Assembly (NCBI GenBank): GCA_017396945.1
Contig: JAFQKI010000016.1
Location: 16,703 to 80,702 of the forward strand
Direction: 5' to 3'
DNA length: 64,000 nucleotides
DNA from: Muribaculaceae bacterium
GTDB lineage: Bacteria; Bacteroidota; Bacteroidia; Bacteroidales; Muribaculaceae
Under the pieces are notes generated by a model. It searched no databases and was not told the origin of the DNA. It saw nothing but the letters and a program-made list of their open reading frames with translations. Position 1 is the first letter of the stretch. Every line of letters begins with the position of its first letter. Both the position numbers and the translations under genes were made by a program. This document shows, piece by piece, positions 1 to 64,000 of the stretch.

Positions 1-57
1 AATACGAGTTTTGGCCTTAGTAGCGCCTACTGCGGGTTGTAAATTACTTAAATCCAT
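1..57 (-). CDS. rplO: 50S ribosomal protein L15, N-terminal fragment
   Basis: Only the first 19 codons are in the window; the gene continues beyond position 1 on the minus strand. The visible start (MDLSNLQPAVGATKAKTRI) is the usual L15 N-terminus, a protein that binds 23S rRNA late in large-subunit assembly. It starts 15 nt after the L30 stop, as expected in the spc segment (S5-L30-L15, normally followed by secY). Truncation is caused by the window edge, not by mutation. Confidence 0.9.
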   Translation of the reverse strand, partial: MDLSNLQPAVGATKAKTRI

Positions 58-72
58 AGTTGTTACTTATTT

Positions 73-252
73 TTAAGCGTTGGTCACTTCTACCAAATGA
101 CGAACTTTGTTAACCATACCCATCACTGCTGGAGTGTCTTCTTTCACTACCACGTGATTCATTTTTCTCAAGCCAAGCGCATCGAGAGTGCGTTTTTGCA
201 CTGCGGGACACTTAATGCGGCTTTTTACTTGTTTGATTTTAATTTGAGCCAT
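73..252 (-). CDS. rpmD: 50S ribosomal protein L30
   Basis: A 59-residue protein read directly from the minus strand; it begins MAQIKIKQVKSRIKCPAVQK and ends VRHLVEVTNA. Length and the central GLRKMNHVV segment fit bacterial L30, a small large-subunit protein contacting 23S rRNA. It lies 13 nt after rpsE and 15 nt before rplO, the conserved spc order S5-L30-L15. Confidence 0.93.
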   Translation of the reverse strand: MAQIKIKQVKSRIKCPAVQKRTLDALGLRKMNHVVVKEDTPAVMGMVNKVRHLVEVTNA

Positions 253-265
253 TGTAGTAAATGAA

Positions 266-784
266 TTAGCCGTTAAACACTTGTTCTACAGAAATACCGC
301 GGTTTTGAGCAACTGTAGCCGGGCTTCTCATTTCATCAAGAGCAGCGATAGTTGCTTTAACCAAGTTGTGGGGGTTAGAAGAACCCTTAGACTTAGCAAG
401 CACGTCGGTAATACCTACACTTTCAAGAACGGCACGCATCGCACCACCGGCTTTTACCCCGGTACCTTGTGAAGCAGGTTTAAGGATTACGCGAGAGCCA
501 CCGAATTTTGCGATTTGTTCGTGAGGAATAGTACCTTTGTGAACAGGAACCTTGATGAGGTTTTTCTTTGCAGACTCAACGCCTTTGGCGATAGCCGCAG
601 TGACTTCGTTGGCTTTTCCGAGACCCCAACCCACGATGCCGTTTTCGTTACCTACTACAACGATAGCGGCAAAAGTGAATGTGCGTCCACCTTTGGTAAC
701 CTTAGTTACACGGTTAATGGCAACAAGGCGGTCTTTTAACTCTAAGTCGTTAGTTGATTTTACTCTATTATTTCTTTTTGCCAT
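266..784 (-). CDS. rpsE: 30S ribosomal protein S5
   Basis: 172 residues. S5 is a small-subunit protein acting in decoding accuracy and mRNA unwinding. The N-terminal dsRNA-binding-like half contains the [15 protein letters not shown] strand-turn, followed by [10 protein letters not shown]. The C-terminal half contains [18 protein letters not shown], the usual S5 signature. It follows rplR by 6 nt. The N-terminal loop changed in spectinomycin-resistant strains (around VTKGGR) looks like wild type. Confidence 0.97.
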
Positions 785-790
785 AATCTA

Positions 791-1132
791 TTAAAATTTA
801 AGTCCGCCATTACGTGCGGCGTCAGCCAATGATTTTACTCTACCGTGGAAGAGGTAACCATTACGGTCGAAAACCACTTCATTAATGCCGGCTGCGATAG
901 CTTTTTGTGCGATAGCTTCACCAACTTTGGCAGCGATTTCGATTTTGGTTCCACCTTCGATGCCTTTAGACGAGGTAGCACACAAAGTTTTACCTGCCAA
1001 GTCATCAATGAGTTGTACATATATTTGCTTGTTGCTACGGAACACCGTCATGCGAGGACGAGCGGCGGTGCCAGACACTTTACCGCGGATACGTGTCTTG
1101 ATCTTATTTCTTCTTTGTATCTTCGATATCAT
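791..1132 (-). CDS. rplR: 50S ribosomal protein L18
   Basis: 113 residues. L18 binds 5S rRNA together with L5 and helps dock it on the large subunit. The basic N-terminus ([15 protein letters not shown]), the [20 protein letters not shown] strand and the C-terminal [20 protein letters not shown] are the standard L18 blocks. It lies between rplF (16 nt upstream) and rpsE (6 nt downstream) in conserved spc order. Confidence 0.96.
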
Positions 1133-1148
1133 AGTGAGTCTATTTTAA

Positions 1149-1703
1149 TTATTTAGCACCTGCCGATTTTCCTGACTTACGACGAATAATTTCGCCAACA
1201 AACTTAATACCTTTACCTTTGTAAGGTTCTGGTTTGCGGAGTGAACGGATTTTAGCGCACACTTGACCGAGCAATTGCTTATCAGCGCTTTCAAGGATGA
1301 TGAGCGGGTTTTTGTTACGTTCGGTCTTAGCTTCTACTTTAACTTCAGCGGGAAGTTTGATATATATCGCGTGAGAGAAACCGAGCGACAACTCAAGTAC
1401 TTGACCTTCGGTTGAAGCACGATAACCTACACCAACCAATTCCATTTCTTTACGATAGCCTGTTGACACGCCAACCACCATGTTGTTGATCAAAGCGCGA
1501 TAAAGACCGTGTTGAGCACGATGTTCGCGATTATCGGTGGGACGAGCGAGTGTGATCACGCCGTCTTCTACTTTCAATTCGAGGTCGGGGTTGATGCTTT
1601 GAGCGAGTTCGCCCTTAGGACCTTTAACAGTAACTACATTATTTTCTACCTTAACAGTAACACCTGCAGGAATCTCAATGGGAGCTTTACCTATTCTTGA
1701 CAT
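1149..1703 (-). CDS. rplF: 50S ribosomal protein L6
   Basis: 184 residues. L6 lies near the factor-binding site of the large subunit and binds 23S rRNA domain VI. The sequence has the two duplicated L6 folds, the N-terminal SRIGKAPIEIPAGVTVKVE, and the diagnostic C-terminal KPEPYKGKGIKF motif. It starts 20 nt after the rpsH stop. Nothing unusual was seen. Confidence 0.97.
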   Translation of the reverse strand: MSRIGKAPIEIPAGVTVKVENNVVTVKGPKGELAQSINPDLELKVEDGVITLARPTDNREHRAQHGLYRALINNMVVGVSTGYRKEMELVGVGYRASTEGQVLELSLGFSHAIYIKLPAEVKVEAKTERNKNPLIILESADKQLLGQVCAKIRSLRKPEPYKGKGIKFVGEIIRRKSGKSAGAK

Positions 1704-1723
1704 AATATATACCTCCTATAAGA

Positions 1724-2122
1724 TTAATAAACATAACATAGTACTTCACCACCGATCTTAAGGTCGCGAGCCTTTTTGTTGGTCATCACACCTTGAGATG
1801 TAGAAAGGATGGCAATACCTAAACCATTTAACACTCTGGGCATATCTTTGTAACCTGTATATTGACGAAGACCTGGACGTGAAACACGTTTAAGGCCTTT
1901 GATCGCGTTGACTTTGTCAACCGGATCATACTTTAAGGCTACTTTGATAGTTCCTGCGGGGGTTTCACCCTCTATAAACTTGTAATTAAGAATATAGCCT
2001 TGTTCAAAAAGAATCTTAGTGATTTCTTTTTTCAAGTTTGAGGCAGGAATCTCAACCACACGATGGTTGGCTTTGATCGCATTCCTCAATCTTGTTAAAT
2101 AATCTGCTATTGGATCTGTCAT
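1724..2122 (-). CDS. rpsH: 30S ribosomal protein S8
   Basis: 132 residues. S8 binds the central domain of 16S rRNA; in enterobacteria it is the translational repressor of the spc operon. It starts MTDPIADYLTRLRNAIKANH and ends with the typical LSTSQGVMTNKKARDLKIGGEVL block. It is separated from rpsN by 84 nt, a larger gap than most in the cluster. An S8-binding regulatory helix was looked for there by eye and could not be confirmed. Confidence 0.97.
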   Translation of the reverse strand: MTDPIADYLTRLRNAIKANHRVVEIPASNLKKEITKILFEQGYILNYKFIEGETPAGTIKVALKYDPVDKVNAIKGLKRVSRPGLRQYTGYKDMPRVLNGLGIAILSTSQGVMTNKKARDLKIGGEVLCYVY

Positions 2123-2206
2123 TTTATTAATTGTTTAAATTGATTCGGATAATCCGAACAATATTTAATACTCTCTGTTTATTATTTTGTGAAGTTGTAG
2201 AGATGA

Positions 2207-2476
2207 TTACCAACTTGCTTTCTTAACTCCGGGGATAAGTCCAGCTGAAGCCATTTCACGGAATTGAATACGTGAGATGCCGAATTGACGCATATAGCCT
2301 TTGGGACGACCGGTGATGCTACAACGGTTGTGGAGGCGAACTGATGATGCGTTTTTCGGAAGGAGTTGAATAGCTTCGTAGTCACCTGCTTCTTTCAACG
2401 CGGCTTTTTTAGCAGCATATTTAGCAACAAGTTTAGCTCTCTTCACTTCACGAGCCTTCATTGATTCTTTAGCCAT
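2207..2476 (-). CDS. rpsN: 30S ribosomal protein S14 (zinc-independent form)
   Basis: 89 residues. S14 is a small-subunit head protein next to S3 and S10. The [20 protein letters not shown] block identifies it. Only one cysteine is present and the CxxC pairs of zinc-ribbon S14 are absent, so this is the long zinc-independent (C-minus) type. It starts 8 nt after the rplE stop. Confidence 0.96.
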
Positions 2477-2484
2477 ACGATAAA

Positions 2485-3030
2485 TTATTTAGCGTTTTTG
2501 AAAGGTAAACCGAATTGTTTGAGTAGAGCATAACCTTCTTCGTCAGTATTGGCTGAAGTCACAAAAGTGATGTTCATACCGAGCAATTTGGTAATGTTAT
2601 CAATGTTGATTTCGGGGAAGATGATCTGCTCAGTGATACCGAGAGTATAGTTTCCACGTCCATCAAGCTTGCCTTCGATACCTTTGAAGTCACGGATACG
2701 AGGAAGAGCGATGCGAACGAGACGTTCGAGGAATTCATACATGCGGTCACGACGCAAAGTCACCATAACACCTACGGGCATTTTTTTACGCAACTTGAAG
2801 TTAGAAATATCTTTCTTTGAAAGTGTCGCAACAGCTTTTTGACCGGTGATGGCTGTAAGCTCGTTGATTGCAGTTTCAATGATTTTCTTATCTTGAGTTG
2901 CTTGACCGAGACCTTGGTTAATCACAATTTTTTTCAACTTAGGCACTTGCATAACAGTGCTGTAGTTGAATTCTTTCATAAGAGCGGGAACAATGCGCTC
3001 AATATAGTCTTTTTGAAGTGTTGTGCTCAT
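2485..3030 (-). CDS. rplE: 50S ribosomal protein L5
   Basis: 181 residues. L5 binds 5S rRNA and contacts the P-site tRNA. It has the expected [18 protein letters not shown] start region, the [19 protein letters not shown] block and the C-terminal [16 protein letters not shown]. Its ATG shares one base with the rplX stop codon (TAATG overlap at 3030), so the two are probably translationally coupled. Confidence 0.97.
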
Positions 3031-3350
3031 TATTTAATCTCCTCTCCTGATTTTTTAGAATAACGAACTGTCTCTCCCTTATCATTCTTACGAGTACCTA
3101 CACGAGTGGGTTTGCCACTTTTAGGATCGATAAGGCTGAGGTTGGAGATGTGCACAGGGGCTTCCATCTTAATGATACCGCCCTGGGGATGTTTTGCGCT
3201 GGGCTTAGTGCTCTTTGACACGAAGTTTACGCCTTCAACAATCGCGCGTTCTTTGCTTACAAGCACTGAAAGCACACGACCTTGCTTACCTTTGTCTTCG
3301 CCAGAGAGAACGTAAACGGTATCGCCCTTTTTGATATGTAACTTACTCAT
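3030..3350 (-). CDS. rplX: 50S ribosomal protein L24
   Basis: 106 residues. L24 is an assembly-initiating large-subunit protein. The KOW motif is visible near the N-terminus ([20 protein letters not shown]), followed by the [12 protein letters not shown] block. It overlaps the rplE start by one base and follows rplN by 21 nt. Confidence 0.96.
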
Positions 3351-3371
3351 TACTTAATTTGTTTCTTACGA

Positions 3372-3737
3372 TTAAAGTACTTCGGGAGCAAGTGAAACAA
3401 TCTTCATGTTGGTCGCACGCAATTCACGAGCAACGGGACCGAAGATACGCGTACCGCGAAGTTCACCGGCATTATTCAATAACACACATGCGTTGTCGTC
3501 AAAGCGGATATAAGAACCATCAGCACGACGGATTTCTTTCTTAGTGCGCACTACGACAGCTTTCGATACAGTACCTTTCTTTACGTCGGAAGAGGGAATA
3601 ACGTTTTTCACCGTAACAACGATGATGTCACCTACCGAAGCGTAACGACGTCCTGTACCACCTAACACGCGGATGCAAAGTGCTTCTTTAGCTCCGCTAT
3701 TATCTGCAACAGTTAAACGTGATTCAGTCTGTATCAT
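3372..3737 (-). CDS. rplN: 50S ribosomal protein L14
   Basis: 121 residues, the normal L14 length. L14 forms part of the intersubunit bridge region with L19. It starts [20 protein letters not shown], and the block GVVVRT-like region ([20 protein letters not shown]) and the end FGPVARELR are family hallmarks. It lies only 2 nt downstream of rpsQ. Confidence 0.97.
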
Positions 3738-3739
3738 AA

Positions 3740-3997
3740 TTACTTAACTTTTTCGATTATTTCAACTAATCTCCATCTTTTGGTTTTGCTCAAAGGACGA
3801 GTTTCCATGAGCTTTACTGTATCGCCAACGCTACACTCATTCTTTTCATCGTGAGCGTGGTATTTTTTTGTCTTGTTGACAAATTTACCATAGATAGGGT
3901 GTTTTTCCTTCCACTTGATAGTTACAGTGATGGTTTTGTCACCCTTGTTGCTCGATACAACCCCAATACGTTCTTTTCTTAAATTTCTTTTTTCCAT
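3740..3997 (-). CDS. rpsQ: 30S ribosomal protein S17
   Basis: 85 residues. S17 is a primary 16S rRNA-binding protein with an OB fold. The [20 protein letters not shown] strand, the [16 protein letters not shown] segment and the final [15 protein letters not shown] are diagnostic. It is placed between rpmC (9 nt upstream) and rplN (2 nt downstream) in conserved S10 order. Confidence 0.97.
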
Positions 3998-4006
3998 TTC
4001 TTGGGA

Positions 4007-4204
4007 TTATTTATTATTAAGTTCGCGTTGACGCAACTCAGTCTTTACGCGTGCAATCATTTTACGGCTATGTGTAATCTTAGCAGGGCTATCGAGTGGA
4101 GAAACCGCATGATTTACCTTGAGTTGAAGGTAATCTTTTTCCATTTCTGCCAAACGGTCTTTGAGGTCCTGAGTGCTAAGCTCTTTGATTTCTTCTTTCT
4201 TCAT
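4007..4204 (-). CDS. rpmC: 50S ribosomal protein L29
   Basis: 65 residues, two-helix protein at the peptide exit tunnel where SRP and trigger factor dock. The region KEEIKELSTQDLKDRLAEME and the conserved SPLDSPAKITHSRKMIAR are typical of L29. It begins 6 nt after the rplP stop. Confidence 0.95.
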   Translation of the reverse strand: MKKEEIKELSTQDLKDRLAEMEKDYLQLKVNHAVSPLDSPAKITHSRKMIARVKTELRQRELNNK

Positions 4205-4210
4205 AATCTT

Positions 4211-4642
4211 TTACACATTTTGAGTTGGATCATAATCACGGCGCACTACAAACTTGGTAGTAACGGGGAGCTTTTGAGCCGCCAAACGGAGTGCTTCCTT
4301 GGCAACTTCCATCGGAACACCTTCAGCCTCGATGATCATGCGACCCGGGGTGATGGGAGCCACGAAACCTTCGGGGTTACCTTTACCTTTACCCATACGC
4401 ACTTCAGCAGGTTTTTTGGTGATAGGCTTATCTGGGAAAATACGGATCCAAATTTGACCTTGACGTTGCATGTAACGAGTTACCGCGATACGAGCAGCTT
4501 CAATTTGACGACCTGTGATCCATTTAGATTCCAAAGTCTTTATACCAAAAGAACCGAATGCCAACTGATTACCGCGTTGAGCATTGCCCTTCATGCGGCC
4601 TTTCTGTTGTCTGCGAAATTTAGTTTTCTTTGGTTGTAACAT
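4211..4642 (-). CDS. rplP: 50S ribosomal protein L16
   Basis: 143 residues. L16 organises the aminoacyl-tRNA site of the large subunit. The N-terminal [18 protein letters not shown], the [19 protein letters not shown] block and the loop [12 protein letters not shown] are the L16 signatures. It follows rpsC by 20 nt. No truncation or unusual residue was noticed. Confidence 0.97.
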
Positions 4643-4662
4643 TGTTGTCTTAATTCAAAAGT

Positions 4663-5394
4663 TTAACGGTTGTTTTTTGATTTACGGAATCCGCCACGAC
4701 GGGGAGCGCCATTGCCAGCACCACGACCTTCTTTAGCGTTAGAAGTGAATGATGGAGCGAGATCGCGTTTTCCGTAAACTTCGCCACGGCAGATCCACAC
4801 TTTTACGCCGATAACACCAACTTTGGTGTGGGCTTCAACAAGTGCGTAATCGATGTCGGCACGAAGTGTGTGGAGAGGAGTACGTCCTTCCTTGAACATT
4901 TCTGAACGAGCCATTTCAGCGCCGTTAAGACGACCACTAATCTGTATTTTAATACCTTCAGCTCCGCTACGCATAGTTGATGCGATAGCCATTTTCACTG
5001 CACGACGATAAGCTATTTTACCCTCGATTTGACGAGCAACGGTGCTAGCCACGATTTGAGCATCGAGCTCGGGACGCTTAACTTCAAAGATATTAATTTG
5101 TACATCTTTGTCGGTGATTTTCTTGAGTTCTTCTTTGAGTTTTTCAACTTCAGAACCACCTTTACCGATAATCAAACCGGGGCGAGATGTGCAAACAGTA
5201 ATAGTGATTAATTTCAATGTACGCTCAATAACGATACGTGATACGCTAGACTTTGCTAAGCGCACATTAAGATACTTGCGAAGTTTAGAATCTTCGAGAA
5301 GAGTATCTCCGTATTTTTTTCCGCCATACCAGTTAGAATCCCAACCTCTGATGACGCCTAAGCGGTTTGCTATCGGATTAACTTTCTGTCCCAT
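4663..5394 (-). CDS. rpsC: 30S ribosomal protein S3
   Basis: 243 residues. S3 lines the mRNA entry tunnel and contributes helicase activity. The KH-type motif is visible in the first half ([20 protein letters not shown]). The C-terminal S3 domain contains [14 protein letters not shown] and [17 protein letters not shown] Gly/Arg-rich basic tail ends the protein. The start lies 3 nt after the rplV stop. Confidence 0.97.
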
Positions 5395-5397
5395 ATC

Positions 5398-5808
5398 TTA
5401 TGCTTCTTTTTTATCGTTATTAATTGTATCAACAAACAATGTAACGTGATTTGAACGTTTACGAATTCTATAACCTCTTCCTTGAGGAGCTGTGCGGAGA
5501 CGTTTCAACATAGGAGCACAGTTTACAAAAATTGTGCTAATATAAAGTTCACCGTTTTCAGCTTTTCTTTCATTCTTAGCTTCCCAGTTTGCAATAGCAG
5601 AGCGGAGAAGTTTTTCAACTTTAGCAGCTGCTTCTTTATTGGAAAACTTGAGGATACCCAACGCACGGAAAACTTCTTTACCACGTACCATGTCAGCGAC
5701 GAGGCGCATTTTGCGTGGTGATGAAGGCACGTTGACCAATTTAGCAAATGCTTGGGTCTTGCGGGTTTCCTTCATTAATTCGGCTGATTGTCTTTTTCTT
5801 ACACCCAT
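5398..5808 (-). CDS. rplV: 50S ribosomal protein L22
   Basis: 136 residues. L22 forms part of the exit-tunnel constriction through its extended hairpin. Visible blocks are [19 protein letters not shown] and, at the hairpin, the segment ending [19 protein letters not shown]. The start is preceded by a 49-nt A/T-rich gap after rpsS, in which I see no promoter. Confidence 0.96.
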
Positions 5809-5857
5809 TTTATTTAATTTCTTTTTTTATCAAAATTATTTTTTTATTGGGCCCTTA

Positions 5858-6127
5858 TTATTTCTTCTTGTTACCTGCGTGACCACGGAAGGTACGAGTA
5901 GGAGCAAATTCTCCAAGTTTGTGACCAACCATGTTTTCAGTTACGTAAACAGGAATGAATTTGTTACCATTGTGTACAGCAAAAGTGTGTCCTACAAATT
6001 CAGGTGCAATCATTGATGCACGGCTCCAAGTCTTGATTACAGACTTTTTGCCACTTTCTTCCATTGCAGTGACTTTCTTTTCAAGCTTCACGCTGATATA
6101 TGGGCCTTTTTTTAATGAACGACTCAT
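5858..6127 (-). CDS. rpsS: 30S ribosomal protein S19
   Basis: 89 residues. S19 forms the head-top complex with S13 and contacts A-site t[22 protein letters not shown] is the standard start; the [21 protein letters not shown] and [15 protein letters not shown] blocks complete the family. It follows rplB by 20 nt. Confidence 0.97.
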
Positions 6128-6147
6128 AGTTTCTTAATTAAATCAGA

Positions 6148-6975
6148 TTACTTTTTTCTTCTTTCAATAATGTACTTTGAAGAATGTTTCTTCGGAGCAC
6201 GAGTCTTGAGACCCTTAGCGTAAAGACCCTTACGAGAACGTGGGTGTCCACCTGATGCGCGACCTTCACCACCACCCATTGGGTGATCAACTGGGTTCAT
6301 TACAACACCACGGTTGCGAGGACGACGTCCTAACCAACGAGAACGACCTGCTTTACCTGAACGTTCAAGAGAGTGTTCGCTGTTACCTACAACACCTACT
6401 GTTGCTTTGCAAGCAGCGAGGATTTTACGAGTCTCACCCGAAGGCAATTTAACGATCACATAGTCGCCTTCACGAGAAGTCAACTGAGCGAATGTACCGG
6501 CTGAACGAGCCATAAACGCTCCTTGACCCGGACGCAATTCGATGTTGTGGATCACTGTACCTACAGGAATTTTGCTCATAGGAAGAGCGTTACCTACTTC
6601 AGGAGCCACATCAGGACCGCTAATTACAGTCTGACCTACTTCTAAGCCGTTGGGTGCGATGATATAAGCTTTTGCACCGTCAACGTAGTAAAGGAGTGCA
6701 ATGCGAGCTGAACGGTTGGGGTCATACTCGATTGACTTCACTACTGCGGGAACACCGTCTTTGTTTCTCTTAAAGTCAATGATACGGTATTTGCGTTTGT
6801 GCCCACCACCAAGGTAGCGAGTGGTGAGGTGACCTTCGGCGTTACGACCTCCGGATGCTTTTTTACCGACTGTAAGAGATTTCTCTGGTGTAGAAGCAGT
6901 GATTGTACCTTTAAATACACCAATGATTTTGTGTCTTTGCCCCGGTGTTGTGGGCTTCAATTTTCTTACTGCCAT
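6148..6975 (-). CDS. rplB: 50S ribosomal protein L2
   Basis: 275 residues. L2 is the most conserved large-subunit protein, required for subunit association and peptidyl-transferase-centre assembly. The conserved RNA-binding and C-terminal blocks are present, including [10 protein letters not shown]-like [18 protein letters not shown] and [19 protein letters not shown], which contains the catalytic-region histidine. It begins 7 nt after the rplW stop. Confidence 0.98.
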
Positions 6976-6982
6976 TTCTTAA

Positions 6983-7273
6983 TTATATGTTGCTATAAAA
7001 GTCAATAGTTTCGCCATCGCCGATAGTCACGAATGCTTTCTTGTAGGAATTTGTTTTACCACGAAGAAGACCGCTCTTTGTCCAGCGAGACTTGTTTTTA
7101 CCTCTAACAACAAGAGTATTGACATTAACTACTTTAACTCCGTAAAGTTTCTCAACCAAAGATTTGATTTGATACTTGTTGGCATCGGGAGAAACACGGA
7201 AAGTGTAGCGATTAAGCTTTTCAGTAAGCTTAGTTGCTTTTTCAGTAACGATAGGTTGAATCATTATATCCAT
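6983..7273 (-). CDS. rplW: 50S ribosomal protein L23
   Basis: 96 residues. L23 is the exit-site docking point for trigger factor and SRP. It starts MDIMIQPIVTEKATKLTEKL; the blocks YTFRVSPDANKYQIKSLVEK and YGVKVVNVNTLVVRGK are typical. It follows rplD by 20 nt in conserved S10 order. Confidence 0.96.
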   Translation of the reverse strand: MDIMIQPIVTEKATKLTEKLNRYTFRVSPDANKYQIKSLVEKLYGVKVVNVNTLVVRGKNKSRWTKSGLLRGKTNSYKKAFVTIGDGETIDFYSNI

Positions 7274-7293
7274 TTCTTTTCCTCCTGATGGGT

Positions 7294-7914
7294 TTAAAGT
7301 TTATTAATAACGTCAAGGCTACTTTCCGTAAGGATAATAGCTTTGTTGTTGAGTACTGCATAAGTATTTATGTCCGACGCAGACATTACATTTGCGTTGG
7401 GCACATTTCGAGCAGACAAAAATACATTTTTATTTTGACCTGCTAAAACGAGAAGAACCTTTTTGTCAGATAATTGTAATTTTTTAGTAATATTTACAAA
7501 TTCTTTGGTCTTGGGGGCTTCAAAATTGAAATCCTCAACTACAACAATTTGGTTATCTTGAGCCTTAAACGTCAAAGCCGATTTGCGAGCAAGAGCTTTA
7601 AGTTTTTTGTTAAGTTTGAAGCGATAATCACGGGGACGAGGACCAAACACACGACCACCACCTACCAAAACAGGCGAGTTGATGTCACCGATACGGCTAC
7701 CGCCACCACCTTTTTGCTTGTGGAGCTTGCGGGTAGAACCAGAAACTTCGCTACGCTCTTTTGATTTGTGAGTGCCTTGACGTTGGTTAGCCAAGTATTG
7801 CTTAACATCGAGATATACGGCATGCTCGTTAGCTTCAATTGCAAACACCTCATCGTTCAAAACTGCTTTGCGACCGGTGTCTTCTCCTTTAATGTTATAT
7901 ATTGCGAGTTCCAT
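7294..7914 (-). CDS. rplD: 50S ribosomal protein L4
   Basis: 206 residues. L4 reaches into the exit tunnel opposite L22 and, in enterobacteria, autoregulates the S10 operon. The tunnel loop is seen as [20 protein letters not shown] followed by the [15 protein letters not shown] block. Its ATG overlaps the rplC stop by one base (TAATG at 7914), indicating coupled translation. Confidence 0.97.
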
Positions 7915-8534
7915 TATTTCTCAATTATTACGATTGAACCTTTACTTCCGGGGATAGATCCCTTAATCATCAATAGATTGTGCTCGGCAATCACCTTCAA
8001 TACTTGGAGGTTTTGCACAGTAACACGTTGGTTGCCGGTCTGACCTGCCATGCGCATTCCTTTGAATACTTTAGCGGGGTAAGAACATGCACCAACAGAA
8101 CCGGGTGCGCGAAGGCGGTTGTGTTGACCGTGAGTTGTTTGACCAACACCACCAAAACCATGACGTTTTACAACACCTTGGAAACCTTTACCCTTTGAAG
8201 TACCTACTACGTCAACGAAGTCAGCTTCGCTGAAAAGGCCATCAACGGTGATAGTGTCACCAAGTTTGTATTCGCCTTCAAATCCTTTGAACTCGGCCAA
8301 GTGTCTCTTGGGTGTTACACCAGCTTTTTTGAAGTGACCAGCTTCGGGCTTTGTAGTGTGCTTGTCTTTTTTGTCAACAAAGCCAAGTTGCAAAGCTTCA
8401 TAGCCGTCTTTTTCAAGATTTTTTACTTGAGTAACCACACAAGGACCTACTTCGATAACAGTGCACGGTACATTTTTACCGTCGGCACTGAAAACGGATG
8501 TCATTCCGATTTTTTTTCCTAATAATCCTGGCAT
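7914..8534 (-). CDS. rplC: 50S ribosomal protein L3
   Basis: 206 residues. L3 is one of the two assembly-initiating large-subunit proteins, reaching the peptidyl-transferase centre. Signature blocks are [35 protein letters not shown] and [19 protein letters not shown]. It follows rpsJ by 38 nt and overlaps rplD by one base. Confidence 0.97.
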
Positions 8535-8572
8535 TTCTCTTTAATTTAAAAATAATTGTTTTTTCTTCTTGA

Positions 8573-8878
8573 TTACACCTTGATTTCTACTTCTACACCG
8601 CTGGGAAGTTCGAGCTTCATAAGAGCGTCAACAGTCTTTGCAGTTGAGTTGTAGATGTCAATAAGACGTTTGAATGATGAAAGTTGGAACTGTTCACGTG
8701 ATTTTTTGTTCACGAAAGTTGAACGGTTCACAGTGAAGATACGTTTGTGAGTAGGTAAGGGTATAGGACCGCTTATCACCGCACCTGTAGCCTTCACAGT
8801 CTTAACAATCTTCTCAGCCGACTTGTCCACCAAGTTGTGATCGTAAGATTTTAACTTAATTCTGATTTTTTGGCTCAT
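8573..8878 (-). CDS. rpsJ: 30S ribosomal protein S10
   Basis: 101 residues. S10 belongs to the small-subunit head and is the NusE partner in antitermination. [20 protein letters not shown] at the start and [17 protein letters not shown] are conserved. Here it directly follows fusA (20 nt); tuf is not between them, so the str and S10 segments are joined. A separate promoter was not seen in the gap. Confidence 0.97.
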
Positions 8879-8898
8879 ATTATTTTATGAATAAATTG

Positions 8899-11025
8899 TT
8901 ATTTCAATAAATCAACACGACCTTGGCATTCTTCCAAGACGCTCTTAGCAATTGATGAGCTCACTTCTGAATAGTGAGAGAATGACATTGTTGAAGTTGC
9001 ACGACCTGAAGTAATAGTACGCAATGCAGTTACATAACCAAACATTTCAGCAAGAGGAGTTTTAGCCTTAACTACACGAGCACCACTACGGCTTGATTCC
9101 ATACCTTCAACTTGACCACGACGTTTGTTCAAGTCAGAGATAACATCACCCATACTTTCTTCGGGGGTAACAACTTCAATCTTCATGATTGGTTCAAGCA
9201 ATACAGGACCTGCCTTTTCACACGCTTTCTTGAATGCTTGAATAGCACAAAGCTCGAATGAAAGTTGGTCAGAGTCAACCGGGTGGAATGAACCATCAAT
9301 TACGGTAACTTTGAGTTGCTCTACCGGATAACCAGCAAGAACACCATTTTTCATTGCTGTAGTAAAACCTTTTTGGATAGAAGGTATAAATTCCTTAGGA
9401 ATGTTACCACCTTTCACCTCATCAACAAACTGGAGGTTACCTTCAAAGCCTTCGTCAACCGGCTCAACACGAACGATGATGTCAGCAAATTTACCGCGAC
9501 CACCGGTTTGTTTCTTGAACACTTCACGAAGCTCAACCGCTTGAGTGATGGTTTCTTTATATGTAACCTGAGGACGACCTTGGTTACATTCTACTTTAAA
9601 TTCACGACGAAGACGGTCGATAATAATATCAAGGTGAAGTTCACCCATACCAGAAATCACCGTTTGACCGGTTTCTTCGTTGGTTTGCACACGGAATGTG
9701 GGGTCTTCTTCAGCAAGTTTTTGGAGACCTACACCGAGTTTATCAAGGTCTTTTTGAGTCTTAGGCTCAACCGCGATACCGATAACCGGTTCGGGGAATT
9801 CCATTGCTTCAAGTACGATAGGAGCATCTTCAGCGCAAAGAGTGTCACCAGTGCGGATATCTTTGAAGCCTACACCTGCACCGATATCACCACAACCGAT
9901 TACATCTTTTGCATTTTGCTTGTTAGAGTGCATTTGGAACAAGCGAGAGATGCGTTCTTTTTTACCTGAACGAGAGTTCAACACATAGCTACCTGCAACC
10001 ATGTCACCAGAGTAAACACGGAAGAAGCAAAGACGACCTACATAAGGGTCGGTAGCGATTTTAAACGCAAGCGCACACATAGGAGCATCGCTTGAGGGCT
10101 CACGAGTGATCACCTCTTCAGCGTTATCCACAGAGTGACCTTCAATTGCGCCACCATCTGTAGGACAAGGAAGATAAGCACATACGTTGTTAAGAAGACA
10201 TTGAACACCTTTGTTTTTGAATGAGCTACCGCAAGTCATAGGAACGATATCCAATGAAAGGGTTGCTTTGCGGATACCTGCACGAATTTCTTCTTCTGTG
10301 ATAGTTGAAGGATCGTCAAAGTATTTTTCCATCAACACATCATCAAACTCAGCGATTTTTTCGAGCATTTTATCGCGCCATTCCTCTGCTTCATCTTGAA
10401 GATTTGCAGGGATTTCTTCGATAACATAGTCAGCGCCTTGTTTTTCATCGGGCCAATAGTAAGCTTTCATTGTTACAAGGTCAACGATACCTTTGAAAGT
10501 TTCTTCAGCGCCGATAGGAATTTGGATAGGACAAGGATTTGCACCGAGCACGTCCTTCATTTGGCGAACCACTTCAAAAAAGTTAGCACCAGAGCGGTCC
10601 ATTTTGTTAACGTAACCCATACGGGGTACGTTATATTTATCAGCTTGACGCCATACTGTTTCTGATTGAGGCTCCACACCACCAACGGCACAATATGTAG
10701 CGACAGCACCATCAAGTACACGAAGAGAACGTTCTACTTCTACAGTGAAGTCAACGTGCCCCGGAGTGTCAATGAGGTTGATTTTATATTGCTCGTTATT
10801 ATATTTCCAAAAAGCGGTTGTAGCAGCAGAGGTGATAGTGATACCACGTTCTTGCTCTTGCTCCATCCAGTCCATGGTAGCAGCGCCATCATGAACTTCA
10901 CCGATTTTGTGAGTAAGACCGGTATAGAAAAGAATACGTTCAGAAGTAGTAGTCTTTCCGGCGTCGATGTGAGCCATAATACCGATATTACGGGTATATT
11001 TTAATAATTCGTCTGATTTAGCCAT
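8899..11025 (-). CDS. fusA: Translation elongation factor G
   Basis: 708 residues. EF-G is the GTPase that drives ribosomal translocation and, with RRF, recycling. The GTP-binding motifs are intact: AHIDAGKT (residues 18-25), DTPGHVDF near residue 92 and NKMD near 146. Domains II-V follow, with [15 protein letters not shown] and the C-terminal [20 protein letters not shown] region. Intact G motifs and the location between rpsG and rpsJ identify the housekeeping EF-G rather than the divergent EF-G2 paralogue found in some Bacteroidota. It starts 29 nt after rpsG. Confidence 0.97.
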
Positions 11026-11054
11026 TTTCTGATAGTTTTAACTCAATGAAAAAA

Positions 11055-11531
11055 TTAGAAACGGAAGTGAGCGAATGCACGGTTAGCTTCTGCCATTTTG
11101 TGCATATCTTCTTTACGTTTGAATGCACCACCTTGGTCATTGAAAGCATCCACGATTTCAGCTGCAAGTTTATCGGCCATAGTTTTACCACCGCGCTTGC
11201 GAGCATAGAGGATAAGATTTTTCATTGAAATTGATTCCTTGCGATCAGGACGGATTTCAGTAGGAACTTGGAAAGTAGCACCACCCACACGGCGAGACTT
11301 AACTTCCACTTGAGGAGTAACGTTTTCAAGCGCTTTTTTCCAGATTTCAAGCGCGGTTTTTTCCTCGTTAGGCAACTTAGATTTCACAATCTCAAGTGCG
11401 TTATAGAATATTGTATAAGAAATATTCTTTTTGCCATCATACATCAAATGATTGACAAACTTAGAAACTCTAACGTCATTAAAGACGGGATCGGGCAATA
11501 CTACCCTTTTTTTAGGTTTTGCTTTACGCAT
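11055..11531 (-). CDS. rpsG: 30S ribosomal protein S7
   Basis: 158 residues. S7 nucleates 16S rRNA 3'-domain assembly. It begins [20 protein letters not shown]; the [20 protein letters not shown] block is the family signature. It is separated from rpsL by 188 nt, the largest gap in the cluster; that gap contains no TAnnTTTG promoter that I can see on the minus strand. Confidence 0.97.
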
Positions 11532-11719
11532 TGTTCTTTCAGTTTGTGTTTTTGTTTGCTTGGTTGCTTTTTCTTTCTATCTTCAACCACACGTTCTCCA
11601 ACGGCAGTTTACTCAACCTGAATCAGCTTTCCAATAAATCAAAAACGAAGTTAAAAACTTGTTTTCCTTATAATTCTCTCTGTGCGATTTAGTTACTTCA
11701 CCAGCTTATTGGGGGCTGA

Positions 11720-12109
11720 TTACTTCTTAGCTGCACCTGCTTTAGGACGCTTTGCTCCGTATTTTGAGCGACGTTGTGTGCGATCCTTAACACCACTTGT
11801 ATCAAGTGTACCGCGAACGATGTGATAACGTACACCGGGGAGGTCTTTAACACGACCACCACGAACGAGAACAATTGAGTGTTCTTGCAAGTTGTGACCT
11901 TCACCGGGGATGTAAGAGTTCACCTCTTTACCGTTAGTCAATCTCACACGGGCTACTTTACGCATAGCCGAGTTAGGTTTCTTGGGAGTAGTAGTGTACA
12001 CACGCACACAAACGCCACGACGTTGTGGACAAGAATCAAGTGCGGGTGATTTACTCTTATCCTCAAGAGCAACACGTCCTTTTCTTACTAATTGCTGAAT
12101 AGTAGGCAT
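11720..12109 (-). CDS. rpsL: 30S ribosomal protein S12
   Basis: 129 residues. S12 lies in the decoding centre and controls accuracy. [20 protein letters not shown] and [20 protein letters not shown] are present. The lysines whose replacement causes streptomycin resistance in other bacteria (in TPKKPNSA and GRVKDLPG) are unchanged, so the sequence looks wild type. It is the first gene of the long minus-strand ribosomal transcript. Confidence 0.98.
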
Positions 12110-12256
12110 CTTAGTTCTTTTTGTTTGTTACTTAAAAAATTTATACTTTCTATAATTACTTATTCTCACTTTTACACACATCCAAAATGCCAGCTATCAC
12201 CCTCTCCCTCAATGGATTAGCAATAACATGACATCTCTTCAGTCCGAAAAACGTTG

Positions 12257-12288
12257 CAAAATTACTAATTAATCAGCTAATAACCAAA
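12257..12288 (-). promoter_or_regulatory. Promoter of the ribosomal cluster
   Basis: On the minus strand, TAATTTTG (12264 to 12257) fits the Bacteroidetes TAnnTTTG element. A TTTG at 12288 to 12285 lies 20 nt upstream of it. It is well positioned to drive rpsL and everything downstream. Confidence 0.7.
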
Positions 12289-12396
12289 CATTTTTACAAT
12301 TTTCTTTACAACATTTTTTCTGATTCATATCAACATGAGCCAAACATCACTGACAACACAAAAAAGCATCCATACGCTTCTTTTTTCTCTCAAAAA

Positions 12397-12427
12397 TTGT
12401 TATTAATAAAGGATTATAGTATCTTTG
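12397..12427 (+). promoter_or_regulatory. Promoter of the cytidylate-kinase-like gene
   Basis: TTG at 12397-12399 and TATCTTTG at 12420-12427, separated by 20 nt. Because it lies inside the longest reading frame, it excludes a start at 12397 and supports 12448. Confidence 0.7.
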
Positions 12428-12447
12428 CTTTAAATAAAACATCAATT

Positions 12448-13101
12448 ATGATTAAGAACAACTACGTCATTACTATTGGCCGACAATTTGGCAGCGGCGG
12501 CAGAGAACTCGGCAGATTACTTGCCGAAAAATTAGGCATCGCCTACTACGACAAAGAATTACTCGGAGAAGCAGCCAAACATTCAGGGCTAAACGCCGAG
12601 ATATTTGAACGCAACGACGAACGCTCCCCCTCATTTCTGAGTGGAATGTTTTCTGTCAGTTCAGGCTACAACCCCATCGTTTGTTATGCGAGCAGTTCTT
12701 CAATCACCGCCGACAATATCTATCGGGCACAAAGCGATTTCATCCGACAACTTGCCAACACACAATCGTGCGTTATAGTTGGACGTAGTGCCGACCACAT
12801 CTTGCGAGACCACCCCAACGCCATAAACCTTTTCATTCACGCAACAATGGATGATTGCATCACACGCATAATGCGCCGCGGGGACAAAACCACCCCGGAA
12901 CAAGCTAGAGTTATCGCCGAAAAAACCAATAAATTACGAGCGAGCTATTACAATTTCTACACCGATAAGAAATGGGGCGATGCCGCAAGCTATGACCTCA
13001 CTTTCAACTCCTCTCGCATATCAATAGAGGAGATCGCCTCCATAGTCATTGATTATATTTATAAAAAATTTGGCGAACCTCATTCCATTTCCACGCGTTG
13101 A
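12448..13101 (+). CDS. Cytidylate kinase-like family protein (P-loop kinase)
   Basis: 217 residues from ATG 12448. The protein starts MIKNNYVITIGRQFGSGGRE; the GRQFGSGGRELG loop is the atypical phosphate-binding loop of the cytidylate-kinase-like family (Cytidylate_kin2 type), followed by GIAYYDKELL. A later segment, CVIVGRSADHILRDHPN, is also typical of the family. The expected role is nucleotide phosphorylation in the cytoplasm, but the true substrate of this branch is not established and it should not be equated with Cmk. The longer frame from 12397 was rejected because the promoter lies inside it. Confidence 0.75.
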   Translation: MIKNNYVITIGRQFGSGGRELGRLLAEKLGIAYYDKELLGEAAKHSGLNAEIFERNDERSPSFLSGMFSVSSGYNPIVCYASSSSITADNIYRAQSDFIRQLANTQSCVIVGRSADHILRDHPNAINLFIHATMDDCITRIMRRGDKTTPEQARVIAEKTNKLRASYYNFYTDKKWGDAASYDLTFNSSRISIEEIASIVIDYIYKKFGEPHSISTR

Positions 13102-13126
13102 TTAATATAATTATGAATTAATTGTG

Positions 13127-13134
13127 TAACTTTG
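13127..13134 (+). promoter_or_regulatory. -7 element upstream of phoH
   Basis: TAACTTTG, 24 nt before the phoH ATG. The nearest TTG upstream (13098-13100) is 26 nt away, longer than usual, so only the -7 box is convincing. Confidence 0.55.
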
Positions 13135-13158
13135 CACAACTATATATAACATCATTGA

Positions 13159-14124
13159 ATGATAGAACGCATCATAATTATTGACAGTGTTGACCCCGTG
13201 AGTTTCTATGGGGTTAACAATAGTAATATGCAATTGATACGCAATCTCTTCCCGAAATTGCGCATGGCGGCTCGGGGCTCAATAATCAAAGTTATTGGCG
13301 ACGATGCCGAAACAGCCGACTTTGAAAAAAAAATCAAAGAATTAGAGGCTTATTGCGTAAAATACAACAAATTGCCCGAAGATGTAATACTTGACATCAT
13401 CAAAGGAGAGACCCCGCGCGAGATGAAAATTGACGATGTTATAATATATGGCATAAATGGCAAACCGATATCGGGGCGCACCCCCAACCAACAATTGCTG
13501 GTAGAAAAATTCATTAAAAATGATTTGACATTTGCACTTGGTCCCGCCGGAACCGGCAAAACTTATGTCGCAATCGCTCTTGCAGTGAGAGCGTTAAAAA
13601 ATCGTGAAGTACGCAAAATTATTCTTTCACGTCCCGCAGTTGAAGCCGGCGAAAAGCTTGGATTTCTACCCGGTGACATGAAAGACAAAATCGACCCATA
13701 TCTTCAACCACTATATGATGCTCTTGAAGACATGATTCCGGCAGTCAAGCTAAAGGAATATATGGAAACAAATGTCATCCAGATTGCGCCATTGGCATTT
13801 ATGCGTGGGCGCACCCTTAACGATGCTGTCATAGTGCTTGACGAGGCGCAAAACACCACCACCCATCAAATAAAAATGTTCCTAACCCGATTGGGCATGA
13901 ATGCCAAGATGATAATTACAGGCGACATCACGCAGATTGACTTGCCACGCTCCACTACATCGGGTCTTGTGCAAGCGCTCAAAGTACTAAAAGATATTCC
14001 CGGCATTGGTCGTGTGGATTTCGGCAAAAAAGACATCGTGCGCCATCAACTTGTGCAACGCATCGTTGAAGCATACGAACAATGGGACAAAGAAAAGGAG
14101 AAAGACAAGGAACCCGAAAATTAA
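13159..14124 (+). CDS. phoH: PhoH family ATPase
   Basis: 321 residues. PhoH-like proteins are cytoplasmic ATPases related to the helicase fold, linked to RNA metabolism or phosphate stress in other species; the exact role is unsettled. An N-terminal domain of about 110 residues precedes the P-loop. Walker A is GPAGTGKT at residues 128-135 and Walker B is VLDEAQN with D228-E229. The segment SRPAVEAGEKLGFLPGDMKDK is diagnostic of the family. It is the first gene of a probable operon with purC (21 nt) and menG (12 nt). Confidence 0.93.
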   Translation: MIERIIIIDSVDPVSFYGVNNSNMQLIRNLFPKLRMAARGSIIKVIGDDAETADFEKKIKELEAYCVKYNKLPEDVILDIIKGETPREMKIDDVIIYGINGKPISGRTPNQQLLVEKFIKNDLTFALGPAGTGKTYVAIALAVRALKNREVRKIILSRPAVEAGEKLGFLPGDMKDKIDPYLQPLYDALEDMIPAVKLKEYMETNVIQIAPLAFMRGRTLNDAVIVLDEAQNTTTHQIKMFLTRLGMNAKMIITGDITQIDLPRSTTSGLVQALKVLKDIPGIGRVDFGKKDIVRHQLVQRIVEAYEQWDKEKEKDKEPEN

Positions 14125-14145
14125 CACCTATACAACTATAACATA

Positions 14146-15096
14146 ATGGCTACATTTGCAAATACAGAATTCAATTTCCCCGGACAAAAAAGTGTCTATC
14201 ATGGGAAAGTACGCGATGTTTACAACATCAACGACGACATCTTGGTAATGGTCGCATCTGACCGCATCTCGGCTTTTGACGTAATTCTTCCTAAAGGCAT
14301 CCCCTACAAAGGACAAGTACTAAACCAGATTGCGGCAAAATTTCTTGACGCAACCGCCGACATCGTACCCAACTGGAAGCTCGCCACACCCGACCCCATG
14401 GTCACCGTAGGCCTCAAATGCGAAGGTTTCAGAGTTGAAATGATTATCCGTGGTTATCTCACCGGTAGCGCATGGCGCGATTACAAAGCAGGATGCCGTG
14501 AAATATGCGGAGTAAAACTTCCTGAGGGAATGCGCGAAAACGAACGCTTCCCAGAGCCAATCATCACCCCAACCACAAAAGCCGACGCCGGTCATGACGA
14601 AAACATTTCTCGTGAAGATATCATAGCTCAAGGCATCGTGAGCAAAGAGGACTATGAGCAAATGGAACAATACACTCGCGCATTATTTGCTCGTGGCACT
14701 GAAATCGCCGCAGAAAAAGGGTTGATACTCGTTGACACTAAATATGAGTTTGGCAAGCGTGATGGCAAAGTAATCCTCATCGATGAAATCCACACTCCTG
14801 ATTCTTCTCGCTATTTCTATGCCGAGGGGTATCAAGAACGCTTTGAAAAAGGCGAGCCACAACGTCAACTATCTAAAGAATTTGTGCGTCAATGGCTCAT
14901 AGAACATGACTTCATGGGCAAAGCAGGTCAAGTTGTTCCCGAAATGACCGATGAATACTGCGAAAGCGTGTCACAACGCTACATCGAGCTATATGAGCAT
15001 ATCACCGGTGAACAATTTGTAAAAGACGACGACGCCAACCTCAGCGAACGCATCGCCCGCAACGTAGAGGAGTGTCTCAAAAATCTCAAAAAATAA
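14146..15096 (+). CDS. purC: Phosphoribosylaminoimidazole-succinocarboxamide synthase
   Basis: 316 residues. SAICAR synthase condenses CAIR with aspartate using ATP in purine biosynthesis. The [20 protein letters not shown] motif and [19 protein letters not shown] near the N-terminus are the ATP/CAIR-binding blocks; [17 protein letters not shown] and the later [13 protein letters not shown] are also conserved. The length (about 315) matches the long form of this enzyme in Bacteroidota. It lies 21 nt after phoH. Confidence 0.96.
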
Positions 15097-15108
15097 AACA
15101 CTACAATT

Positions 15109-15846
15109 GTGGAGGTTAAAGCCGAAAAAATAAATCCATACGATAACCAACGCACCAAGACCGAACAGGTCAAGGAGATGTTTGACTCAATCGCTCCAGC
15201 CTACGACTTTATGAATAGAGCGATGACATTTGGCATCGACAAATGCTGGCGGGCAAAAGCAGTCAAAATGATTAAAGTGGCTAAACCTCAACATATCCTT
15301 GATGTGGCAACCGGGACAGGAGACCTTGCCATCAAGCTGACACGCGAAATCACCCCCTCTCGAGTAACCGGAATAGATCTCTCAGAGGGGATGATCAACG
15401 TGGGTCGCAAGAAAGTAACCGAAGCCGGACTAAGCGACCGCATCACACTTGTCGCAGGCGATTGTCTTGCGTTACCATTTGACGACAACACTTTTGATTG
15501 CATCACGGTGGCATACGGAGTTCGCAATTTTGAACATTTAGACCGAGGTTATCAAGAAATGCTCAGAGTGCTACGTCCGGGAGGAATGTTGTGTGTGCTT
15601 GAGCTATCAACCCCCACATCTCCAATCGTCAAGCCACTTTACAAATTCTATACACGCCATATCATCCCCTTTGTCGGGCGCATGGTATCAAAAGATGTGC
15701 GTGCCTATTCCTATCTTCCCGAAAGCATCGCAGCCGTTCCCCAAGGCGATGACATGCTTGCGCTAATGCGCAACGCCGGTTTCAATAATTGCCACTTCCG
15801 CCCACTCACATTCGGCACTTGCACCATCTACACCGCAATCAAGTAG
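15109..15846 (+). CDS. menG: Demethylmenaquinone methyltransferase (UbiE/MenG)
   Basis: 245 residues from a GTG start at 15109, 12 nt after purC. It is a class I SAM methyltransferase: motif I is LDVATGTGDLA around residues 64-74 and the UbiE signature YDFMNRAMTFGIDKCWR precedes it. VAYGVRNFEHLDRGYQEM and the C-terminal TFGTCTIYTAIK complete the family pattern. It is expected to carry out the last methylation of menaquinone, the quinone of anaerobic Bacteroidales, and so to serve the NADH dehydrogenase encoded at 17970. No in-frame ATG is suitable, so GTG is preferred. Confidence 0.93.
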   Translation: MEVKAEKINPYDNQRTKTEQVKEMFDSIAPAYDFMNRAMTFGIDKCWRAKAVKMIKVAKPQHILDVATGTGDLAIKLTREITPSRVTGIDLSEGMINVGRKKVTEAGLSDRITLVAGDCLALPFDDNTFDCITVAYGVRNFEHLDRGYQEMLRVLRPGGMLCVLELSTPTSPIVKPLYKFYTRHIIPFVGRMVSKDVRAYSYLPESIAAVPQGDDMLALMRNAGFNNCHFRPLTFGTCTIYTAIK

Positions 15847-15888
15847 CTCCACACATCCCCTATTTTTCCGCTTAACAAACAATTATTA

Positions 15889-15919
15889 TTGCTTTGTGCA
15901 TTAATTTATCGTACCTTTG
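15889..15919 (+). promoter_or_regulatory. Promoter upstream of the DUF4491 gene
   Basis: TTG at 15889-15891 and TACCTTTG at 15912-15919, with 20 nt between them. The ATG at 15940 follows 20 nt later. Confidence 0.7.
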
Positions 15920-15939
15920 CAATGGAATCTTGAAAAGTG

Positions 15940-16245
15940 ATGGAATTTTTATACGAATACAACTTATTGGGACTGATTATTGGGATTTGTACATTTCTAA
16001 TAATCGGGTTGTTTCATCCTATCGTAATAAAGTGTGAATACTATTTTGGTACACGTTGCTGGTGGTGGTTTTTATTATTGGGACTTGCCGGAGTTGCGTT
16101 ATCAATATGGGTTGAAAATGTTTTATGGTCATCACTGCTCGGAGTTTTCTCATTCTCGTCATTCTGGACTATTAAGGAGATTTTTGATCAAAAGAAACGG
16201 GTTGAAAAAGGTTGGTTTCCACGCAATACCAACCGCAAAGATTAA
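15940..16245 (+). CDS. DUF4491 family small membrane protein
   Basis: 101 residues from ATG 15940 (a GTG at 15937 immediately precedes it). Three hydrophobic segments are visible: LLGLIIGICTFLIIGLF, WWWFLLLGLAGVALSIW and a shorter LLGVFSFSSFW. The block HPIVIKCEYYFGTRCWW is what I recognise from DUF4491 proteins of Bacteroidota. The C-terminus is charged and ends in an Arg/Asn-rich tail. Function is unknown. It is followed 21 nt later by the ABC-F gene, probably in one transcript. Confidence 0.75.
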   Translation: MEFLYEYNLLGLIIGICTFLIIGLFHPIVIKCEYYFGTRCWWWFLLLGLAGVALSIWVENVLWSSLLGVFSFSSFWTIKEIFDQKKRVEKGWFPRNTNRKD

Positions 16246-16266
16246 GATATTGTTTTAGAGTTTATA

Positions 16267-17904
16267 ATGATTACTGTTGAAGGTTTGACCGTCGAATTTG
16301 GCGGAACTACATTATTTAAAGATATTTCATTTCAGATAAATGAGAGCGACCGCATTGCTCTCATGGGGAAAAACGGAGCAGGGAAAAGTACGCTATTGAA
16401 AATTCTTGCCGGAGTGCGCAATGCAACTCGCGGGAGTGTTTCTATCCCAAAAGAATGTGTTGTAGCCTATCTTCCCCAACACTTGATGACCGAAGATGGT
16501 CGCACAGTGCGCGAAGAAGCATCACAAGCATTTGCCCACCTAATGGAAGCCGAAGCCGAAATCGAGCAACTCAACAAAGAATTGGCAGAGCGCACCGATT
16601 ATGAAAGCGATGAATATATGGCTCTCATTGAGCGTGTCAGCGAACTTAGCGAAAAGTTCTATGCCATCGACATGACTCACTTTGAAGAGGATGTAGAGAA
16701 AACATTGCTCGGGCTTGGATTTGAGCGCAGCGACTTAGATCGCCCGACATCTGAATTCAGCGGAGGATGGCGCATGCGCATCGAATTGGCTAAACTACTC
16801 TTAAAAAATCCCGATGTACTATTGCTTGACGAGCCTACCAACCACCTGGATATAGAAAGTATCATGTGGCTTGAAGATTTTATCAAGACCTCATCTAAAG
16901 CCGTAGTAGTCATCAGTCACGACCGTCGATTTGTCGATGCCATCACAACTCGCACCATCGAAGTGACAATGGGACGCATCTATGACTACAAAGCCTCATA
17001 CAGCCATTATTTAGAACTACGCAAAGAACGTCGCGAGCAACAGCAAAAGCAGTATGAAGAGCAGCAAAAAATGATTCAGGAAACCAAAGATTTCATTGAG
17101 CGTTTTAAAGGCACATACTCTAAAACCCTCCAAGTTCAAAGCCGTGTCAAAATGCTTGAAAAATTGGAGTTGATAGAGGTTGACGAAGAGGACACATCGG
17201 CATTGCGATTAAAGTTCCCGCCATCTCCACGCAGTGGCTCATACCCTGTTCAAGCCGACAATGTAGGCAAATCATTTGGCGACCATGAAGTATTCAACAA
17301 TGCCACATTCATGATTGAACGAGGTGACAAAGTCGCATTTGTCGGACGCAATGGCGAGGGCAAATCTACAATGGTGAAGTGTATCATGAACGAGCTTGAG
17401 CATAGCGGCACATTGACACTCGGTCACAATGTGCAAATTGCTTATTTTGCCCAAAATCAAGCATCACTATTGGATGAGAACTTAACCGTATTTCAAACAA
17501 TTGATGATATAGCCAAGGGCGATGTTCGCTTAAAAATACGCGATATGCTTGGAGCATTCATGTTTGGCGGAGAAGAAAGCACTAAGAAAGTAAAAGTATT
17601 GTCGGGTGGAGAACGTACACGCCTCGCGATTTTGAAGCTATTGCTTGAACCGGTAAATCTGCTCATTCTCGACGAACCGACCAACCACCTCGATTTAAAA
17701 ACCAAAGACATCCTCAAGCAGGCATTGCAAGACTTTGACGGAACCCTCATACTCGTAAGTCACGACCGTGACTTCTTAGATGGATTAGTCACTAAAGTAT
17801 ATGAGTTTGGACACAAACGAGTGCGTGAACACCTATGTGGCATTAATGAATTCCTTGAAAACAAAAAACTCGAAAATCTTCACGACATAGAGCGAAAAAG
17901 CTAA
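16267..17904 (+). CDS. ABC-F family ATPase (ribosome-associated type)
   Basis: 545 residues with two ABC domains and no membrane segments, as in ABC-F proteins that act on the ribosome. Walker A motifs are GKNGAGKST (34-42) and GRNGEGKST (about 360-368). The signatures are SGGWRMR (about 165) and SGGERTR (about 445). Each Walker B ends LLLDEPTNHLD or LILDEPTNHLD, so both catalytic glutamates are present. The interdomain linker (about 243-305) is rich in Lys, Glu and Gln, as expected for the P-site tRNA-interaction motif. Housekeeping translation-factor paralogues of this type are common, and nothing here points specifically to antibiotic resistance. Confidence 0.9.
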   Translation: MITVEGLTVEFGGTTLFKDISFQINESDRIALMGKNGAGKSTLLKILAGVRNATRGSVSIPKECVVAYLPQHLMTEDGRTVREEASQAFAHLMEAEAEIEQLNKELAERTDYESDEYMALIERVSELSEKFYAIDMTHFEEDVEKTLLGLGFERSDLDRPTSEFSGGWRMRIELAKLLLKNPDVLLLDEPTNHLDIESIMWLEDFIKTSSKAVVVISHDRRFVDAITTRTIEVTMGRIYDYKASYSHYLELRKERREQQQKQYEEQQKMIQETKDFIERFKGTYSKTLQVQSRVKMLEKLELIEVDEEDTSALRLKFPPSPRSGSYPVQADNVGKSFGDHEVFNNATFMIERGDKVAFVGRNGEGKSTMVKCIMNELEHSGTLTLGHNVQIAYFAQNQASLLDENLTVFQTIDDIAKGDVRLKIRDMLGAFMFGGEESTKKVKVLSGGERTRLAILKLLLEPVNLLILDEPTNHLDLKTKDILKQALQDFDGTLILVSHDRDFLDGLVTKVYEFGHKRVREHLCGINEFLENKKLENLHDIERKS

Positions 17905-17969
17905 CAGATTTGTTATTATATAAAATCGGATGTGTATATAAATAAGGTACATTTAAATTAACTACTTCT

Positions 17970-19256
17970 ATGAGTAACAAAGAACGCATCGTTGTTATTG
18001 GCGGCGGTTTTGCCGGAATTAACTTTATCAAAAAGTTAGACAAAAAACGTTTTGATGTATTACTGGTTGACAAGAACAACTACCACAGTTTCCCCCCCTT
18101 GTTTTACCAAATCGCCTCATCGGGTCTCGACCCTGGAAGCATATCATTCCCATTCCGTCGAGAGATGCGCAAAGGAAGCGTCAAAGGTGCTCGCTACAAT
18201 ATGGGCGATGTCAAAACGATTGACGTTGCCAATAAAACCATAACTACCCAATTTGAGACCATTGAGTATGACAAATTGGTAATCGCCGCAGGGACCACAA
18301 ACAATTTCTTCGGCATGACCGACCTATACAAACGTGTGTTCACACTCAAAAGCACACCTGAAGCGATACGTTGTCGCAACGAAATTCTCGACCGCTTGGA
18401 ACGCGCAAGCCTTTGTAAAGACGAAAAGCAACGACGTCGCATATTGAGTTTTGTCGTAATCGGGGGCGGACCTACAGGCGTTGAAATCGCCGGTGCGATT
18501 GGTGAAATGAAACGCTACATCTTACATCGCGAATACCCCAACATCACCACCGACGATCTCAACATCACACTCATTGAAGGAACCGACCGATTGTTGCGCA
18601 CAATGAGCGAAACAGCGTCGCGCGAAGCACTTGAATACCTCGGTCACCTGATGGTTAATGTCAAGTTGCAAAAGACAATGAAATCATACGAGAACAATGT
18701 TGTGACATTTGCCGATGGCGAGCAACTTTACTCTGAGATGGTGATATGGACCGCCGGCGTGACAGGAGAGCCAATGGAGATTATCGGCACCGACTTCCAA
18801 CGTGGACCCGGCAACCGCTTCATTGTTGACGAATACAACCGAGTAAAAGGGTTGAACGAGGTCTATGCATTAGGCGACATCTCTTTAATGATGTGTGACG
18901 CATACCCCAAAGGGCATCCGCAACTTGCTCAAGTCGCTATACAGCAAGCCAAGCTATTGGCAAAACACTTAAATAAAAACGAATTTAAAACCACGTTTAA
19001 ATATGTCGATAAAGGATCAATGGCAACCGTAGGCCGCAATCGCGCCGTCGCCGACTTGAAGCATATCCACCTGTATGGACGTCCGGCGTGGTTGACATGG
19101 ATGTTTGTCCACTTGATTTCAATTCTTGGAATGCGCAACAAAATATCGGTACTGATGAATTGGATATGGGCTTACTGCACTTACAGCACTTCATTGCGCT
19201 TGCTCATCCATTCCAACAAATACCCATTGCGTTCTCGTTGGGGCGAGAAAGAGTAA
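17970..19256 (+). CDS. ndh: Type II NADH:quinone oxidoreductase (NDH-2-like)
   Basis: 428 residues. It has two Rossmann dinucleotide motifs: GGGFAG (11-16, for FAD) and VVIGGGPTGVEIAG (for NADH). NNYHSFPPLFYQIASSGLDP after the first motif is typical of NDH-2, and ALGDI and GHPQLAQVAIQQAK follow. The C-terminal region WMFVHLISILGMRNKISVLM looks like the membrane-associating segment. It transfers electrons from NADH to menaquinone without pumping protons. It is transcribed separately or weakly coupled to the ABC-F gene (65 nt gap, no clear promoter). It converges on the methyltransferase gene, with 13 nt between stops and no evident terminator. Confidence 0.88.
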   Translation: MSNKERIVVIGGGFAGINFIKKLDKKRFDVLLVDKNNYHSFPPLFYQIASSGLDPGSISFPFRREMRKGSVKGARYNMGDVKTIDVANKTITTQFETIEYDKLVIAAGTTNNFFGMTDLYKRVFTLKSTPEAIRCRNEILDRLERASLCKDEKQRRRILSFVVIGGGPTGVEIAGAIGEMKRYILHREYPNITTDDLNITLIEGTDRLLRTMSETASREALEYLGHLMVNVKLQKTMKSYENNVVTFADGEQLYSEMVIWTAGVTGEPMEIIGTDFQRGPGNRFIVDEYNRVKGLNEVYALGDISLMMCDAYPKGHPQLAQVAIQQAKLLAKHLNKNEFKTTFKYVDKGSMATVGRNRAVADLKHIHLYGRPAWLTWMFVHLISILGMRNKISVLMNWIWAYCTYSTSLRLLIHSNKYPLRSRWGEKE

Positions 19257-19269
19257 AATCTGAAAGTAA

Positions 19270-20001
19270 TTATAAATTTTTACACGACAGGCGGGCAAGA
19301 TAATCATAATGCTCGCCTTTCTTTATTAATTCTGCCACGAAGCCACACGCCTCGGCATGATAAGCGAGCGTTTCAAAATCAACATAAAGCCAATCAAAAC
19401 TATCTCCTTTTATGTTTTTATATTGCATTGCATAGTCAACCTCTCCATAATAATCTCCGGCAAGGTCTATATCGGCACTCCCTTCTTCATCCTCAAAAAG
19501 ATATATCAAATCACTTGAATCCAACAAAACTTGTCCTCCCTTGGCAAGCAGAATCTTCAAGCGAGCAAAAAATTTGGGCATATTGTCTATTTTTCCAATA
19601 ATACCTGAGCCGTTCATCAACATCAGTATTGTATCAAATTGCTCTCTTAAATCATCAGTGAAAAAATCCGCCAATCTGACATCAGCTACACCTTGGTGTT
19701 TCATCGTCTCCACCGACAATGGCGAAATATCTATTGCGCAAACATCCACGCCCCTATCTTGCAACGCCAATGAGTGACACCCGGCTCCGGCTCCTACATC
19801 GAGACATCGTCCACGTGATAACTCCAACGCCACCCGCTCAATCTCTGACATTTCTTCAAACACTCTAAAAAGATGTTCCACCGGGATTTCATCCTCATCA
19901 AACATTGATGACATCACCCTCAACCTGCCGGCAACACCATTTTTATAGAAATCGGCAATCGCCGCACCCATAGGGTCTTTTCTCTTTTCAAGTACACCCA
20001 T
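19270..20001 (-). CDS. Class I SAM-dependent methyltransferase
   Basis: 243 residues from ATG 20001, which lies 4 nt after the rfbC stop. A GTG at 20025 in the same frame would overlap rfbC and is less likely. Motif I is CLDVGAGAGCHSLALQDRGV, followed by the acidic loop CAIDISPLSVETM and the motif II/III region FDTILMLMNGSGIIGK. The fold is clear but the substrate is not. The rfbC context could suggest a sugar or small-molecule substrate, though this is only inference. The gene ends 13 nt from the converging ndh. Confidence 0.8.
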   Translation of the reverse strand: MGVLEKRKDPMGAAIADFYKNGVAGRLRVMSSMFDEDEIPVEHLFRVFEEMSEIERVALELSRGRCLDVGAGAGCHSLALQDRGVDVCAIDISPLSVETMKHQGVADVRLADFFTDDLREQFDTILMLMNGSGIIGKIDNMPKFFARLKILLAKGGQVLLDSSDLIYLFEDEEGSADIDLAGDYYGEVDYAMQYKNIKGDSFDWLYVDFETLAYHAEACGFVAELIKKGEHYDYLARLSCKNL

Positions 20002-20005
20002 AACA

Positions 20006-20551
20006 CTAAAATGGTGTAATTTCACTTAACGACAATCCTTTGAGGTCTTTTTCCGATAATAGCAATTCATCTTTGGGTAAACGCCAATCAATGGCAAGCG
20101 TCGGATCATCAAAACGCAATGTAGCCTCGGCTTGTGGAGCATACACATTATCTACCTTATATTGAAATTGAGCAGTCTCGCTCAATACCACAAAGCCATG
20201 AGCCATGCCGCGAGGCATATACAATTGGCGACAATTCTCCTGACTTAACTCCACAGCAACGTGTTGCCCATAAGTTGGCGAGTCGCCTCGCAAATCAACA
20301 ACCACATCAAGAACCATACCTTGTGACACTCTGACGAGCTTGGCTTGTGACCACTCCCCTTTTTGGAAATGCAACCCACGCAACACACCTCGTGTTGACA
20401 TCGATTCATTATCCTGCACAAAATCAACCACGCCGATATGCGATTCAAACTCCTCGCGCTTGAAACTTTCCATAAAATACCCTCGAGCATCGCCAAATCG
20501 TCGTGGCTCGATAATCCACACACCTTTTATTTTTTGTTCTGTAAATCTCAT
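20006..20551 (-). CDS. rfbC: dTDP-4-dehydrorhamnose 3,5-epimerase
   Basis: 181 residues, the usual RmlC length. The cupin enzyme converts dTDP-4-keto-6-deoxyglucose to dTDP-4-keto-L-rhamnose on the way to dTDP-rhamnose for surface polysaccharide. Visible family blocks are FTEQKIKGVWIIEPRRFGDA, GYFMESFKREEF, the catalytic-histidine region RGVLRGLHFQKGEWSQAKLV, and MPRGMAHGFVVLSETAQFQY. rmlA, rmlB and rmlD are not nearby. It is co-transcribed with the downstream methyltransferase. Confidence 0.96.
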   Translation of the reverse strand: MRFTEQKIKGVWIIEPRRFGDARGYFMESFKREEFESHIGVVDFVQDNESMSTRGVLRGLHFQKGEWSQAKLVRVSQGMVLDVVVDLRGDSPTYGQHVAVELSQENCRQLYMPRGMAHGFVVLSETAQFQYKVDNVYAPQAEATLRFDDPTLAIDWRLPKDELLLSEKDLKGLSLSEITPF

Positions 20552-20573
20552 TGCTTATTTTTCTAACCGACTG

Positions 20574-20606
20574 CAAAAATAGTAATTATTTTCTTATAAC
20601 GGCAAA
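20574..20606 (-). promoter_or_regulatory. Promoter of rfbC
   Basis: On the minus strand, TATTTTTG (20581 to 20574) with TTTG (20606 to 20603) 21 nt upstream. The TTTG lies in the 3' arm of the hairpin that follows the lipoprotein gene. Confidence 0.68.
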
Positions 20607-20642
20607 CTCCGCATAGTCAATAATTTCATACCATGCGGAGTT
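20605..20642 (-). terminator. Hairpin after the YfaP-like lipoprotein gene
   Basis: Perfect 10-bp inverted repeat, aactccgcat (20605-20614) and atgcggagtt (20633-20642), with an 18-nt loop. It lies 25 nt past the lipoprotein stop. The downstream tract is only weakly T-rich, so termination is plausible rather than certain. Confidence 0.5.
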
Positions 20643-20667
20643 TTAACCTAAAATTTTAATCTGTATC

Positions 20668-21996
20668 TTATTTAAGTTGTGTATTACTCAAATTTTTTAT
20701 TTCAAGAATTATACAACCATCACCGGCACGAGACTCGATTATTGTTCCATCGGGGAGAGACATTACACCAACCGATTTTGTCTCATCTTCCATCAAATTC
20801 AAGTCATAAACCTTAGCCCTACCTTTATACATGATTGACACTTTACACATACCCTCCTCTGTCAATCCATTATAGGTTGAGTGTCCATAGTGGTCAATAT
20901 ATATTTCATATACACCCTCAGCCGGATTTTCCCAATAGATATTTTCAGTTGACCCACTACCACCGGCTCGATTGTCAACATCTAAGAAACCATCGCTACT
21001 ATATGAGTTTTTATGATTGTAGTAAATATGTTCGCCACTGGGTTCAACCGCGTGTAAATCCACATCGGCATAAAAATCCCAAGTCAATGTTGCTTTCAAA
21101 TCGCCATAACCACTATTTAGAGTCCCAACCGCCAAATCTTCACTATCATTATAGCTATTATCCATCCATTCAAAAATCGTAGTCCAAGCAAATTCACAAA
21201 ATTCTGACCAAGTATCATAGTTTTTGAACAATAACAACACTGCCGACCAAGTGACTCCAGCTCCTGTTTTTCCGCTATTCTCTGCAAACCAAACAATTTC
21301 CTCTACAACCAAATCAACATATTCATTAATAGCAGGAGACATAGCATCAAGCCCCAAATCAATCATCCATTCTTTCACTTTCTTTTTTATTTCATCTTCA
21401 GTCGCATTAGTAATAGCAGCTCCTGTAACCCCACCATAACCTATAACGCCGTCAACAACAACTTCATAGGTTTGTAATAACTCCGATAACTTAAGCAAAT
21501 AATCGTCTATGGTTAAAATAATATCGTTTCGTGAAGCATTATTATAGATTGTCGGCACCAAAAATTCGTTCCAACTAATTCCGGCGTCATATTCTTTAAT
21601 CACATACATTTCATCACCCAATACAAACGCTACATCTACAAACGATCCATTGTAATTAGAAAAAGCAACAACCAACGAGTCTGAACCCATGCTGCGAAGC
21701 AATCCGTTATCATCAAATTGGAATGTTGTAATCTCCTCGGTTAACGCATTATAGCTATTTATACTATTTGTTACTCCAACAGAGTCTATATCAATCATTG
21801 AGATAACATCTGACTCAGGAGGCAATATCGAAATCTCATATTTTGATTCTCCTGAGAAGTCATAAGCTACCACAGGATTTTCGGGTTCCACCTCCGGCTC
21901 ATCATTCTTTTCAAACAAATCGCAAGACACAACACTTGCGCTCATTAACATTACTGTCGCTAATGCGATAACATTTTTAATGTAACTTTTTTTCAT
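20668..21996 (-). CDS. Predicted lipoprotein with C-terminal YfaP/DUF2135-like domain
   Basis: 442 residues. The signal peptide ends in a lipobox (SVVSC, Cys at about residue 26), followed by the acidic DLFEKNDEPEVEPENP stretch, so it is probably an outer-membrane or surface lipoprotein. The middle (about 50-290) shows no motif I recognise. Between about residues 305 and 385 the pattern LTWDFYADVDLHAVEPSGEH, LDVDNRAGGSGSTENIYWE and YEIYIDHYG matches the YfaP-type beta-sandwich (DUF2135) fold. Function is unknown. It has its own promoter and stands alone in the minus-strand block. Confidence 0.7.
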   Translation of the reverse strand: MKKSYIKNVIALATVMLMSASVVSCDLFEKNDEPEVEPENPVVAYDFSGESKYEISILPPESDVISMIDIDSVGVTNSINSYNALTEEITTFQFDDNGLLRSMGSDSLVVAFSNYNGSFVDVAFVLGDEMYVIKEYDAGISWNEFLVPTIYNNASRNDIILTIDDYLLKLSELLQTYEVVVDGVIGYGGVTGAAITNATEDEIKKKVKEWMIDLGLDAMSPAINEYVDLVVEEIVWFAENSGKTGAGVTWSAVLLLFKNYDTWSEFCEFAWTTIFEWMDNSYNDSEDLAVGTLNSGYGDLKATLTWDFYADVDLHAVEPSGEHIYYNHKNSYSSDGFLDVDNRAGGSGSTENIYWENPAEGVYEIYIDHYGHSTYNGLTEEGMCKVSIMYKGRAKVYDLNLMEDETKSVGVMSLPDGTIIESRAGDGCIILEIKNLSNTQLK

Positions 21997-22040
21997 TTTG
22001 ATTTTATTATTTGATTATTAATTTTGTTTTGTTTACACCG

Positions 22041-22073
22041 CAAAGTTACATGATGAAAATACCTAAAATCAAA
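22041..22073 (-). promoter_or_regulatory. Promoter of the YfaP-like lipoprotein gene
   Basis: TAACTTTG (22048 to 22041, minus strand) with TTTG (22073 to 22070) 21 nt upstream. Confidence 0.68.
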
Positions 22074-22200
22074 CTTGGCAAAGCATATCATTTGAAACCC
22101 CATGGGTTTATTGACGAGACCTATGTATTTTCTGACGAGCCACTTTTTTTACGGATTTTTGCAACAAAACAGAGAATAGCAACAAGAAATTTGGCAGTAT

Positions 22201-22233
22201 TTTGGGCAATTTGATAGATATTTGTTATCTTTG
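22201..22233 (+). promoter_or_regulatory. Promoter of asd
   Basis: TTTG at 22201-22204 and TATCTTTG at 22226-22233, 21 nt apart. The box overlaps the longest possible reading frame and supports the internal ATG at 22259, 25 nt downstream. Confidence 0.72.
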
Positions 22234-22258
22234 CGCTCAAATTTTAAGAAAAAAGAAA

Positions 22259-23266
22259 ATGAAAGTAGCTATTGTTGGCGCAAGTGGTGCCGTAGGACAA
22301 GAATTCTTGCGCGTTCTCGAAGAACAAAACTTCCCCCTTGATGAACTTCTATTATTTGGTTCAAGCCGTAGTACCGGACGTAAATACACGTTCCGCGGCA
22401 AAGAGATTACCGTAAAAGAACTTCAACACAACGATGATTTCAAAGGTGTTGACATCGCCTTTACATCGGCTGGAGCCGGGACTTCTAAAGAATTTGCCGA
22501 AACCATTACCAAGCATGGCGCAATCATGATTGACAACTCAAGCGCATTCCGCATGGATGAAGACGTACCCTTGGTTGTTCCCGAAGTTAATGGCGAAGAC
22601 GCGTTCAACACTCCACGCAACATTATTGCCAATCCCAACTGTACAACCATTCAAATGGTTGTCGCACTCAAACCGCTCAACGACATTTCGCCCATCAAGC
22701 GTGTTCACGTTGCCACTTATCAAGCGGCAAGCGGAGCGGGAGCGGCGGCAATGGATGAGTTGGTAAAACAATACGCTCAACTACAAAACGGAGAAAAACC
22801 AACAGTAGAAAAATTTGCATACCAACTCGCCTATAACGTAATCCCTCATGTAGATGTGTTCCTTGACAACGGATACACCAAAGAGGAGATGAAGATGTAT
22901 CACGAGACAAAAAAAATCATGCATTGCCCCGACTTGGATGTAAGCGCAACATGCGTACGCGTACCGGTAATGCGAGCCCACTCCGAAGCCATTTGGGTCG
23001 AGACCGAAGCTCCCATCTCGGTAGAGCAAGCTCGCGAAGCATTTGAGAAAGGTGAAGGGCTTGTTGTTGTCGATGACACCGCCAACAAGAGATACCCCAT
23101 GCCTTTGGAAATCGCCAACCAAGACCCTGTGTATGTAGGTCGCATACGCAAAGACATCACCAACGAACGAGGATTATCGTTCTGGATTGTTGGTGACCAA
23201 ATCAAGAAAGGTGCCGCACTTAACGCAGTACAAATCGCACAATACATGATTGCCCACAAAAAATAA
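22259..23266 (+). CDS. asd: Aspartate-semialdehyde dehydrogenase
   Basis: 335 residues from ATG 22259. The enzyme reduces aspartyl phosphate to aspartate semialdehyde, the branch point to lysine/diaminopimelate, threonine and methionine. NADP-binding GASGAVG is at residues 7-13 and the catalytic cysteine is C128 in NPNCTT. The later block [15 protein letters not shown] is also conserved. The in-frame extension to 22202 carries the promoter and was rejected. A strong terminator follows. Confidence 0.95.
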
Positions 23267-23290
23267 TCTAAAAACATATATAACCTTTCT

Positions 23291-23328
23291 ACGAGAGCAA
23301 GCACCGAAACTTGCTCTCGTTTTTTTTA
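23291..23328 (+). terminator. Intrinsic terminator after asd
   Basis: Perfect 11-bp stem acgagagcaag / cttgctctcgt (23291-23301 and 23310-23320) with an 8-nt loop, followed by a run of T. Confidence 0.92.
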
Positions 23329-23343
23329 TTGCAAACAAATTGT

Positions 23344-23351
23344 TAACTTTG
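23344..23351 (+). promoter_or_regulatory. -7 element upstream of the antiporter gene
   Basis: TAACTTTG, 31 nt before the ATG and immediately after the asd terminator. No good TTTG at the expected distance was found. Confidence 0.55.
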
Positions 23352-23382
23352 CAATACAATCTTAAATACGACAAACTACACC

Positions 23383-25572
23383 ATGGCAATAACATTAGCA
23401 ATAACCCCTTTTGTCACAAATCCGGTACTGATATTCTTTATCGTGCTGATGATTATATTGCTCACGCCGTTGGTATTGAATAAACTGAAAATCCCCCACA
23501 TCATAGGGATGATTGTCGCAGGCGTAGTTATCGGTCCCTATGGGCTTAACATCCTTGCTCGCGACATGAGTTTTGAACTGTTTGGACAAGTCGGACTATT
23601 ATATCTCATGTTCTTGGCAGGCATTGAGATTGATATGTATCATCTGAAACTCAATCTTAAACGCGGACTCATATTCGGATTGTTGACATTTTTATTCCCG
23701 ATGATAATAGGCACAGTAGCAAGTGTCTATCTGCTTCATCTCGATTGGGTAACATCGGTATTATTGGCATCAATGTATGCCTCACACACATTAATCGCCT
23801 ATCCTGTTGTAGCACGTTTTGGAGTAACCAAAAATCCGGCGGTAATGATTGCCATAGTCGGGACTATCATAGCCGTTATCGGAGCATTATTGGTTCTTGC
23901 CGCTGCCATAAACGTCCACCACACCGGCACATTTAGCGTGATTGATTTATTGAAACTACTTGGTGAACTTGCAATTTATTGCATCGTCATCATTTATACC
24001 TTTCCTCGCATCACACGATGGTTTTTCAAGAACTTCCACGACAGAGTCTCACAATATGTCTATATAATGGCAATGGTGTTTCTCGCGGCATGGTTTGCCC
24101 AAGTTATCGGATTGGAAGCGGTACTCGGGGCATTCTTTGCCGGATTGGTACTTAATCGTTATGTGCCTAACGCATCATCATTGATGGCACACATCGAGTT
24201 TATCGGCAATGCGATATTTATACCCTACTTCTTGCTTGGGGTTGGAATGATGATTAATGTGAAGGTCATCACAAATCTCGATACCATAATAATAGCCTTA
24301 AATATGATTGTCGTAGCAATCGTGAGCAAATGGATTGCGGCATGGATTGCACAAAAAATCTATGGAATGGACGGAGCCGAGCGCAAAATGATGTTTGGGC
24401 TCTCAACTGCACACACAGCCGTGGCACTTGCCGTAGTAACCATAGGTTACTACATGATTATGCCCGACGGACATCGCATGATGGACGAGACAATGCTCAA
24501 TGGCACTGTTTTAATGATACTTGTGACTTGCGCAATCGCTCCGATATTTACCACTCAAGCTGCGGCGAAAATAAAAATCAAGATGCTTGCCGAGGAGAAC
24601 GAGGAGGATGACAAACCCAAGCAACGCGTTACAAACACTCTCATTCCTGTAGCCAATCCTGTTACCACCCAATCACTTGTGGAAATGGCTCTGATGATGC
24701 GAGGCTCCAATGAAGAGGGAAGCATGTATGCACTTCACGTAAGAAACGACAATTCTCCAAAATCGAGAGCGATGGGGCGTAGTTCGCTCAATCTTGTTCA
24801 AAAAACCACGGCAGAATCCAACTTTGAGATTACTCCGCTTGAACGCTATGACCTCAACACCGTTACCGGCATTCTAAATACCGTTGAAGAACGAGACATA
24901 AATGAACTCATCATAGGTCTCCACCGCAAAGCCAACGTGATTGATAGCTTCTTGGGGTCGAAAATAGAGCATATACTTAAATCAACCAACAAATTGGTTA
25001 TTATCTCACGCTGTTTCATACCACTCAACACCGTTACTCGAATTGTTGTATCTGTACCACCCAAAGCCCAATATGAAACAGGGTTCAGCAACTGGGTCGC
25101 CAATCTTGGCAACTTGGCTCATCAAATCGGCTGTCGCATTATATTCTGCTGTCAACACGAGATACAACCGCTCATCCGAGGCGTTCTACACCGCAACCGT
25201 CTGAGAGTGCGCCATGAGTTCCGCGACGTGGAGCAATGGGACGACTTCATGCTGCTTGCCAACCGCATTCTTGACGATGACTTGTTTGTGGTAGTGAGCG
25301 CACGTGTGTCATCGGTATCTTACAACGACGACATGGTTGAGCAACCAATGTTTTTGCAAAAACATTTCTCTCGCAACAACCTTGTATTGATTTATCCTGA
25401 GCAGTTTGGCGAAGAAGTTTCTTTGACTACATTTGCCGACCCATTATCACAAAAAATGGCGAACTCGCCATCAGGACTTTGGCTACGAGTTCATAATTGG
25501 TATCGCCAAGCCATTCAACTGAAAAAACGCGTCACACAACGCAACCGCCGCATCAAAAAGATTGATTTATAA
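23383..25572 (+). CDS. Cation:proton antiporter (CPA2/Kef-like) with cytoplasmic C-terminal domain
   Basis: 729 residues. Residues 1-410 hold about twelve hydrophobic segments with the Na+/H+ exchanger pattern: IPHIIGMIVAGVVIGPYGLN, LYLMFLAGIEIDMY and VLGAFFAGLVLNRYVP. The rest, beginning near ENEEDDKPKQRV, is soluble; it contains two regions resembling universal-stress-protein halves (VANPVTTQSLVEMALMMRGS and IVVSVPPKAQYETGF). It is expected to exchange monovalent cations for protons at the inner membrane; the ion is not predictable. It forms a pair with the small membrane gene 12 nt downstream. Confidence 0.85.
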   Translation: MAITLAITPFVTNPVLIFFIVLMIILLTPLVLNKLKIPHIIGMIVAGVVIGPYGLNILARDMSFELFGQVGLLYLMFLAGIEIDMYHLKLNLKRGLIFGLLTFLFPMIIGTVASVYLLHLDWVTSVLLASMYASHTLIAYPVVARFGVTKNPAVMIAIVGTIIAVIGALLVLAAAINVHHTGTFSVIDLLKLLGELAIYCIVIIYTFPRITRWFFKNFHDRVSQYVYIMAMVFLAAWFAQVIGLEAVLGAFFAGLVLNRYVPNASSLMAHIEFIGNAIFIPYFLLGVGMMINVKVITNLDTIIIALNMIVVAIVSKWIAAWIAQKIYGMDGAERKMMFGLSTAHTAVALAVVTIGYYMIMPDGHRMMDETMLNGTVLMILVTCAIAPIFTTQAAAKIKIKMLAEENEEDDKPKQRVTNTLIPVANPVTTQSLVEMALMMRGSNEEGSMYALHVRNDNSPKSRAMGRSSLNLVQKTTAESNFEITPLERYDLNTVTGILNTVEERDINELIIGLHRKANVIDSFLGSKIEHILKSTNKLVIISRCFIPLNTVTRIVVSVPPKAQYETGFSNWVANLGNLAHQIGCRIIFCCQHEIQPLIRGVLHRNRLRVRHEFRDVEQWDDFMLLANRILDDDLFVVVSARVSSVSYNDDMVEQPMFLQKHFSRNNLVLIYPEQFGEEVSLTTFADPLSQKMANSPSGLWLRVHNWYRQAIQLKKRVTQRNRRIKKIDL

Positions 25573-25584
25573 TTATCCGATAAT

Positions 25585-25791
25585 ATGAAATACATACTTT
25601 ACGGAATCATTAGCGCTTTATTGCGTTTTTTTGGTCTTGACCCCGATTTTCGTGACTTTTGGGAAACAATAGGTTATATTCTCATCGCTATTGCGATCAT
25701 TGCAATTGGGATATTCATCCTTTGGCACTTCATCAAGTACATGATTGAACTGTGGAGCATTTTAATCAAAATCTCCAAGAAAGGGAAATAA
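25585..25791 (+). CDS. Small membrane protein, unknown function
   Basis: 68 residues, 12 nt after the antiporter gene. One strong hydrophobic helix (IGYILIAIAIIAIGIFILWHFI) follows an amphipathic start MKYILYGIISALLRFFGLDP, and a basic end KISKKGK suggests a cytoplasmic C-terminus. I recognise no family. Its position suggests a possible accessory subunit of the antiporter, which is inference only. It converges on the GlmU-like gene with 14 nt between stops. Confidence 0.6.
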   Translation: MKYILYGIISALLRFFGLDPDFRDFWETIGYILIAIAIIAIGIFILWHFIKYMIELWSILIKISKKGK

Positions 25792-25805
25792 CCTATCTCA
25801 ATACG

Positions 25806-26984
25806 CTACTTATAGTTGTCGGCGATAGAGTGGATTGATTGAAAGATAGCTATGTCGGCATCGGTCAACTGCACATCACGACGCGCCATCGCACGACGCG
25901 CTATATCAAAGAACTTAGCCAACGGCACATCGGTATATCCGGCCGCACTGCTTTCACTAAACGATGCCACAAAATTGCGGGGGAATCCCGATCCATGTAT
26001 ATTAACCCCTACACCAAGCACTGTCGCGGTGTTGAACATCGTGTTGACTCCCGCCTTTGAATGGTCGCCCATTATCAAACCGCAAAACTGCAAACCGGTG
26101 CGCAAAAACCGGTGCGCCGGATAGTTCCATAATTTGATTTCGGTATAGTCGTTTTTGAGATTTGACGCGACACTGCCACCTCCTATGTTGCACCACTCTC
26201 CTATTACAGCATTACCAAGGAACCCATCATGAGCCTTGTTGCTATAACCTATCATCACAACATTGTTTACCTCGCCACCCACTTTGCAATATGGACCGAG
26301 CGTGGTTGCGCCATATATCTTCGCTCCCATATTTGCGACAGCGTGATCACAGAAGGCAATAGGACCGCGCAAACAACACCCCTCCATCACCTCGGCATTT
26401 TTCCCGATATATATAGGACCTTTTTTTACATTCAAAATCGCACCCTCAACTACAGCCCCTTCTTCAACAAACAACATCGCAGGGTCTCCAATTAACGTAT
26501 TGCTCTCACTGAGCGGTTGGCTCTCACGTCCACTGGTAATGCGATTAAAATCCTCGATAAGCGCGTCATGATTACCCACAAATATATCATAGAGCATATT
26601 TATAGCGCAAGGAGTCTCTGCAATCATCGTTGTAGTTTTAAATTCTTGAGCCAAGAAATTTTTCAACGTGCCGCGATAGGCTATCAAACCCTTTGCCGAA
26701 ACAATCGCGCATCCAACTTCCATTGCGTTAATAACCTCAATCAACTCACCATTAGGACATATATTGCCCGCGATAAATATATTATCTTCTTTATTGATTG
26801 TCGCAGGGTATTTAACACTTAAATAGTCTGTCGCCAAATAAGAATATCTACCCAGGAGCATTGCTTCCCATTTCTCTCGTATGGTTGTAATACCAAATCG
26901 CATATCGGCAACCGGACGTGTAAATGTCATCGGCAAGAGATTTTCTCTCGCCACTTTATCATCAAATAAAATTATATTTCTCAT
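25806..26984 (-). CDS. Alternative GlmU-like sugar nucleotidyltransferase
   Basis: 392 residues. The N-terminal half starts RNIILFDDKVARENLLPMTF followed by TRPVADMRFGITTIREKW, the pattern of the bacteroidetes-type GlmU-like family (putative UDP-GlcNAc diphosphorylase / glucosamine-1-phosphate acetyltransferase). The second half shows left-handed beta-helix hexapeptide repeats (IYIGKNAEVMEGCCLRGPIA, GAKIYGATTLGPYCKVGGEV). Precursor supply for peptidoglycan or lipid A would be the expected role, but the activity of this alternative family is less certain than that of classical GlmU. It is monocistronic with its own promoter. Confidence 0.82.
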   Translation of the reverse strand: MRNIILFDDKVARENLLPMTFTRPVADMRFGITTIREKWEAMLLGRYSYLATDYLSVKYPATINKEDNIFIAGNICPNGELIEVINAMEVGCAIVSAKGLIAYRGTLKNFLAQEFKTTTMIAETPCAINMLYDIFVGNHDALIEDFNRITSGRESQPLSESNTLIGDPAMLFVEEGAVVEGAILNVKKGPIYIGKNAEVMEGCCLRGPIAFCDHAVANMGAKIYGATTLGPYCKVGGEVNNVVMIGYSNKAHDGFLGNAVIGEWCNIGGGSVASNLKNDYTEIKLWNYPAHRFLRTGLQFCGLIMGDHSKAGVNTMFNTATVLGVGVNIHGSGFPRNFVASFSESSAAGYTDVPLAKFFDIARRAMARRDVQLTDADIAIFQSIHSIADNYK

Positions 26985-27005
26985 AAATTCAAAGTTTTAT
27001 AGAGA

Positions 27006-27038
27006 CAAAGATAATGATTTTTTCCTTGCCGTTTTCAA
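27006..27038 (-). promoter_or_regulatory. Promoter of the GlmU-like gene
   Basis: TATCTTTG (27013 to 27006, minus strand) with TTG (27038 to 27036) 22 nt upstream. Confidence 0.62.
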
Positions 27039-27138
27039 TGTAGAGCAGTTTTTAACCAACACAGCCCCCTCCACAAGATTTTTTGACAAAGACTCTACAC
27101 AACGCAACACTATTTATACGATAAAAAATATCTGTATA

Positions 27139-27172
27139 TTTGGCTATTAACAGATAATTTTCATTACCTTTG
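27139..27172 (+). promoter_or_regulatory. Promoter of the beta-helix exoprotein gene
   Basis: TTTG at 27139-27142 and TACCTTTG at 27165-27172, 22 nt apart, about 40 nt before the start codon. Confidence 0.65.
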
Positions 27173-27214
27173 CGATTATAATAAATACCGCTCAACATAA
27201 AAACACAAATGGTT

Positions 27215-30079
27215 ATGAAAAGAGTTATCCTGACAATTTTGACGGCAATCTCATTCGCCACCTATACCAATGCCGCACAGTACTTAATCAGCCCTGAAGC
27301 AACAACTGCCGGGAGTACCATTACCCACAAAGGTAACGACTTTATCGTAGGCACTAATGCCTTTTCAACTTTCACGGCATTGGCAGACATTACTCTTGAA
27401 GAGAATTCCATCGTATATGTAGCGCCGGGTACATACTCCACCGATGCAACATTCACTACCGCCGGCCTCACATTCTTAGGGAATAACGCCTATCAAGATT
27501 GGACGGTTACTCGCAACGAGGAGTCGATAATTACCGCGACTATCAACATCGAGGCGAGCAATATCACCATCAATGGGTTCAAATTTACCGAAAACGGTCG
27601 TCTTGTGTCAAAAAACGCCACAAACACCGCTCCGTTCAGTAACATCAAAATCATTTACAACGTAGTGAGCGGTGCGACACTGCAACGCACCAAGAGTTAT
27701 GCGGTGTTTCACATTGGTAATCGTGCGGCCGGGACAACCGCACCCACCGAAGTCGCACATCGCAGATACAAAGATTGTGAAATCGCTCACAACTACTTCG
27801 TGGGAGATGACACCCACTACTCCAACAATATCCAATTGGCTGGATCGTTTGGCACGACTCAAATCTATGACAACTACTTCTATTATGGCGGCACAAGTGT
27901 CCTCATCGACAATGCCCAAGGCGATATAAAAGTATTCAACAACGTGTTTAAAAATGTTGGAGCGTCAACAACCGCAAGCCCCGACGGCGAAACTGCAGGT
28001 GACTTCTGTGTTGCGTTGATGCGCAGTGCCTATGCCAATAGCACAACACTCTATATCCAAAGTAACGAATTTGATGGTTGTTACGGACAAGGTTCTTACT
28101 TCTGTCCTATCAGAATATTTCCAGGCTCAAGCACAAATTTAGTTGATCCTGTCAATCTAAGAGTTCACATCAATTACAACACGTTTAAGAAACTAACAGC
28201 ATCTGTACCCACCAACAATGCTCAAGCCGGAGAGACACTTATTTTATATGCCGATAAATCAACTTCTAAAAACATAAGATTTAACTTGGCACATAATCAC
28301 TATGACAATAGATTTTACAAATACGCCTACGTGACGCTTGATGATGGTTTGGGACAAAGAGAAATCTATGCAAGTCAATTTGCCCGATTTCGTTTTGGTG
28401 GCGATTACTCAACATTTGGAACAAGCGTGCTCAATGGAGTGCAAGTAACCAACCACGCAACCAATGTCACTCTTGGTGACAACACCGTATTACAAAGTTT
28501 TGACATCGATCCAAAAACAGGCGACATGTACTTCCAACAAGTGATGAACGGCACCAGAACAACCACTTACAACAACCTATATGGCTTTACCAATGGCAAC
28601 CATGAGCCACTCGTTGTAACCCGCGTGCCATGTACAGCAATCGACGGATACGCCTACACATATTCTTCAAGTGTGGAAAGCATGGAAGTCGGCAAAGCCG
28701 GACACGGCACAAACATGTGTCTTGTGAGAGATAGCAATGGCGAGTTATGGATTTGGGCAGGTGGCAAAGCCGAAGATAATGGCACCGAGGACGACAAATC
28801 AACCTCAACCGCTCGATTTAAATTTAAGAAAGGTACCGACATCAATTTTGATGGCACAGGGAATACCGATAGCGGAGTAATATATTTTGATGTAAATAAC
28901 AGTTCAAATGAATATCCCGCCGTAGATGAGAATTCACGTTTGCTTTGTGTCAGAACGACATCAAGTAGCAAAAACACTTACCACATCTACAATCTTGATG
29001 ATGCGCTGAACGGAATAAAAACCAAATACAAAAAAGTCGTGTTGAACAAACTCGATTATGCTCAAAGCGACATCAACAGCGACAACGGATATTTGACTTG
29101 GTCGTTCCAAAGTTATGATATATGCGGCGATTATATCTATATGCTCGAAGGAGTATCTAATCTTGCAAACAACAGCACAGAATCGGGCAAACCAACCCTC
29201 ATTATAAGCACTTATAACTGGCGTACCGAACAGTGGGTGGAACGCCATCGACTCAACTACGGTCGCATTAACGACACTTATGGTGAGCCTGAAGGTTTTG
29301 TCGTTAAACCTGATGAATATGGTCATGTCAATGCCTATGTGGTAGTAGCTGTAGGGAATAGTGGTGCAAGAAAAGCCAATGTGTATAAATTTGTCATCGA
29401 CTATCATCGCCAATGGGATAGCACAACCGGAGCAGCAGTAACAATCGGTACCGATACAAAGGTTATCTCAAATTTTAGCAATTTTGCAAACTATCCCGAA
29501 GATGACCCGGCGATAAGTTTCAGCACCGATGTTCAACAAATCAATCTCGTTGCGGCTACCACCTCCGAAAATCCCCAACAGACCGTGACCATCACCAATG
29601 CGAATTACTTGCATGGACAATGGCATGGCACAATCACCGGAACCGATGCCGACGCGTTTGAGGTGAGCATTTCAGATAACACCCCATTCTCAACCACAGC
29701 AACCGCAACGGTAACATTCAAGCCCGATGACAAGCGGAGCAATTACACTGCCGTACTGCGTTTACACTCACCACTTGCCACTTCCAATGTCGAGTCAAAC
29801 GATATTGTAATACCGATTGTCGCAAAAAATGAGGACACAACCGTAGGTATCGGAGCGACCACACTACCCGATTGCGACCCCGTGGTTATAGTCAATGGCA
29901 ATAACATAAACATTTCAGGAATAGATGTTGAATCAACCGACATCTACTCAACTTGCGGGAAACTGATAGGCTCATATACCGGCAACCATATAACCCACAA
30001 CATCACAACCGGCATATACATAATCGCCATCACCGACACCTATGGCAACCCCTACACTCAAAAAGTCATAATTCAATAA
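27215..30079 (+). CDS. Large secreted beta-helix protein with T9SS-like C-terminal tail
   Basis: 954 residues from ATG 27215 (an in-frame ATG lies at 27209). A signal peptide (KRVILTILTAISFATYTNA) leads to a region of about 100-400 with repeated short strands and Asn-rich turns (TINIEASNITINGFKFTENG, IKIIYNVVSGATL), suggesting a parallel beta-helix. Residues of about 770-860 look like an Ig-like choice-of-anchor D/ASH module (VTITNANYLHG, TVTFKPDDKRS). The last 80 residues end GIYIIAITDTYGNPYTQKVI plus IQ, the pattern of type IX secretion sorting domains. It is probably exported to the surface or medium; the ligand is unknown. Confidence 0.75.
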   Translation: MKRVILTILTAISFATYTNAAQYLISPEATTAGSTITHKGNDFIVGTNAFSTFTALADITLEENSIVYVAPGTYSTDATFTTAGLTFLGNNAYQDWTVTRNEESIITATINIEASNITINGFKFTENGRLVSKNATNTAPFSNIKIIYNVVSGATLQRTKSYAVFHIGNRAAGTTAPTEVAHRRYKDCEIAHNYFVGDDTHYSNNIQLAGSFGTTQIYDNYFYYGGTSVLIDNAQGDIKVFNNVFKNVGASTTASPDGETAGDFCVALMRSAYANSTTLYIQSNEFDGCYGQGSYFCPIRIFPGSSTNLVDPVNLRVHINYNTFKKLTASVPTNNAQAGETLILYADKSTSKNIRFNLAHNHYDNRFYKYAYVTLDDGLGQREIYASQFARFRFGGDYSTFGTSVLNGVQVTNHATNVTLGDNTVLQSFDIDPKTGDMYFQQVMNGTRTTTYNNLYGFTNGNHEPLVVTRVPCTAIDGYAYTYSSSVESMEVGKAGHGTNMCLVRDSNGELWIWAGGKAEDNGTEDDKSTSTARFKFKKGTDINFDGTGNTDSGVIYFDVNNSSNEYPAVDENSRLLCVRTTSSSKNTYHIYNLDDALNGIKTKYKKVVLNKLDYAQSDINSDNGYLTWSFQSYDICGDYIYMLEGVSNLANNSTESGKPTLIISTYNWRTEQWVERHRLNYGRINDTYGEPEGFVVKPDEYGHVNAYVVVAVGNSGARKANVYKFVIDYHRQWDSTTGAAVTIGTDTKVISNFSNFANYPEDDPAISFSTDVQQINLVAATTSENPQQTVTITNANYLHGQWHGTITGTDADAFEVSISDNTPFSTTATATVTFKPDDKRSNYTAVLRLHSPLATSNVESNDIVIPIVAKNEDTTVGIGATTLPDCDPVVIVNGNNINISGIDVESTDIYSTCGKLIGSYTGNHITHNITTGIYIIAITDTYGNPYTQKVIIQ

Positions 30080-30094
30080 TAACCAAATTCCATA

Positions 30095-30133
30095 TAAAAA
30101 TAAGCAGGTTTAACGAGCCTGCTTATTTTTATG
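30095..30133 (+). terminator. Intrinsic terminator after the beta-helix exoprotein gene
   Basis: Perfect 15-bp inverted repeat ataaaaataagcagg (30095-30109) and its complement (30119-30133), loop of 9 nt, with T-rich 3' arm. Confidence 0.9.
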
Positions 30134-30233
30134 CCATGCGTTTAATTGCACTGCTACAAACCATCAGGAGTCGGCATAAATTGCCTCAACTCCTATTATT
30201 ATCAAAAATTTAATCCACTTTTTTGTCTTTTAA

Positions 30234-30265
30234 TTTGGTTTATATTATAAACTTGTTTATCTTTG
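30234..30265 (+). promoter_or_regulatory. Promoter of the membrane protein/regulator pair
   Basis: TTTG at 30234-30237 and TATCTTTG at 30258-30265, 20 nt apart. Confidence 0.7.
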
Positions 30266-30303
30266 CAAAGAATTAACTTTTTTAATAACAAAATAGCGAG
30301 ATA

Positions 30304-30918
30304 ATGGACAAGAAAAATTTCACAACCGAAAAGAGCTTTGAGATTATAACACAGATGATTGAGCAGTCAAAACAAAATCTAAATAGGCACAATTTCAATC
30401 CATGGATAGGTTGGGGGGTATATACAACACTATTGGGATTGGCGATCTATTGCATTGTTGAGTGTACCGGAGTCAATCAATGGTATTGGTTATGGTTCCT
30501 GGAATTTGGCTACGCCATTTATGACTGCAAACGCAATGAAAAAGCCGACCCCGGCATAAGAAGCCACATAGACAAAGCTATTAATGGTATTTGGAAAGCT
30601 CTTGGGTGGCTTTACACTCTTACTCCCATCGCAATGACCTTTATGGCAATTTATTTTCAACATTATTATGCACTAAATATGATAATGCCACTTATATTGA
30701 TTTACACGATTATAGGTGTCGCATTTACAGGTGTGATTTTGCGTGAAAAGTGGATTACCACAATCCCTATCATCTGTTCACTATCTCCTCTATATATGTT
30801 TGGCGTGATTTCGTCACAACAATTCTCCAATGCTCACATTCTGTGGTTCACTGTCACATTTTTCTGCGTTATGGTGATTCCCGGCTTTATTTTAAACCAT
30901 AAGAGCAAAATCAGATGA
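30304..30918 (+). CDS. Multi-pass membrane protein, unknown function
   Basis: 204 residues. An N-terminal cytoplasmic stretch (KSFEIITQMIEQSKQNLNRH) precedes five or six hydrophobic segments, among them IGWGVYTTLLGLAIYCIVEC, TPIAMTFMAIYFQ and LILIYTIIGVAFTGVIL. I do not recognise a catalytic motif. Its stop overlaps the start of the winged-helix regulator by 4 nt (ATGA), so the two are translationally coupled and probably work together. This arrangement is familiar in Bacteroidota, but no function is known to me. Confidence 0.72.
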   Translation: MDKKNFTTEKSFEIITQMIEQSKQNLNRHNFNPWIGWGVYTTLLGLAIYCIVECTGVNQWYWLWFLEFGYAIYDCKRNEKADPGIRSHIDKAINGIWKALGWLYTLTPIAMTFMAIYFQHYYALNMIMPLILIYTIIGVAFTGVILREKWITTIPIICSLSPLYMFGVISSQQFSNAHILWFTVTFFCVMVIPGFILNHKSKIR

Positions 30919-31199
30919 GATTTAAAGAATTAGACCCATTGCTACACTCTCCACTACGACTTGCAGTGATGTCAATACTTGTAAGTGCCGAAAGTGCCGA
31001 CTTTGTCTATCTCAAGCAACAGACCAATGCGACAGCAGGCAATCTTAGTGTGCAACTTGACAAACTACAAACAGCAGGCTACATCTCCATCGAAAAAGGG
31101 TTTAAAGGGAAAAAGCCATGCACAACCTGTCGCATTACAGCCGAAGGCGTAGCCCGATTTGATGAATATGTCAATGCCTTGCGTGGATATATAGGGTAG
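30915..31199 (+). CDS. Winged-helix transcriptional regulator
   Basis: 94 residues with a winged-helix fold of the HTH_34/ArsR-MarR-like type. RLAVMSILVSAESADFVYLK leads into the recognition-helix region NATAGNLSVQLDKLQTAGYI; the wing is SIEKGFKGKKPCTTCRITAE. There is no separate ligand domain, so regulation may depend on the membrane partner encoded just upstream. Autoregulation of this two-gene operon is a reasonable guess. Confidence 0.85.
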   Translation: MRFKELDPLLHSPLRLAVMSILVSAESADFVYLKQQTNATAGNLSVQLDKLQTAGYISIEKGFKGKKPCTTCRITAEGVARFDEYVNALRGYIG

Positions 31200-31225
31200 G
31201 ATTTTCAAGTGTGGCGTAAAAGTCG

Positions 31226-31233
31226 TAACTTTG
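31226..31233 (+). promoter_or_regulatory. -7 element upstream of prfB
   Basis: TAACTTTG, 51 nt before the prfB ATG. No clear TTTG at the standard spacing. Confidence 0.5.
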
Positions 31234-31284
31234 CAAAAAGATTAAAAGAAAGCATTAACAAACTTATTTCTGAAAGAAAAATCT

Positions 31285-32407
31285 ATGATTACTCAGGAAC
31301 AGCTAAAAGAGACTTTTGAACGCAAGCTCGCGTTGAGGAGGTATCTTTGACATCGACAGCAAGAAAATAGAGGTAGAAGAAGAAGAGTTGCGCACCCACG
31401 TACCAGATTTCTGGGAACACCCCAAAGAAGCGCAACTGCAAATGAAAAAAATCAAAGACATAAAAATGTGGATTGACGGCTATGCCGAAGTGGAAAAAGC
31501 CGTCGATGAGTTGCAAATCGGGTGGGACTTCTGCAAAGAAGGCCTTATCGAGGAAGCAGAACTCGACAATCTATATAACGATGCCATAACTAAGATTGAA
31601 AATCTTGAGTTGCGCAACATGTTGCGCCGCGAAGAGGATAAGCTCGGGGTGGTACTTAAGATCAACTCAGGAGCCGGTGGCACAGAGAGCCAAGATTGGG
31701 CTTCGATGTTGATGAGAATGTATCTGCGCTGGTGCGAAAAGAATGGTTACAAGACATCTATAGCCAACCTTCTCGACGGCGATGAAGCCGGTATAAAATC
31801 ATGCACAATCAATGTTGAAGGGGACTTTGCCTACGGCTATCTGAAGAGCGAAAACGGAGTGCATCGTCTCGTGCGCGTGTCGCCCTACAACGCTCAAGGT
31901 AAACGCATGACCTCATTTGCATCGGTATTTGTGACTCCGCTTGTCGATGACACAATCGAAGTGAAAGTTGAGACCGCTCTACTCTCTTGGGACACATTCC
32001 GTTCGGGAGGCGCCGGAGGTCAGAACGTGAACAAGGTAGAATCAGGTGTGCGCTTGCGCTATCAATTCACCGACCCCTATACCGGCGAGAAAGAGGAAAT
32101 CCTCATCGAAAACACCGAAACCCGCGACCAGCCCAAGAATAAAGAGAACGCCTTGCGTCAACTTCGCTCTATCCTCTATGATAAAGAACTTCAACACCGC
32201 TTGCAAGAGCAAGCCAAGGTTGAGGCGGGCAAAATGAAAATCGAATGGGGCTCACAGATACGTAGCTATGTGTTTGACGACCGCCGAGTGAAAGATCATC
32301 GTACCAATTTCCAAACATCAGACGTAAATGGAGTGATGGATGGTGATCTTGACGGATTTATTAAAGCCTACTTAATGGAATTTGCCGGAACCGACGCCAA
32401 CGAATAA
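31285..32407 (+). CDS. prfB: Peptide chain release factor 2, with programmed +1 frameshift
   Basis: The full protein (373 residues) is read from ATG 31285 for 21 codons, then shifts +1 at CTT TGA C (31345-31351) and continues from 31349 to 32407. Upstream of the slip codon is AGGAGG (31336-31341), the internal Shine-Dalgarno-like stimulator known from prfB of other bacteria. The UGA at 31348-31350 makes RF2 synthesis depend on low RF2. The tryptic GGQ hydrolysis motif is at residues 244-246. The stop-codon recognition tripeptide is SPY (199-201) rather than the usual SPF. argB follows 17 nt later. Confidence 0.95.
31336..31351 (+). promoter_or_regulatory. prfB programmed frameshift site
   Basis: AGGAGG followed by TAT CTT TGA C. 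The anti-Shine-Dalgarno-pairing sequence ends 3 nt before the CTT slip codon, the spacing of the classical RF2 +1 frameshift. Confidence 0.95.
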
Positions 32408-32424
32408 TAAACAACAGAAAACCG

Positions 32425-33198
32425 ATGAAAGAAAAACTTACGATAGTAAAAGTCGGAGGAAAAATCGTAGAGGAACCTGAAACACTTGCGGCACTTCTGC
32501 GCGATTTCTCATCAATCGACGGATACAAAATGCTTGTGCATGGAGGAGGCCGCTCCGCGACAAAGGTTGCCGCACAACTCGGCATCGAGACCACAATGGT
32601 CGATGGTCGCCGTGTAACCGACACCGAGATGCTAAATGTCGTGACAATGGTGTATGGCGGACTGGTAAACAAAAACATCGTAGCCGGTTTGCAAAGTAAC
32701 GGAATTAATGCCCTCGGCATGACCGGAGCCGACATGAACATAATACGCAGCGAGAAACGCCCTATAAAAACCGTTGATTATGGTTGGGTGGGAGACGTGA
32801 AAGAGGTCAATGGCGCAGCATTGGCATCGCTTATTAAAAGCGGAGTAGTGCCTGTAATCGCGCCACTCACACACGACAAAGCCGGGCACATGCTCAACAC
32901 CAACGCCGACACCATGGCAGGTGAATGCGCCAAGGGGCTTGCCGAGATTTTTGACGTGCATTTGGTATTCTGCTTTGAAAAAGCGGGCGTGCTAAGAGAT
33001 GAAAACGATGACAATTCTGTCGTTACAGAAATAGATCGCGCGACATACGCCCAATTGCTTGAAGATGGTATCGTTTCGGGTGGAATGATTCCGAAACTCG
33101 ACAATGCGTTTGAAGCAATCTCATCGGGAGTGAGCGAAGTCATAATCACCAAAGCCTCAGCACTCAACGACCTATCACTCGGCAGTCATCTGAAATAA
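32425..33198 (+). CDS. argB: Acetylglutamate kinase (possibly acting on N-succinylglutamate)
   Basis: 257 residues of the amino-acid-kinase fold: KLTIVKVGGKIVEEPETLAA, the nucleotide loop LVHGGGRSATKVAA, MVDGRRVTDTEML and the C-terminal GGMIPKLDNAFEAISSGVSE. It phosphorylates the gamma-carboxyl of an N-acyl glutamate in arginine synthesis. In Bacteroides the pathway is known to use N-succinyl rather than N-acetyl intermediates, so the substrate here may be N-succinylglutamate. Other arg genes are not in the window. It shares a transcript with prfB and is followed by a terminator. Confidence 0.93.
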   Translation: MKEKLTIVKVGGKIVEEPETLAALLRDFSSIDGYKMLVHGGGRSATKVAAQLGIETTMVDGRRVTDTEMLNVVTMVYGGLVNKNIVAGLQSNGINALGMTGADMNIIRSEKRPIKTVDYGWVGDVKEVNGAALASLIKSGVVPVIAPLTHDKAGHMLNTNADTMAGECAKGLAEIFDVHLVFCFEKAGVLRDENDDNSVVTEIDRATYAQLLEDGIVSGGMIPKLDNAFEAISSGVSEVIITKASALNDLSLGSHLK

Positions 33199-33247
33199 AT
33201 ACAGCGCATCACTATAACACAAAAAGAGTTAAAAACGTTAAGAAATG

Positions 33248-33275
33248 TAGGGGGGGTAATTGCCCCCTATTTTTT
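33248..33275 (+). terminator. Intrinsic terminator after argB
   Basis: Seven-bp stem TAGGGGG / CCCCCTA (33248-33254 and 33263-33269), 8-nt loop, followed by six T. Confidence 0.88.
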
Positions 33276-33286
33276 ATATAACTTTG
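33260..33286 (+). promoter_or_regulatory. Promoter of the outer-membrane beta-barrel gene
   Basis: TAACTTTG at 33279-33286; a TTG at 33260-33262 lies 16 nt upstream, slightly short. It overlaps the argB terminator. The implied leader is about 100 nt. Confidence 0.5.
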
Positions 33287-33391
33287 TGGCATAATTAGAC
33301 CGACTTATAAAAAAATCACGAGTCGAGTGTAACAAATTTTCAGTACAATCGTCTAATAGTTGTAACAACAAAAAAAATCATTCACAAAACG

Positions 33392-35824
33392 ATGAAACGA
33401 CTAAACACATTGCTGACATTAGCACTATCATTAATCTCAACCATTGCCACAGCAAGCAACTACAACGTAAAAGGTGTTGTCACAGATAGCGAAGGTACAG
33501 GCGAGCCATACGCCACAATACGCATCTATAACACCGCCGACAGCATCAAGCCGGCAATCACCTCAACAACCGACATCGACGGAGCTTTTAACTCGACTCT
33601 CGATAACGCCGGCGACTATCGCATCTCCATATATGCCGTAGGCATGGGAGAAATCACACGAGATTTTTCAGTTTCAGACAATGCGCCGACAGCCGATTTG
33701 GGTTCAATAGCGCTTGAAACCGCCGAAAACGTGCTTGGCGAAGTGCAAGTTGTAGCACAACGACCATTGGTGAGCCGTGAAATCGACCGCATAGGATATG
33801 ACGTGCAAGCCGACGAGGACTCCAAGACATCGACCGTCATCGAGATGTTGCGCAAAATACCAATGGTGAGCGTCGATGCCGACAACACCATTAAAGTGAG
33901 AGGCAACACCAACTTCAAAATCTATAAAAACGGACGTCCCAACAACGCTTTCTCCAACAATCCCAAAGAGGTATTGGCAGCGATCCCCGCGTCAATGATA
34001 AAACGCATCGAAATCATCACCGAACCGGGAGCGCAATATGACGCCGAGGGAGTGGGTGCGATTATCAACATCATAACCAACGATAACACCGCCATAAAAG
34101 GGATAATGGGCAACGTAAGCCTGCAAGCCAACACTCTCAATTGGGTACCGCAACCCAATGTGTGGCTATCATCACAAATCGACAAAGTTACATTCTCACT
34201 CTATGGCGGATATTCTCACCTAAACGACAAAATGAGTGAATACGAAAACGATAGTCATTATTATTACAAAGATTCAGGAGCGACATTAGACTATGACAAC
34301 TATGTGGCAAACGAGGGAGACTTAGCCTACTGGGGATTTGATGCCAGCTATGAATTGGACTCACTCAACCTATTCACGACCGAATTGAACGGATATTTCT
34401 ATGATGTAGATGTATTTGGCAACACATCTTTACACATGAAAAACAATACAGGGTCAACATTATACTCTTACAACACTATACTCGACTACCCCAAATACAG
34501 TTATTTAGATTTCAGCGGAAGTCTCAACTATCAACGCCTGACACGTCGCAAAGGAGAGACAATCACCCTGTCATATATGATTTCATCTACCGGGCAAGAC
34601 CGCAAGCAAAATGAGGAATATACCGATATGGTAAATATGCCCGTCAATTACACCGGGACAAGTTCAATCTACAATCTCAACTTTATGGAGCATACGTTCC
34701 AAGCCGATTGGGCGAGACCATTAACAGAGCGACACACTCTCAATTTTGGAGCAAAATACATCTTGCGCGACAATCATAGTACCGACCAAATGGCATATAT
34801 CGGAGCTGACACACTTCACACCGACTTCTCTCACATCACGCAAGTAGCAGCCGCATACGGCGAATATCGCCTAAATATAGGCAAATGGAGCGCGAGAGCC
34901 GGATTACGCTATGAATACTCCAATCTTAAAGCCAAGTTTAAAGATGGCTCAAATCCCGATTTCAGCCAAAATCTCAACGACTGGGTTCCATCGGCGGCAA
35001 TCTCTTGGCGTGCCAACGATGCCAACAGTTTTACGTTTAACTATGCCACTCGCATCAACCGCCCCGGCATCAGCTACCTTAATCCGGCTGAAGAAGGAAG
35101 CCCTACAAGTGTCAACACCGGCAATCCCAATTTGAAGAGCGTGCGCCACAATTCACTAAAACTCAGCTATATGTTAATCAAACCCAAGTTCAATCTCAAC
35201 ACCTCTGTAAGCTATGAGTTTTCCAATAATGTGTTGACAAGCTACAACTATGTTAAAGACAACGTAGTGTATCGCACTTATGACAACATCGGCAATCGTC
35301 ACAACCTTGACATCAACGCCTACCTGCAATGGAACCCAACGCCCAAAACCCAAGTAATGCTCAACGGCACATTGTGGTACATCAAATACAAAAACGAACC
35401 ACTCGGCATGAGTCTCGGTCGCTGGGATTGGTACGCATTCGCCCGCGTATCTCAACAACTCCCATGGAAATTACGTGGAGAAATCGCCGTTGCACGCCAT
35501 TCGGGATATGTCAACGATGTTTACAGCTATTATGACCGCGGAGGCATCGGGTCGGTTCAATTTCACTTGTCACTTCAACGCTCATTCCTCAAAGATGATC
35601 GCTTGACCATTGCTGCCTACTGGATGAACCCCATAGGACAATCACAACGCATATCCACTACACACATTGTAAATGGTGACTACATCGGACAAGAAATCAC
35701 TCGCTCAATCCACAACAGCCTTGCGATGTTCCGCGTCTCATATCGTTTTGGCTCACTCAACGCCCAAGTGAAGAAAACCGCAGCCTCAATCGAAAACGAC
35801 GACCTCGTAGGCCGCAAGAAATAA
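33392..35824 (+). CDS. Outer-membrane beta-barrel family protein (TonB-receptor-like)
   Basis: 810 residues. A signal peptide (KRLNTLLTLALSLISTIATA) is followed by a carboxypeptidase-regulatory-like beta-sandwich (about 26-110, starting NVKGVVTDSEGTGEPYATIR). A plug-like region follows with the typical TVIEMLRKIPMVSVDADNTI, IKVRGNTNFKIYKNGRP and IEIITEPGAQYDAEGVGAII motifs. The rest is barrel with alternating aromatic strands. This is the outer_membrane_beta-barrel_3 type. It is probably a TonB-dependent or related transporter, but no TonB box was confirmed and no SusD partner is adjacent. Confidence 0.85.
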   Translation: MKRLNTLLTLALSLISTIATASNYNVKGVVTDSEGTGEPYATIRIYNTADSIKPAITSTTDIDGAFNSTLDNAGDYRISIYAVGMGEITRDFSVSDNAPTADLGSIALETAENVLGEVQVVAQRPLVSREIDRIGYDVQADEDSKTSTVIEMLRKIPMVSVDADNTIKVRGNTNFKIYKNGRPNNAFSNNPKEVLAAIPASMIKRIEIITEPGAQYDAEGVGAIINIITNDNTAIKGIMGNVSLQANTLNWVPQPNVWLSSQIDKVTFSLYGGYSHLNDKMSEYENDSHYYYKDSGATLDYDNYVANEGDLAYWGFDASYELDSLNLFTTELNGYFYDVDVFGNTSLHMKNNTGSTLYSYNTILDYPKYSYLDFSGSLNYQRLTRRKGETITLSYMISSTGQDRKQNEEYTDMVNMPVNYTGTSSIYNLNFMEHTFQADWARPLTERHTLNFGAKYILRDNHSTDQMAYIGADTLHTDFSHITQVAAAYGEYRLNIGKWSARAGLRYEYSNLKAKFKDGSNPDFSQNLNDWVPSAAISWRANDANSFTFNYATRINRPGISYLNPAEEGSPTSVNTGNPNLKSVRHNSLKLSYMLIKPKFNLNTSVSYEFSNNVLTSYNYVKDNVVYRTYDNIGNRHNLDINAYLQWNPTPKTQVMLNGTLWYIKYKNEPLGMSLGRWDWYAFARVSQQLPWKLRGEIAVARHSGYVNDVYSYYDRGGIGSVQFHLSLQRSFLKDDRLTIAAYWMNPIGQSQRISTTHIVNGDYIGQEITRSIHNSLAMFRVSYRFGSLNAQVKKTAASIENDDLVGRKK

Positions 35825-35849
35825 CCACTCACAAACAAGAGCATATAAT

Positions 35850-35881
35850 AACCGCCGATATTCCTTCGAATATCGGCGGTT
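35850..35881 (+). terminator. Bidirectional terminator between converging genes
   Basis: Perfect 14-bp stem aaccgccgatattc / gaatatcggcggtt (35850-35863 and 35868-35881) with a 4-nt CTTC loop. A T-rich stretch follows on the plus strand. It serves the beta-barrel gene and probably also the minus-strand glycosidase gene. Confidence 0.93.
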
Positions 35882-35903
35882 AATCTTTTTATTTTGTTTG
35901 ATT

Positions 35904-38366
35904 TTACTTCACAATTAACTTGCCAACGGCAGTCGCTTCTGTTGAGGTGACTTTCACAATATAAAGTCCGCTCGCAAAGTTGTCGGTAGCAATCGTGGCA
36001 ACTCCATCGATTATCTGTGTTGCGACCAATGAGCCATTGATATTGTAAACTTCAACAACCGCATCACCTTCAGCCTCAACGGTCACAGGTTCTCCGGCAT
36101 TAACAGGATTGGGATAAATGCGGAGTGATGTAGATGAAGAGACAACACTTTCAACGCCCGTAGGATCGCCATATAGTTGCTCAAGGCGAGGTATATTCAT
36201 TGTAAATTCAGTGCCACTTGCCGATGCGCCAAGGTCAAAACGCAAAGTGCTGAAATCTACAGGATAATTGGTATTGTCGTCAACGTCAAAATAATCAGCG
36301 AAGTTTACATCAAGTATCGTAGAAGTGTTTTTGGGCAAACCAGCGTTATCATCATAGAAATATAATGTAACACGATCCTTGTTGCGGGTAATGGCGGTCA
36401 ACGAGACTTTTTTCACCAAAACATCGCCGGGGTTGATTTCAATTCTGAGTCCATAAGGCAGACTGTATGTCTTCATGTTGCCGGCAACAGAAATATATGC
36501 GCCACGAGCCGAGCCATTACCTGTATAGGTAAAACTCATACCGCTACCCATCGGAGTCATCACGATGTTTTTACCACCACTTTGTTTAATTGTCCACTCT
36601 TCGGCAACGTCAAACGTATCTACCGCCTGCTTAACGCTTTCAGGTATCTCAACTTTGATGTACACCTTACCGGTGAAATTGGCAGAGACGCCCGACAAAG
36701 TAGTTGAACCATTTACAAGACCTGTCACCTTGCCATCCTCTATAGAGCATATCGACTCATCGGCAATTGTCCAATCAACACTTGCGGCATCAACACCATA
36801 GGTAAAGTTGCCGATTGGAGCCGACATCTGAATGTTATAACCGCGACGATTGTCAACAATCATACTGTCACAATCAAGTGTGAGTGGCGACATAACAGTC
36901 GATACAAATTGTTTCTCGGTAATACCATTATATGTCGCATAAATATAACCTTTCGCGATATTGGGTGACGCCACAAATACCGTATCGTTAATTATCTGTC
37001 CCACTTCAGGGTCACAAGCATAAGTCACGCCATCAAGATGACGAGTTTTGAGTACGCCATATTGGTTATAGCCATAAATCGAGGGGGTAAAACGAGCTGT
37101 AATAGGCACATTGTAGGCGCGAGGCTCAAAGCCGAGAGAGGTGATATTGTCATCAACCGGAGCGTTTGAGAAATAGATTACGCCATTACCGACTGCACGT
37201 TCAATACCATCAGAGGGATGGTTTTGTTGTACGCCATGCACTACAATTCCGGTAGAGCCACCACCATCGAGATTTATACCATCCCATGCGCCGAGTACTT
37301 TAAGAATGCGACCCTCATCATCAAGAGTCACACCGGCAGAACCCTCAGAACCATTCCAACGACCATCGACACAAACGGCATAAACAGTCTTGCGGTCCTT
37401 AGAGATACCCATAAATGTGCGAGGATGAATATCGGGGTTGCCCGAAATCACCACCTCACCATCTTTGATAATAAAGTGACCGCTACCGCCCATTGCCTCT
37501 TTAATATCAGTCACATCAGGATAAGAGGGGAGCGCATTTGATATTGTTATTGTACACTCATCCCCGACAGCAAGAGCTTGGAGGTAGGTTGCGCAAGTAC
37601 CGGTACCATAAAGCACCGCACTATTCTCAGGAATTGCAGTCGCACCGGTATTATCGGCTACACTCTCTACTATGCAGGTGTATTCACATTTAGAGGTGAA
37701 TTTGAATGTACCCTCTTTAGGTCTGACAACCACTTTAGTACCTCCTGAAGTGGCATTGGTTGTCGAGCCATAGCGATTGGTATAAAGAATCATACGATCA
37801 GTGTCATCGGCGGCATCAAACTCAAGTTGATGCATATTAAGAGTGTGAATGCGGGTCGCATTACCTTTGTGAGTGAGTGTGCCGGTGAAATTCACATAGT
37901 CGGTGTATAGATTTCTATCTCCCGAAAGCACCAACAATGGCTGACCCACAGGGTTGAACAGACACTCACTATCAGAGAACATACCCATACGAGACATCCC
38001 GGCCTCACCCGAAGTTGTGGTATAAAAGTCGCCGTTATGAACAGCGACCATTTCATGCCCCGGGCTATCGTTACGAGCCCACATCGAGGTCGGTTTTTCG
38101 GTTCCTACGGCCTTCTCCGCACCATTACAAGTCTCCATCTGAATATAAGGATTGTTCAAATCCACTTCCAACACATGGATTTTCAAAGGACGGGTCGGAA
38201 GGTTATAAAACGCATACTGCGTACCGGGACCGATGTAATGCTTGGGTACAATCGTGTCAATAGCATGGTCGGAGCCATTGATATTAATCGTGTTGGCAGC
38301 CCCGATGGTCGGAGCGATAGCCATAACAACTCCGACAGCAAAAACTGAGCGTAAAAGATGTTTCAT
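35904..38366 (-). CDS. Secreted phosphodiester glycosidase (NAGPA domain), T9SS tail
   Basis: 820 residues. A signal peptide (KHLLRSVFAVGVVMAIAPTI) is followed by a NAGPA/DUF2233 domain at about 60-420. Key blocks are VAVHNGDFYTTTSGE, HPRTFMGISKDRKTVYAVCV and GINLDGGGSTGIVVHG, the motif DGGGS being the family hallmark. An Ig-like BIG_2 module near residue 570 (DESICSIEDGKVTGLVNGST) and a lectin-like region follow. The C-terminus LRIYPNPVNAGEPVTVEAEG to GKLIVK is a T9SS type A sorting domain. It would remove phosphodiester-linked GlcNAc or similar caps from glycans; the substrate is inferred only. Confidence 0.85.
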   Translation of the reverse strand: MKHLLRSVFAVGVVMAIAPTIGAANTININGSDHAIDTIVPKHYIGPGTQYAFYNLPTRPLKIHVLEVDLNNPYIQMETCNGAEKAVGTEKPTSMWARNDSPGHEMVAVHNGDFYTTTSGEAGMSRMGMFSDSECLFNPVGQPLLVLSGDRNLYTDYVNFTGTLTHKGNATRIHTLNMHQLEFDAADDTDRMILYTNRYGSTTNATSGGTKVVVRPKEGTFKFTSKCEYTCIVESVADNTGATAIPENSAVLYGTGTCATYLQALAVGDECTITISNALPSYPDVTDIKEAMGGSGHFIIKDGEVVISGNPDIHPRTFMGISKDRKTVYAVCVDGRWNGSEGSAGVTLDDEGRILKVLGAWDGINLDGGGSTGIVVHGVQQNHPSDGIERAVGNGVIYFSNAPVDDNITSLGFEPRAYNVPITARFTPSIYGYNQYGVLKTRHLDGVTYACDPEVGQIINDTVFVASPNIAKGYIYATYNGITEKQFVSTVMSPLTLDCDSMIVDNRRGYNIQMSAPIGNFTYGVDAASVDWTIADESICSIEDGKVTGLVNGSTTLSGVSANFTGKVYIKVEIPESVKQAVDTFDVAEEWTIKQSGGKNIVMTPMGSGMSFTYTGNGSARGAYISVAGNMKTYSLPYGLRIEINPGDVLVKKVSLTAITRNKDRVTLYFYDDNAGLPKNTSTILDVNFADYFDVDDNTNYPVDFSTLRFDLGASASGTEFTMNIPRLEQLYGDPTGVESVVSSSTSLRIYPNPVNAGEPVTVEAEGDAVVEVYNINGSLVATQIIDGVATIATDNFASGLYIVKVTSTEATAVGKLIVK

Positions 38367-38404
38367 TTTGATGTTAGTATTTGTTTATGTTAGTATAATT
38401 TGCA

Positions 38405-38412
38405 CAAAGATA
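38405..38412 (-). promoter_or_regulatory. -7 element of the glycosidase gene
   Basis: TATCTTTG (38412 to 38405, minus strand), 38 nt before the ATG. No TTTG at standard spacing. Confidence 0.5.
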
Positions 38413-38509
38413 TAACTTTTAATTCAAAATCCGATTTGGATTACAAAGTTTTTTATTCAGAATGCAAAGATACGTTATTTGAAATAATTTAGACTTAAAT
38501 AATCACTAA

Positions 38510-40201
<1,692 letters not shown>

Positions 40202-40257
40202 TCACAAATTTTACACAACTCAATTTAATATAATAATAACTACTTCAATAGGCAAAA

Positions 40258-42360
40258 ATGGATAAAAATACGCTCATCGGGTTTCTTCTTATGGGTGCCG
40301 TAATTTTCGGTTTTATGTACTTCAATACACCCTCACAAGAAGAACTCGAAGCACAACGCCAAGCGCAACAAGAACAAATCGAACAAGCCGCAATTGACAA
40401 TGCGGCAACCAAAGAAACCCCGATAGATTCATTGTCGGCAAACGAGATTAAAGAACTCTCAACATTTGTAAAAGCATACGGCATCGCCGACGCAGAAAAC
40501 GCCGATGTCTATACCTACAAAAACGAGTCGGTAAACCTCGTGTGTGATAGCGTCTTATCCGGAACAGTAACCGTAGAAGACTCTATCATCGATGTAAACA
40601 CAATCATAAACGCCGACGTTGCAACATTGGCGACTCCGATAGCCAACCAAGCCGTAAAAAACCTCAAAGACGCATCGTCAACACTTAGCAAATACGGCCA
40701 ATTCACCGGATGCCTCGCTTCAGCGGTCGACACTGCAACCATACGATTGCAAAACGATGTACTCGCCCTTGACTTTGCGACCAAAGGTGGGGTAATATCT
40801 CGAGTGGAGCTATTGCAACACAAAGATGGAAGAACCGGCAAAAATGTTGTATTGTTTGACAACGCATCAAACAACAGTTATTACTTCACTCTCCCAGGCA
40901 CTACACGACGTTTGGAGACACGCGACTTCGTCTTCTCCCCCGAAATAAGCGAAGACTCCACATCGGTTTTAATGAAGCTTAACCTTGGCAACGGAGCCTC
41001 ATGGGGCATGAGATATTCACTTAAGCCCGGCAGTTATGTAGTGGCAATGGACATCGTCCAAGAGAAAGCAAGCGAAGTTATCGAATCAAATGCCAATTCA
41101 TTCACATTCCATTGGCATCAAAAAATGGGTCGCACCGAAAAAGGACGCACATTTGAAGAACGCAATAGTGGCATCTACTACAAATACGTAGGCGAAGATG
41201 AAGATCCTGAAAATTTGAATGAAAACGAGGATGACTCGGAAGAACTCAAGCAACAAGTTAAATGGATTGCGTTTAAAAACCAATTCTTCTCAAGCATAAT
41301 CATTCCACGCAAGGCATTCAACTCGGCTAATATCGAGTCAACAGTGATTGCCAACGACGATTACCTCAAAAATCTGACAATTTCCGACGCCACTATCGGA
41401 TACTCTACACAAAACGACAATGTTGCATCATTTGACTTTTTCTTCGGGCCCAATCTCTACCCGATGCTGTCAGACCTCGATGAGCAATTATCTCCAGAAG
41501 AAGATCTCCAACTCACCGAAGTGATACCTTTGGGATGGGGTATATTCGGTTGGATCAACAAATTCATAATCATTCCGGTATTCACATTCCTCGGTGGCTT
41601 CTTATCAAATTATGGTCTAATCATCTTATTGCTCACGATTTTCATCAAGATAATCATCTTCCCATTCACCTACAAGAGCTACATGTCGCAAGCCAAAATG
41701 CGTGTATTAGCCCCGGAGATTAAGGAAATCAACGATAAATATCCCAATAAGGAGGATGCAATGGTGCGCCAACAAAAGACAATGGAACTTTATAGCCGCG
41801 CCGGAGCGAGTCCGTTCTCAGGATGCTTGCCCATGTTATTGCAAATGCCTGTACTCATCGCGATGTTCTCATTCTTCCCCTCTTGTATTGAGTTGCGCGG
41901 TCAGTCATTCCTATGGGCAAAAGACTTGGCAGCCCCCGACGCAATCATTCCATTGGGTTTTGACATGCCGTTGCTCGGAACACATTTAAGCCTATTCTGC
42001 CTCTTGATGACAGCGACTAATATCATATACACACGCATCAACATGCAAAATCAACCCGGTGGTTCATCAATGCCGGGCATGAAATGGATGATGTATCTGA
42101 TGCCTGTAATGTTCTTGGTATTCTTCAATGAATATGCGGCAGGCTTGAGTTACTACTACTTCCTATCATTGCTCATCACCATTATTCAAACATACGTGTT
42201 CCGCCGTGTAATCGATGAGAAAAAGGTGCGTGCGCAACTACTTGAGAACACAAAGAAGCCTCGCAAAAAAAGCGGATTTATGGCACGTCTCGAGGAAGCA
42301 CAACGCCGTCAACAAGCAATGCTTCGCGAGCAACAAAAACAGAAAGGAAAACGCAAATAA
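40258..42360 (+). CDS. yidC: Membrane protein insertase YidC (enlarged periplasmic domain)
   Basis: 700 residues. YidC inserts membrane proteins with or without SecYEG. TM1 is LIGFLLMGAVIFGFMYF (5-21); a periplasmic domain follows to about 420. The five-helix core begins GWGIFGWINKFIIIPVFTFL; SYMSQAKMRVLAPEIKEIND, SPFSGCLPMLLQMPVLIAMF and the last TMs are typical. The C-terminus is strongly basic (KKPRKKSGFM to KGKRK), fitting ribosome contact. The protein is longer than E. coli YidC (548); the extra length is at about 55-140 and in an acidic loop near 320-335 (GEDEDPENLNENEDDSEEL). Confidence 0.95.
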   Translation: MDKNTLIGFLLMGAVIFGFMYFNTPSQEELEAQRQAQQEQIEQAAIDNAATKETPIDSLSANEIKELSTFVKAYGIADAENADVYTYKNESVNLVCDSVLSGTVTVEDSIIDVNTIINADVATLATPIANQAVKNLKDASSTLSKYGQFTGCLASAVDTATIRLQNDVLALDFATKGGVISRVELLQHKDGRTGKNVVLFDNASNNSYYFTLPGTTRRLETRDFVFSPEISEDSTSVLMKLNLGNGASWGMRYSLKPGSYVVAMDIVQEKASEVIESNANSFTFHWHQKMGRTEKGRTFEERNSGIYYKYVGEDEDPENLNENEDDSEELKQQVKWIAFKNQFFSSIIIPRKAFNSANIESTVIANDDYLKNLTISDATIGYSTQNDNVASFDFFFGPNLYPMLSDLDEQLSPEEDLQLTEVIPLGWGIFGWINKFIIIPVFTFLGGFLSNYGLIILLLTIFIKIIIFPFTYKSYMSQAKMRVLAPEIKEINDKYPNKEDAMVRQQKTMELYSRAGASPFSGCLPMLLQMPVLIAMFSFFPSCIELRGQSFLWAKDLAAPDAIIPLGFDMPLLGTHLSLFCLLMTATNIIYTRINMQNQPGGSSMPGMKWMMYLMPVMFLVFFNEYAAGLSYYYFLSLLITIIQTYVFRRVIDEKKVRAQLLENTKKPRKKSGFMARLEEAQRRQQAMLREQQKQKGKRK

Positions 42361-42390
42361 TCCACATTTGACATTTTATAACATTTATTA

Positions 42391-42448
42391 GCTTAAAATA
42401 TTGCGCAATAAATTAGAAAAGTATCTAACTTAGCGCAGTATTTTAAGC
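42391..42448. repeat. Interrupted palindrome around the promoter of the first tandem paralogue
   Basis: gcttaaaatattgcgc (42391-42406) and gcgcagtattttaagc (42433-42448) match as an inverted repeat at 15 of 16 positions, with 26 nt between the arms. It could form a transcript hairpin after yidC or act as a DNA operator. Confidence 0.75.
42401..42433 (+). promoter_or_regulatory. Probable promoter of the first tandem paralogue
   Basis: TTG at 42401-42403 and TAACTTAG at 42426-42433 (one mismatch to TAnnTTTG), 22 nt apart, both within the palindrome at 42391-42448. Confidence 0.45.
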
Positions 42449-42506
42449 ATAAAATATTGAATTCATTTTTAACTAACCAATATTATTAACTAAAAACAAA
42501 AAAGTT

Positions 42507-43907
42507 ATGAAGAAAAGTTTACTTTTTGCTTCTGCTCTTGTATTGAGCGTTTCTTCTGCATTTGCAGGTGTTGACGCCGACGAAGCTTCTTACGCAACTA
42601 CCAACGGTATTGACGTTGATTGCATGTGGCTTCACTCTCGCGTTAATGGTTCATGGGCTTCTGGTAACCAAGACATCCCTTTCATCTCTAACTACGGCAA
42701 AGTTCGTACAGCCACTATCTGGAACGATGGTAGTGCCGACAAAGTGGTTATGGGTTACTCAAAACCGGTAAACTATCCTAAAGCTGACGGTTCTGGAGAG
42801 GAAGCTATCGACACAGCAACTCTTTTGATTTACAACATCGTAAACGGCGCTCTTGAAAACGAAGTTCAACTTTCTTACAACAACGAGCCTATCAAGAATC
42901 TTCTTTCTGCTAACCAAATCGGTACTGACGATGCAGGCAACCTTTGGATTGCAGGCTACATCCCTACTATCTCAACTGAAGCTGCTTACAAAGTTTATGT
43001 AGTAAAAGACGTTACTACCGGTGAATGTGATCTCGCAGCTGAATTGTTCCTTCCTGAAGATGACATGGCAGCATCTGGTCGTATCGACTATTGCGACATC
43101 CTCGGTGACGTAACAGGTGCTACTTCTCACGGTATCGTTATGGCTCCTATCGCATCAGGTTCTGACCTCTACGTTCTCCGTTGGAAACGCGAACAAGGCG
43201 CTGCTGAATGGGCCGGCGACTTCGACGGTTATGTATCACTCGCTATGGGCGAAGCTTATCCCGCTGGTCAAACCACTTGGGCAACCGCTCCTTCTGTAGC
43301 AATCCTTTGGGACGAAGAACTTACCGGTGAAAACTTCTACGTTGATGGTAACACAACTTGTCCTTCACTTTACAACACTACTGGTTCAATGCTTGAAAGC
43401 TTCGCAACCGCAACCGACATGGCTCCTGCAGTTGGTTGTAATGGTGTTGCAGAATTCGAACTTGCTGACAAAAACTTCATCGTTTATGTTCTTGCACAAT
43501 ACAACGCAACTCCCGGTTGTGCTATCCGTGTAGCTGAACTTGGCGAAGGTATGGTATTTGAAGGTATGACTAAATACTGGGATCTTCCCGCAGCAGGTCT
43601 TGGCGAAGTATCAGACGGTGGTACTCGTATCCACGGCATCATGACTACAGCTAAGATGACTGACGAAGCTGGCAAAACAGCTCGCTACTTGTTGACTTAC
43701 AAATGTAACAACGGTATCGGTGTTTACCGCATCCAAGAGGAAGGTTATGTAGGTGAAGCAGGTATTGACGGTGTTATCGCCGACCAAGACGCTAACGCTC
43801 CCGCTGTTTACTACAACTTCCAAGGTGTTCAAGTACAAAATCCTGAAAACGGTATGTACATCGTAAAACGTGGCAACACTGTAACTAAAGAAGCTATCGT
43901 AAAATAA
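42507..43907 (+). CDS. Secreted protein of unknown function, tandem paralogue A
   Basis: 466 residues. A clear signal peptide (KKSLLFASALVLSVSSAFA) is followed by a domain with repeated short Gly/Asp strands (TIWNDGSADKVVMGYSKPVN, IGTDDAGNLWIAG), which looks beta-propeller-like, but I do not recognise a family. The C-terminal ending APAVYYNFQGVQVQNPENG and YIVKRGNTVTKEAIVK resembles T9SS sorting tails common in Prevotella and Muribaculaceae. Codons are strongly biased to GGT, GCT, CGT, ATC and AAC as in the ribosomal genes here, suggesting very high expression. It is closely related to the next gene; export to the surface is likely. Confidence 0.8.
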   Translation: MKKSLLFASALVLSVSSAFAGVDADEASYATTNGIDVDCMWLHSRVNGSWASGNQDIPFISNYGKVRTATIWNDGSADKVVMGYSKPVNYPKADGSGEEAIDTATLLIYNIVNGALENEVQLSYNNEPIKNLLSANQIGTDDAGNLWIAGYIPTISTEAAYKVYVVKDVTTGECDLAAELFLPEDDMAASGRIDYCDILGDVTGATSHGIVMAPIASGSDLYVLRWKREQGAAEWAGDFDGYVSLAMGEAYPAGQTTWATAPSVAILWDEELTGENFYVDGNTTCPSLYNTTGSMLESFATATDMAPAVGCNGVAEFELADKNFIVYVLAQYNATPGCAIRVAELGEGMVFEGMTKYWDLPAAGLGEVSDGGTRIHGIMTTAKMTDEAGKTARYLLTYKCNNGIGVYRIQEEGYVGEAGIDGVIADQDANAPAVYYNFQGVQVQNPENGMYIVKRGNTVTKEAIVK

Positions 43908-43932
43908 TCCAACCATACAGGTTATTTAACAG

Positions 43933-43971
43933 CATAAAAAGGATGGTACATGTTGTACCATCCTTTTTATG
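43933..43971 (+). terminator. Intrinsic terminator between the tandem paralogues
   Basis: Perfect 18-bp stem (43933-43950 with 43954-43971), loop TGT, with five T in the 3' arm followed by ATGTTTTAT. It separates the two genes into different transcripts. Confidence 0.93.
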
Positions 43972-44008
43972 TTTTATATCATATTTCAAAAAAACACCGA
44001 CATTGATA

Positions 44009-44038
44009 TTGCAAATTGGAAATTAATTTATAAATTTG
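44009..44038 (+). promoter_or_regulatory. Promoter of tandem paralogue B
   Basis: TTG at 44009-44011 and TAAATTTG at 44031-44038, 19 nt apart. Confidence 0.72.
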
Positions 44039-44079
44039 CAACAACTAACATTATTTACTCACCTAAAATCATTTCAATT

Positions 44080-45468
44080 ATGAAGAAAAGTTTACTTATC
44101 GCTTCTGCTATTTTAATGGGTAGTGCTACAGCATTCGCAGGCAAAGACGAAGCTGTATATGAACCCGTTAATGGCATTGAATTGGAAAACATGTGGCTAC
44201 ACTCTCGCGTAAACGGCGCATGGGCATCAGGTAACCAAAACCTTCCATTCATCAACAACTATGCAAAAGTTCGTACCGCTACTATTTGGACCGATGCTAA
44301 TGGCGTAGACAAACTCGTGTGTGGATACTCAAAACCCGTCAATTACACAAAAGACGACGGTTCACAAGAAGCCATCGACACCGCAACTATTTTAATCTAC
44401 AACCTCACCGACGGAACATTGGAAAAAGAAATACAACTTTCTTACAACAATGAGCCAATTAAAGGTCTTCTTATAGCTAACCAGATCGGTACCGATGATG
44501 CTGGTAACCTTTGGTTCTCAGGTCTTGAAAGCGACCCCGCTACTATGCCTATCGAATTATACAGCATCAACGCAGAAACCGGAGAATGTACCCTTGAGGC
44601 CGCATTACTTCTTAACGACGACGAAGCTACCTCAACCGGTCGTATCGACTACTGCGACATCCTCGGTGACATCACAGGTAAAACTTCTCACGCTATTGCA
44701 ATGTTTGCACCCAAAGCATCTGACCTTTCAATCCTTCGTTGGAAACGCGAACAAGGTGCAACTGAATGGACCGGTGATTTTGATGGCTATGCCAACCTTG
44801 CCCTCACCGAAACATATCCTGCCGGTGTAGCATCTTGGGGTGGTGTAACTACCGTATCAATCATGTGGGACGAAGATCTAACAGGTGAAAACTACTATGT
44901 TGACGACTTCTCAACAGCTCCCGCGCTTTACAACACTTCAGGCTCTATGCTCGAAAGCTTCGCTACAGCTACCGAAATGGCTCCCGCTGTAGGTTGTAAT
45001 GGCGTAACTGAATTTGAACTTGCTGGTCGCAACTTCATTTCATATGTTCTTCAACAATACAACGCATCTCCCGGTTGTTGCATCCGCATCGCAGAACTTG
45101 GCGAAGGTCTCGTATTTGAAGGCATGACAGGCTATTGGGATCTCCCAAAAGATGGTCTTGGTGAAGTATCAGATGGTGGTACTCGTATGCACGGCATCAT
45201 GACTACAGCTAAAAGAACCGACGCTGCAGGCTTGACCGCTGTTTACTTGGTAACTTACAAATGTAACAACGGTATCGGTGTATATCGCGTTAAAGAAACC
45301 GGTTATGACGATGGTATCGGTGGTGTAGAAGGCATTATCGCCGACCAAGACGCCAACGCTCCCGCTGTTTACTACAACTTCCAAGGCGTTCAAGTACAAA
45401 ATCCCGAAAGCGGTGCTTACATCGTGAAACGCGGCAACACAGTAACTAAAGAATTTATCGTGAAATAA
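44080..45468 (+). CDS. Secreted protein of unknown function, tandem paralogue B
   Basis: 462 residues from ATG 44080 (the longer frame from 43969 starts in the terminator). Signal peptide KKSLLIASAILMGSATAFA. The mature part aligns along its whole length with the preceding protein, with identical stretches such as VNYTKDD-like/IDTATILIYN and GRIDYCDILGD and a near-identical C-terminal tail (ADQDANAPAVYYNFQGVQVQ). Codon bias is also strong but slightly less extreme than in paralogue A. It has its own promoter and terminator, so the two may be regulated differently. Function is unknown. Confidence 0.8.
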   Translation: MKKSLLIASAILMGSATAFAGKDEAVYEPVNGIELENMWLHSRVNGAWASGNQNLPFINNYAKVRTATIWTDANGVDKLVCGYSKPVNYTKDDGSQEAIDTATILIYNLTDGTLEKEIQLSYNNEPIKGLLIANQIGTDDAGNLWFSGLESDPATMPIELYSINAETGECTLEAALLLNDDEATSTGRIDYCDILGDITGKTSHAIAMFAPKASDLSILRWKREQGATEWTGDFDGYANLALTETYPAGVASWGGVTTVSIMWDEDLTGENYYVDDFSTAPALYNTSGSMLESFATATEMAPAVGCNGVTEFELAGRNFISYVLQQYNASPGCCIRIAELGEGLVFEGMTGYWDLPKDGLGEVSDGGTRMHGIMTTAKRTDAAGLTAVYLVTYKCNNGIGVYRVKETGYDDGIGGVEGIIADQDANAPAVYYNFQGVQVQNPESGAYIVKRGNTVTKEFIVK

Positions 45469-45499
45469 TCTCTGAAATCAGATATTTATCACAACATAC

Positions 45500-45533
45500 A
45501 TCGGGGTGGCGACGCAATCGCCACCCCGATTTT
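45500..45533 (+). terminator. Intrinsic terminator after tandem paralogue B
   Basis: Perfect 13-bp stem atcggggtggcga / tcgccaccccgat (45500-45512 and 45518-45530) with a 5-nt loop and a short T run. Confidence 0.9.
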
Positions 45534-45588
45534 CATATCACTTTCAATCTTTTCACTTTTCAGCCTTTAGTTTTTACCATAAAATGCG

Positions 45589-45596
45589 TATCTTTG
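45589..45596 (+). promoter_or_regulatory. -7 element just upstream of the glutaminyl-cyclase-like gene
   Basis: TATCTTTG ends only 7 nt before the ATG at 45604, so the transcript would have almost no leader. Confidence 0.55.
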
Positions 45597-45603
45597 TGAA
45601 ATT

Positions 45604-46611
45604 ATGAAGTTAAGCTCCTTATTACCCATATTAATCTGCTTGATGATTGTCGCCTGCTCGGCTCGCACCAAAGAAAGTGCCGACACTATGACGGCATCAA
45701 AATGCGCAACAAAAGAGCAGTCAGATATGGTCATACCACCTTTCAATGCCGATAGCGCCTTTAGTTTTGTCAAGGCTCAAGTTGACCTCGGAGCGCGCGT
45801 CCCGGGCACAGAGAGCCACCAACGTTGCGCCGAATACCTCGCACGCGAATTGCGTCGTCACGGAGCCGACAGCATAATTAATCAACACGCTATCGTCACC
45901 GCTTTCAATGGCGACCGCCTCCCGATTGTCAACATTATGGGTCGTTTCAACCTTGATGCCAACCGACGCGTCCTACTGCTTGCACATTGGGACACCCGCC
46001 CATGGGCAGAATGTGACCTAAATCCCGCTATGCGCGACAAACCGATACCCGGTGCCAACGATGGAGCGAGCGGAGTGGGAGTATTGCTTGAAATCGCTCG
46101 CAACATAGGCAAATATCATCCGGCTATCGGAATCGACATCCTTTTTGTTGACGCCGAAGACTATGGCACATCTGACGGAGATCACAGCACCGACTCATGG
46201 GCTCTCGGCACACAGTATTGGGTTAAAAACATGCCATACACCGGCGGACAATATCCCTCTTATGGCATATTGCTTGACATGGTCGGTGGCAAAAACGCAC
46301 TATTTCATCGCGAACAATTTTCAGACTACTTCGCAAAAAACATCGTGGACAAAGTATGGCAAAACGCCGCCAAGACCGGCAATTCCAATAGATTTATAAA
46401 TCAACCGGGGGGAGGTGTCACCGATGACCATTTCTTCATCGCCACTCAAGCCGGAATACCTTGCATCGACATTATCGAGAACCTCAACCCCTCGACACAA
46501 TCATTCAACCCCACCTGGCACACTCACGCCGATAATATTGACAACATAGACCCCGCCACACTCAAAGCCGTAGGCGAAGTGGTTTTATTTACTATATATA
46601 ACGAAAAATAA
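45604..46611 (+). CDS. M28-family lipoprotein, glutaminyl-peptide cyclotransferase-like
   Basis: 335 residues. The lipobox is in LICLMIVACSART (Cys 19). The remainder has the M28 aminopeptidase fold with the zinc-ligand pattern LAHWDTRPW, GANDGASGVGVLLEIA, FVDAEDYG, LLDMVGGKNALF and HTHADNID. The pattern, including DSWALGTQYW and VTDDHFF, resembles the type II-like glutaminyl cyclase of Porphyromonas gingivalis as I remember it. Such enzymes cyclise N-terminal glutamine to pyroglutamate on exported proteins; an aminopeptidase role cannot be excluded. It is probably co-transcribed with sufE (8 nt) and the POT gene. Confidence 0.8.
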   Translation: MKLSSLLPILICLMIVACSARTKESADTMTASKCATKEQSDMVIPPFNADSAFSFVKAQVDLGARVPGTESHQRCAEYLARELRRHGADSIINQHAIVTAFNGDRLPIVNIMGRFNLDANRRVLLLAHWDTRPWAECDLNPAMRDKPIPGANDGASGVGVLLEIARNIGKYHPAIGIDILFVDAEDYGTSDGDHSTDSWALGTQYWVKNMPYTGGQYPSYGILLDMVGGKNALFHREQFSDYFAKNIVDKVWQNAAKTGNSNRFINQPGGGVTDDHFFIATQAGIPCIDIIENLNPSTQSFNPTWHTHADNIDNIDPATLKAVGEVVLFTIYNEK

Positions 46612-46619
46612 CCAAGAAA

Positions 46620-47051
46620 ATGACTATTAATCAAATACAAGACGACATAATAGCCGAATTTTGCGATATTGATGATTGGATGGATCGCTATGCCTATATA
46701 ATAGACCTTGGCAACACGCTACCTCCAATCGATGAGAAATACAAGACGCCTACTCACCTCATCGAGGGATGCCAAAGTCGAGTGTGGCTCAATGCCGACA
46801 TTGCCGACGGCAAAATCATCTACACTGCCGACAGCGACGCGATTATCGTAAAAGGCATTATCTCGTTGCTCATTCAAGTATTGTCGGGACATACACCCGA
46901 CGAGATTATTAACGCCGAATTGTATTTCATCGACAAAATCGGATTATCAGAACACCTCTCACCCACTCGTAGCAACGGACTTGTTGCCATGGTAAAACAG
47001 ATGAAAATGTATGCCCTCGCATTTAAAGCACAAATGGAGAGTACCCAATAA
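46620..47051 (+). CDS. sufE: SufE-family sulfur-transfer protein
   Basis: 143 residues. SufE accepts persulfide sulfur from the SufS cysteine desulfurase and passes it to the Suf scaffold for Fe-S clusters. The acceptor cysteine is C51 in LIEGCQSRVW; the N-terminal DDWMDRYAYIIDLGNTLPPI and the C-terminal LSPTRSNGL are also typical. sufS and the other suf genes are not in the window. It starts 8 nt after the M28 gene. Confidence 0.93.
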   Translation: MTINQIQDDIIAEFCDIDDWMDRYAYIIDLGNTLPPIDEKYKTPTHLIEGCQSRVWLNADIADGKIIYTADSDAIIVKGIISLLIQVLSGHTPDEIINAELYFIDKIGLSEHLSPTRSNGLVAMVKQMKMYALAFKAQMESTQ

Positions 47052-47087
47052 AAAAACAATTAATTAACCTAAATACCAATTTTAATT

Positions 47088-48587
47088 ATGTTTAAAAACC
47101 ATCCTAAAGGACTCATCCCCGCCGCACTCGCCAACATGGGCGAACGTTTCGGGTTTTACATCATGATGGCAATTTTGACACTGTTTTTGATGTCAAAATT
47201 CAATCTCGACGGAGAAGAAGCAGGATACTATTATTCAATCTTCTACTGCTCAATCTATATCCTCGCTCTCGCCGGTGGCTATATTGCCGATAAAACAAAA
47301 CAATACAAAGGCACTATCATCGCCGGGCTTTTGGTTATGACATTAGGCTATGCATTACTTGCCATTCCCGCACTCATCACCACCAAATTCATTGCCCTCG
47401 GAGCTTTGCTTGTCATTGCATTTGGTAATGGGCTTTTTAAAGGCAATCTACAAGCCGTTGTCGGACAACTTTATGACGATCCAAAATACAGTTCTCGTCG
47501 TGATGCCGGATTCCAAATTTTCTATATGTTTATCAATATAGGCGCTTGCATCGCTCCATTTATCGCTGTGTGGGTGCGCAATACATTTGTTAAAATGCAA
47601 GGGTTTGCCTACAACGCCGATCTACCCGGCATGTGCCATAAATTCTTGGGAGGTAAATTAACCGACGCCAAAGACATCGATCAATTCCAAGAACTCGCCA
47701 CCAAGGTATCTGATGGTGTAGCACAAACCGACTTAACCGCATTCGCCCAAAACTATCTCGACGCGTTCAACACTGGTTTCCACTATGCGTTCAGCGCAGC
47801 GATTGTAGCCATGCTCATTTCTCTCACGATTTTCCTCATCAGCAAAAAATCGCTTCCCGATCCCGCTAAAAAAGCCACATTGGCAACAGTGATTTCAAAA
47901 GAAGAAGTTAAACAAAGCGCGCAAGAAATCAAGCAACGCATACTTGCCCTTTTTGCGGTATTTGGCATTGTGATTTTCTTCTGGTTCTCATTCCATCAAA
48001 ACGGATTAACGCTCACAATGTTTGCCAAGGACTATACACGTCTAAGCATTGGAAGTTTGGAACTTAGCGCAGAGATATTCCAATCAATCAACCCATTTGT
48101 TGTAGTATTCCTCACCCCCGTTGTTATGTGGATATTCGGAGCTATGGCAAAACGAGGCAAAGAACCCTCAACCCCCAAGAAAATCGGTATCGGTATGGGC
48201 ATTGCTGCTCTTGCCTACATTGTAATGGTGGTCGCATCTATCGGATTGCCCAATTATGGAGACATCACTTCATCTCTCCCCGATGCAGAACGTGTCACTC
48301 CTTTGGTTTTATTCTCAGTATATTTCATCTTGACCGTCGCCGAGTTGTTTATCTCACCTCTTGGTCTCGCATTTGTATCGAAAGTGGCACCTGCACACCT
48401 TCAAGGATTGATGCAAGGTTGTTGGTTGGGAGCAACCGCGGTTGGTAACGGAGCGTTATTCCTCGGAGCTATAATGTATGAGCAATCATCATTGGTTCTC
48501 ACATGGGGCGTATTTGCCACAGTATGTTTCATCTCAATGGGTGTAATGTTCTGCATGGTAAAATGGCTTGAGAAAGTAGCGAAATAA
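47088..48587 (+). CDS. POT-family proton-coupled oligopeptide transporter
   Basis: 499 residues with about 12-14 hydrophobic segments of the MFS fold. The N-terminal motif AALANMGERFGFYIMMAILT is the ExxERF-type signature of peptide/H+ symporters, and FQIFYMFINIGACIAPFIAV is also characteristic. A loop between about 170 and 220 carries extra residues (AYNADLPGMCHKFLGGKLTD). It takes up di- and tripeptides. It follows sufE by 36 nt and is followed by a strong terminator. Confidence 0.9.
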   Translation: MFKNHPKGLIPAALANMGERFGFYIMMAILTLFLMSKFNLDGEEAGYYYSIFYCSIYILALAGGYIADKTKQYKGTIIAGLLVMTLGYALLAIPALITTKFIALGALLVIAFGNGLFKGNLQAVVGQLYDDPKYSSRRDAGFQIFYMFINIGACIAPFIAVWVRNTFVKMQGFAYNADLPGMCHKFLGGKLTDAKDIDQFQELATKVSDGVAQTDLTAFAQNYLDAFNTGFHYAFSAAIVAMLISLTIFLISKKSLPDPAKKATLATVISKEEVKQSAQEIKQRILALFAVFGIVIFFWFSFHQNGLTLTMFAKDYTRLSIGSLELSAEIFQSINPFVVVFLTPVVMWIFGAMAKRGKEPSTPKKIGIGMGIAALAYIVMVVASIGLPNYGDITSSLPDAERVTPLVLFSVYFILTVAELFISPLGLAFVSKVAPAHLQGLMQGCWLGATAVGNGALFLGAIMYEQSSLVLTWGVFATVCFISMGVMFCMVKWLEKVAK

Positions 48588-48612
48588 ATTATCCACCAAC
48601 TTTTATCATATT

Positions 48613-48645
48613 GAGACGGCGAGAGAACTCGTCGTCTCTTTTTTT
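48613..48645 (+). terminator. Intrinsic terminator after the POT gene
   Basis: Eleven-bp stem gagacggcgag / ctcgtcgtctc (48613-48623 and 48628-48638, one G-T pair), AGAA loop, followed by seven T. Confidence 0.92.
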
Positions 48646-48673
48646 GTCATATAATTCAAATTATGTAACTTTG
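48643..48673 (+). promoter_or_regulatory. Promoter of the DUF3078 operon
   Basis: TTTG at 48643-48646 and TAACTTTG at 48666-48673, 19 nt apart; its TTTG lies at the end of the preceding terminator's T run. Confidence 0.72.
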
Positions 48674-48710
48674 TGAAAAATTTACACTAAAACAAAATCA
48701 CTTTTTTGAT

Positions 48711-50060
48711 ATGACTCAAATAATCAAACTCAATAAAGCATTATTCTCTTTATTGTTTGTAACATTGACAGTAACAACGCTACAAGCTCAAGTCCAACCC
48801 GAGAAAATATCAACCAACAACGCCATTGCCGAGTTGCAATTATCGGCAACCACCAATACCATATCAACCTCGCCGACCGACACAATTATCAACGTCGAAG
48901 ATATGAGTTTCCCTTCTTATTTTTTCATGCCCATAGTATATCATGACTACGATATTACCTTAGACACAACAATGTCGATTTCGGCTCCAACAAGTTATGA
49001 TGACCCGGTCTTCGGTTGGGTAGAACGAGACAATGAAATTTCAAGAAGAATAAAAGTATTACAACGCAACCACATTTTCAGCCATCCCGAGATGGTGAAA
49101 TACAACATCAATACACTCCCCGAAGCCCCAAAAAAATTTCATGCAGTGGTAGATCCCCGAAACTCTACCATCGTCATCGAACAGATTTCAATCGACCAAA
49201 ACACAGCTGCCGTAAGCCAACAAACCGCAATCAAGCCAAAACAGATAAATTGGTTGCATGATTTCAAAGGTACTATACATTTCTCGCAGGCATATGTATC
49301 ACCCAACTGGTATCAAGGGGGCAACAACAATCTTAACACCATAATAAACGGCATATATAATGTGAAACTAAACCAAGCGTTTCACCCCAATCTGCTTTTT
49401 GAGACAACCATACAATACAAATTGGCAATGAACAATGCTCCTGAAGACTCCTTGAGAAACTACAGTATCAGCGAAGACCTTTTCCAATTAAACTCAAAAT
49501 TTGGTATCAAAGCCGCAAAAAAATGGTTCTACTCTCTATCGGTGATGTTTAAAACCCAGTTGCTCAACAGCTACACAGCCAACACCAACGATTTGCGCGC
49601 ATCGTTCATGTCTCCCGGAGAACTCAATGTCGGTGTCGGTATGACATTCAACCACAAAAACAGCAAAGAGACATTCAGTTTTGACGCATCAATCTCTCCA
49701 CTATCCTACAACATGAAGATATGCACAAATGAGCGTATCGACGAAACAGCATTTGGCATAAGCGAGGGGAAGAAGACAGTGAGCCAAATCGGTTCGAGCG
49801 CCGAATGCAAAATGAAATGGCAAATATGCAAAAACATCTCACTTGCGACACGCTTCTTCTTCTTCACCGACTATCAATATGCCCAAGGCGACTTGGAAAA
49901 CACCTTGTCGTTTGACATAAACAAATATCTCTCAACTCAAATCTATGCCCACCTTCGTTATGACACAAGCACAGGGCGCATCGCCAACACCGATTGGCAT
50001 CGTTGGCAATTAAAAGAGATACTAAGTTTCGGATTTTCTTATAAGTTCAGTACAATCTGA
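48711..50060 (+). CDS. DUF3078-like outer-membrane protein
   Basis: 449 residues. A signal peptide (about 1-25) ends TTLQA followed by QVQPEK, so the mature N-terminus may be glutamine. The second half (about 180-449) looks like a beta-barrel: FSQAYVSPNWYQGGNNNLNT, FETTIQYKLAMNNAP and the terminal ILSFGFSYKF. The NWYQGGNNN motif is what I associate with DUF3078 proteins of Bacteroidota. Function is unknown. It is the first gene of a compact four-gene operon (gaps 12 nt, -4 nt and 4 nt) ending in the tandem ABC ATPase. Confidence 0.72.
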   Translation: MTQIIKLNKALFSLLFVTLTVTTLQAQVQPEKISTNNAIAELQLSATTNTISTSPTDTIINVEDMSFPSYFFMPIVYHDYDITLDTTMSISAPTSYDDPVFGWVERDNEISRRIKVLQRNHIFSHPEMVKYNINTLPEAPKKFHAVVDPRNSTIVIEQISIDQNTAAVSQQTAIKPKQINWLHDFKGTIHFSQAYVSPNWYQGGNNNLNTIINGIYNVKLNQAFHPNLLFETTIQYKLAMNNAPEDSLRNYSISEDLFQLNSKFGIKAAKKWFYSLSVMFKTQLLNSYTANTNDLRASFMSPGELNVGVGMTFNHKNSKETFSFDASISPLSYNMKICTNERIDETAFGISEGKKTVSQIGSSAECKMKWQICKNISLATRFFFFTDYQYAQGDLENTLSFDINKYLSTQIYAHLRYDTSTGRIANTDWHRWQLKEILSFGFSYKFSTI

Positions 50061-50072
50061 TAAAATAGACTT

Positions 50073-50663
50073 ATGCGCAATACCTTGCTTTCAATAATGC
50101 TCATACTCGCCATCACTATCCCAAGTTTTGGCAATGACACGTTTGAAAGCATCCCCGACACATCACAACAATTGTCGGGATATGAACGAGACAGTGTCAC
50201 AAACAGGTTGCGCGCATTGCCATTGCACGATATTGAAGGATTATGGCAATGGGTTGAAGATGGCGCGATAATAGCTATTGAGCGAGATTTCATAAATGAA
50301 GCGATCACACGTTACCGCATGGTAATAGTAGAGTCACCCCAACGCTCAATACGCCCCGGCACAGTAATGGGCTATCTCACCACAACCGCCAAACGCGGCA
50401 ACTTCGACGCCCGCATATACACCGACAATGACCTAACCGGTCTGTTGAGCAAAACAAAATCATTTAACATCGTCATGAGCGACGACACCCATTTCTCAAT
50501 CACGTCCTACCGAGAGGGTATCAGCGTGAACCTATGGAGATTAATTCCATATATGTATCGCATAAACATCTCTACCAAAAGCAATCGCCCGCAAGGTCTT
50601 GACGGTTGCATCAAAATTTTTCCGCCATCGACATCAAAACCACAAAATCCACGCTATTTATGA
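50073..50663 (+). CDS. Exported protein of unknown function
   Basis: 196 residues with a signal peptide (RNTLLSIMLILAITIPSFG). The mature part contains DIEGLWQWVEDGAIIAIERD and GTVMGYLTTTAKRGNFDARI, a pattern suggesting a small beta-barrel of lipocalin-like appearance, but I cannot assign a family. It lies 12 nt after the DUF3078 gene, and its stop overlaps the next start by 4 nt (ATGA). Confidence 0.7.
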   Translation: MRNTLLSIMLILAITIPSFGNDTFESIPDTSQQLSGYERDSVTNRLRALPLHDIEGLWQWVEDGAIIAIERDFINEAITRYRMVIVESPQRSIRPGTVMGYLTTTAKRGNFDARIYTDNDLTGLLSKTKSFNIVMSDDTHFSITSYREGISVNLWRLIPYMYRINISTKSNRPQGLDGCIKIFPPSTSKPQNPRYL

Positions 50664-51127
50664 GACATCTTTTTTCCCTCATTTCAATAGTTTTCACAAT
50701 AGCAATTGTGGGAATGGCGCAAAATACTACCCGTCCAAATCTTGAGCCTGAGATTACCACCGCCGGTCAACCGACAGAATTTACAGACTCACTAATCGTT
50801 GACAGCTCGCTCATTTCAATATCAGGCTATGACAAACCTCTCAGAGCTACAAAAGAGACCTTCTTTGTCTCCAACAAGTATGCCTGTGACATTACAGCCA
50901 TTTCCATAACCTTTAATTACTACGACATGCAAGGAAGACAGCTACACGCTGTTACACAAGAGATTACACAAGAAATCCCATCGGGCGAAACCCGACAACT
51001 ATACATTCCCTCCTGGGACAAACAACAAGCTTTTTATTACTACCTAAGTCCGCAACCTCGACGTAGCGCCACTCCCTACAAGGTTGAATATCGCATCAAC
51101 TACGTCAGATTGCGTCAACACCCCTGA
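50660..51127 (+). CDS. Exported protein of unknown function
   Basis: 155 residues from ATG 50660, in the ATGA overlap with the preceding gene. The signal peptide is RHLFSLISIVFTIAIVGMA and cleavage there would leave QNTTRPN, an N-terminal glutamine. The remainder has alternating strands (FFVSNKYACDITAISITFNY, LYIPSWDKQQAFYYY) that suggest a beta-sandwich. I recognise no family. Its stop lies 4 nt before the ABC ATPase start. Confidence 0.7.
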   Translation: MRHLFSLISIVFTIAIVGMAQNTTRPNLEPEITTAGQPTEFTDSLIVDSSLISISGYDKPLRATKETFFVSNKYACDITAISITFNYYDMQGRQLHAVTQEITQEIPSGETRQLYIPSWDKQQAFYYYLSPQPRRSATPYKVEYRINYVRLRQHP

Positions 51128-51131
51128 AACA

Positions 51132-52559
51132 ATGACCGACCTCATACATCTACATAGCGACACGCTACAATATAATGGAATAAAACTATTCAACCCACAC
51201 CACGTCACCATTACTAACGGAGTCAACGTTGTAATCGGAGCCAATGGCGCAGGCAAATCATCTTTTGCTCGCATACTCGAAAAGGGGTGGAACTTCATGA
51301 CCAACCGCATCACCTCCCCAATAGGGAAAATGAGGATTAAATGCATTGAGTTTGCCGACATACACTCCTTGTCGGGCTTCAAAGCCGAATACTACCAACA
51401 GCGTTATGAATCGATGATGAACGATGAGGTTCCAACTGTCGCCGAATTGATGAAAGAGCGCATCGATACTCAACGCTGGCAACACCTCTGCGAATTATTA
51501 TCGCTAAACGGCATCGAGGAGAAACGCGTCAACTTCCTTTCAAGCGGAGAATTGCGCAAACTACTTATCATCAACACCATGTTTGATCTCCCGGATCTGC
51601 TTATTCTTGATAATCCCTATATAGGTCTCGACAGCATATCTCGCCAAGTGTTGAACGACACAATACGACAGATTGCCGGCGATGGCATCACTGTGATGCT
51701 CATCCTATGCAACACAAGCGACATCCCATCATATACCGATGTCCTTATCCCCATACACAACTCTGTGATTGGAAAACCAATCAGCTATCAAACCATAACC
51801 GAGTCGGAGAAATTGGAAATCTCTAAAATGTTTGATTACAATATCGACTTGACCCAACTACCCGACAAGCCCGACACCGAAACACTAAATGCCGATATAA
51901 TATTCGCATTAAACCGATGCAAAGTGAGATATGGCTCAATCACAATACTAAACGACGTTTCGTGGACCGTAAAAACAGATGAATGTTGGTCTTTGACCGG
52001 AGCCAATGGTTCAGGCAAATCCACATTGCTAAGCCTCGTCCATGCCGACAACCCACAAGGATATTCCAACGATATAACCCTGTTTGACCGTCGCCGCGGT
52101 TCAGGAGAAAGCATCTGGGACATCAAACGCCACATCGGCTATATCTCCCCAGAAATGCACCACTACTTCAATGGCAGTGGCGACGTCACAACCATCATCG
52201 CCCAAGGATTGAATGACACAGTCGGGCTATTCAAAAAGCTCAAAGACTGGCAAATCGCGCAAGCAAAATGTTGGATGCGACTCCTTCACATCGACCACCT
52301 CAGTACCCGATTATTCAACACGCTATCGGCAGGGGAACAACGGTTGGTGCTACTCGCTCGCACACTCATAAAGCACCCGCAACTACTTATTCTTGACGAA
52401 CCCCTTCACGGACTTGACGAGGCTCGCAAACGCAGCATACGCACACTCATAAATCATCTGACTAAACGCGACAAGCTATCACTGATTTATGTAACCCACT
52501 ATCTACCTGAGATACCCGATTGCGTAACTCATCATTTCACCCTAAAGAGAGTCATTTAG
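51132..52559 (+). CDS. Tandem ABC ATPase, ModF/PhrA-like, first site degenerate
   Basis: 475 residues from ATG 51132 (the longer frame overlaps the preceding gene). Two ABC domains without membrane segments. Domain 1 has Walker [10 protein letters not shown] (36-44) and signature [10 protein letters not shown], but its Walker B is [12 protein letters not shown] with asparagine (161) where the catalytic glutamate is expected. Domain 2 is complete: GANGSGKST (290-298), [22 protein letters not shown]. The arrangement resembles ModF/PhrA-type ATPases. No permease gene is adjacent, so its partner and substrate are unknown; the operon partners are two exported proteins and DUF3078. Confidence 0.82.
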
Positions 52560-52603
52560 ATTTATTTATAACTCATTATTACAGATATCCCAATTATAAT
52601 TAC

Positions 52604-52611
52604 TACCTTTG
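52604..52611 (+). promoter_or_regulatory. -7 element of the metK transcript
   Basis: TACCTTTG, 175 nt before the metK start; this leaves room for the structured leader. No TTTG at the standard spacing was found. Confidence 0.62.
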
Positions 52612-52627
52612 CGGTCGTAAAAACATC

Positions 52628-52680
52628 ATGGTGGAAAAATTTGGCCGCTTGCAACCACCCAAAAAAATGCTAAAACCGCA
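52628..52680 (+). ncRNA. SAM-II riboswitch aptamer upstream of metK
   Basis: The RNA has stem P1 GGUGG / CCACC (52630-52634 with 52655-52659) enclosing a loop with AUUU (52639-52642) and CUUGCA (52648-52653), followed by an A-rich joint and GCUAAA (52669-52674). These are the conserved blocks of the SAM-II pseudoknot as I know it from alphaproteobacterial leaders. Pseudoknot pairing is available between GC 51-52 and GC 69-70, and between GG 43-44 and CC 76-77 (last two digits of 526xx). Position upstream of the SAM synthetase gene fits. This rests on by-eye comparison; no covariance search was run. Confidence 0.8.
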
Positions 52681-52696
52681 AAAATCCCTAAACTTT

Positions 52697-52746
52697 ACGG
52701 TCAACAGCATTTGCAAGCGTCACACAATTAGTGTCGCCCGTTTTTT
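52697..52746 (+). terminator. Intrinsic terminator in the metK leader (riboswitch expression platform)
   Basis: Inner stem GCG-(TC)-ACAC / GTGT-CGC (52717-52725 with 52731-52737, 2-nt bulge, AATTA loop), optional outer ACGG / CCGT pairing (52697-52700 with 52738-52741), then six T (52741-52746). Its 5' side TTGCAAGCG (52711-52719) is the exact complement of aptamer-loop residues 52646-52654. Confidence 0.72.
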
Positions 52747-52786
52747 CATTGTGATAAATAGTGTAACAATAAAAAACAAATGCTAT

Positions 52787-54100
52787 ATGAACTATCTATT
52801 TACATCTGAATCAGTATCAGAAGGGCATCCAGATAAAGTTGCCGACCAAATTTCAGACGCGATACTCGATGAGTTTCTTGCCTATGACCCTCAGTCAAAG
52901 GTAGCTTGCGAGACACTTGTAACAACCGGTCAAGTTGTTATCGCCGGAGAAGTAAAAAGTAGCGCCTACATCGACTTGATGGATGTAACTCGTCGTGTAA
53001 TCAACGGCATTGGCTATAATCGTAGCGAGTTGAAATTTGACGGAGACGCTTGCGGAGTGTTCTCAGCCCTACATGAACAAAGCGCCGACATCAACCGCGG
53101 TGTAGAACGCGAAATCGATGAAGAGCAAGGTGCCGGCGACCAAGGTATGATGTTTGGATATGCGTGTGACGAGACCGCAAATCGCATGCCCATAACACTT
53201 GACCTCAGCCACAAACTACTCAAAGAATTGTCAACCATCCGTCGCGACAAGTCGGCAATGACCTATACCAACGCGTCAGGCGAACAAGTGAGCTATCTAC
53301 GCCCTGACTCAAAGAGTCAAGTAACCGTAGAATACTCTCCTGATGGCAAACCGGTGAGAATACACACAATAGTAATCTCAACACAACACGATGAGTTTAT
53401 CGTTGCCGAAAACGGCAAAACCCAAGACCAAGCCGACACTGAAATGCTCGGCATCATATATAACGATGTAAAAAACGTCTTAATACCTCGTGTTGTTGCC
53501 TCTTTATCTGAAAATGAGCAAAAACTCTTTGACGACAACTTTATATTGCACGTCAACCCAACCGGGAAATTTGTAATTGGAGGTCCACATGGCGACACCG
53601 GATTGACCGGTCGCAAAATCATTGTTGACACATACGGAGGTCGTGGAGCACATGGAGGTGGAGCATTTTCAGGGAAAGATCCCTCAAAGGTTGACCGTTC
53701 AGCCGCATACGCGGCACGCCACATCGCCCGCAACTTAGTCGCGGCAGGCATCGCCGGCGAAGCCTTGGTGCAAGTTGCATACGCCATAGGTGTCGCTCAT
53801 CCTGTGAGCCTATATGTCAACACCAACGGAACTGCTAAAGTCAACAAATCTGATGCCGAAATATCGGCAATCGTTAATGAGATATTTGACATGCGTCCCC
53901 ACGCAATTGAAAAAAGATTGAAACTTCGCGCCCCAATCTATCAGGAGACAGCCTCTTATGGTCACATGGGACGTACTCCTCTAACAATCACAAAAACATT
54001 TGAATCAAAATATGAGGGGATTAAGAGCGTGACTGTCGAACTTTTTACTTGGGAAAAAGAAGACTACGTTGAACAGCTACGCGACGCGTTCAACCTTTAA
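52787..54100 (+). CDS. metK: S-adenosylmethionine synthetase
   Basis: 437 residues from ATG 52787. The enzyme makes SAM from methionine and ATP. Motifs are [20 protein letters not shown] at the start, [12 protein letters not shown] and [20 protein letters not shown]. The length of about 430 fits the Bacteroidota form, longer than the E. coli enzyme (384). The same frame stays open upstream to 52520, but that stretch contains the promoter and riboswitch and is not translated. Expression is predicted to be reduced when SAM is abundant through the leader described at 52628-52746. Confidence 0.96.
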
Positions 54101-54146
54101 AATGCCACAAAATCATCTATTAAACATCACAAAACCCCTAAACAAT

Positions 54147-54177
54147 TTTGATTGAAAAAGAAAAAGATGTATCTTTG
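54147..54177 (+). promoter_or_regulatory. Promoter of the PpiD/SurA-like gene
   Basis: TTTG at 54147-54150 and TATCTTTG at 54170-54177, 19 nt apart. Confidence 0.75.
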
Positions 54178-54186
54178 TGCGCTTAA

Positions 54187-54224
54187 ATGCCTTAATTCCG
54201 TTCCAAAAAGCGGAAACAAGGCAT
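54187..54224 (+). other. Leader hairpin of the PpiD/SurA-like transcript
   Basis: atgcctt (54187-54193) pairs with aaggcat (54218-54224), and inside it TTCCG / CGGAA (54196-54200 with 54211-54215) closes a 10-nt loop. It begins about 10 nt after the -7 element and is followed by only four T, so it may be a 5' stabilising stem or a weak attenuator. Confidence 0.5.
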
Positions 54225-54262
54225 CATTTTGACGTATAATAAAAATAAAAACACTAAAATAA

Positions 54263-56446
54263 ATGGCAGTATTAGAAAAAATCCGTAGCAAATCAGTGCT
54301 CCTTTTCATTGTTATCATCGGAGCCTTGCTTGCATTCATCCTTGGAGACTTCCTCAGCTCAGGATGCTCAAGAAACACAACCGTAGCCGAAGTTGACGGC
54401 ACTACAATCGACATCGCCGAATTTAGCAATTATCCGGCTGCAAGTCAAAATGACGCAACCACCGACAACGCAGTTAATCGCAACAAAGTATTGGTGGAAA
54501 TGTTATTCAACAAGATGACCGACAAAGAAATTGAAGAACTCGGCATCAAAGTAAGCGACCAAGAACTTCAGACAGCTATACAGGCTCAAATCGGTCAATA
54601 TCAGTATTATGCAACTATGTATCAACAAGCAGATGCTCAAACCCGTGCATACTTAGAGCCACAACTCATGCAGTTACAAGTTGTAGGATACTATGATATC
54701 ATCAAAAACCCGGCGCAATATGGTCTCACAGCCGAACAAGTAAACGCCTACAAAGCTGAATTGACCCAATATGAGCAAAAACTACGAAAAGATCTTGCTA
54801 TTAGTAAATTTGCAAGCCTATATAATGGATTAATCACAGCCAACGTGCTTGACGCTCAATCAATGCACAACCAAAGCGGTACAACATACGACATCGCATA
54901 TGTTTCAATTCCATTCTCATCAATTCCTGACGAAGAAATCACCGTAAGCGAAGATGACCTCAAACAAGAATGGGAAAAGAACAAAGGCATGTTTGCCATT
55001 GATCAAGAAACTCGTGCTATTTCATACATCAACGTCAACATCACTCCATCTGACGCCGATCGCGAAGCAACAAATACAGAATATGCCGAAATTTTGGCTG
55101 CTCTCGACTCGGTTTCTGCCAACGAAGCCCTCATCGGTCACACTGCATTCATTGCAAGTCCTGCTCAAACCGCGACAATCGCACAACTTGAAGAAGCTCG
55201 CAAAAACGTGCCCAGAAACAATTTCGTGTCACAACAAGAATACAACACTTTGATCAACTCTCTTAATGCCGAAACTACAACAATCGGCAGTGCACTACCC
55301 ATGATCAATGGTGTTAACAACTACTATTCTTTATTAAAAGTCATTGACATCCGTTCAGAAATCGACTCTATCAACGTTTCACTTTATGAAGCAACTTCAC
55401 AAGCTGAGGCCGACTCTGTTTTTGCACTTATCAATAGCGGAAAATCTTTCAAGGATATCACCAACGCTCAAGACAGCATTGATGTATTGCTTGCTACAGG
55501 GTTCAACAAAGACCTAACATCACTCAAAGAGTTGCTCACCAACTCAAGAATCGGACAAACATTTGTCAGCGCCGACTCTACAGCCTCTACCGGCAATATA
55601 TTCTATGTAGCATGCGTAAACTCTCGCACTGCTCCGGTTAAAGTTTATGACTTCGCTGTAATCTCTCACACACTTGAAGCATCAAATGAGACTATCAACA
55701 ATATGCGCGATTCTCTCACTCAATATGCTAAAAAGAACAACAATGCAGAAGCATTTGTTAAGAATGCGCAAGAAGCAGGCTTCATCGCTCTCAATTCTTA
55801 TGTTGACGCTCGCACACCTCAAATCACAAGTGCGCCAAACTTCTTCAACGTTGACAACTTCATCAACTCAAATGGCATCCAAGGCTCTTATGACGCAGTA
55901 TATTGGGCTATGACCGCCGAAAAAGGTAGCATGTCTTCAATTTTTACCGACAACACAGAGTCTCGTATGTTGATTGTCCTCGTCAACGACATCTACGAAG
56001 ATTACCTCCCTTACAACGACCCAAACGTTAAAGAAGCTCTCACAGCAATTGTTCGCGATAACAAAAAAGCTGAAGCCATCATCAAGAAATTTGGCAAAGC
56101 CAATGACTTGGCAGGATATGCAAGCGCTACCGAAACCAGCGTTTTCAATAGAAGCATGACATTTGACGACATGAATGGTCAAACACAAGAACCTGTATTT
56201 GCTGCTATAGTAGCTGCGGCTTCCGACACAACAAAAGTGTATGGACCGATCAAAGTTGACAATGCAGTCGTAGCATTTACAGTAAACAGAATCAATCCAC
56301 AAAATCAGCCATTCTTAATGCAACAAAATGCCAACAAGTTTAATATGTTGTTCTGCAAACCGCTTAACGACTATCTATCAATCGTTGATTTGTTGCGCGG
56401 CAAAGAAGCTATAACTTGGAATATCACAGATTTCTACGCAGAATAA
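54263..56446 (+). CDS. Periplasmic peptidyl-prolyl isomerase/chaperone, PpiD/SurA-like
   Basis: 727 residues. The N-terminal membrane anchor (SVLLFIVIIGALLAFILGDF, about 11-30) is preceded by AVLEKIRSK, the standard PpiD/SurA_N-like start. The long periplasmic part contains the SurA-N helices (VLVEMLFNKMTDKEIEELGI, DLAISKFASLYNGLI) and a central region corresponding to the parvulin domain, which looks degenerate because I cannot identify an intact catalytic pocket. The expected role is to assist folding of newly exported envelope proteins. It is monocistronic, with a promoter upstream and a terminator downstream. Confidence 0.85.
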   Translation: MAVLEKIRSKSVLLFIVIIGALLAFILGDFLSSGCSRNTTVAEVDGTTIDIAEFSNYPAASQNDATTDNAVNRNKVLVEMLFNKMTDKEIEELGIKVSDQELQTAIQAQIGQYQYYATMYQQADAQTRAYLEPQLMQLQVVGYYDIIKNPAQYGLTAEQVNAYKAELTQYEQKLRKDLAISKFASLYNGLITANVLDAQSMHNQSGTTYDIAYVSIPFSSIPDEEITVSEDDLKQEWEKNKGMFAIDQETRAISYINVNITPSDADREATNTEYAEILAALDSVSANEALIGHTAFIASPAQTATIAQLEEARKNVPRNNFVSQQEYNTLINSLNAETTTIGSALPMINGVNNYYSLLKVIDIRSEIDSINVSLYEATSQAEADSVFALINSGKSFKDITNAQDSIDVLLATGFNKDLTSLKELLTNSRIGQTFVSADSTASTGNIFYVACVNSRTAPVKVYDFAVISHTLEASNETINNMRDSLTQYAKKNNNAEAFVKNAQEAGFIALNSYVDARTPQITSAPNFFNVDNFINSNGIQGSYDAVYWAMTAEKGSMSSIFTDNTESRMLIVLVNDIYEDYLPYNDPNVKEALTAIVRDNKKAEAIIKKFGKANDLAGYASATETSVFNRSMTFDDMNGQTQEPVFAAIVAAASDTTKVYGPIKVDNAVVAFTVNRINPQNQPFLMQQNANKFNMLFCKPLNDYLSIVDLLRGKEAITWNITDFYAE

Positions 56447-56475
56447 TAGATATTTCACCCAAATTCTCATACGAT

Positions 56476-56510
56476 GGAGTGGACGCATAAATATGCGACC
56501 ACTCCTTTTT
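56476..56510 (+). terminator. Intrinsic terminator after the PpiD/SurA-like gene
   Basis: Stem GGAGTGG / CCACTCC (56476-56482 and 56499-56505) with an inner CGCAT / ATGCG extension and one A-A mismatch, followed by five T. Confidence 0.9.
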
Positions 56511-56558
56511 ATATATACTTTTTGATTAATTAATGCTTTATAATCGGCAATTATTAGC

Positions 56559-56566
56559 TAACTTTG
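56559..56566 (+). promoter_or_regulatory. -7 element upstream of the RsmI-like gene
   Basis: TAACTTTG, 30 nt before the ATG at 56597. It lies at the start of the longest frame, supporting the later start. Confidence 0.58.
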
Positions 56567-56596
56567 CATTTTACAAAAAACGACATTAAAACGATT

Positions 56597-57307
56597 ATGA
56601 CTCAACAACCAACACTATACCTTATTCCTGTGCCACTTGCCGACAGCCCTATTGAACAGGTGTTACCGGTCGTAAATGTTGAGATTGTGAGAAATATCAA
56701 GATATTTATTGTCGAAAATCTACGCTCGGCTCGACGTTTTCTGAAACAATGTGACCGTTCAATCGACATTGACTCGTTGACATTTTATATTCTCAATGAG
56801 CACACCGATTCCTCTGAAATTCCCGCAATGCTCGCCCCCATGAAAGATGGGCATGACATAGGCATAATTTCTGAGGCAGGATGCCCCGCCATAGCCGACC
56901 CCGGAGCTGACGCTGTGGCAATCGCTCAACAACGAGGCTTCAATGTGGTTCCACTTGTGGGTCCATCAAGCATATTATTATCTCTGATGGGGTCAGGATT
57001 TAACGGACAATCTTTTGCGTTCAACGGCTATTTACCAATCGAGCAAGGCGCTCGCAATGCAAAATTGAAAGAACTGGAACGTCGCATCACACGAGAACGA
57101 CAAACACAAATTTTTATTGAGACCCCCTACCGCAACAACCGCATGATCGCCGAGTTGTGCAAATCTCTGCCCGGCAACCTACGCCTATGTGTAGCCTCAG
57201 ACGTTACCGGGAGCCGACAATCAATCATAACCCGTCAACTCTCATGGTGGAACAAAGCCACATACAACTATGACAAAGTCCCAACCATATTTTTACTTTA
57301 CAATTAA
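56597..57307 (+). CDS. RsmI-like SAM-dependent methyltransferase (tetrapyrrole-methylase fold)
   Basis: 236 residues from ATG 56597. The TP-methylase fold is recognisable: LYLIPVPLADSPIEQVLP at the start, GIISEAGCPAIADPGADAVA and VPLVGPSSILLSLMGSGFNG in the middle. In the RsmI family this protein 2'-O-methylates C1402 of 16S rRNA. This bacteroidetes version is shorter than E. coli RsmI (286) and is commonly annotated only as a SAM methyltransferase, so the target is not certain. It lies 19 nt before the MBL-fold gene. Confidence 0.8.
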   Translation: MTQQPTLYLIPVPLADSPIEQVLPVVNVEIVRNIKIFIVENLRSARRFLKQCDRSIDIDSLTFYILNEHTDSSEIPAMLAPMKDGHDIGIISEAGCPAIADPGADAVAIAQQRGFNVVPLVGPSSILLSLMGSGFNGQSFAFNGYLPIEQGARNAKLKELERRITRERQTQIFIETPYRNNRMIAELCKSLPGNLRLCVASDVTGSRQSIITRQLSWWNKATYNYDKVPTIFLLYN

Positions 57308-57326
57308 TCTCTCGGTATAGCAACAA

Positions 57327-58355
57327 ATGGCACGTTATCGCAAACAAAAAACATTCACAGAACTCCCCGGACTTTTTGATGAATTGGAGATCGACATGAC
57401 CGGCAAAGCCAAACAACCACATACATCTACGATTGGTGGCGAGAAAGTCGTGAATAAACCTATCGGCAACGATGCCACTAAAATTAACCGCAACGCCATA
57501 ACCAACCCCGACAAGATATATTTTATCACCCTCGGTAGCGGTAGTAGTGGCAACTGCTCATATATCGGAGACAGCGATAACGGATTTCTCATTGATGCGG
57601 GTGTTGACTTGAAAAAGGTTGTCGATGGACTTAATGCCAACGGCATCCCCATGGAACGAGTGAAAGCTATCGTTCTTACCCACGACCATGGCGACCACGT
57701 CAGATACGCCTACACCATTTTGCGCAAATACCGTCACATTAAACTATTCTGCACCCTCAGAGCACTCAACGGCATATTGCGCCGCCACAGCATTTCACGT
57801 CGCATTAAAGACTACCATAGTCCCATATACAAAGAAACTCCATTTAAACTTGCCGAATTTACACTCACCGCGTTTGAAGTTTCACACGACGGGACCGACA
57901 ACGCCGGTTTCTTCATTGAATATGGCAATATGCGTTTTACCATCGTAACCGACACCGGATACATCACCGACCGAGCCGATCATTATCTACGTCAAGCCGA
58001 CTATATAATGATTGAGAGCAACTATGATCTTGAGATGCTTCAAAATGGCGCATATCCTGAATATCTCAAAGCCAGAATACTATCCCAAACCGGGCATTTA
58101 GACAACGTCGTCGCCGCCCGATATATCTCTGACATCTATACACCAACGTTAAAATACGTATTTCTTTGCCACCTAAGCAACGACAATAACTCTCCTGAAA
58201 TTGCATTACACGTCATGCGCAATGCACTTGAGAAAAAAAACGTCAGCATCGGTGACGGGAGCGGAAGTATCACCTCTCGCCAAGCGGCATTGCAACTTGT
58301 CGCATTACCACGATATGATACCTCATTACTTTATGTTCTTCGCAAAGACGATTAA
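57327..58355 (+). CDS. MBL-fold metallo-hydrolase, YycJ/WalJ-like, with N-terminal extension
   Basis: 342 residues. The first 65 (basic start, then Lys/Asn-rich) form an extension of unknown role. The MBL domain begins FITLGSGSSGNCSYIGDSDN and carries the metal motif LTHDHGDH, then FTIVTDTGYITDRA and CHLSNDNNSPEIA. The GSGSSGNC pattern places it with the YycJ/WalJ group, where nuclease activity has been proposed. Activity here is inferred. The RsmI-like gene lies 19 nt upstream, probably in the same transcript. Confidence 0.85.
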   Translation: MARYRKQKTFTELPGLFDELEIDMTGKAKQPHTSTIGGEKVVNKPIGNDATKINRNAITNPDKIYFITLGSGSSGNCSYIGDSDNGFLIDAGVDLKKVVDGLNANGIPMERVKAIVLTHDHGDHVRYAYTILRKYRHIKLFCTLRALNGILRRHSISRRIKDYHSPIYKETPFKLAEFTLTAFEVSHDGTDNAGFFIEYGNMRFTIVTDTGYITDRADHYLRQADYIMIESNYDLEMLQNGAYPEYLKARILSQTGHLDNVVAARYISDIYTPTLKYVFLCHLSNDNNSPEIALHVMRNALEKKNVSIGDGSGSITSRQAALQLVALPRYDTSLLYVLRKDD

Positions 58356-58412
58356 ACCATCAATACCTCATAACGTTCTTATATATTGAGAGCAACTTTA
58401 ATTTTTTAAATC

Positions 58413-58811
58413 ATGAAAAGTATATATCTTATTTTAGTTACAATAATTTTAGCATTAATTCCGGTCAAAGCTATGGCAGAAGATAATGATGGTGCACGCA
58501 TTGAATTTGCCGAAAAAAGTTTTGACTTCGGAACAATACGCGAAGCAGACGGCTCGGTAAGCCACACATTTGAATTTACCAACACCGGCTCGGAACCACT
58601 AATCATCATTGACGCTTCGGCTTCTTGCGGTTGCACACGCCCCGAATTTCCCAAAGAACCGATTAAACCCGGTGGCAAAGGTAAAATCAAAGTCATTTAC
58701 AATCCGGCAGGACGCCCCGGTGAGTTTAACCGCAAAGTAAAAATACGCACCAATGCCAAAGGCGGCAAACGCGTTACGCTAAAGATCACAGGAACCGTCA
58801 TCCCTCGATAA
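58413..58811 (+). CDS. Exported DUF1573-domain protein
   Basis: 132 residues: signal peptide (KSIYLILVTIILALIPVKAMA) plus one DUF1573 Ig-like domain. The domain is recognised by IEFAEKSFDFGTIREADGSV, FEFTNTGSEPLIIIDASASC, GCTRPEFP and NPAGRPGEFNRKVKI. These domains occur in periplasmic or surface proteins of Bacteroidota and may bind partners; the function is unknown. It lies 12 nt before a second DUF1573 gene and 57 nt after the MBL gene. Confidence 0.88.
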   Translation: MKSIYLILVTIILALIPVKAMAEDNDGARIEFAEKSFDFGTIREADGSVSHTFEFTNTGSEPLIIIDASASCGCTRPEFPKEPIKPGGKGKIKVIYNPAGRPGEFNRKVKIRTNAKGGKRVTLKITGTVIPR

Positions 58812-58823
58812 GTTTTCCCTATT

Positions 58824-59894
58824 ATGAGATTTCTATTTTCATTAATCATACTATTTTTTTCACTTTCGGCAACCTCACAACCCAAAATCCAATGGTTGGA
58901 AAAGCATCATGATTTTGGAGTTTTTGCCGAGGACACCGGTCTTGTCACATGCTCATTCCGTTATACCAACGTTGGAGACGAGCCGTTGGTCATCATATCG
59001 GCTCAAGCCAATTGCGGTTGCACAACCCCGCAATATCAGCGCGAGGCGTTGGCTCCCGGCGACACAGCCTCAATCGCGGTCTCTTACAATCCGGCGGGAC
59101 GCCCCGGACGATTTAAGAAAAAAATCAAACTAAGAGTCAACGACGAGACTGTGAGCCCTACACTTTATGTGAGCGGAGTGGTAATCGCATCGGCTGAGAC
59201 AATCGCTCTCAACTACCCTGTTGATGCCGGGTCACTACAACTCAACAACACCATTGCGATGATAGGAGAAGTCACCAACAAAAGAGGCAAAAGCGCATTC
59301 ATAAACGCCTACAATATAACCGCTGACACTTTAAAACCGGCAATCACCAACGTCCCCGAATATCTCTCGGTATCTTTCAGTCCCAAAGAGGTTGCTCCGG
59401 GCGAACAAGTTGCGATAGGTATATACTTCAACTCTTTTGGATGCAATAAGTGGGGAATAGTATCCGACACTATAACCCTACTGCCTAATGGCAACGATAG
59501 CATAAAAGTAAATCTTGATGTCACTGCCAACATTACCGAAGATTTCAGCCGACTCACTCCGGGAGAGCGTCTTAACGCACCGGTTTTAAGTCTCGAAAGC
59601 GATAAAGTGGATTTTGGAGAATTTAGCCGAGACAGCGGAGTCATCACTCAACGTTTGGCAATAAAAAACACCGGGAAATCCGACTTGATATTGCGTCGTG
59701 TCTATACACAAGATCCTGGTATTACCATTAAAGTAAATAAAACCAAAATCAAAAAAGGTAAAACAGCCGAAATTATCATAATGGTTGACCCCGCACAATT
59801 ACCAGGCGAGCTGTTTAACGCCCGCCTGATAATCATCGCAAACGACCCCGACAATCCCGAGTCGATAGTGCGTCTCGTTGGATTGATTAAATAA
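58824..59894 (+). CDS. Exported protein with two or three DUF1573/ASH-like domains
   Basis: 356 residues. Signal peptide RFLFSLIILFFSLSATS, after which the mature protein would start QPKIQW. The first domain is a close relative of the preceding protein (FRYTNVGDEPLVIISAQANC, GCTTPQYQ, NPAGRPGRFKKKIKL). The middle domain is divergent, and a C-terminal copy is seen at VDFGEFSRDSGVITQRLAIK and NTGKSDLILRRVYTQDPG. It is expressed with the short DUF1573 protein; function is unknown. Confidence 0.85.
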   Translation: MRFLFSLIILFFSLSATSQPKIQWLEKHHDFGVFAEDTGLVTCSFRYTNVGDEPLVIISAQANCGCTTPQYQREALAPGDTASIAVSYNPAGRPGRFKKKIKLRVNDETVSPTLYVSGVVIASAETIALNYPVDAGSLQLNNTIAMIGEVTNKRGKSAFINAYNITADTLKPAITNVPEYLSVSFSPKEVAPGEQVAIGIYFNSFGCNKWGIVSDTITLLPNGNDSIKVNLDVTANITEDFSRLTPGERLNAPVLSLESDKVDFGEFSRDSGVITQRLAIKNTGKSDLILRRVYTQDPGITIKVNKTKIKKGKTAEIIIMVDPAQLPGELFNARLIIIANDPDNPESIVRLVGLIK

Positions 59895-59922
59895 AATCAA
59901 TACCGCATAAAATCAATAAATC

Positions 59923-61020
59923 ATGACAAATATCGAGCATCCCGAAAATGACGAAAAATATACCGGTTTGACCGTAAATAGTGGAGTGGAACAGCCTCCC
60001 ATTGTCAATCCCTATATGACCCGACGTCGTCGCAAACCACTCCCCTCTGTAGGAGAAATGGTAGAAGGCATCCTCAAAGGTGACGTCACAATGCTCAGTC
60101 GTGCAGTTACACTTGTTGAGAGTCTTTCTCAAGAGCACCAAACAATCGCACAAGAGATCATCGAAAAATGTCTCCCTCACTCAGGCAACTCACGTCGCAT
60201 CGGCATCACAGGTGTGCCGGGGGCAGGTAAAAGCACGTCAATCGACACATTTGGATTGCATGTACTGAAAAGTGGCGGCAAACTTGCCGTTCTCGCAATC
60301 GACCCATCAAGTGAACGCACCAAGGGAAGTATCCTCGGCGACAAAACACGCATGGAGAAACTATCGGTACATCCTTGCGCATTCATTCGTCCCAGCCCAT
60401 CGGCAGGCTCGCTTGGAGGTGTGGCACGCAAGACGCGCGAGACAATTGTTCTCTGCGAAGCTGCCGGCTACAACAATATATTTGTCGAAACCGTAGGTGT
60501 GGGGCAAAGCGAAACCGCCGTACACTCTATGGTCGATTTCTTTTTACTCATACAACTTGCCGGCACAGGCGATGAACTGCAAGGCATCAAACGTGGCATA
60601 ATGGAAATGGCCGACGGCATTGTAATAAACAAAGCCGATGGCGACAACATCGACCGCGCCCGATTGGCTCAAGCCCAATTCCGTAGCGCGCTACACCTAT
60701 TCCCACCCACATTATCGGGATGGATGCCCGAAGTGCTATGCTATTCGGGATATTACGAGATAGGCATTGCCGAAGTGTGGGAAATGATTAACCGCTACTT
60801 TGACTTCGTCATCAAAAACGGCCACTTTGAGCGCAAACGCCAAGAGCAAGCACGCTATTGGATGTATGAAACCATCAACGAGCAACTGCGCAACCATTTC
60901 TATAATGACGCCGATGTTGAAGCATTGCTCGCCGACCGCGAACAACGTGTACTTGACAATCGCCAAAGTTCGTTTACCGCAGCACGCGATGTTCTTGATT
61001 TTTATTTCAAAAAACTATAA
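59923..61020 (+). CDS. meaB: Methylmalonyl-CoA mutase-associated GTPase MeaB
   Basis: 365 residues. MeaB protects and gates cofactor loading of adenosylcobalamin-dependent methylmalonyl-CoA mutase, which works in the propionate-succinate pathway of Bacteroidales. Walker A is GITGVPGAGKST; further blocks are LAIDPSSERTKGSILGDKTR, FIRPSPSAGSLGGVARKTRE, VETVGVGQSETAVHSMVDFF and NKADGDN (base specificity). mutA and mutB are not in the window. It follows DUF1573 by 28 nt, possibly in the same transcript. Confidence 0.95.
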   Translation: MTNIEHPENDEKYTGLTVNSGVEQPPIVNPYMTRRRRKPLPSVGEMVEGILKGDVTMLSRAVTLVESLSQEHQTIAQEIIEKCLPHSGNSRRIGITGVPGAGKSTSIDTFGLHVLKSGGKLAVLAIDPSSERTKGSILGDKTRMEKLSVHPCAFIRPSPSAGSLGGVARKTRETIVLCEAAGYNNIFVETVGVGQSETAVHSMVDFFLLIQLAGTGDELQGIKRGIMEMADGIVINKADGDNIDRARLAQAQFRSALHLFPPTLSGWMPEVLCYSGYYEIGIAEVWEMINRYFDFVIKNGHFERKRQEQARYWMYETINEQLRNHFYNDADVEALLADREQRVLDNRQSSFTAARDVLDFYFKKL

Positions 61021-61044
61021 GGGCACTTATATAAATTACCTTAC

Positions 61045-62166
61045 ATGAGATTATTCAGCTACATTGCCGCAATAATCACACTCTTCATCACGGAGGGTTG
61101 CACCAACAGCGAGGCGCAACCCTCTCGACATGATGAGTCTCATCTCATATCTGACACAACCACTACTACAAACACAACGCAACAACGCTACCGCATCATG
61201 ATGATGGGAGATATAATGCTTGGCACCCAACATCCATTTAACGATACCGGAGCCTATTTGCCCTTAAACGACGGTATAAACCTTTTTGACAGCATAGCTC
61301 CTATATTGCATAAAGGGGATTTTGTCGTCGGCAACCTTGAAGGGGTATTTCTTGACCGTTCAGAGGAAGCCGACAACTGTCTGAACGATTTCTCGGCATA
61401 CAACTTTATGATGCCCACTCGATATGCCCAACTTTTGAAAAATGCCGGCTTCACAGCCCTCGCCATTACCAACAATCATGCCAACGATTTTCATCAAATG
61501 GGGGTTAAATCTACTTGTGAGACCCTGAGAAATGTCGGATTACACTATTCCGGAGTAAAACATGAGGGCGGATACACGCTGATTGAACGCAATCGTGTAA
61601 AATACGCCCTTTGCGCTTTCAGCACAAGCCCCGGCGGGTATCACATGGATGACATCTCCATAGCCAGGCAGATTGTCAATGAAGCCGACAGTATCGCCGA
61701 CATAGTCATTGTATCTTTTCACGGCGGAGCTGAAGGGGTTGGAGCCACGCATGTTCCTAAACAAAAAGAGTGGTTCAAGCAAGTGAGAAGCCGTGGCGAT
61801 GTTTATAAATTCTCTCGTGCGTGCGTTGATGCCGGAGCCGACATCGTGTTTGGACACGGACCACATGTAGCCCGCGCAATCGAAATTTACAATGACCGCA
61901 TCATCGCCTATAGTCTCGGAAATTTCTGTACCCCGACAGGCATCAACATCAGTGGCAAACTCGGTTATGCCCCACTGCTTGAAGTCGAGATAAATACTAC
62001 CGGAGAGTTTGTCAAAGGGCAAATCCATAGTTTCAAGCAACGCAAACGCAACGGACCTATACCCGACTCGACCCATAGTGTTGCCCGCGAAATCAACGCC
62101 CTATCAATCTCAGATTTCCCCGACACACACCCCACAATCTCCCCCACCGGCACAATCTCCCGCTAA
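61045..62166 (+). CDS. CapA-family (PGA_cap) lipoprotein
   Basis: 373 residues. The signal sequence RLFSYIAAIITLFITEGC ends in a cysteine with a slightly unusual lipobox (TEGC). The calcineurin-like PGA_cap domain follows: MMMGDIMLGTQHPF, VVGNLEGVFL, AITNNHANDFHQMG, VSFHGGAEGVG and the signature DAGADIVFGHGPHVAR, then YSLGNF. Members are associated with poly-gamma-glutamate capsule synthesis in Bacillus. In gut Bacteroidota the substrate is unknown and no capB/capC genes are adjacent. It lies 24 nt after meaB. Confidence 0.88.
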   Translation: MRLFSYIAAIITLFITEGCTNSEAQPSRHDESHLISDTTTTTNTTQQRYRIMMMGDIMLGTQHPFNDTGAYLPLNDGINLFDSIAPILHKGDFVVGNLEGVFLDRSEEADNCLNDFSAYNFMMPTRYAQLLKNAGFTALAITNNHANDFHQMGVKSTCETLRNVGLHYSGVKHEGGYTLIERNRVKYALCAFSTSPGGYHMDDISIARQIVNEADSIADIVIVSFHGGAEGVGATHVPKQKEWFKQVRSRGDVYKFSRACVDAGADIVFGHGPHVARAIEIYNDRIIAYSLGNFCTPTGINISGKLGYAPLLEVEINTTGEFVKGQIHSFKQRKRNGPIPDSTHSVAREINALSISDFPDTHPTISPTGTISR

Positions 62167-62256
62167 AACCTGATGTGGAACAAATTATTGTGCTATTAAT
62201 ATAACTTCCTAATACACCTTTTATACCATAATCTCCAATCTTCTATAAAAAAGTAT

Positions 62257-62264
62257 TATATTTG
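62257..62264 (+). promoter_or_regulatory. -7 element upstream of the kinase-TonB gene
   Basis: TATATTTG, 44 nt before the ATG. No TTG at the standard spacing. Confidence 0.5.
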
Positions 62265-62308
62265 CATCGGTTTACATCTGACAAACTGACTTACTCGCAA
62301 CTAAAAAA

Positions 62309-63997
62309 ATGAAAAATTCTAAGACATTACCAATAGGTACAACTATTAATAGCGGACAAACCACATATTATATAGAGCACGTTCTCGGACAAGGTGGTTT
62401 TGGCATAACATATAAAGTAATTGCAACTTTTAAATTTGGCAAAATCGCTCAAAAAGGGAGTTTTGCAATGAAAGAACATTTTCTGAGCGAATACTGCGAA
62501 CGTGAGAGCACAACCAACAGAATGCAATTCTCTGCACCTGTCAAAAATAAAGTTGATGAAAGCCTACGCGATTTCATCGCAGAGGCTCGACGGCTAAACA
62601 CCCTTGATCACCCTAATATAGTTGCCGTAAATGAAGTGTTTGAGGCTAACAATACCGCATATTACGTAATGGAATACATCGAGGGGAAAAGCTTACGCCA
62701 TTACATCGAGCACAATGGGATATTGACTGAAGAACAAGCTTTAACTGTTATAACTCCGATATTAAATGCTGTAAGTTATCTGCATAACAACAGAATGACT
62801 CATCTCGACATAAAGCCCGATAACATAATGATGCGCCCCGATGAAAATAGCGAGGACTTAGTTCCAGTGTTGATAGACTTTGGGTTATCTAAACATTATG
62901 ACGAGCAAGGACGTCCAACCTCAACAATACGCATCCAAGGCTGTAGCCAAGGTTATGCACCTGTTGAGCAGTATTTGGGAATAAATAATTTTTCACCTAC
63001 TGCCGATGTATATGCTCTCGCAGCGACACTTTACTTTCTGCTTGTCGGAGAAGATCCTATAATTGCAAGCGAATTAAATCAAGAGGGTTTAGCTTCATCA
63101 CTACCCTCATCACTTAGTGAACACACACGCAATGCGATCTGCAATGCCATGCACATGGCAAAAGCGAAACGCACACAATCAGTTGCTGAGTTTGCAAAAG
63201 CATTGGGAATTACGTTATCAACCGGTTCTACAACATCAGTATCCGCATCGAGTTTTACTCAACAAATCAACCATAGTACACCCGAAAATTATTCTAATTC
63301 TATAGTAATTACCGATAACGATACGACTCAAAACAAAAATCGTTGGCTCGTGCCAATACTCGTCTCTATTATCATTCTTTTATTAGGCATTGGAGCATTT
63401 TTGCTCATTGGCAATCGTGATGTAGAAACTGAAGAGTATGATGATGAAATAATAGCTGAAACTCAAATTCCGGAGCCGGAAACAACCAATGAAGAACCGG
63501 TTGTAACAAATGTGGAAGAAGCCCTATTCCCCGAATTACCGACACCTTCTCCAATTGTAGATGAAACAAACTCTCAGACAATAGAAAATACTCCAGAACA
63601 ACCTGAGACTCCTACAAATACTACAATAACTCAACAACCCATTGCATCAGAACCGGAACCAGAGCTAGACCCGGCAAGAGTGTATGACTTTGCTTCAATC
63701 GAACAAAAACCTACATTCCCCGGTGGTGAAGAAGCTTTGTATAAGTTTATTGGTAATAACCTCTGTTATCCTGTGATTGCTCAGGAAAATGGTGACCAAG
63801 GACGTGTGCAAGTTAGCTTCGTGGTTTCTGAAACAGGTAAAATTACCGATGTTAAAATTGCTCGCGGTAAGACCCCTGAGTTGGATAAAGAAGCTGTACG
63901 CGTTGTAAAATCGTTACCTAACTTTATCCCCGGTAAACAAAACGGTCATCCTGTAAAATGTAAATATATCTTACCTATCGTGTTTAAGTTGATGTAA
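62309..63997 (+). CDS. Ser/Thr protein kinase fused to a TonB C-terminal domain
   Basis: 562 residues. Residues 1-300 are a Hanks-type kinase: glycine loop GQGGFG (27-32), lysine K55 in FAMKEHF, catalytic loop HLDIKPDN (D167; HLD in place of HRD), DFG at 190-192, and TADVYALAATLYFLLVG. A single TM helix (about 346-368, LVPILVSIIILLLGIGAFLL) leads to a Glu/Pro/Thr-rich linker (370-470). A TonB C-terminal domain follows (FPGGEEALYKFIGNNLCYPV, GRVQVSFVVSETGKITDVKI). The kinase would be cytoplasmic and the TonB domain periplasmic. It ends 3 nt before the window edge and is followed by TAA. Promoter at 62257. Confidence 0.85.
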   Translation: MKNSKTLPIGTTINSGQTTYYIEHVLGQGGFGITYKVIATFKFGKIAQKGSFAMKEHFLSEYCERESTTNRMQFSAPVKNKVDESLRDFIAEARRLNTLDHPNIVAVNEVFEANNTAYYVMEYIEGKSLRHYIEHNGILTEEQALTVITPILNAVSYLHNNRMTHLDIKPDNIMMRPDENSEDLVPVLIDFGLSKHYDEQGRPTSTIRIQGCSQGYAPVEQYLGINNFSPTADVYALAATLYFLLVGEDPIIASELNQEGLASSLPSSLSEHTRNAICNAMHMAKAKRTQSVAEFAKALGITLSTGSTTSVSASSFTQQINHSTPENYSNSIVITDNDTTQNKNRWLVPILVSIIILLLGIGAFLLIGNRDVETEEYDDEIIAETQIPEPETTNEEPVVTNVEEALFPELPTPSPIVDETNSQTIENTPEQPETPTNTTITQQPIASEPEPELDPARVYDFASIEQKPTFPGGEEALYKFIGNNLCYPVIAQENGDQGRVQVSFVVSETGKITDVKIARGKTPELDKEAVRVVKSLPNFIPGKQNGHPVKCKYILPIVFKLM

Positions 63998-64000
63998 TAA

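Follow-up and report, generated by a model that had tools for sequence, protein, structure and literature searches.

A SAM-II long-loop riboswitch before metK in a Muribaculaceae bacterium, with a predicted transcription-attenuation platform

The metK gene in the window (the whole 64-kb stretch of Muribaculaceae DNA that was analysed) starts with an ATG at 52787, and it was identified as metK from all three Pfam S-AdoMet_synt domains. A gene with two ABC ATPase stretches (51084-52559) lies directly 5' of its leader. The leader matched the Rfam model for SAM-II long loops (RF01726) at 52625-52683 on the forward strand, with a cmscan score of 60.4 bits against a gathering score of 44 (E-value 3.9e-9 for 64 kb), and this was the sole Rfam match across the whole window. 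Alignment to the model places P1 (GGUGG/CCACC), UUGCAA and AUGCUAAA in the window aptamer, and the match stops 104 nt upstream of the ATG. The original prediction, made from the letters of the DNA, had named a SAM-II element on metK with an aptamer ending more than 100 nt before the gene, and had proposed a covariance-model search of the leader. The search returned a significant match, the class and the distance both held, and every letter and coordinate proved exact on re-checking. We regard the leader as a well-supported SAM-II long-loop riboswitch and predict that it binds SAM. The features of the aptamer and its surroundings are as follows.

52604-52611, forward strand: promoter-like TAnnTTTG box TACCTTTG, recognised by its recurrence upstream of aptamers
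52625-52683, forward strand: SAM-II long-loop aptamer (RF01726), covariance-model match
52630-52634, forward strand: P1 5' strand, GGUGG, from the model alignment
52644-52647, forward strand: likely P2 pseudoknot 5' strand, from covariation columns and inspection
52655-52659, forward strand: P1 3' strand, CCACC, from the model alignment
52676-52679, forward strand: likely P2 pseudoknot 3' strand, from covariation in the same columns as the 5' strand
52787-54100, forward strand: metK (S-adenosylmethionine synthase), with three Pfam S-AdoMet_synt domains

Among 241 distinct aptamers, column pairs 19-48 and 20-47 ranked sixth and eighth among all pairs, in a ranking where several of the pairs placed above them are not base pairs and reflect relatedness. 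Pair 19-48 appears as G-C and A-U (standard in 73%) and pair 20-47 as C-G and U-A (80%), and together they likely represent the P2 pseudoknot. In the window, G52644-C52679 and C52645-G52678 are given by covariation and G52647-C52676 by inspection, while C52646 faces C52677 as a mismatch. On the minus strand, the antisense of the aptamer (52657-52642) resembles a terminator hairpin with a T run, which is probably a by-product of the A-rich aptamer.

The window's own draft genome (completeness 63.8%) contained one RF01726 match, and the aptamer was present in all 12 genomes of the genus (its own included), in 279 of 297 family genomes and in 77 of 119 sampled order genomes. Of 189 loci collected, one lacked the aptamer pattern; metK was the next gene at 186 of the other 188, and these 186 were kept. 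Among the matches listed, the nearest named metK sequences came from an uncultured Bacteroidales bacterium (74% identity), Paramuribaculum (72%) and a Muribaculaceae bacterium (71%), which makes Muribaculaceae the probable family. The family set comprised 136 leaders (12 from the genus and 124 others) from 25 of 30 genera, with 18 of 30 additional loci entered, and the set of other leaders comprised 119, with 51 of 80 named loci entered. The survey of start-region accessibility used 179 leaders, seven of unusual length being left out. The leaders come from the best-scoring matches listed, so high-scoring aptamers are over-represented. Several are near-identical and many have common ancestry, which makes the leader counts interdependent, and L105 and L162 possibly derive from a single genome.

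The TAnnTTTG box, which we take to be a Bacteroidetes promoter element, stops 18 nt 5' of P1 in the window. It preceded the aptamer in 11 of 12 genus leaders, 105 of the 124 other family leaders and 104 of the 119 other leaders, compared with 2.7-5.0% of mononucleotide shuffles. From box to UUGCAA the distance varied little within the genus (interquartile range 34-36 nt) and more widely across the family (34-47 nt). As the box lies just upstream of the aptamer, the aptamer is probably near the transcript start.

Everything 3' of the aptamer is prediction. The features that enter the proposed switch, together with the aptamer loop, are listed here.

52646-52654, forward strand: aptamer loop CGCUUGCAA, predicted antiterminator target and exact complement of 52711-52719
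52706-52719, forward strand: candidate anti-aptamer strand AGCAUUUGCAAGCG, from predicted folds
52717-52737, forward strand: candidate terminator hairpin, -6.2 kcal/mol, score -10.9
52741-52746, forward strand: U tract of the candidate terminator, also in a strand with two alternative partners in predicted folds, the 5' side of the aptamer or the A-rich stretch ahead of the ATG
52741-52755, forward strand: UUUUUUCAUUGUGAU, forming a predicted 15-bp helix with 52625-52639 in the free read-through fold
52766-52786, forward strand: ribosome landing region, predicted to be less accessible with the aptamer masked

To score terminators, a hairpin plus T run in each leader was compared with dinucleotide shuffles, at a threshold of -10. 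The window hairpin and the six T after it, both part of the original prediction, are real but modest: the hairpin is bulged, three bases (CCG) separate its stem from the six T, and its score was equalled in 7 of 500 shuffles. It was absent from a stricter terminator scan, and 52684-52746 folded alone gave a z of -1.84, with 11 of 200 shuffles folding as well. Terminator-like hairpins passed the threshold in nine of the 12 genus leaders, against 5.4% of shuffles (8.9% in a second shuffle set). The window hairpin is the weakest of these nine (-10.9 compared with -11.7 to -17.2), and the eight genus mates with stronger terminators have U tracts 23-40 nt before the ATG. Because L002/L003, L005/L006 and L008/L010 are close pairs, the nine amount to about six separate cases; L007, L009 and L011 had no terminator at the -10 threshold. 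The proposed terminator platform is thus favoured by the nine genus leaders and by two-state folding (below), but the window hairpin is the weakest in the genus and was missed by the stricter scan. We consider an intrinsic terminator platform in the window plausible and somewhat weak, supported but not proven. In L152, L186 and L219, the 5' arm of the terminator includes GGCTTTAGC, which is nearly complementary to GCTAAAACC, the 3' strand of the aptamer.

As originally claimed, TTGCAAGCG (52711-52719) is the exact complement of CGCTTGCAA (52646-52654). An exact complement of equal weight between aptamer and downstream sequence occurred in 4 of 300 dinucleotide shuffles, and a loop duplex of equal stability in 7 of 200. 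In the predicted free fold the 14-nt strand AGCAUUUGCAAGCG pairs with AUGCU (52667-52671) as well as with the loop (52646-52654), and with the aptamer masked its AGCAUUU (52706-52712) pairs with AAAUGCU (52778-52784). Here a masked aptamer is a stand-in for the SAM-bound state, the pseudoknot being outside the fold model. For a transcript cut at the T run, forcing the terminator cost 4.3 kcal/mol with the aptamer free and 0.1 kcal/mol with it masked, and the higher cost was reached by none of 60 linker shuffles. In folds of growing length, the probability of P1 dropped from 0.84 at 52714 to 0.00 at 52718, with the loop helix forming once most of the loop complement has been transcribed. The whole leader of the read-through RNA had a z of -3.79 (0 of 200 shuffles folded as well). 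Of 400 shuffles, 6 matched the energy gained by pairing aptamer with downstream sequence, 2 matched the free-state energy and 34 were as stable as the masked-state fold, an ordinary value; the window duplex to the conserved 3' strand was ordinary too (26 of 200). In silico, the antiterminator excluded both the aptamer and the terminator, and the 15-bp helix between 52625-52639 and 52741-52755 would lock the free state in the read-through RNA.

The exact 9-mer pairing was rejected as a conserved feature: TTGCAAGCG occurred in only one of the 12 genus leaders and one of the 124 other family leaders. The antiterminator of the original prediction is plausible in this genome, where it is predicted to displace P1 once 52718 is made, but the complement is not retained in close relatives, an outcome that the original prediction had named as refuting it. 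Loop complements of at least 8 nt, located within or next to the 5' arm or the apical loop of the terminator, were found in five of 66 family terminator leaders (L001, L167, L187, L229 and L284), from four genera; four remain without the window, from three other genera. The shuffle mean was 0.5, with a maximum of 3 in 100. With complements of at least 7 nt, nine family terminator leaders were found versus 2.6 in shuffles. Exact complements to the conserved 3' strand showed no enrichment near terminators. Judged by duplex energy at the 0.05 level, 7 of the 12 genus leaders, the window not among them, paired to the 3' strand better than their shuffles; for the loop this held in 2 of 12 and for the P1 5' strand in 1 of 12. 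Other genus leaders may pair the 3' strand, in place of the loop, with a downstream strand. The free-versus-masked difference in terminator cost exceeded 1.5 kcal/mol in four of nine genus leaders. Among 59 terminator leaders tested, nine had a free-state cost that beat all but three of their 60 shuffles; in one of these nine, L176, the cost was equally high with the aptamer masked and is therefore uninformative on switching. The longest exact complement anywhere in the leader reached 0.05 for genus terminator leaders in 2 of 9 cases, for family terminator leaders in 7 of 44 and for family leaders lacking a terminator in 26 of 62.

Among the 136 family leaders, 44 leaders from nine genera (g5, g17, g18, g19, g21, g23, g25, g27 and g28) make up a candidate start-masking group. 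A downstream TTT(n0-2)CCAC strand combined with a GGAAA mimic at the start was found in 36 of the 44, compared with 0 of 92 elsewhere. Terminators were found in 1 of the 44, which are mostly short (about 60-103 nt) and leave little room for a hairpin, versus 65 of 92 elsewhere, where the shuffle rate at the -10 threshold is high in some terminator genera (26% in g4, 20% in g30 and 37% in g29). At -12 these rates were 14%, 12% and 23%, and 15 of 18 g4 leaders and 14 of 15 g30 leaders still passed. Six of the 21 g17 leaders (L035, L038, L178, L203, L218 and L223) have GTTCAT(G/C)nTCCAC facing GGTACAATGAAC, a variant that replaces TTTTTCCAC facing TGGAAAAATG. Both partners are altered together, and the helix would extend over the AUG itself. 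Read simply, the nine genera would mask the start codon, and most of the window's genus would terminate transcription. In the start-masking design, TTTAGC[AG]TTTTTCCAC, which can pair with two strands of the aptamer, lies opposite TGGAAAAATG at the start of metK; examples of such leaders are L014, L015, L025, L030, L153, L161, L171 and L175.

Access to the metK start in the window was also predicted to depend on the aptamer. The mean unpaired probability from -20 to +3 was 0.75 with the aptamer free and 0.22 with it masked, a result seen in 0 of 400 shuffles of the whole downstream leader. In the masked fold to 52800, GUUUUUUCAUUGU (52740-52752) pairs with ACAAUAAAAAAC (52766-52777), and most of the stretch from -7 to -1 is paired whether the aptamer is free or masked. 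The unpaired probability of the AUG was 0.49-0.89 masked versus 0.33-0.39 free in the fold to 52800, and 0.14-0.92 masked versus 0.57-0.79 free in the fold to 52830. Across the genus the mean fall in accessibility was 0.173 (0 of 5000 resampled shuffles), or 0.141 without the window (2 of 5000); seven leaders, one per close group with the window left out, gave 0.129 (31 of 5000). The fall beat all 20 of a leader's own shuffles in 3 of 12 genus leaders and exceeded 0.3 in the window alone. When start regions were swapped, pairing of the window linker with its own start region lay at percentile 0.121; the family showed a mild excess, with 18 of 136 leaders at or below 0.05 and a median percentile of 0.32. 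The word AAATGCTA, shared by the aptamer and the pre-start region, was rejected as evidence for a translational swap in the window, being not significant (240 of 1000). An out-of-frame AUG lies at 52780-52782, seven bases 5' of the metK start; AUG is reported to be under-represented near starts in Bacteroidetes in the abstract of PMC6847099. The same abstract describes Bacteroidetes as lacking Shine-Dalgarno sites, with initiation tuned by mRNA structure and upstream A. Closure of the A-rich stretch could therefore have an effect even so. Given the anti-aptamer strand and the lower access to the landing region on masking, the downstream part may also hide the ribosome landing site, and control may be dual. 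The preference of the original prediction for transcriptional control draws support from the terminators; the translational arm that it set aside may act as well.

Computation directly gave the aptamer, its position between a promoter-like box and metK, and the exact complement; we infer ligand binding, two states, termination and a translational arm. Our preferred explanation, held with moderate confidence, is that at high SAM levels the SAM-II long-loop riboswitch lowers metK, chiefly through transcription attenuation. Without SAM, the nascent strand (52706-52719) would invade the aptamer: AGCAU would pair with AUGCU of the conserved 3' strand, and UUGCAAGCG would then pair with the loop and open P1. 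As this invasion takes the 5' arm of the terminator hairpin, polymerase would read on into metK. With SAM, the pseudoknot would hold the loop and the 3' strand, the hairpin at 52717-52737 would form before the U tract, and transcription would stop. In read-through RNA, the freed strands could pair with AAAUGCU and the A-rich stretch before the AUG and could add a translational block. More tentatively, one bipartite strand would break the aptamer without SAM, supply the terminator arm with SAM, and cover the A-rich start in read-through RNA, in a phylum without Shine-Dalgarno sites.

Other explanations of the platform have to be weighed. One that we think unlikely is translational control only, in which the six T are no terminator tract and belong to the swapping strand UUUUUUCAUUGUGAU, which would pair in turn with the 5' side of the aptamer and with the A-rich stretch ahead of the ATG, a behaviour that TTTTTCCAC appears to show in other genera. 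The window and genus falls in accessibility, the start-masking design in nine family genera, and initiation through structure and upstream A all argue for this. Against it stand the eight genus mates with stronger terminators, whose U tracts precede the ATG by 23-40 nt. In addition, few genus leaders beat all their shuffles and the window alone shows a fall above 0.3, the window linker pairs with its own start region only at the 12th percentile, the shared word is ordinary, and closure of the AUG is inconsistent between the folds to 52800 and 52830.

We give a higher, though still tentative, standing to control at both levels, with termination acting first and the ribosome region masked in whatever is read through, a possibility that refines and overlaps our preferred explanation. 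The same strands yield both predictions and each beats its shuffles, and passages of PMC9373788 report multi-level control by a Sinorhizobium SAM-II element, of a different kind in which translation is lowered and the mRNA stabilised; the objections to termination and to the translational arm each apply here, however. Finally, the aptamer alone may be meaningful, with a platform that works otherwise (through RNA decay or Rho-dependent termination, for example) and a hairpin and complement that arose by chance. The 9-mer is unconserved, the hairpin and the complement each have a modest shuffle result (7 of 500 and 4 of 300), and the window case was picked for its good looks. Terminators nevertheless recur across the genus and the family, loop complements are also found in other genera, and we consider this explanation improbable.

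SAM-I (S-box) riboswitches work by an antiterminator, and their aptamer is unrelated to that of SAM-II. In Gram-positive bacteria they likewise bring about SAM-dependent transcription termination before methionine and SAM genes, according to passages of PMC1273637. For SAM-II, text passages of PMC1273637 and PMC2258182 have reported putative terminators after many aptamers since 2005, so the contrast drawn in the original prediction, that known SAM-II elements mostly mask the start codon, was too broad. The best-studied marine SAM-II element probably acts on translation, and in Sinorhizobium a metZ terminator is predicted alongside incoherent control of translation and RNA stability (both in passages of PMC9373788). 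The alpha-proteobacterial SAM-II elements of metA and metZ (RF00521) resemble the window in having an aptamer near the transcription start and a putative terminator OFF switch (PMC1273637 and PMC9373788, in part), with one case of two-level control among the passages of PMC9373788. In contrast to these, the window element lies on metK, belongs to the long-loop model, comes from Bacteroidota without Shine-Dalgarno sites, and has a defined antiterminator strand whose predicted target for invasion is the loop of the aptamer.

The SAM-II long-loop class was published in 2010 by Weinberg et al., with Bacteroidetes listed (main-text passages of PMC2864571); the window has the same aptamer model, and we saw no difference from it in the aptamer. 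Those main-text passages describe no expression platform for RF01726. Among the titles, abstracts and main-text passages listed, none described a SAM-II platform in Bacteroidetes. The main text of the TaRTLEt paper (PMC12121620), in the passages covered, lists Bacteroides RNA-seq data with SAM-II absent, and 12 of 35 text matches in the B. thetaiotaomicron transcriptome paper (PMC7366714) contained no SAM-II passage. The riboswitch in the window is new, its class is known, and the platform split is the part that specialists would want to follow. Tentatively, we combine these results in a model in which one bipartite strand would play three roles and a single family aptamer would serve two platforms, with fast turnover of the anti-aptamer strand.

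Since metK is the SAM synthase gene, the switch would be direct feedback on the methyl donor. It probably allows a gut bacterium to lower expression of its S-adenosylmethionine synthase gene once enough of the product is available, and would provide feedback control of methyl-donor synthesis in gut-type bacteria. The split between terminators and start masking would offer a testable answer to how SAM-II acts in Bacteroidota, with many natural variants, and, if it is true, the family would be a natural series for watching riboswitch platforms change.
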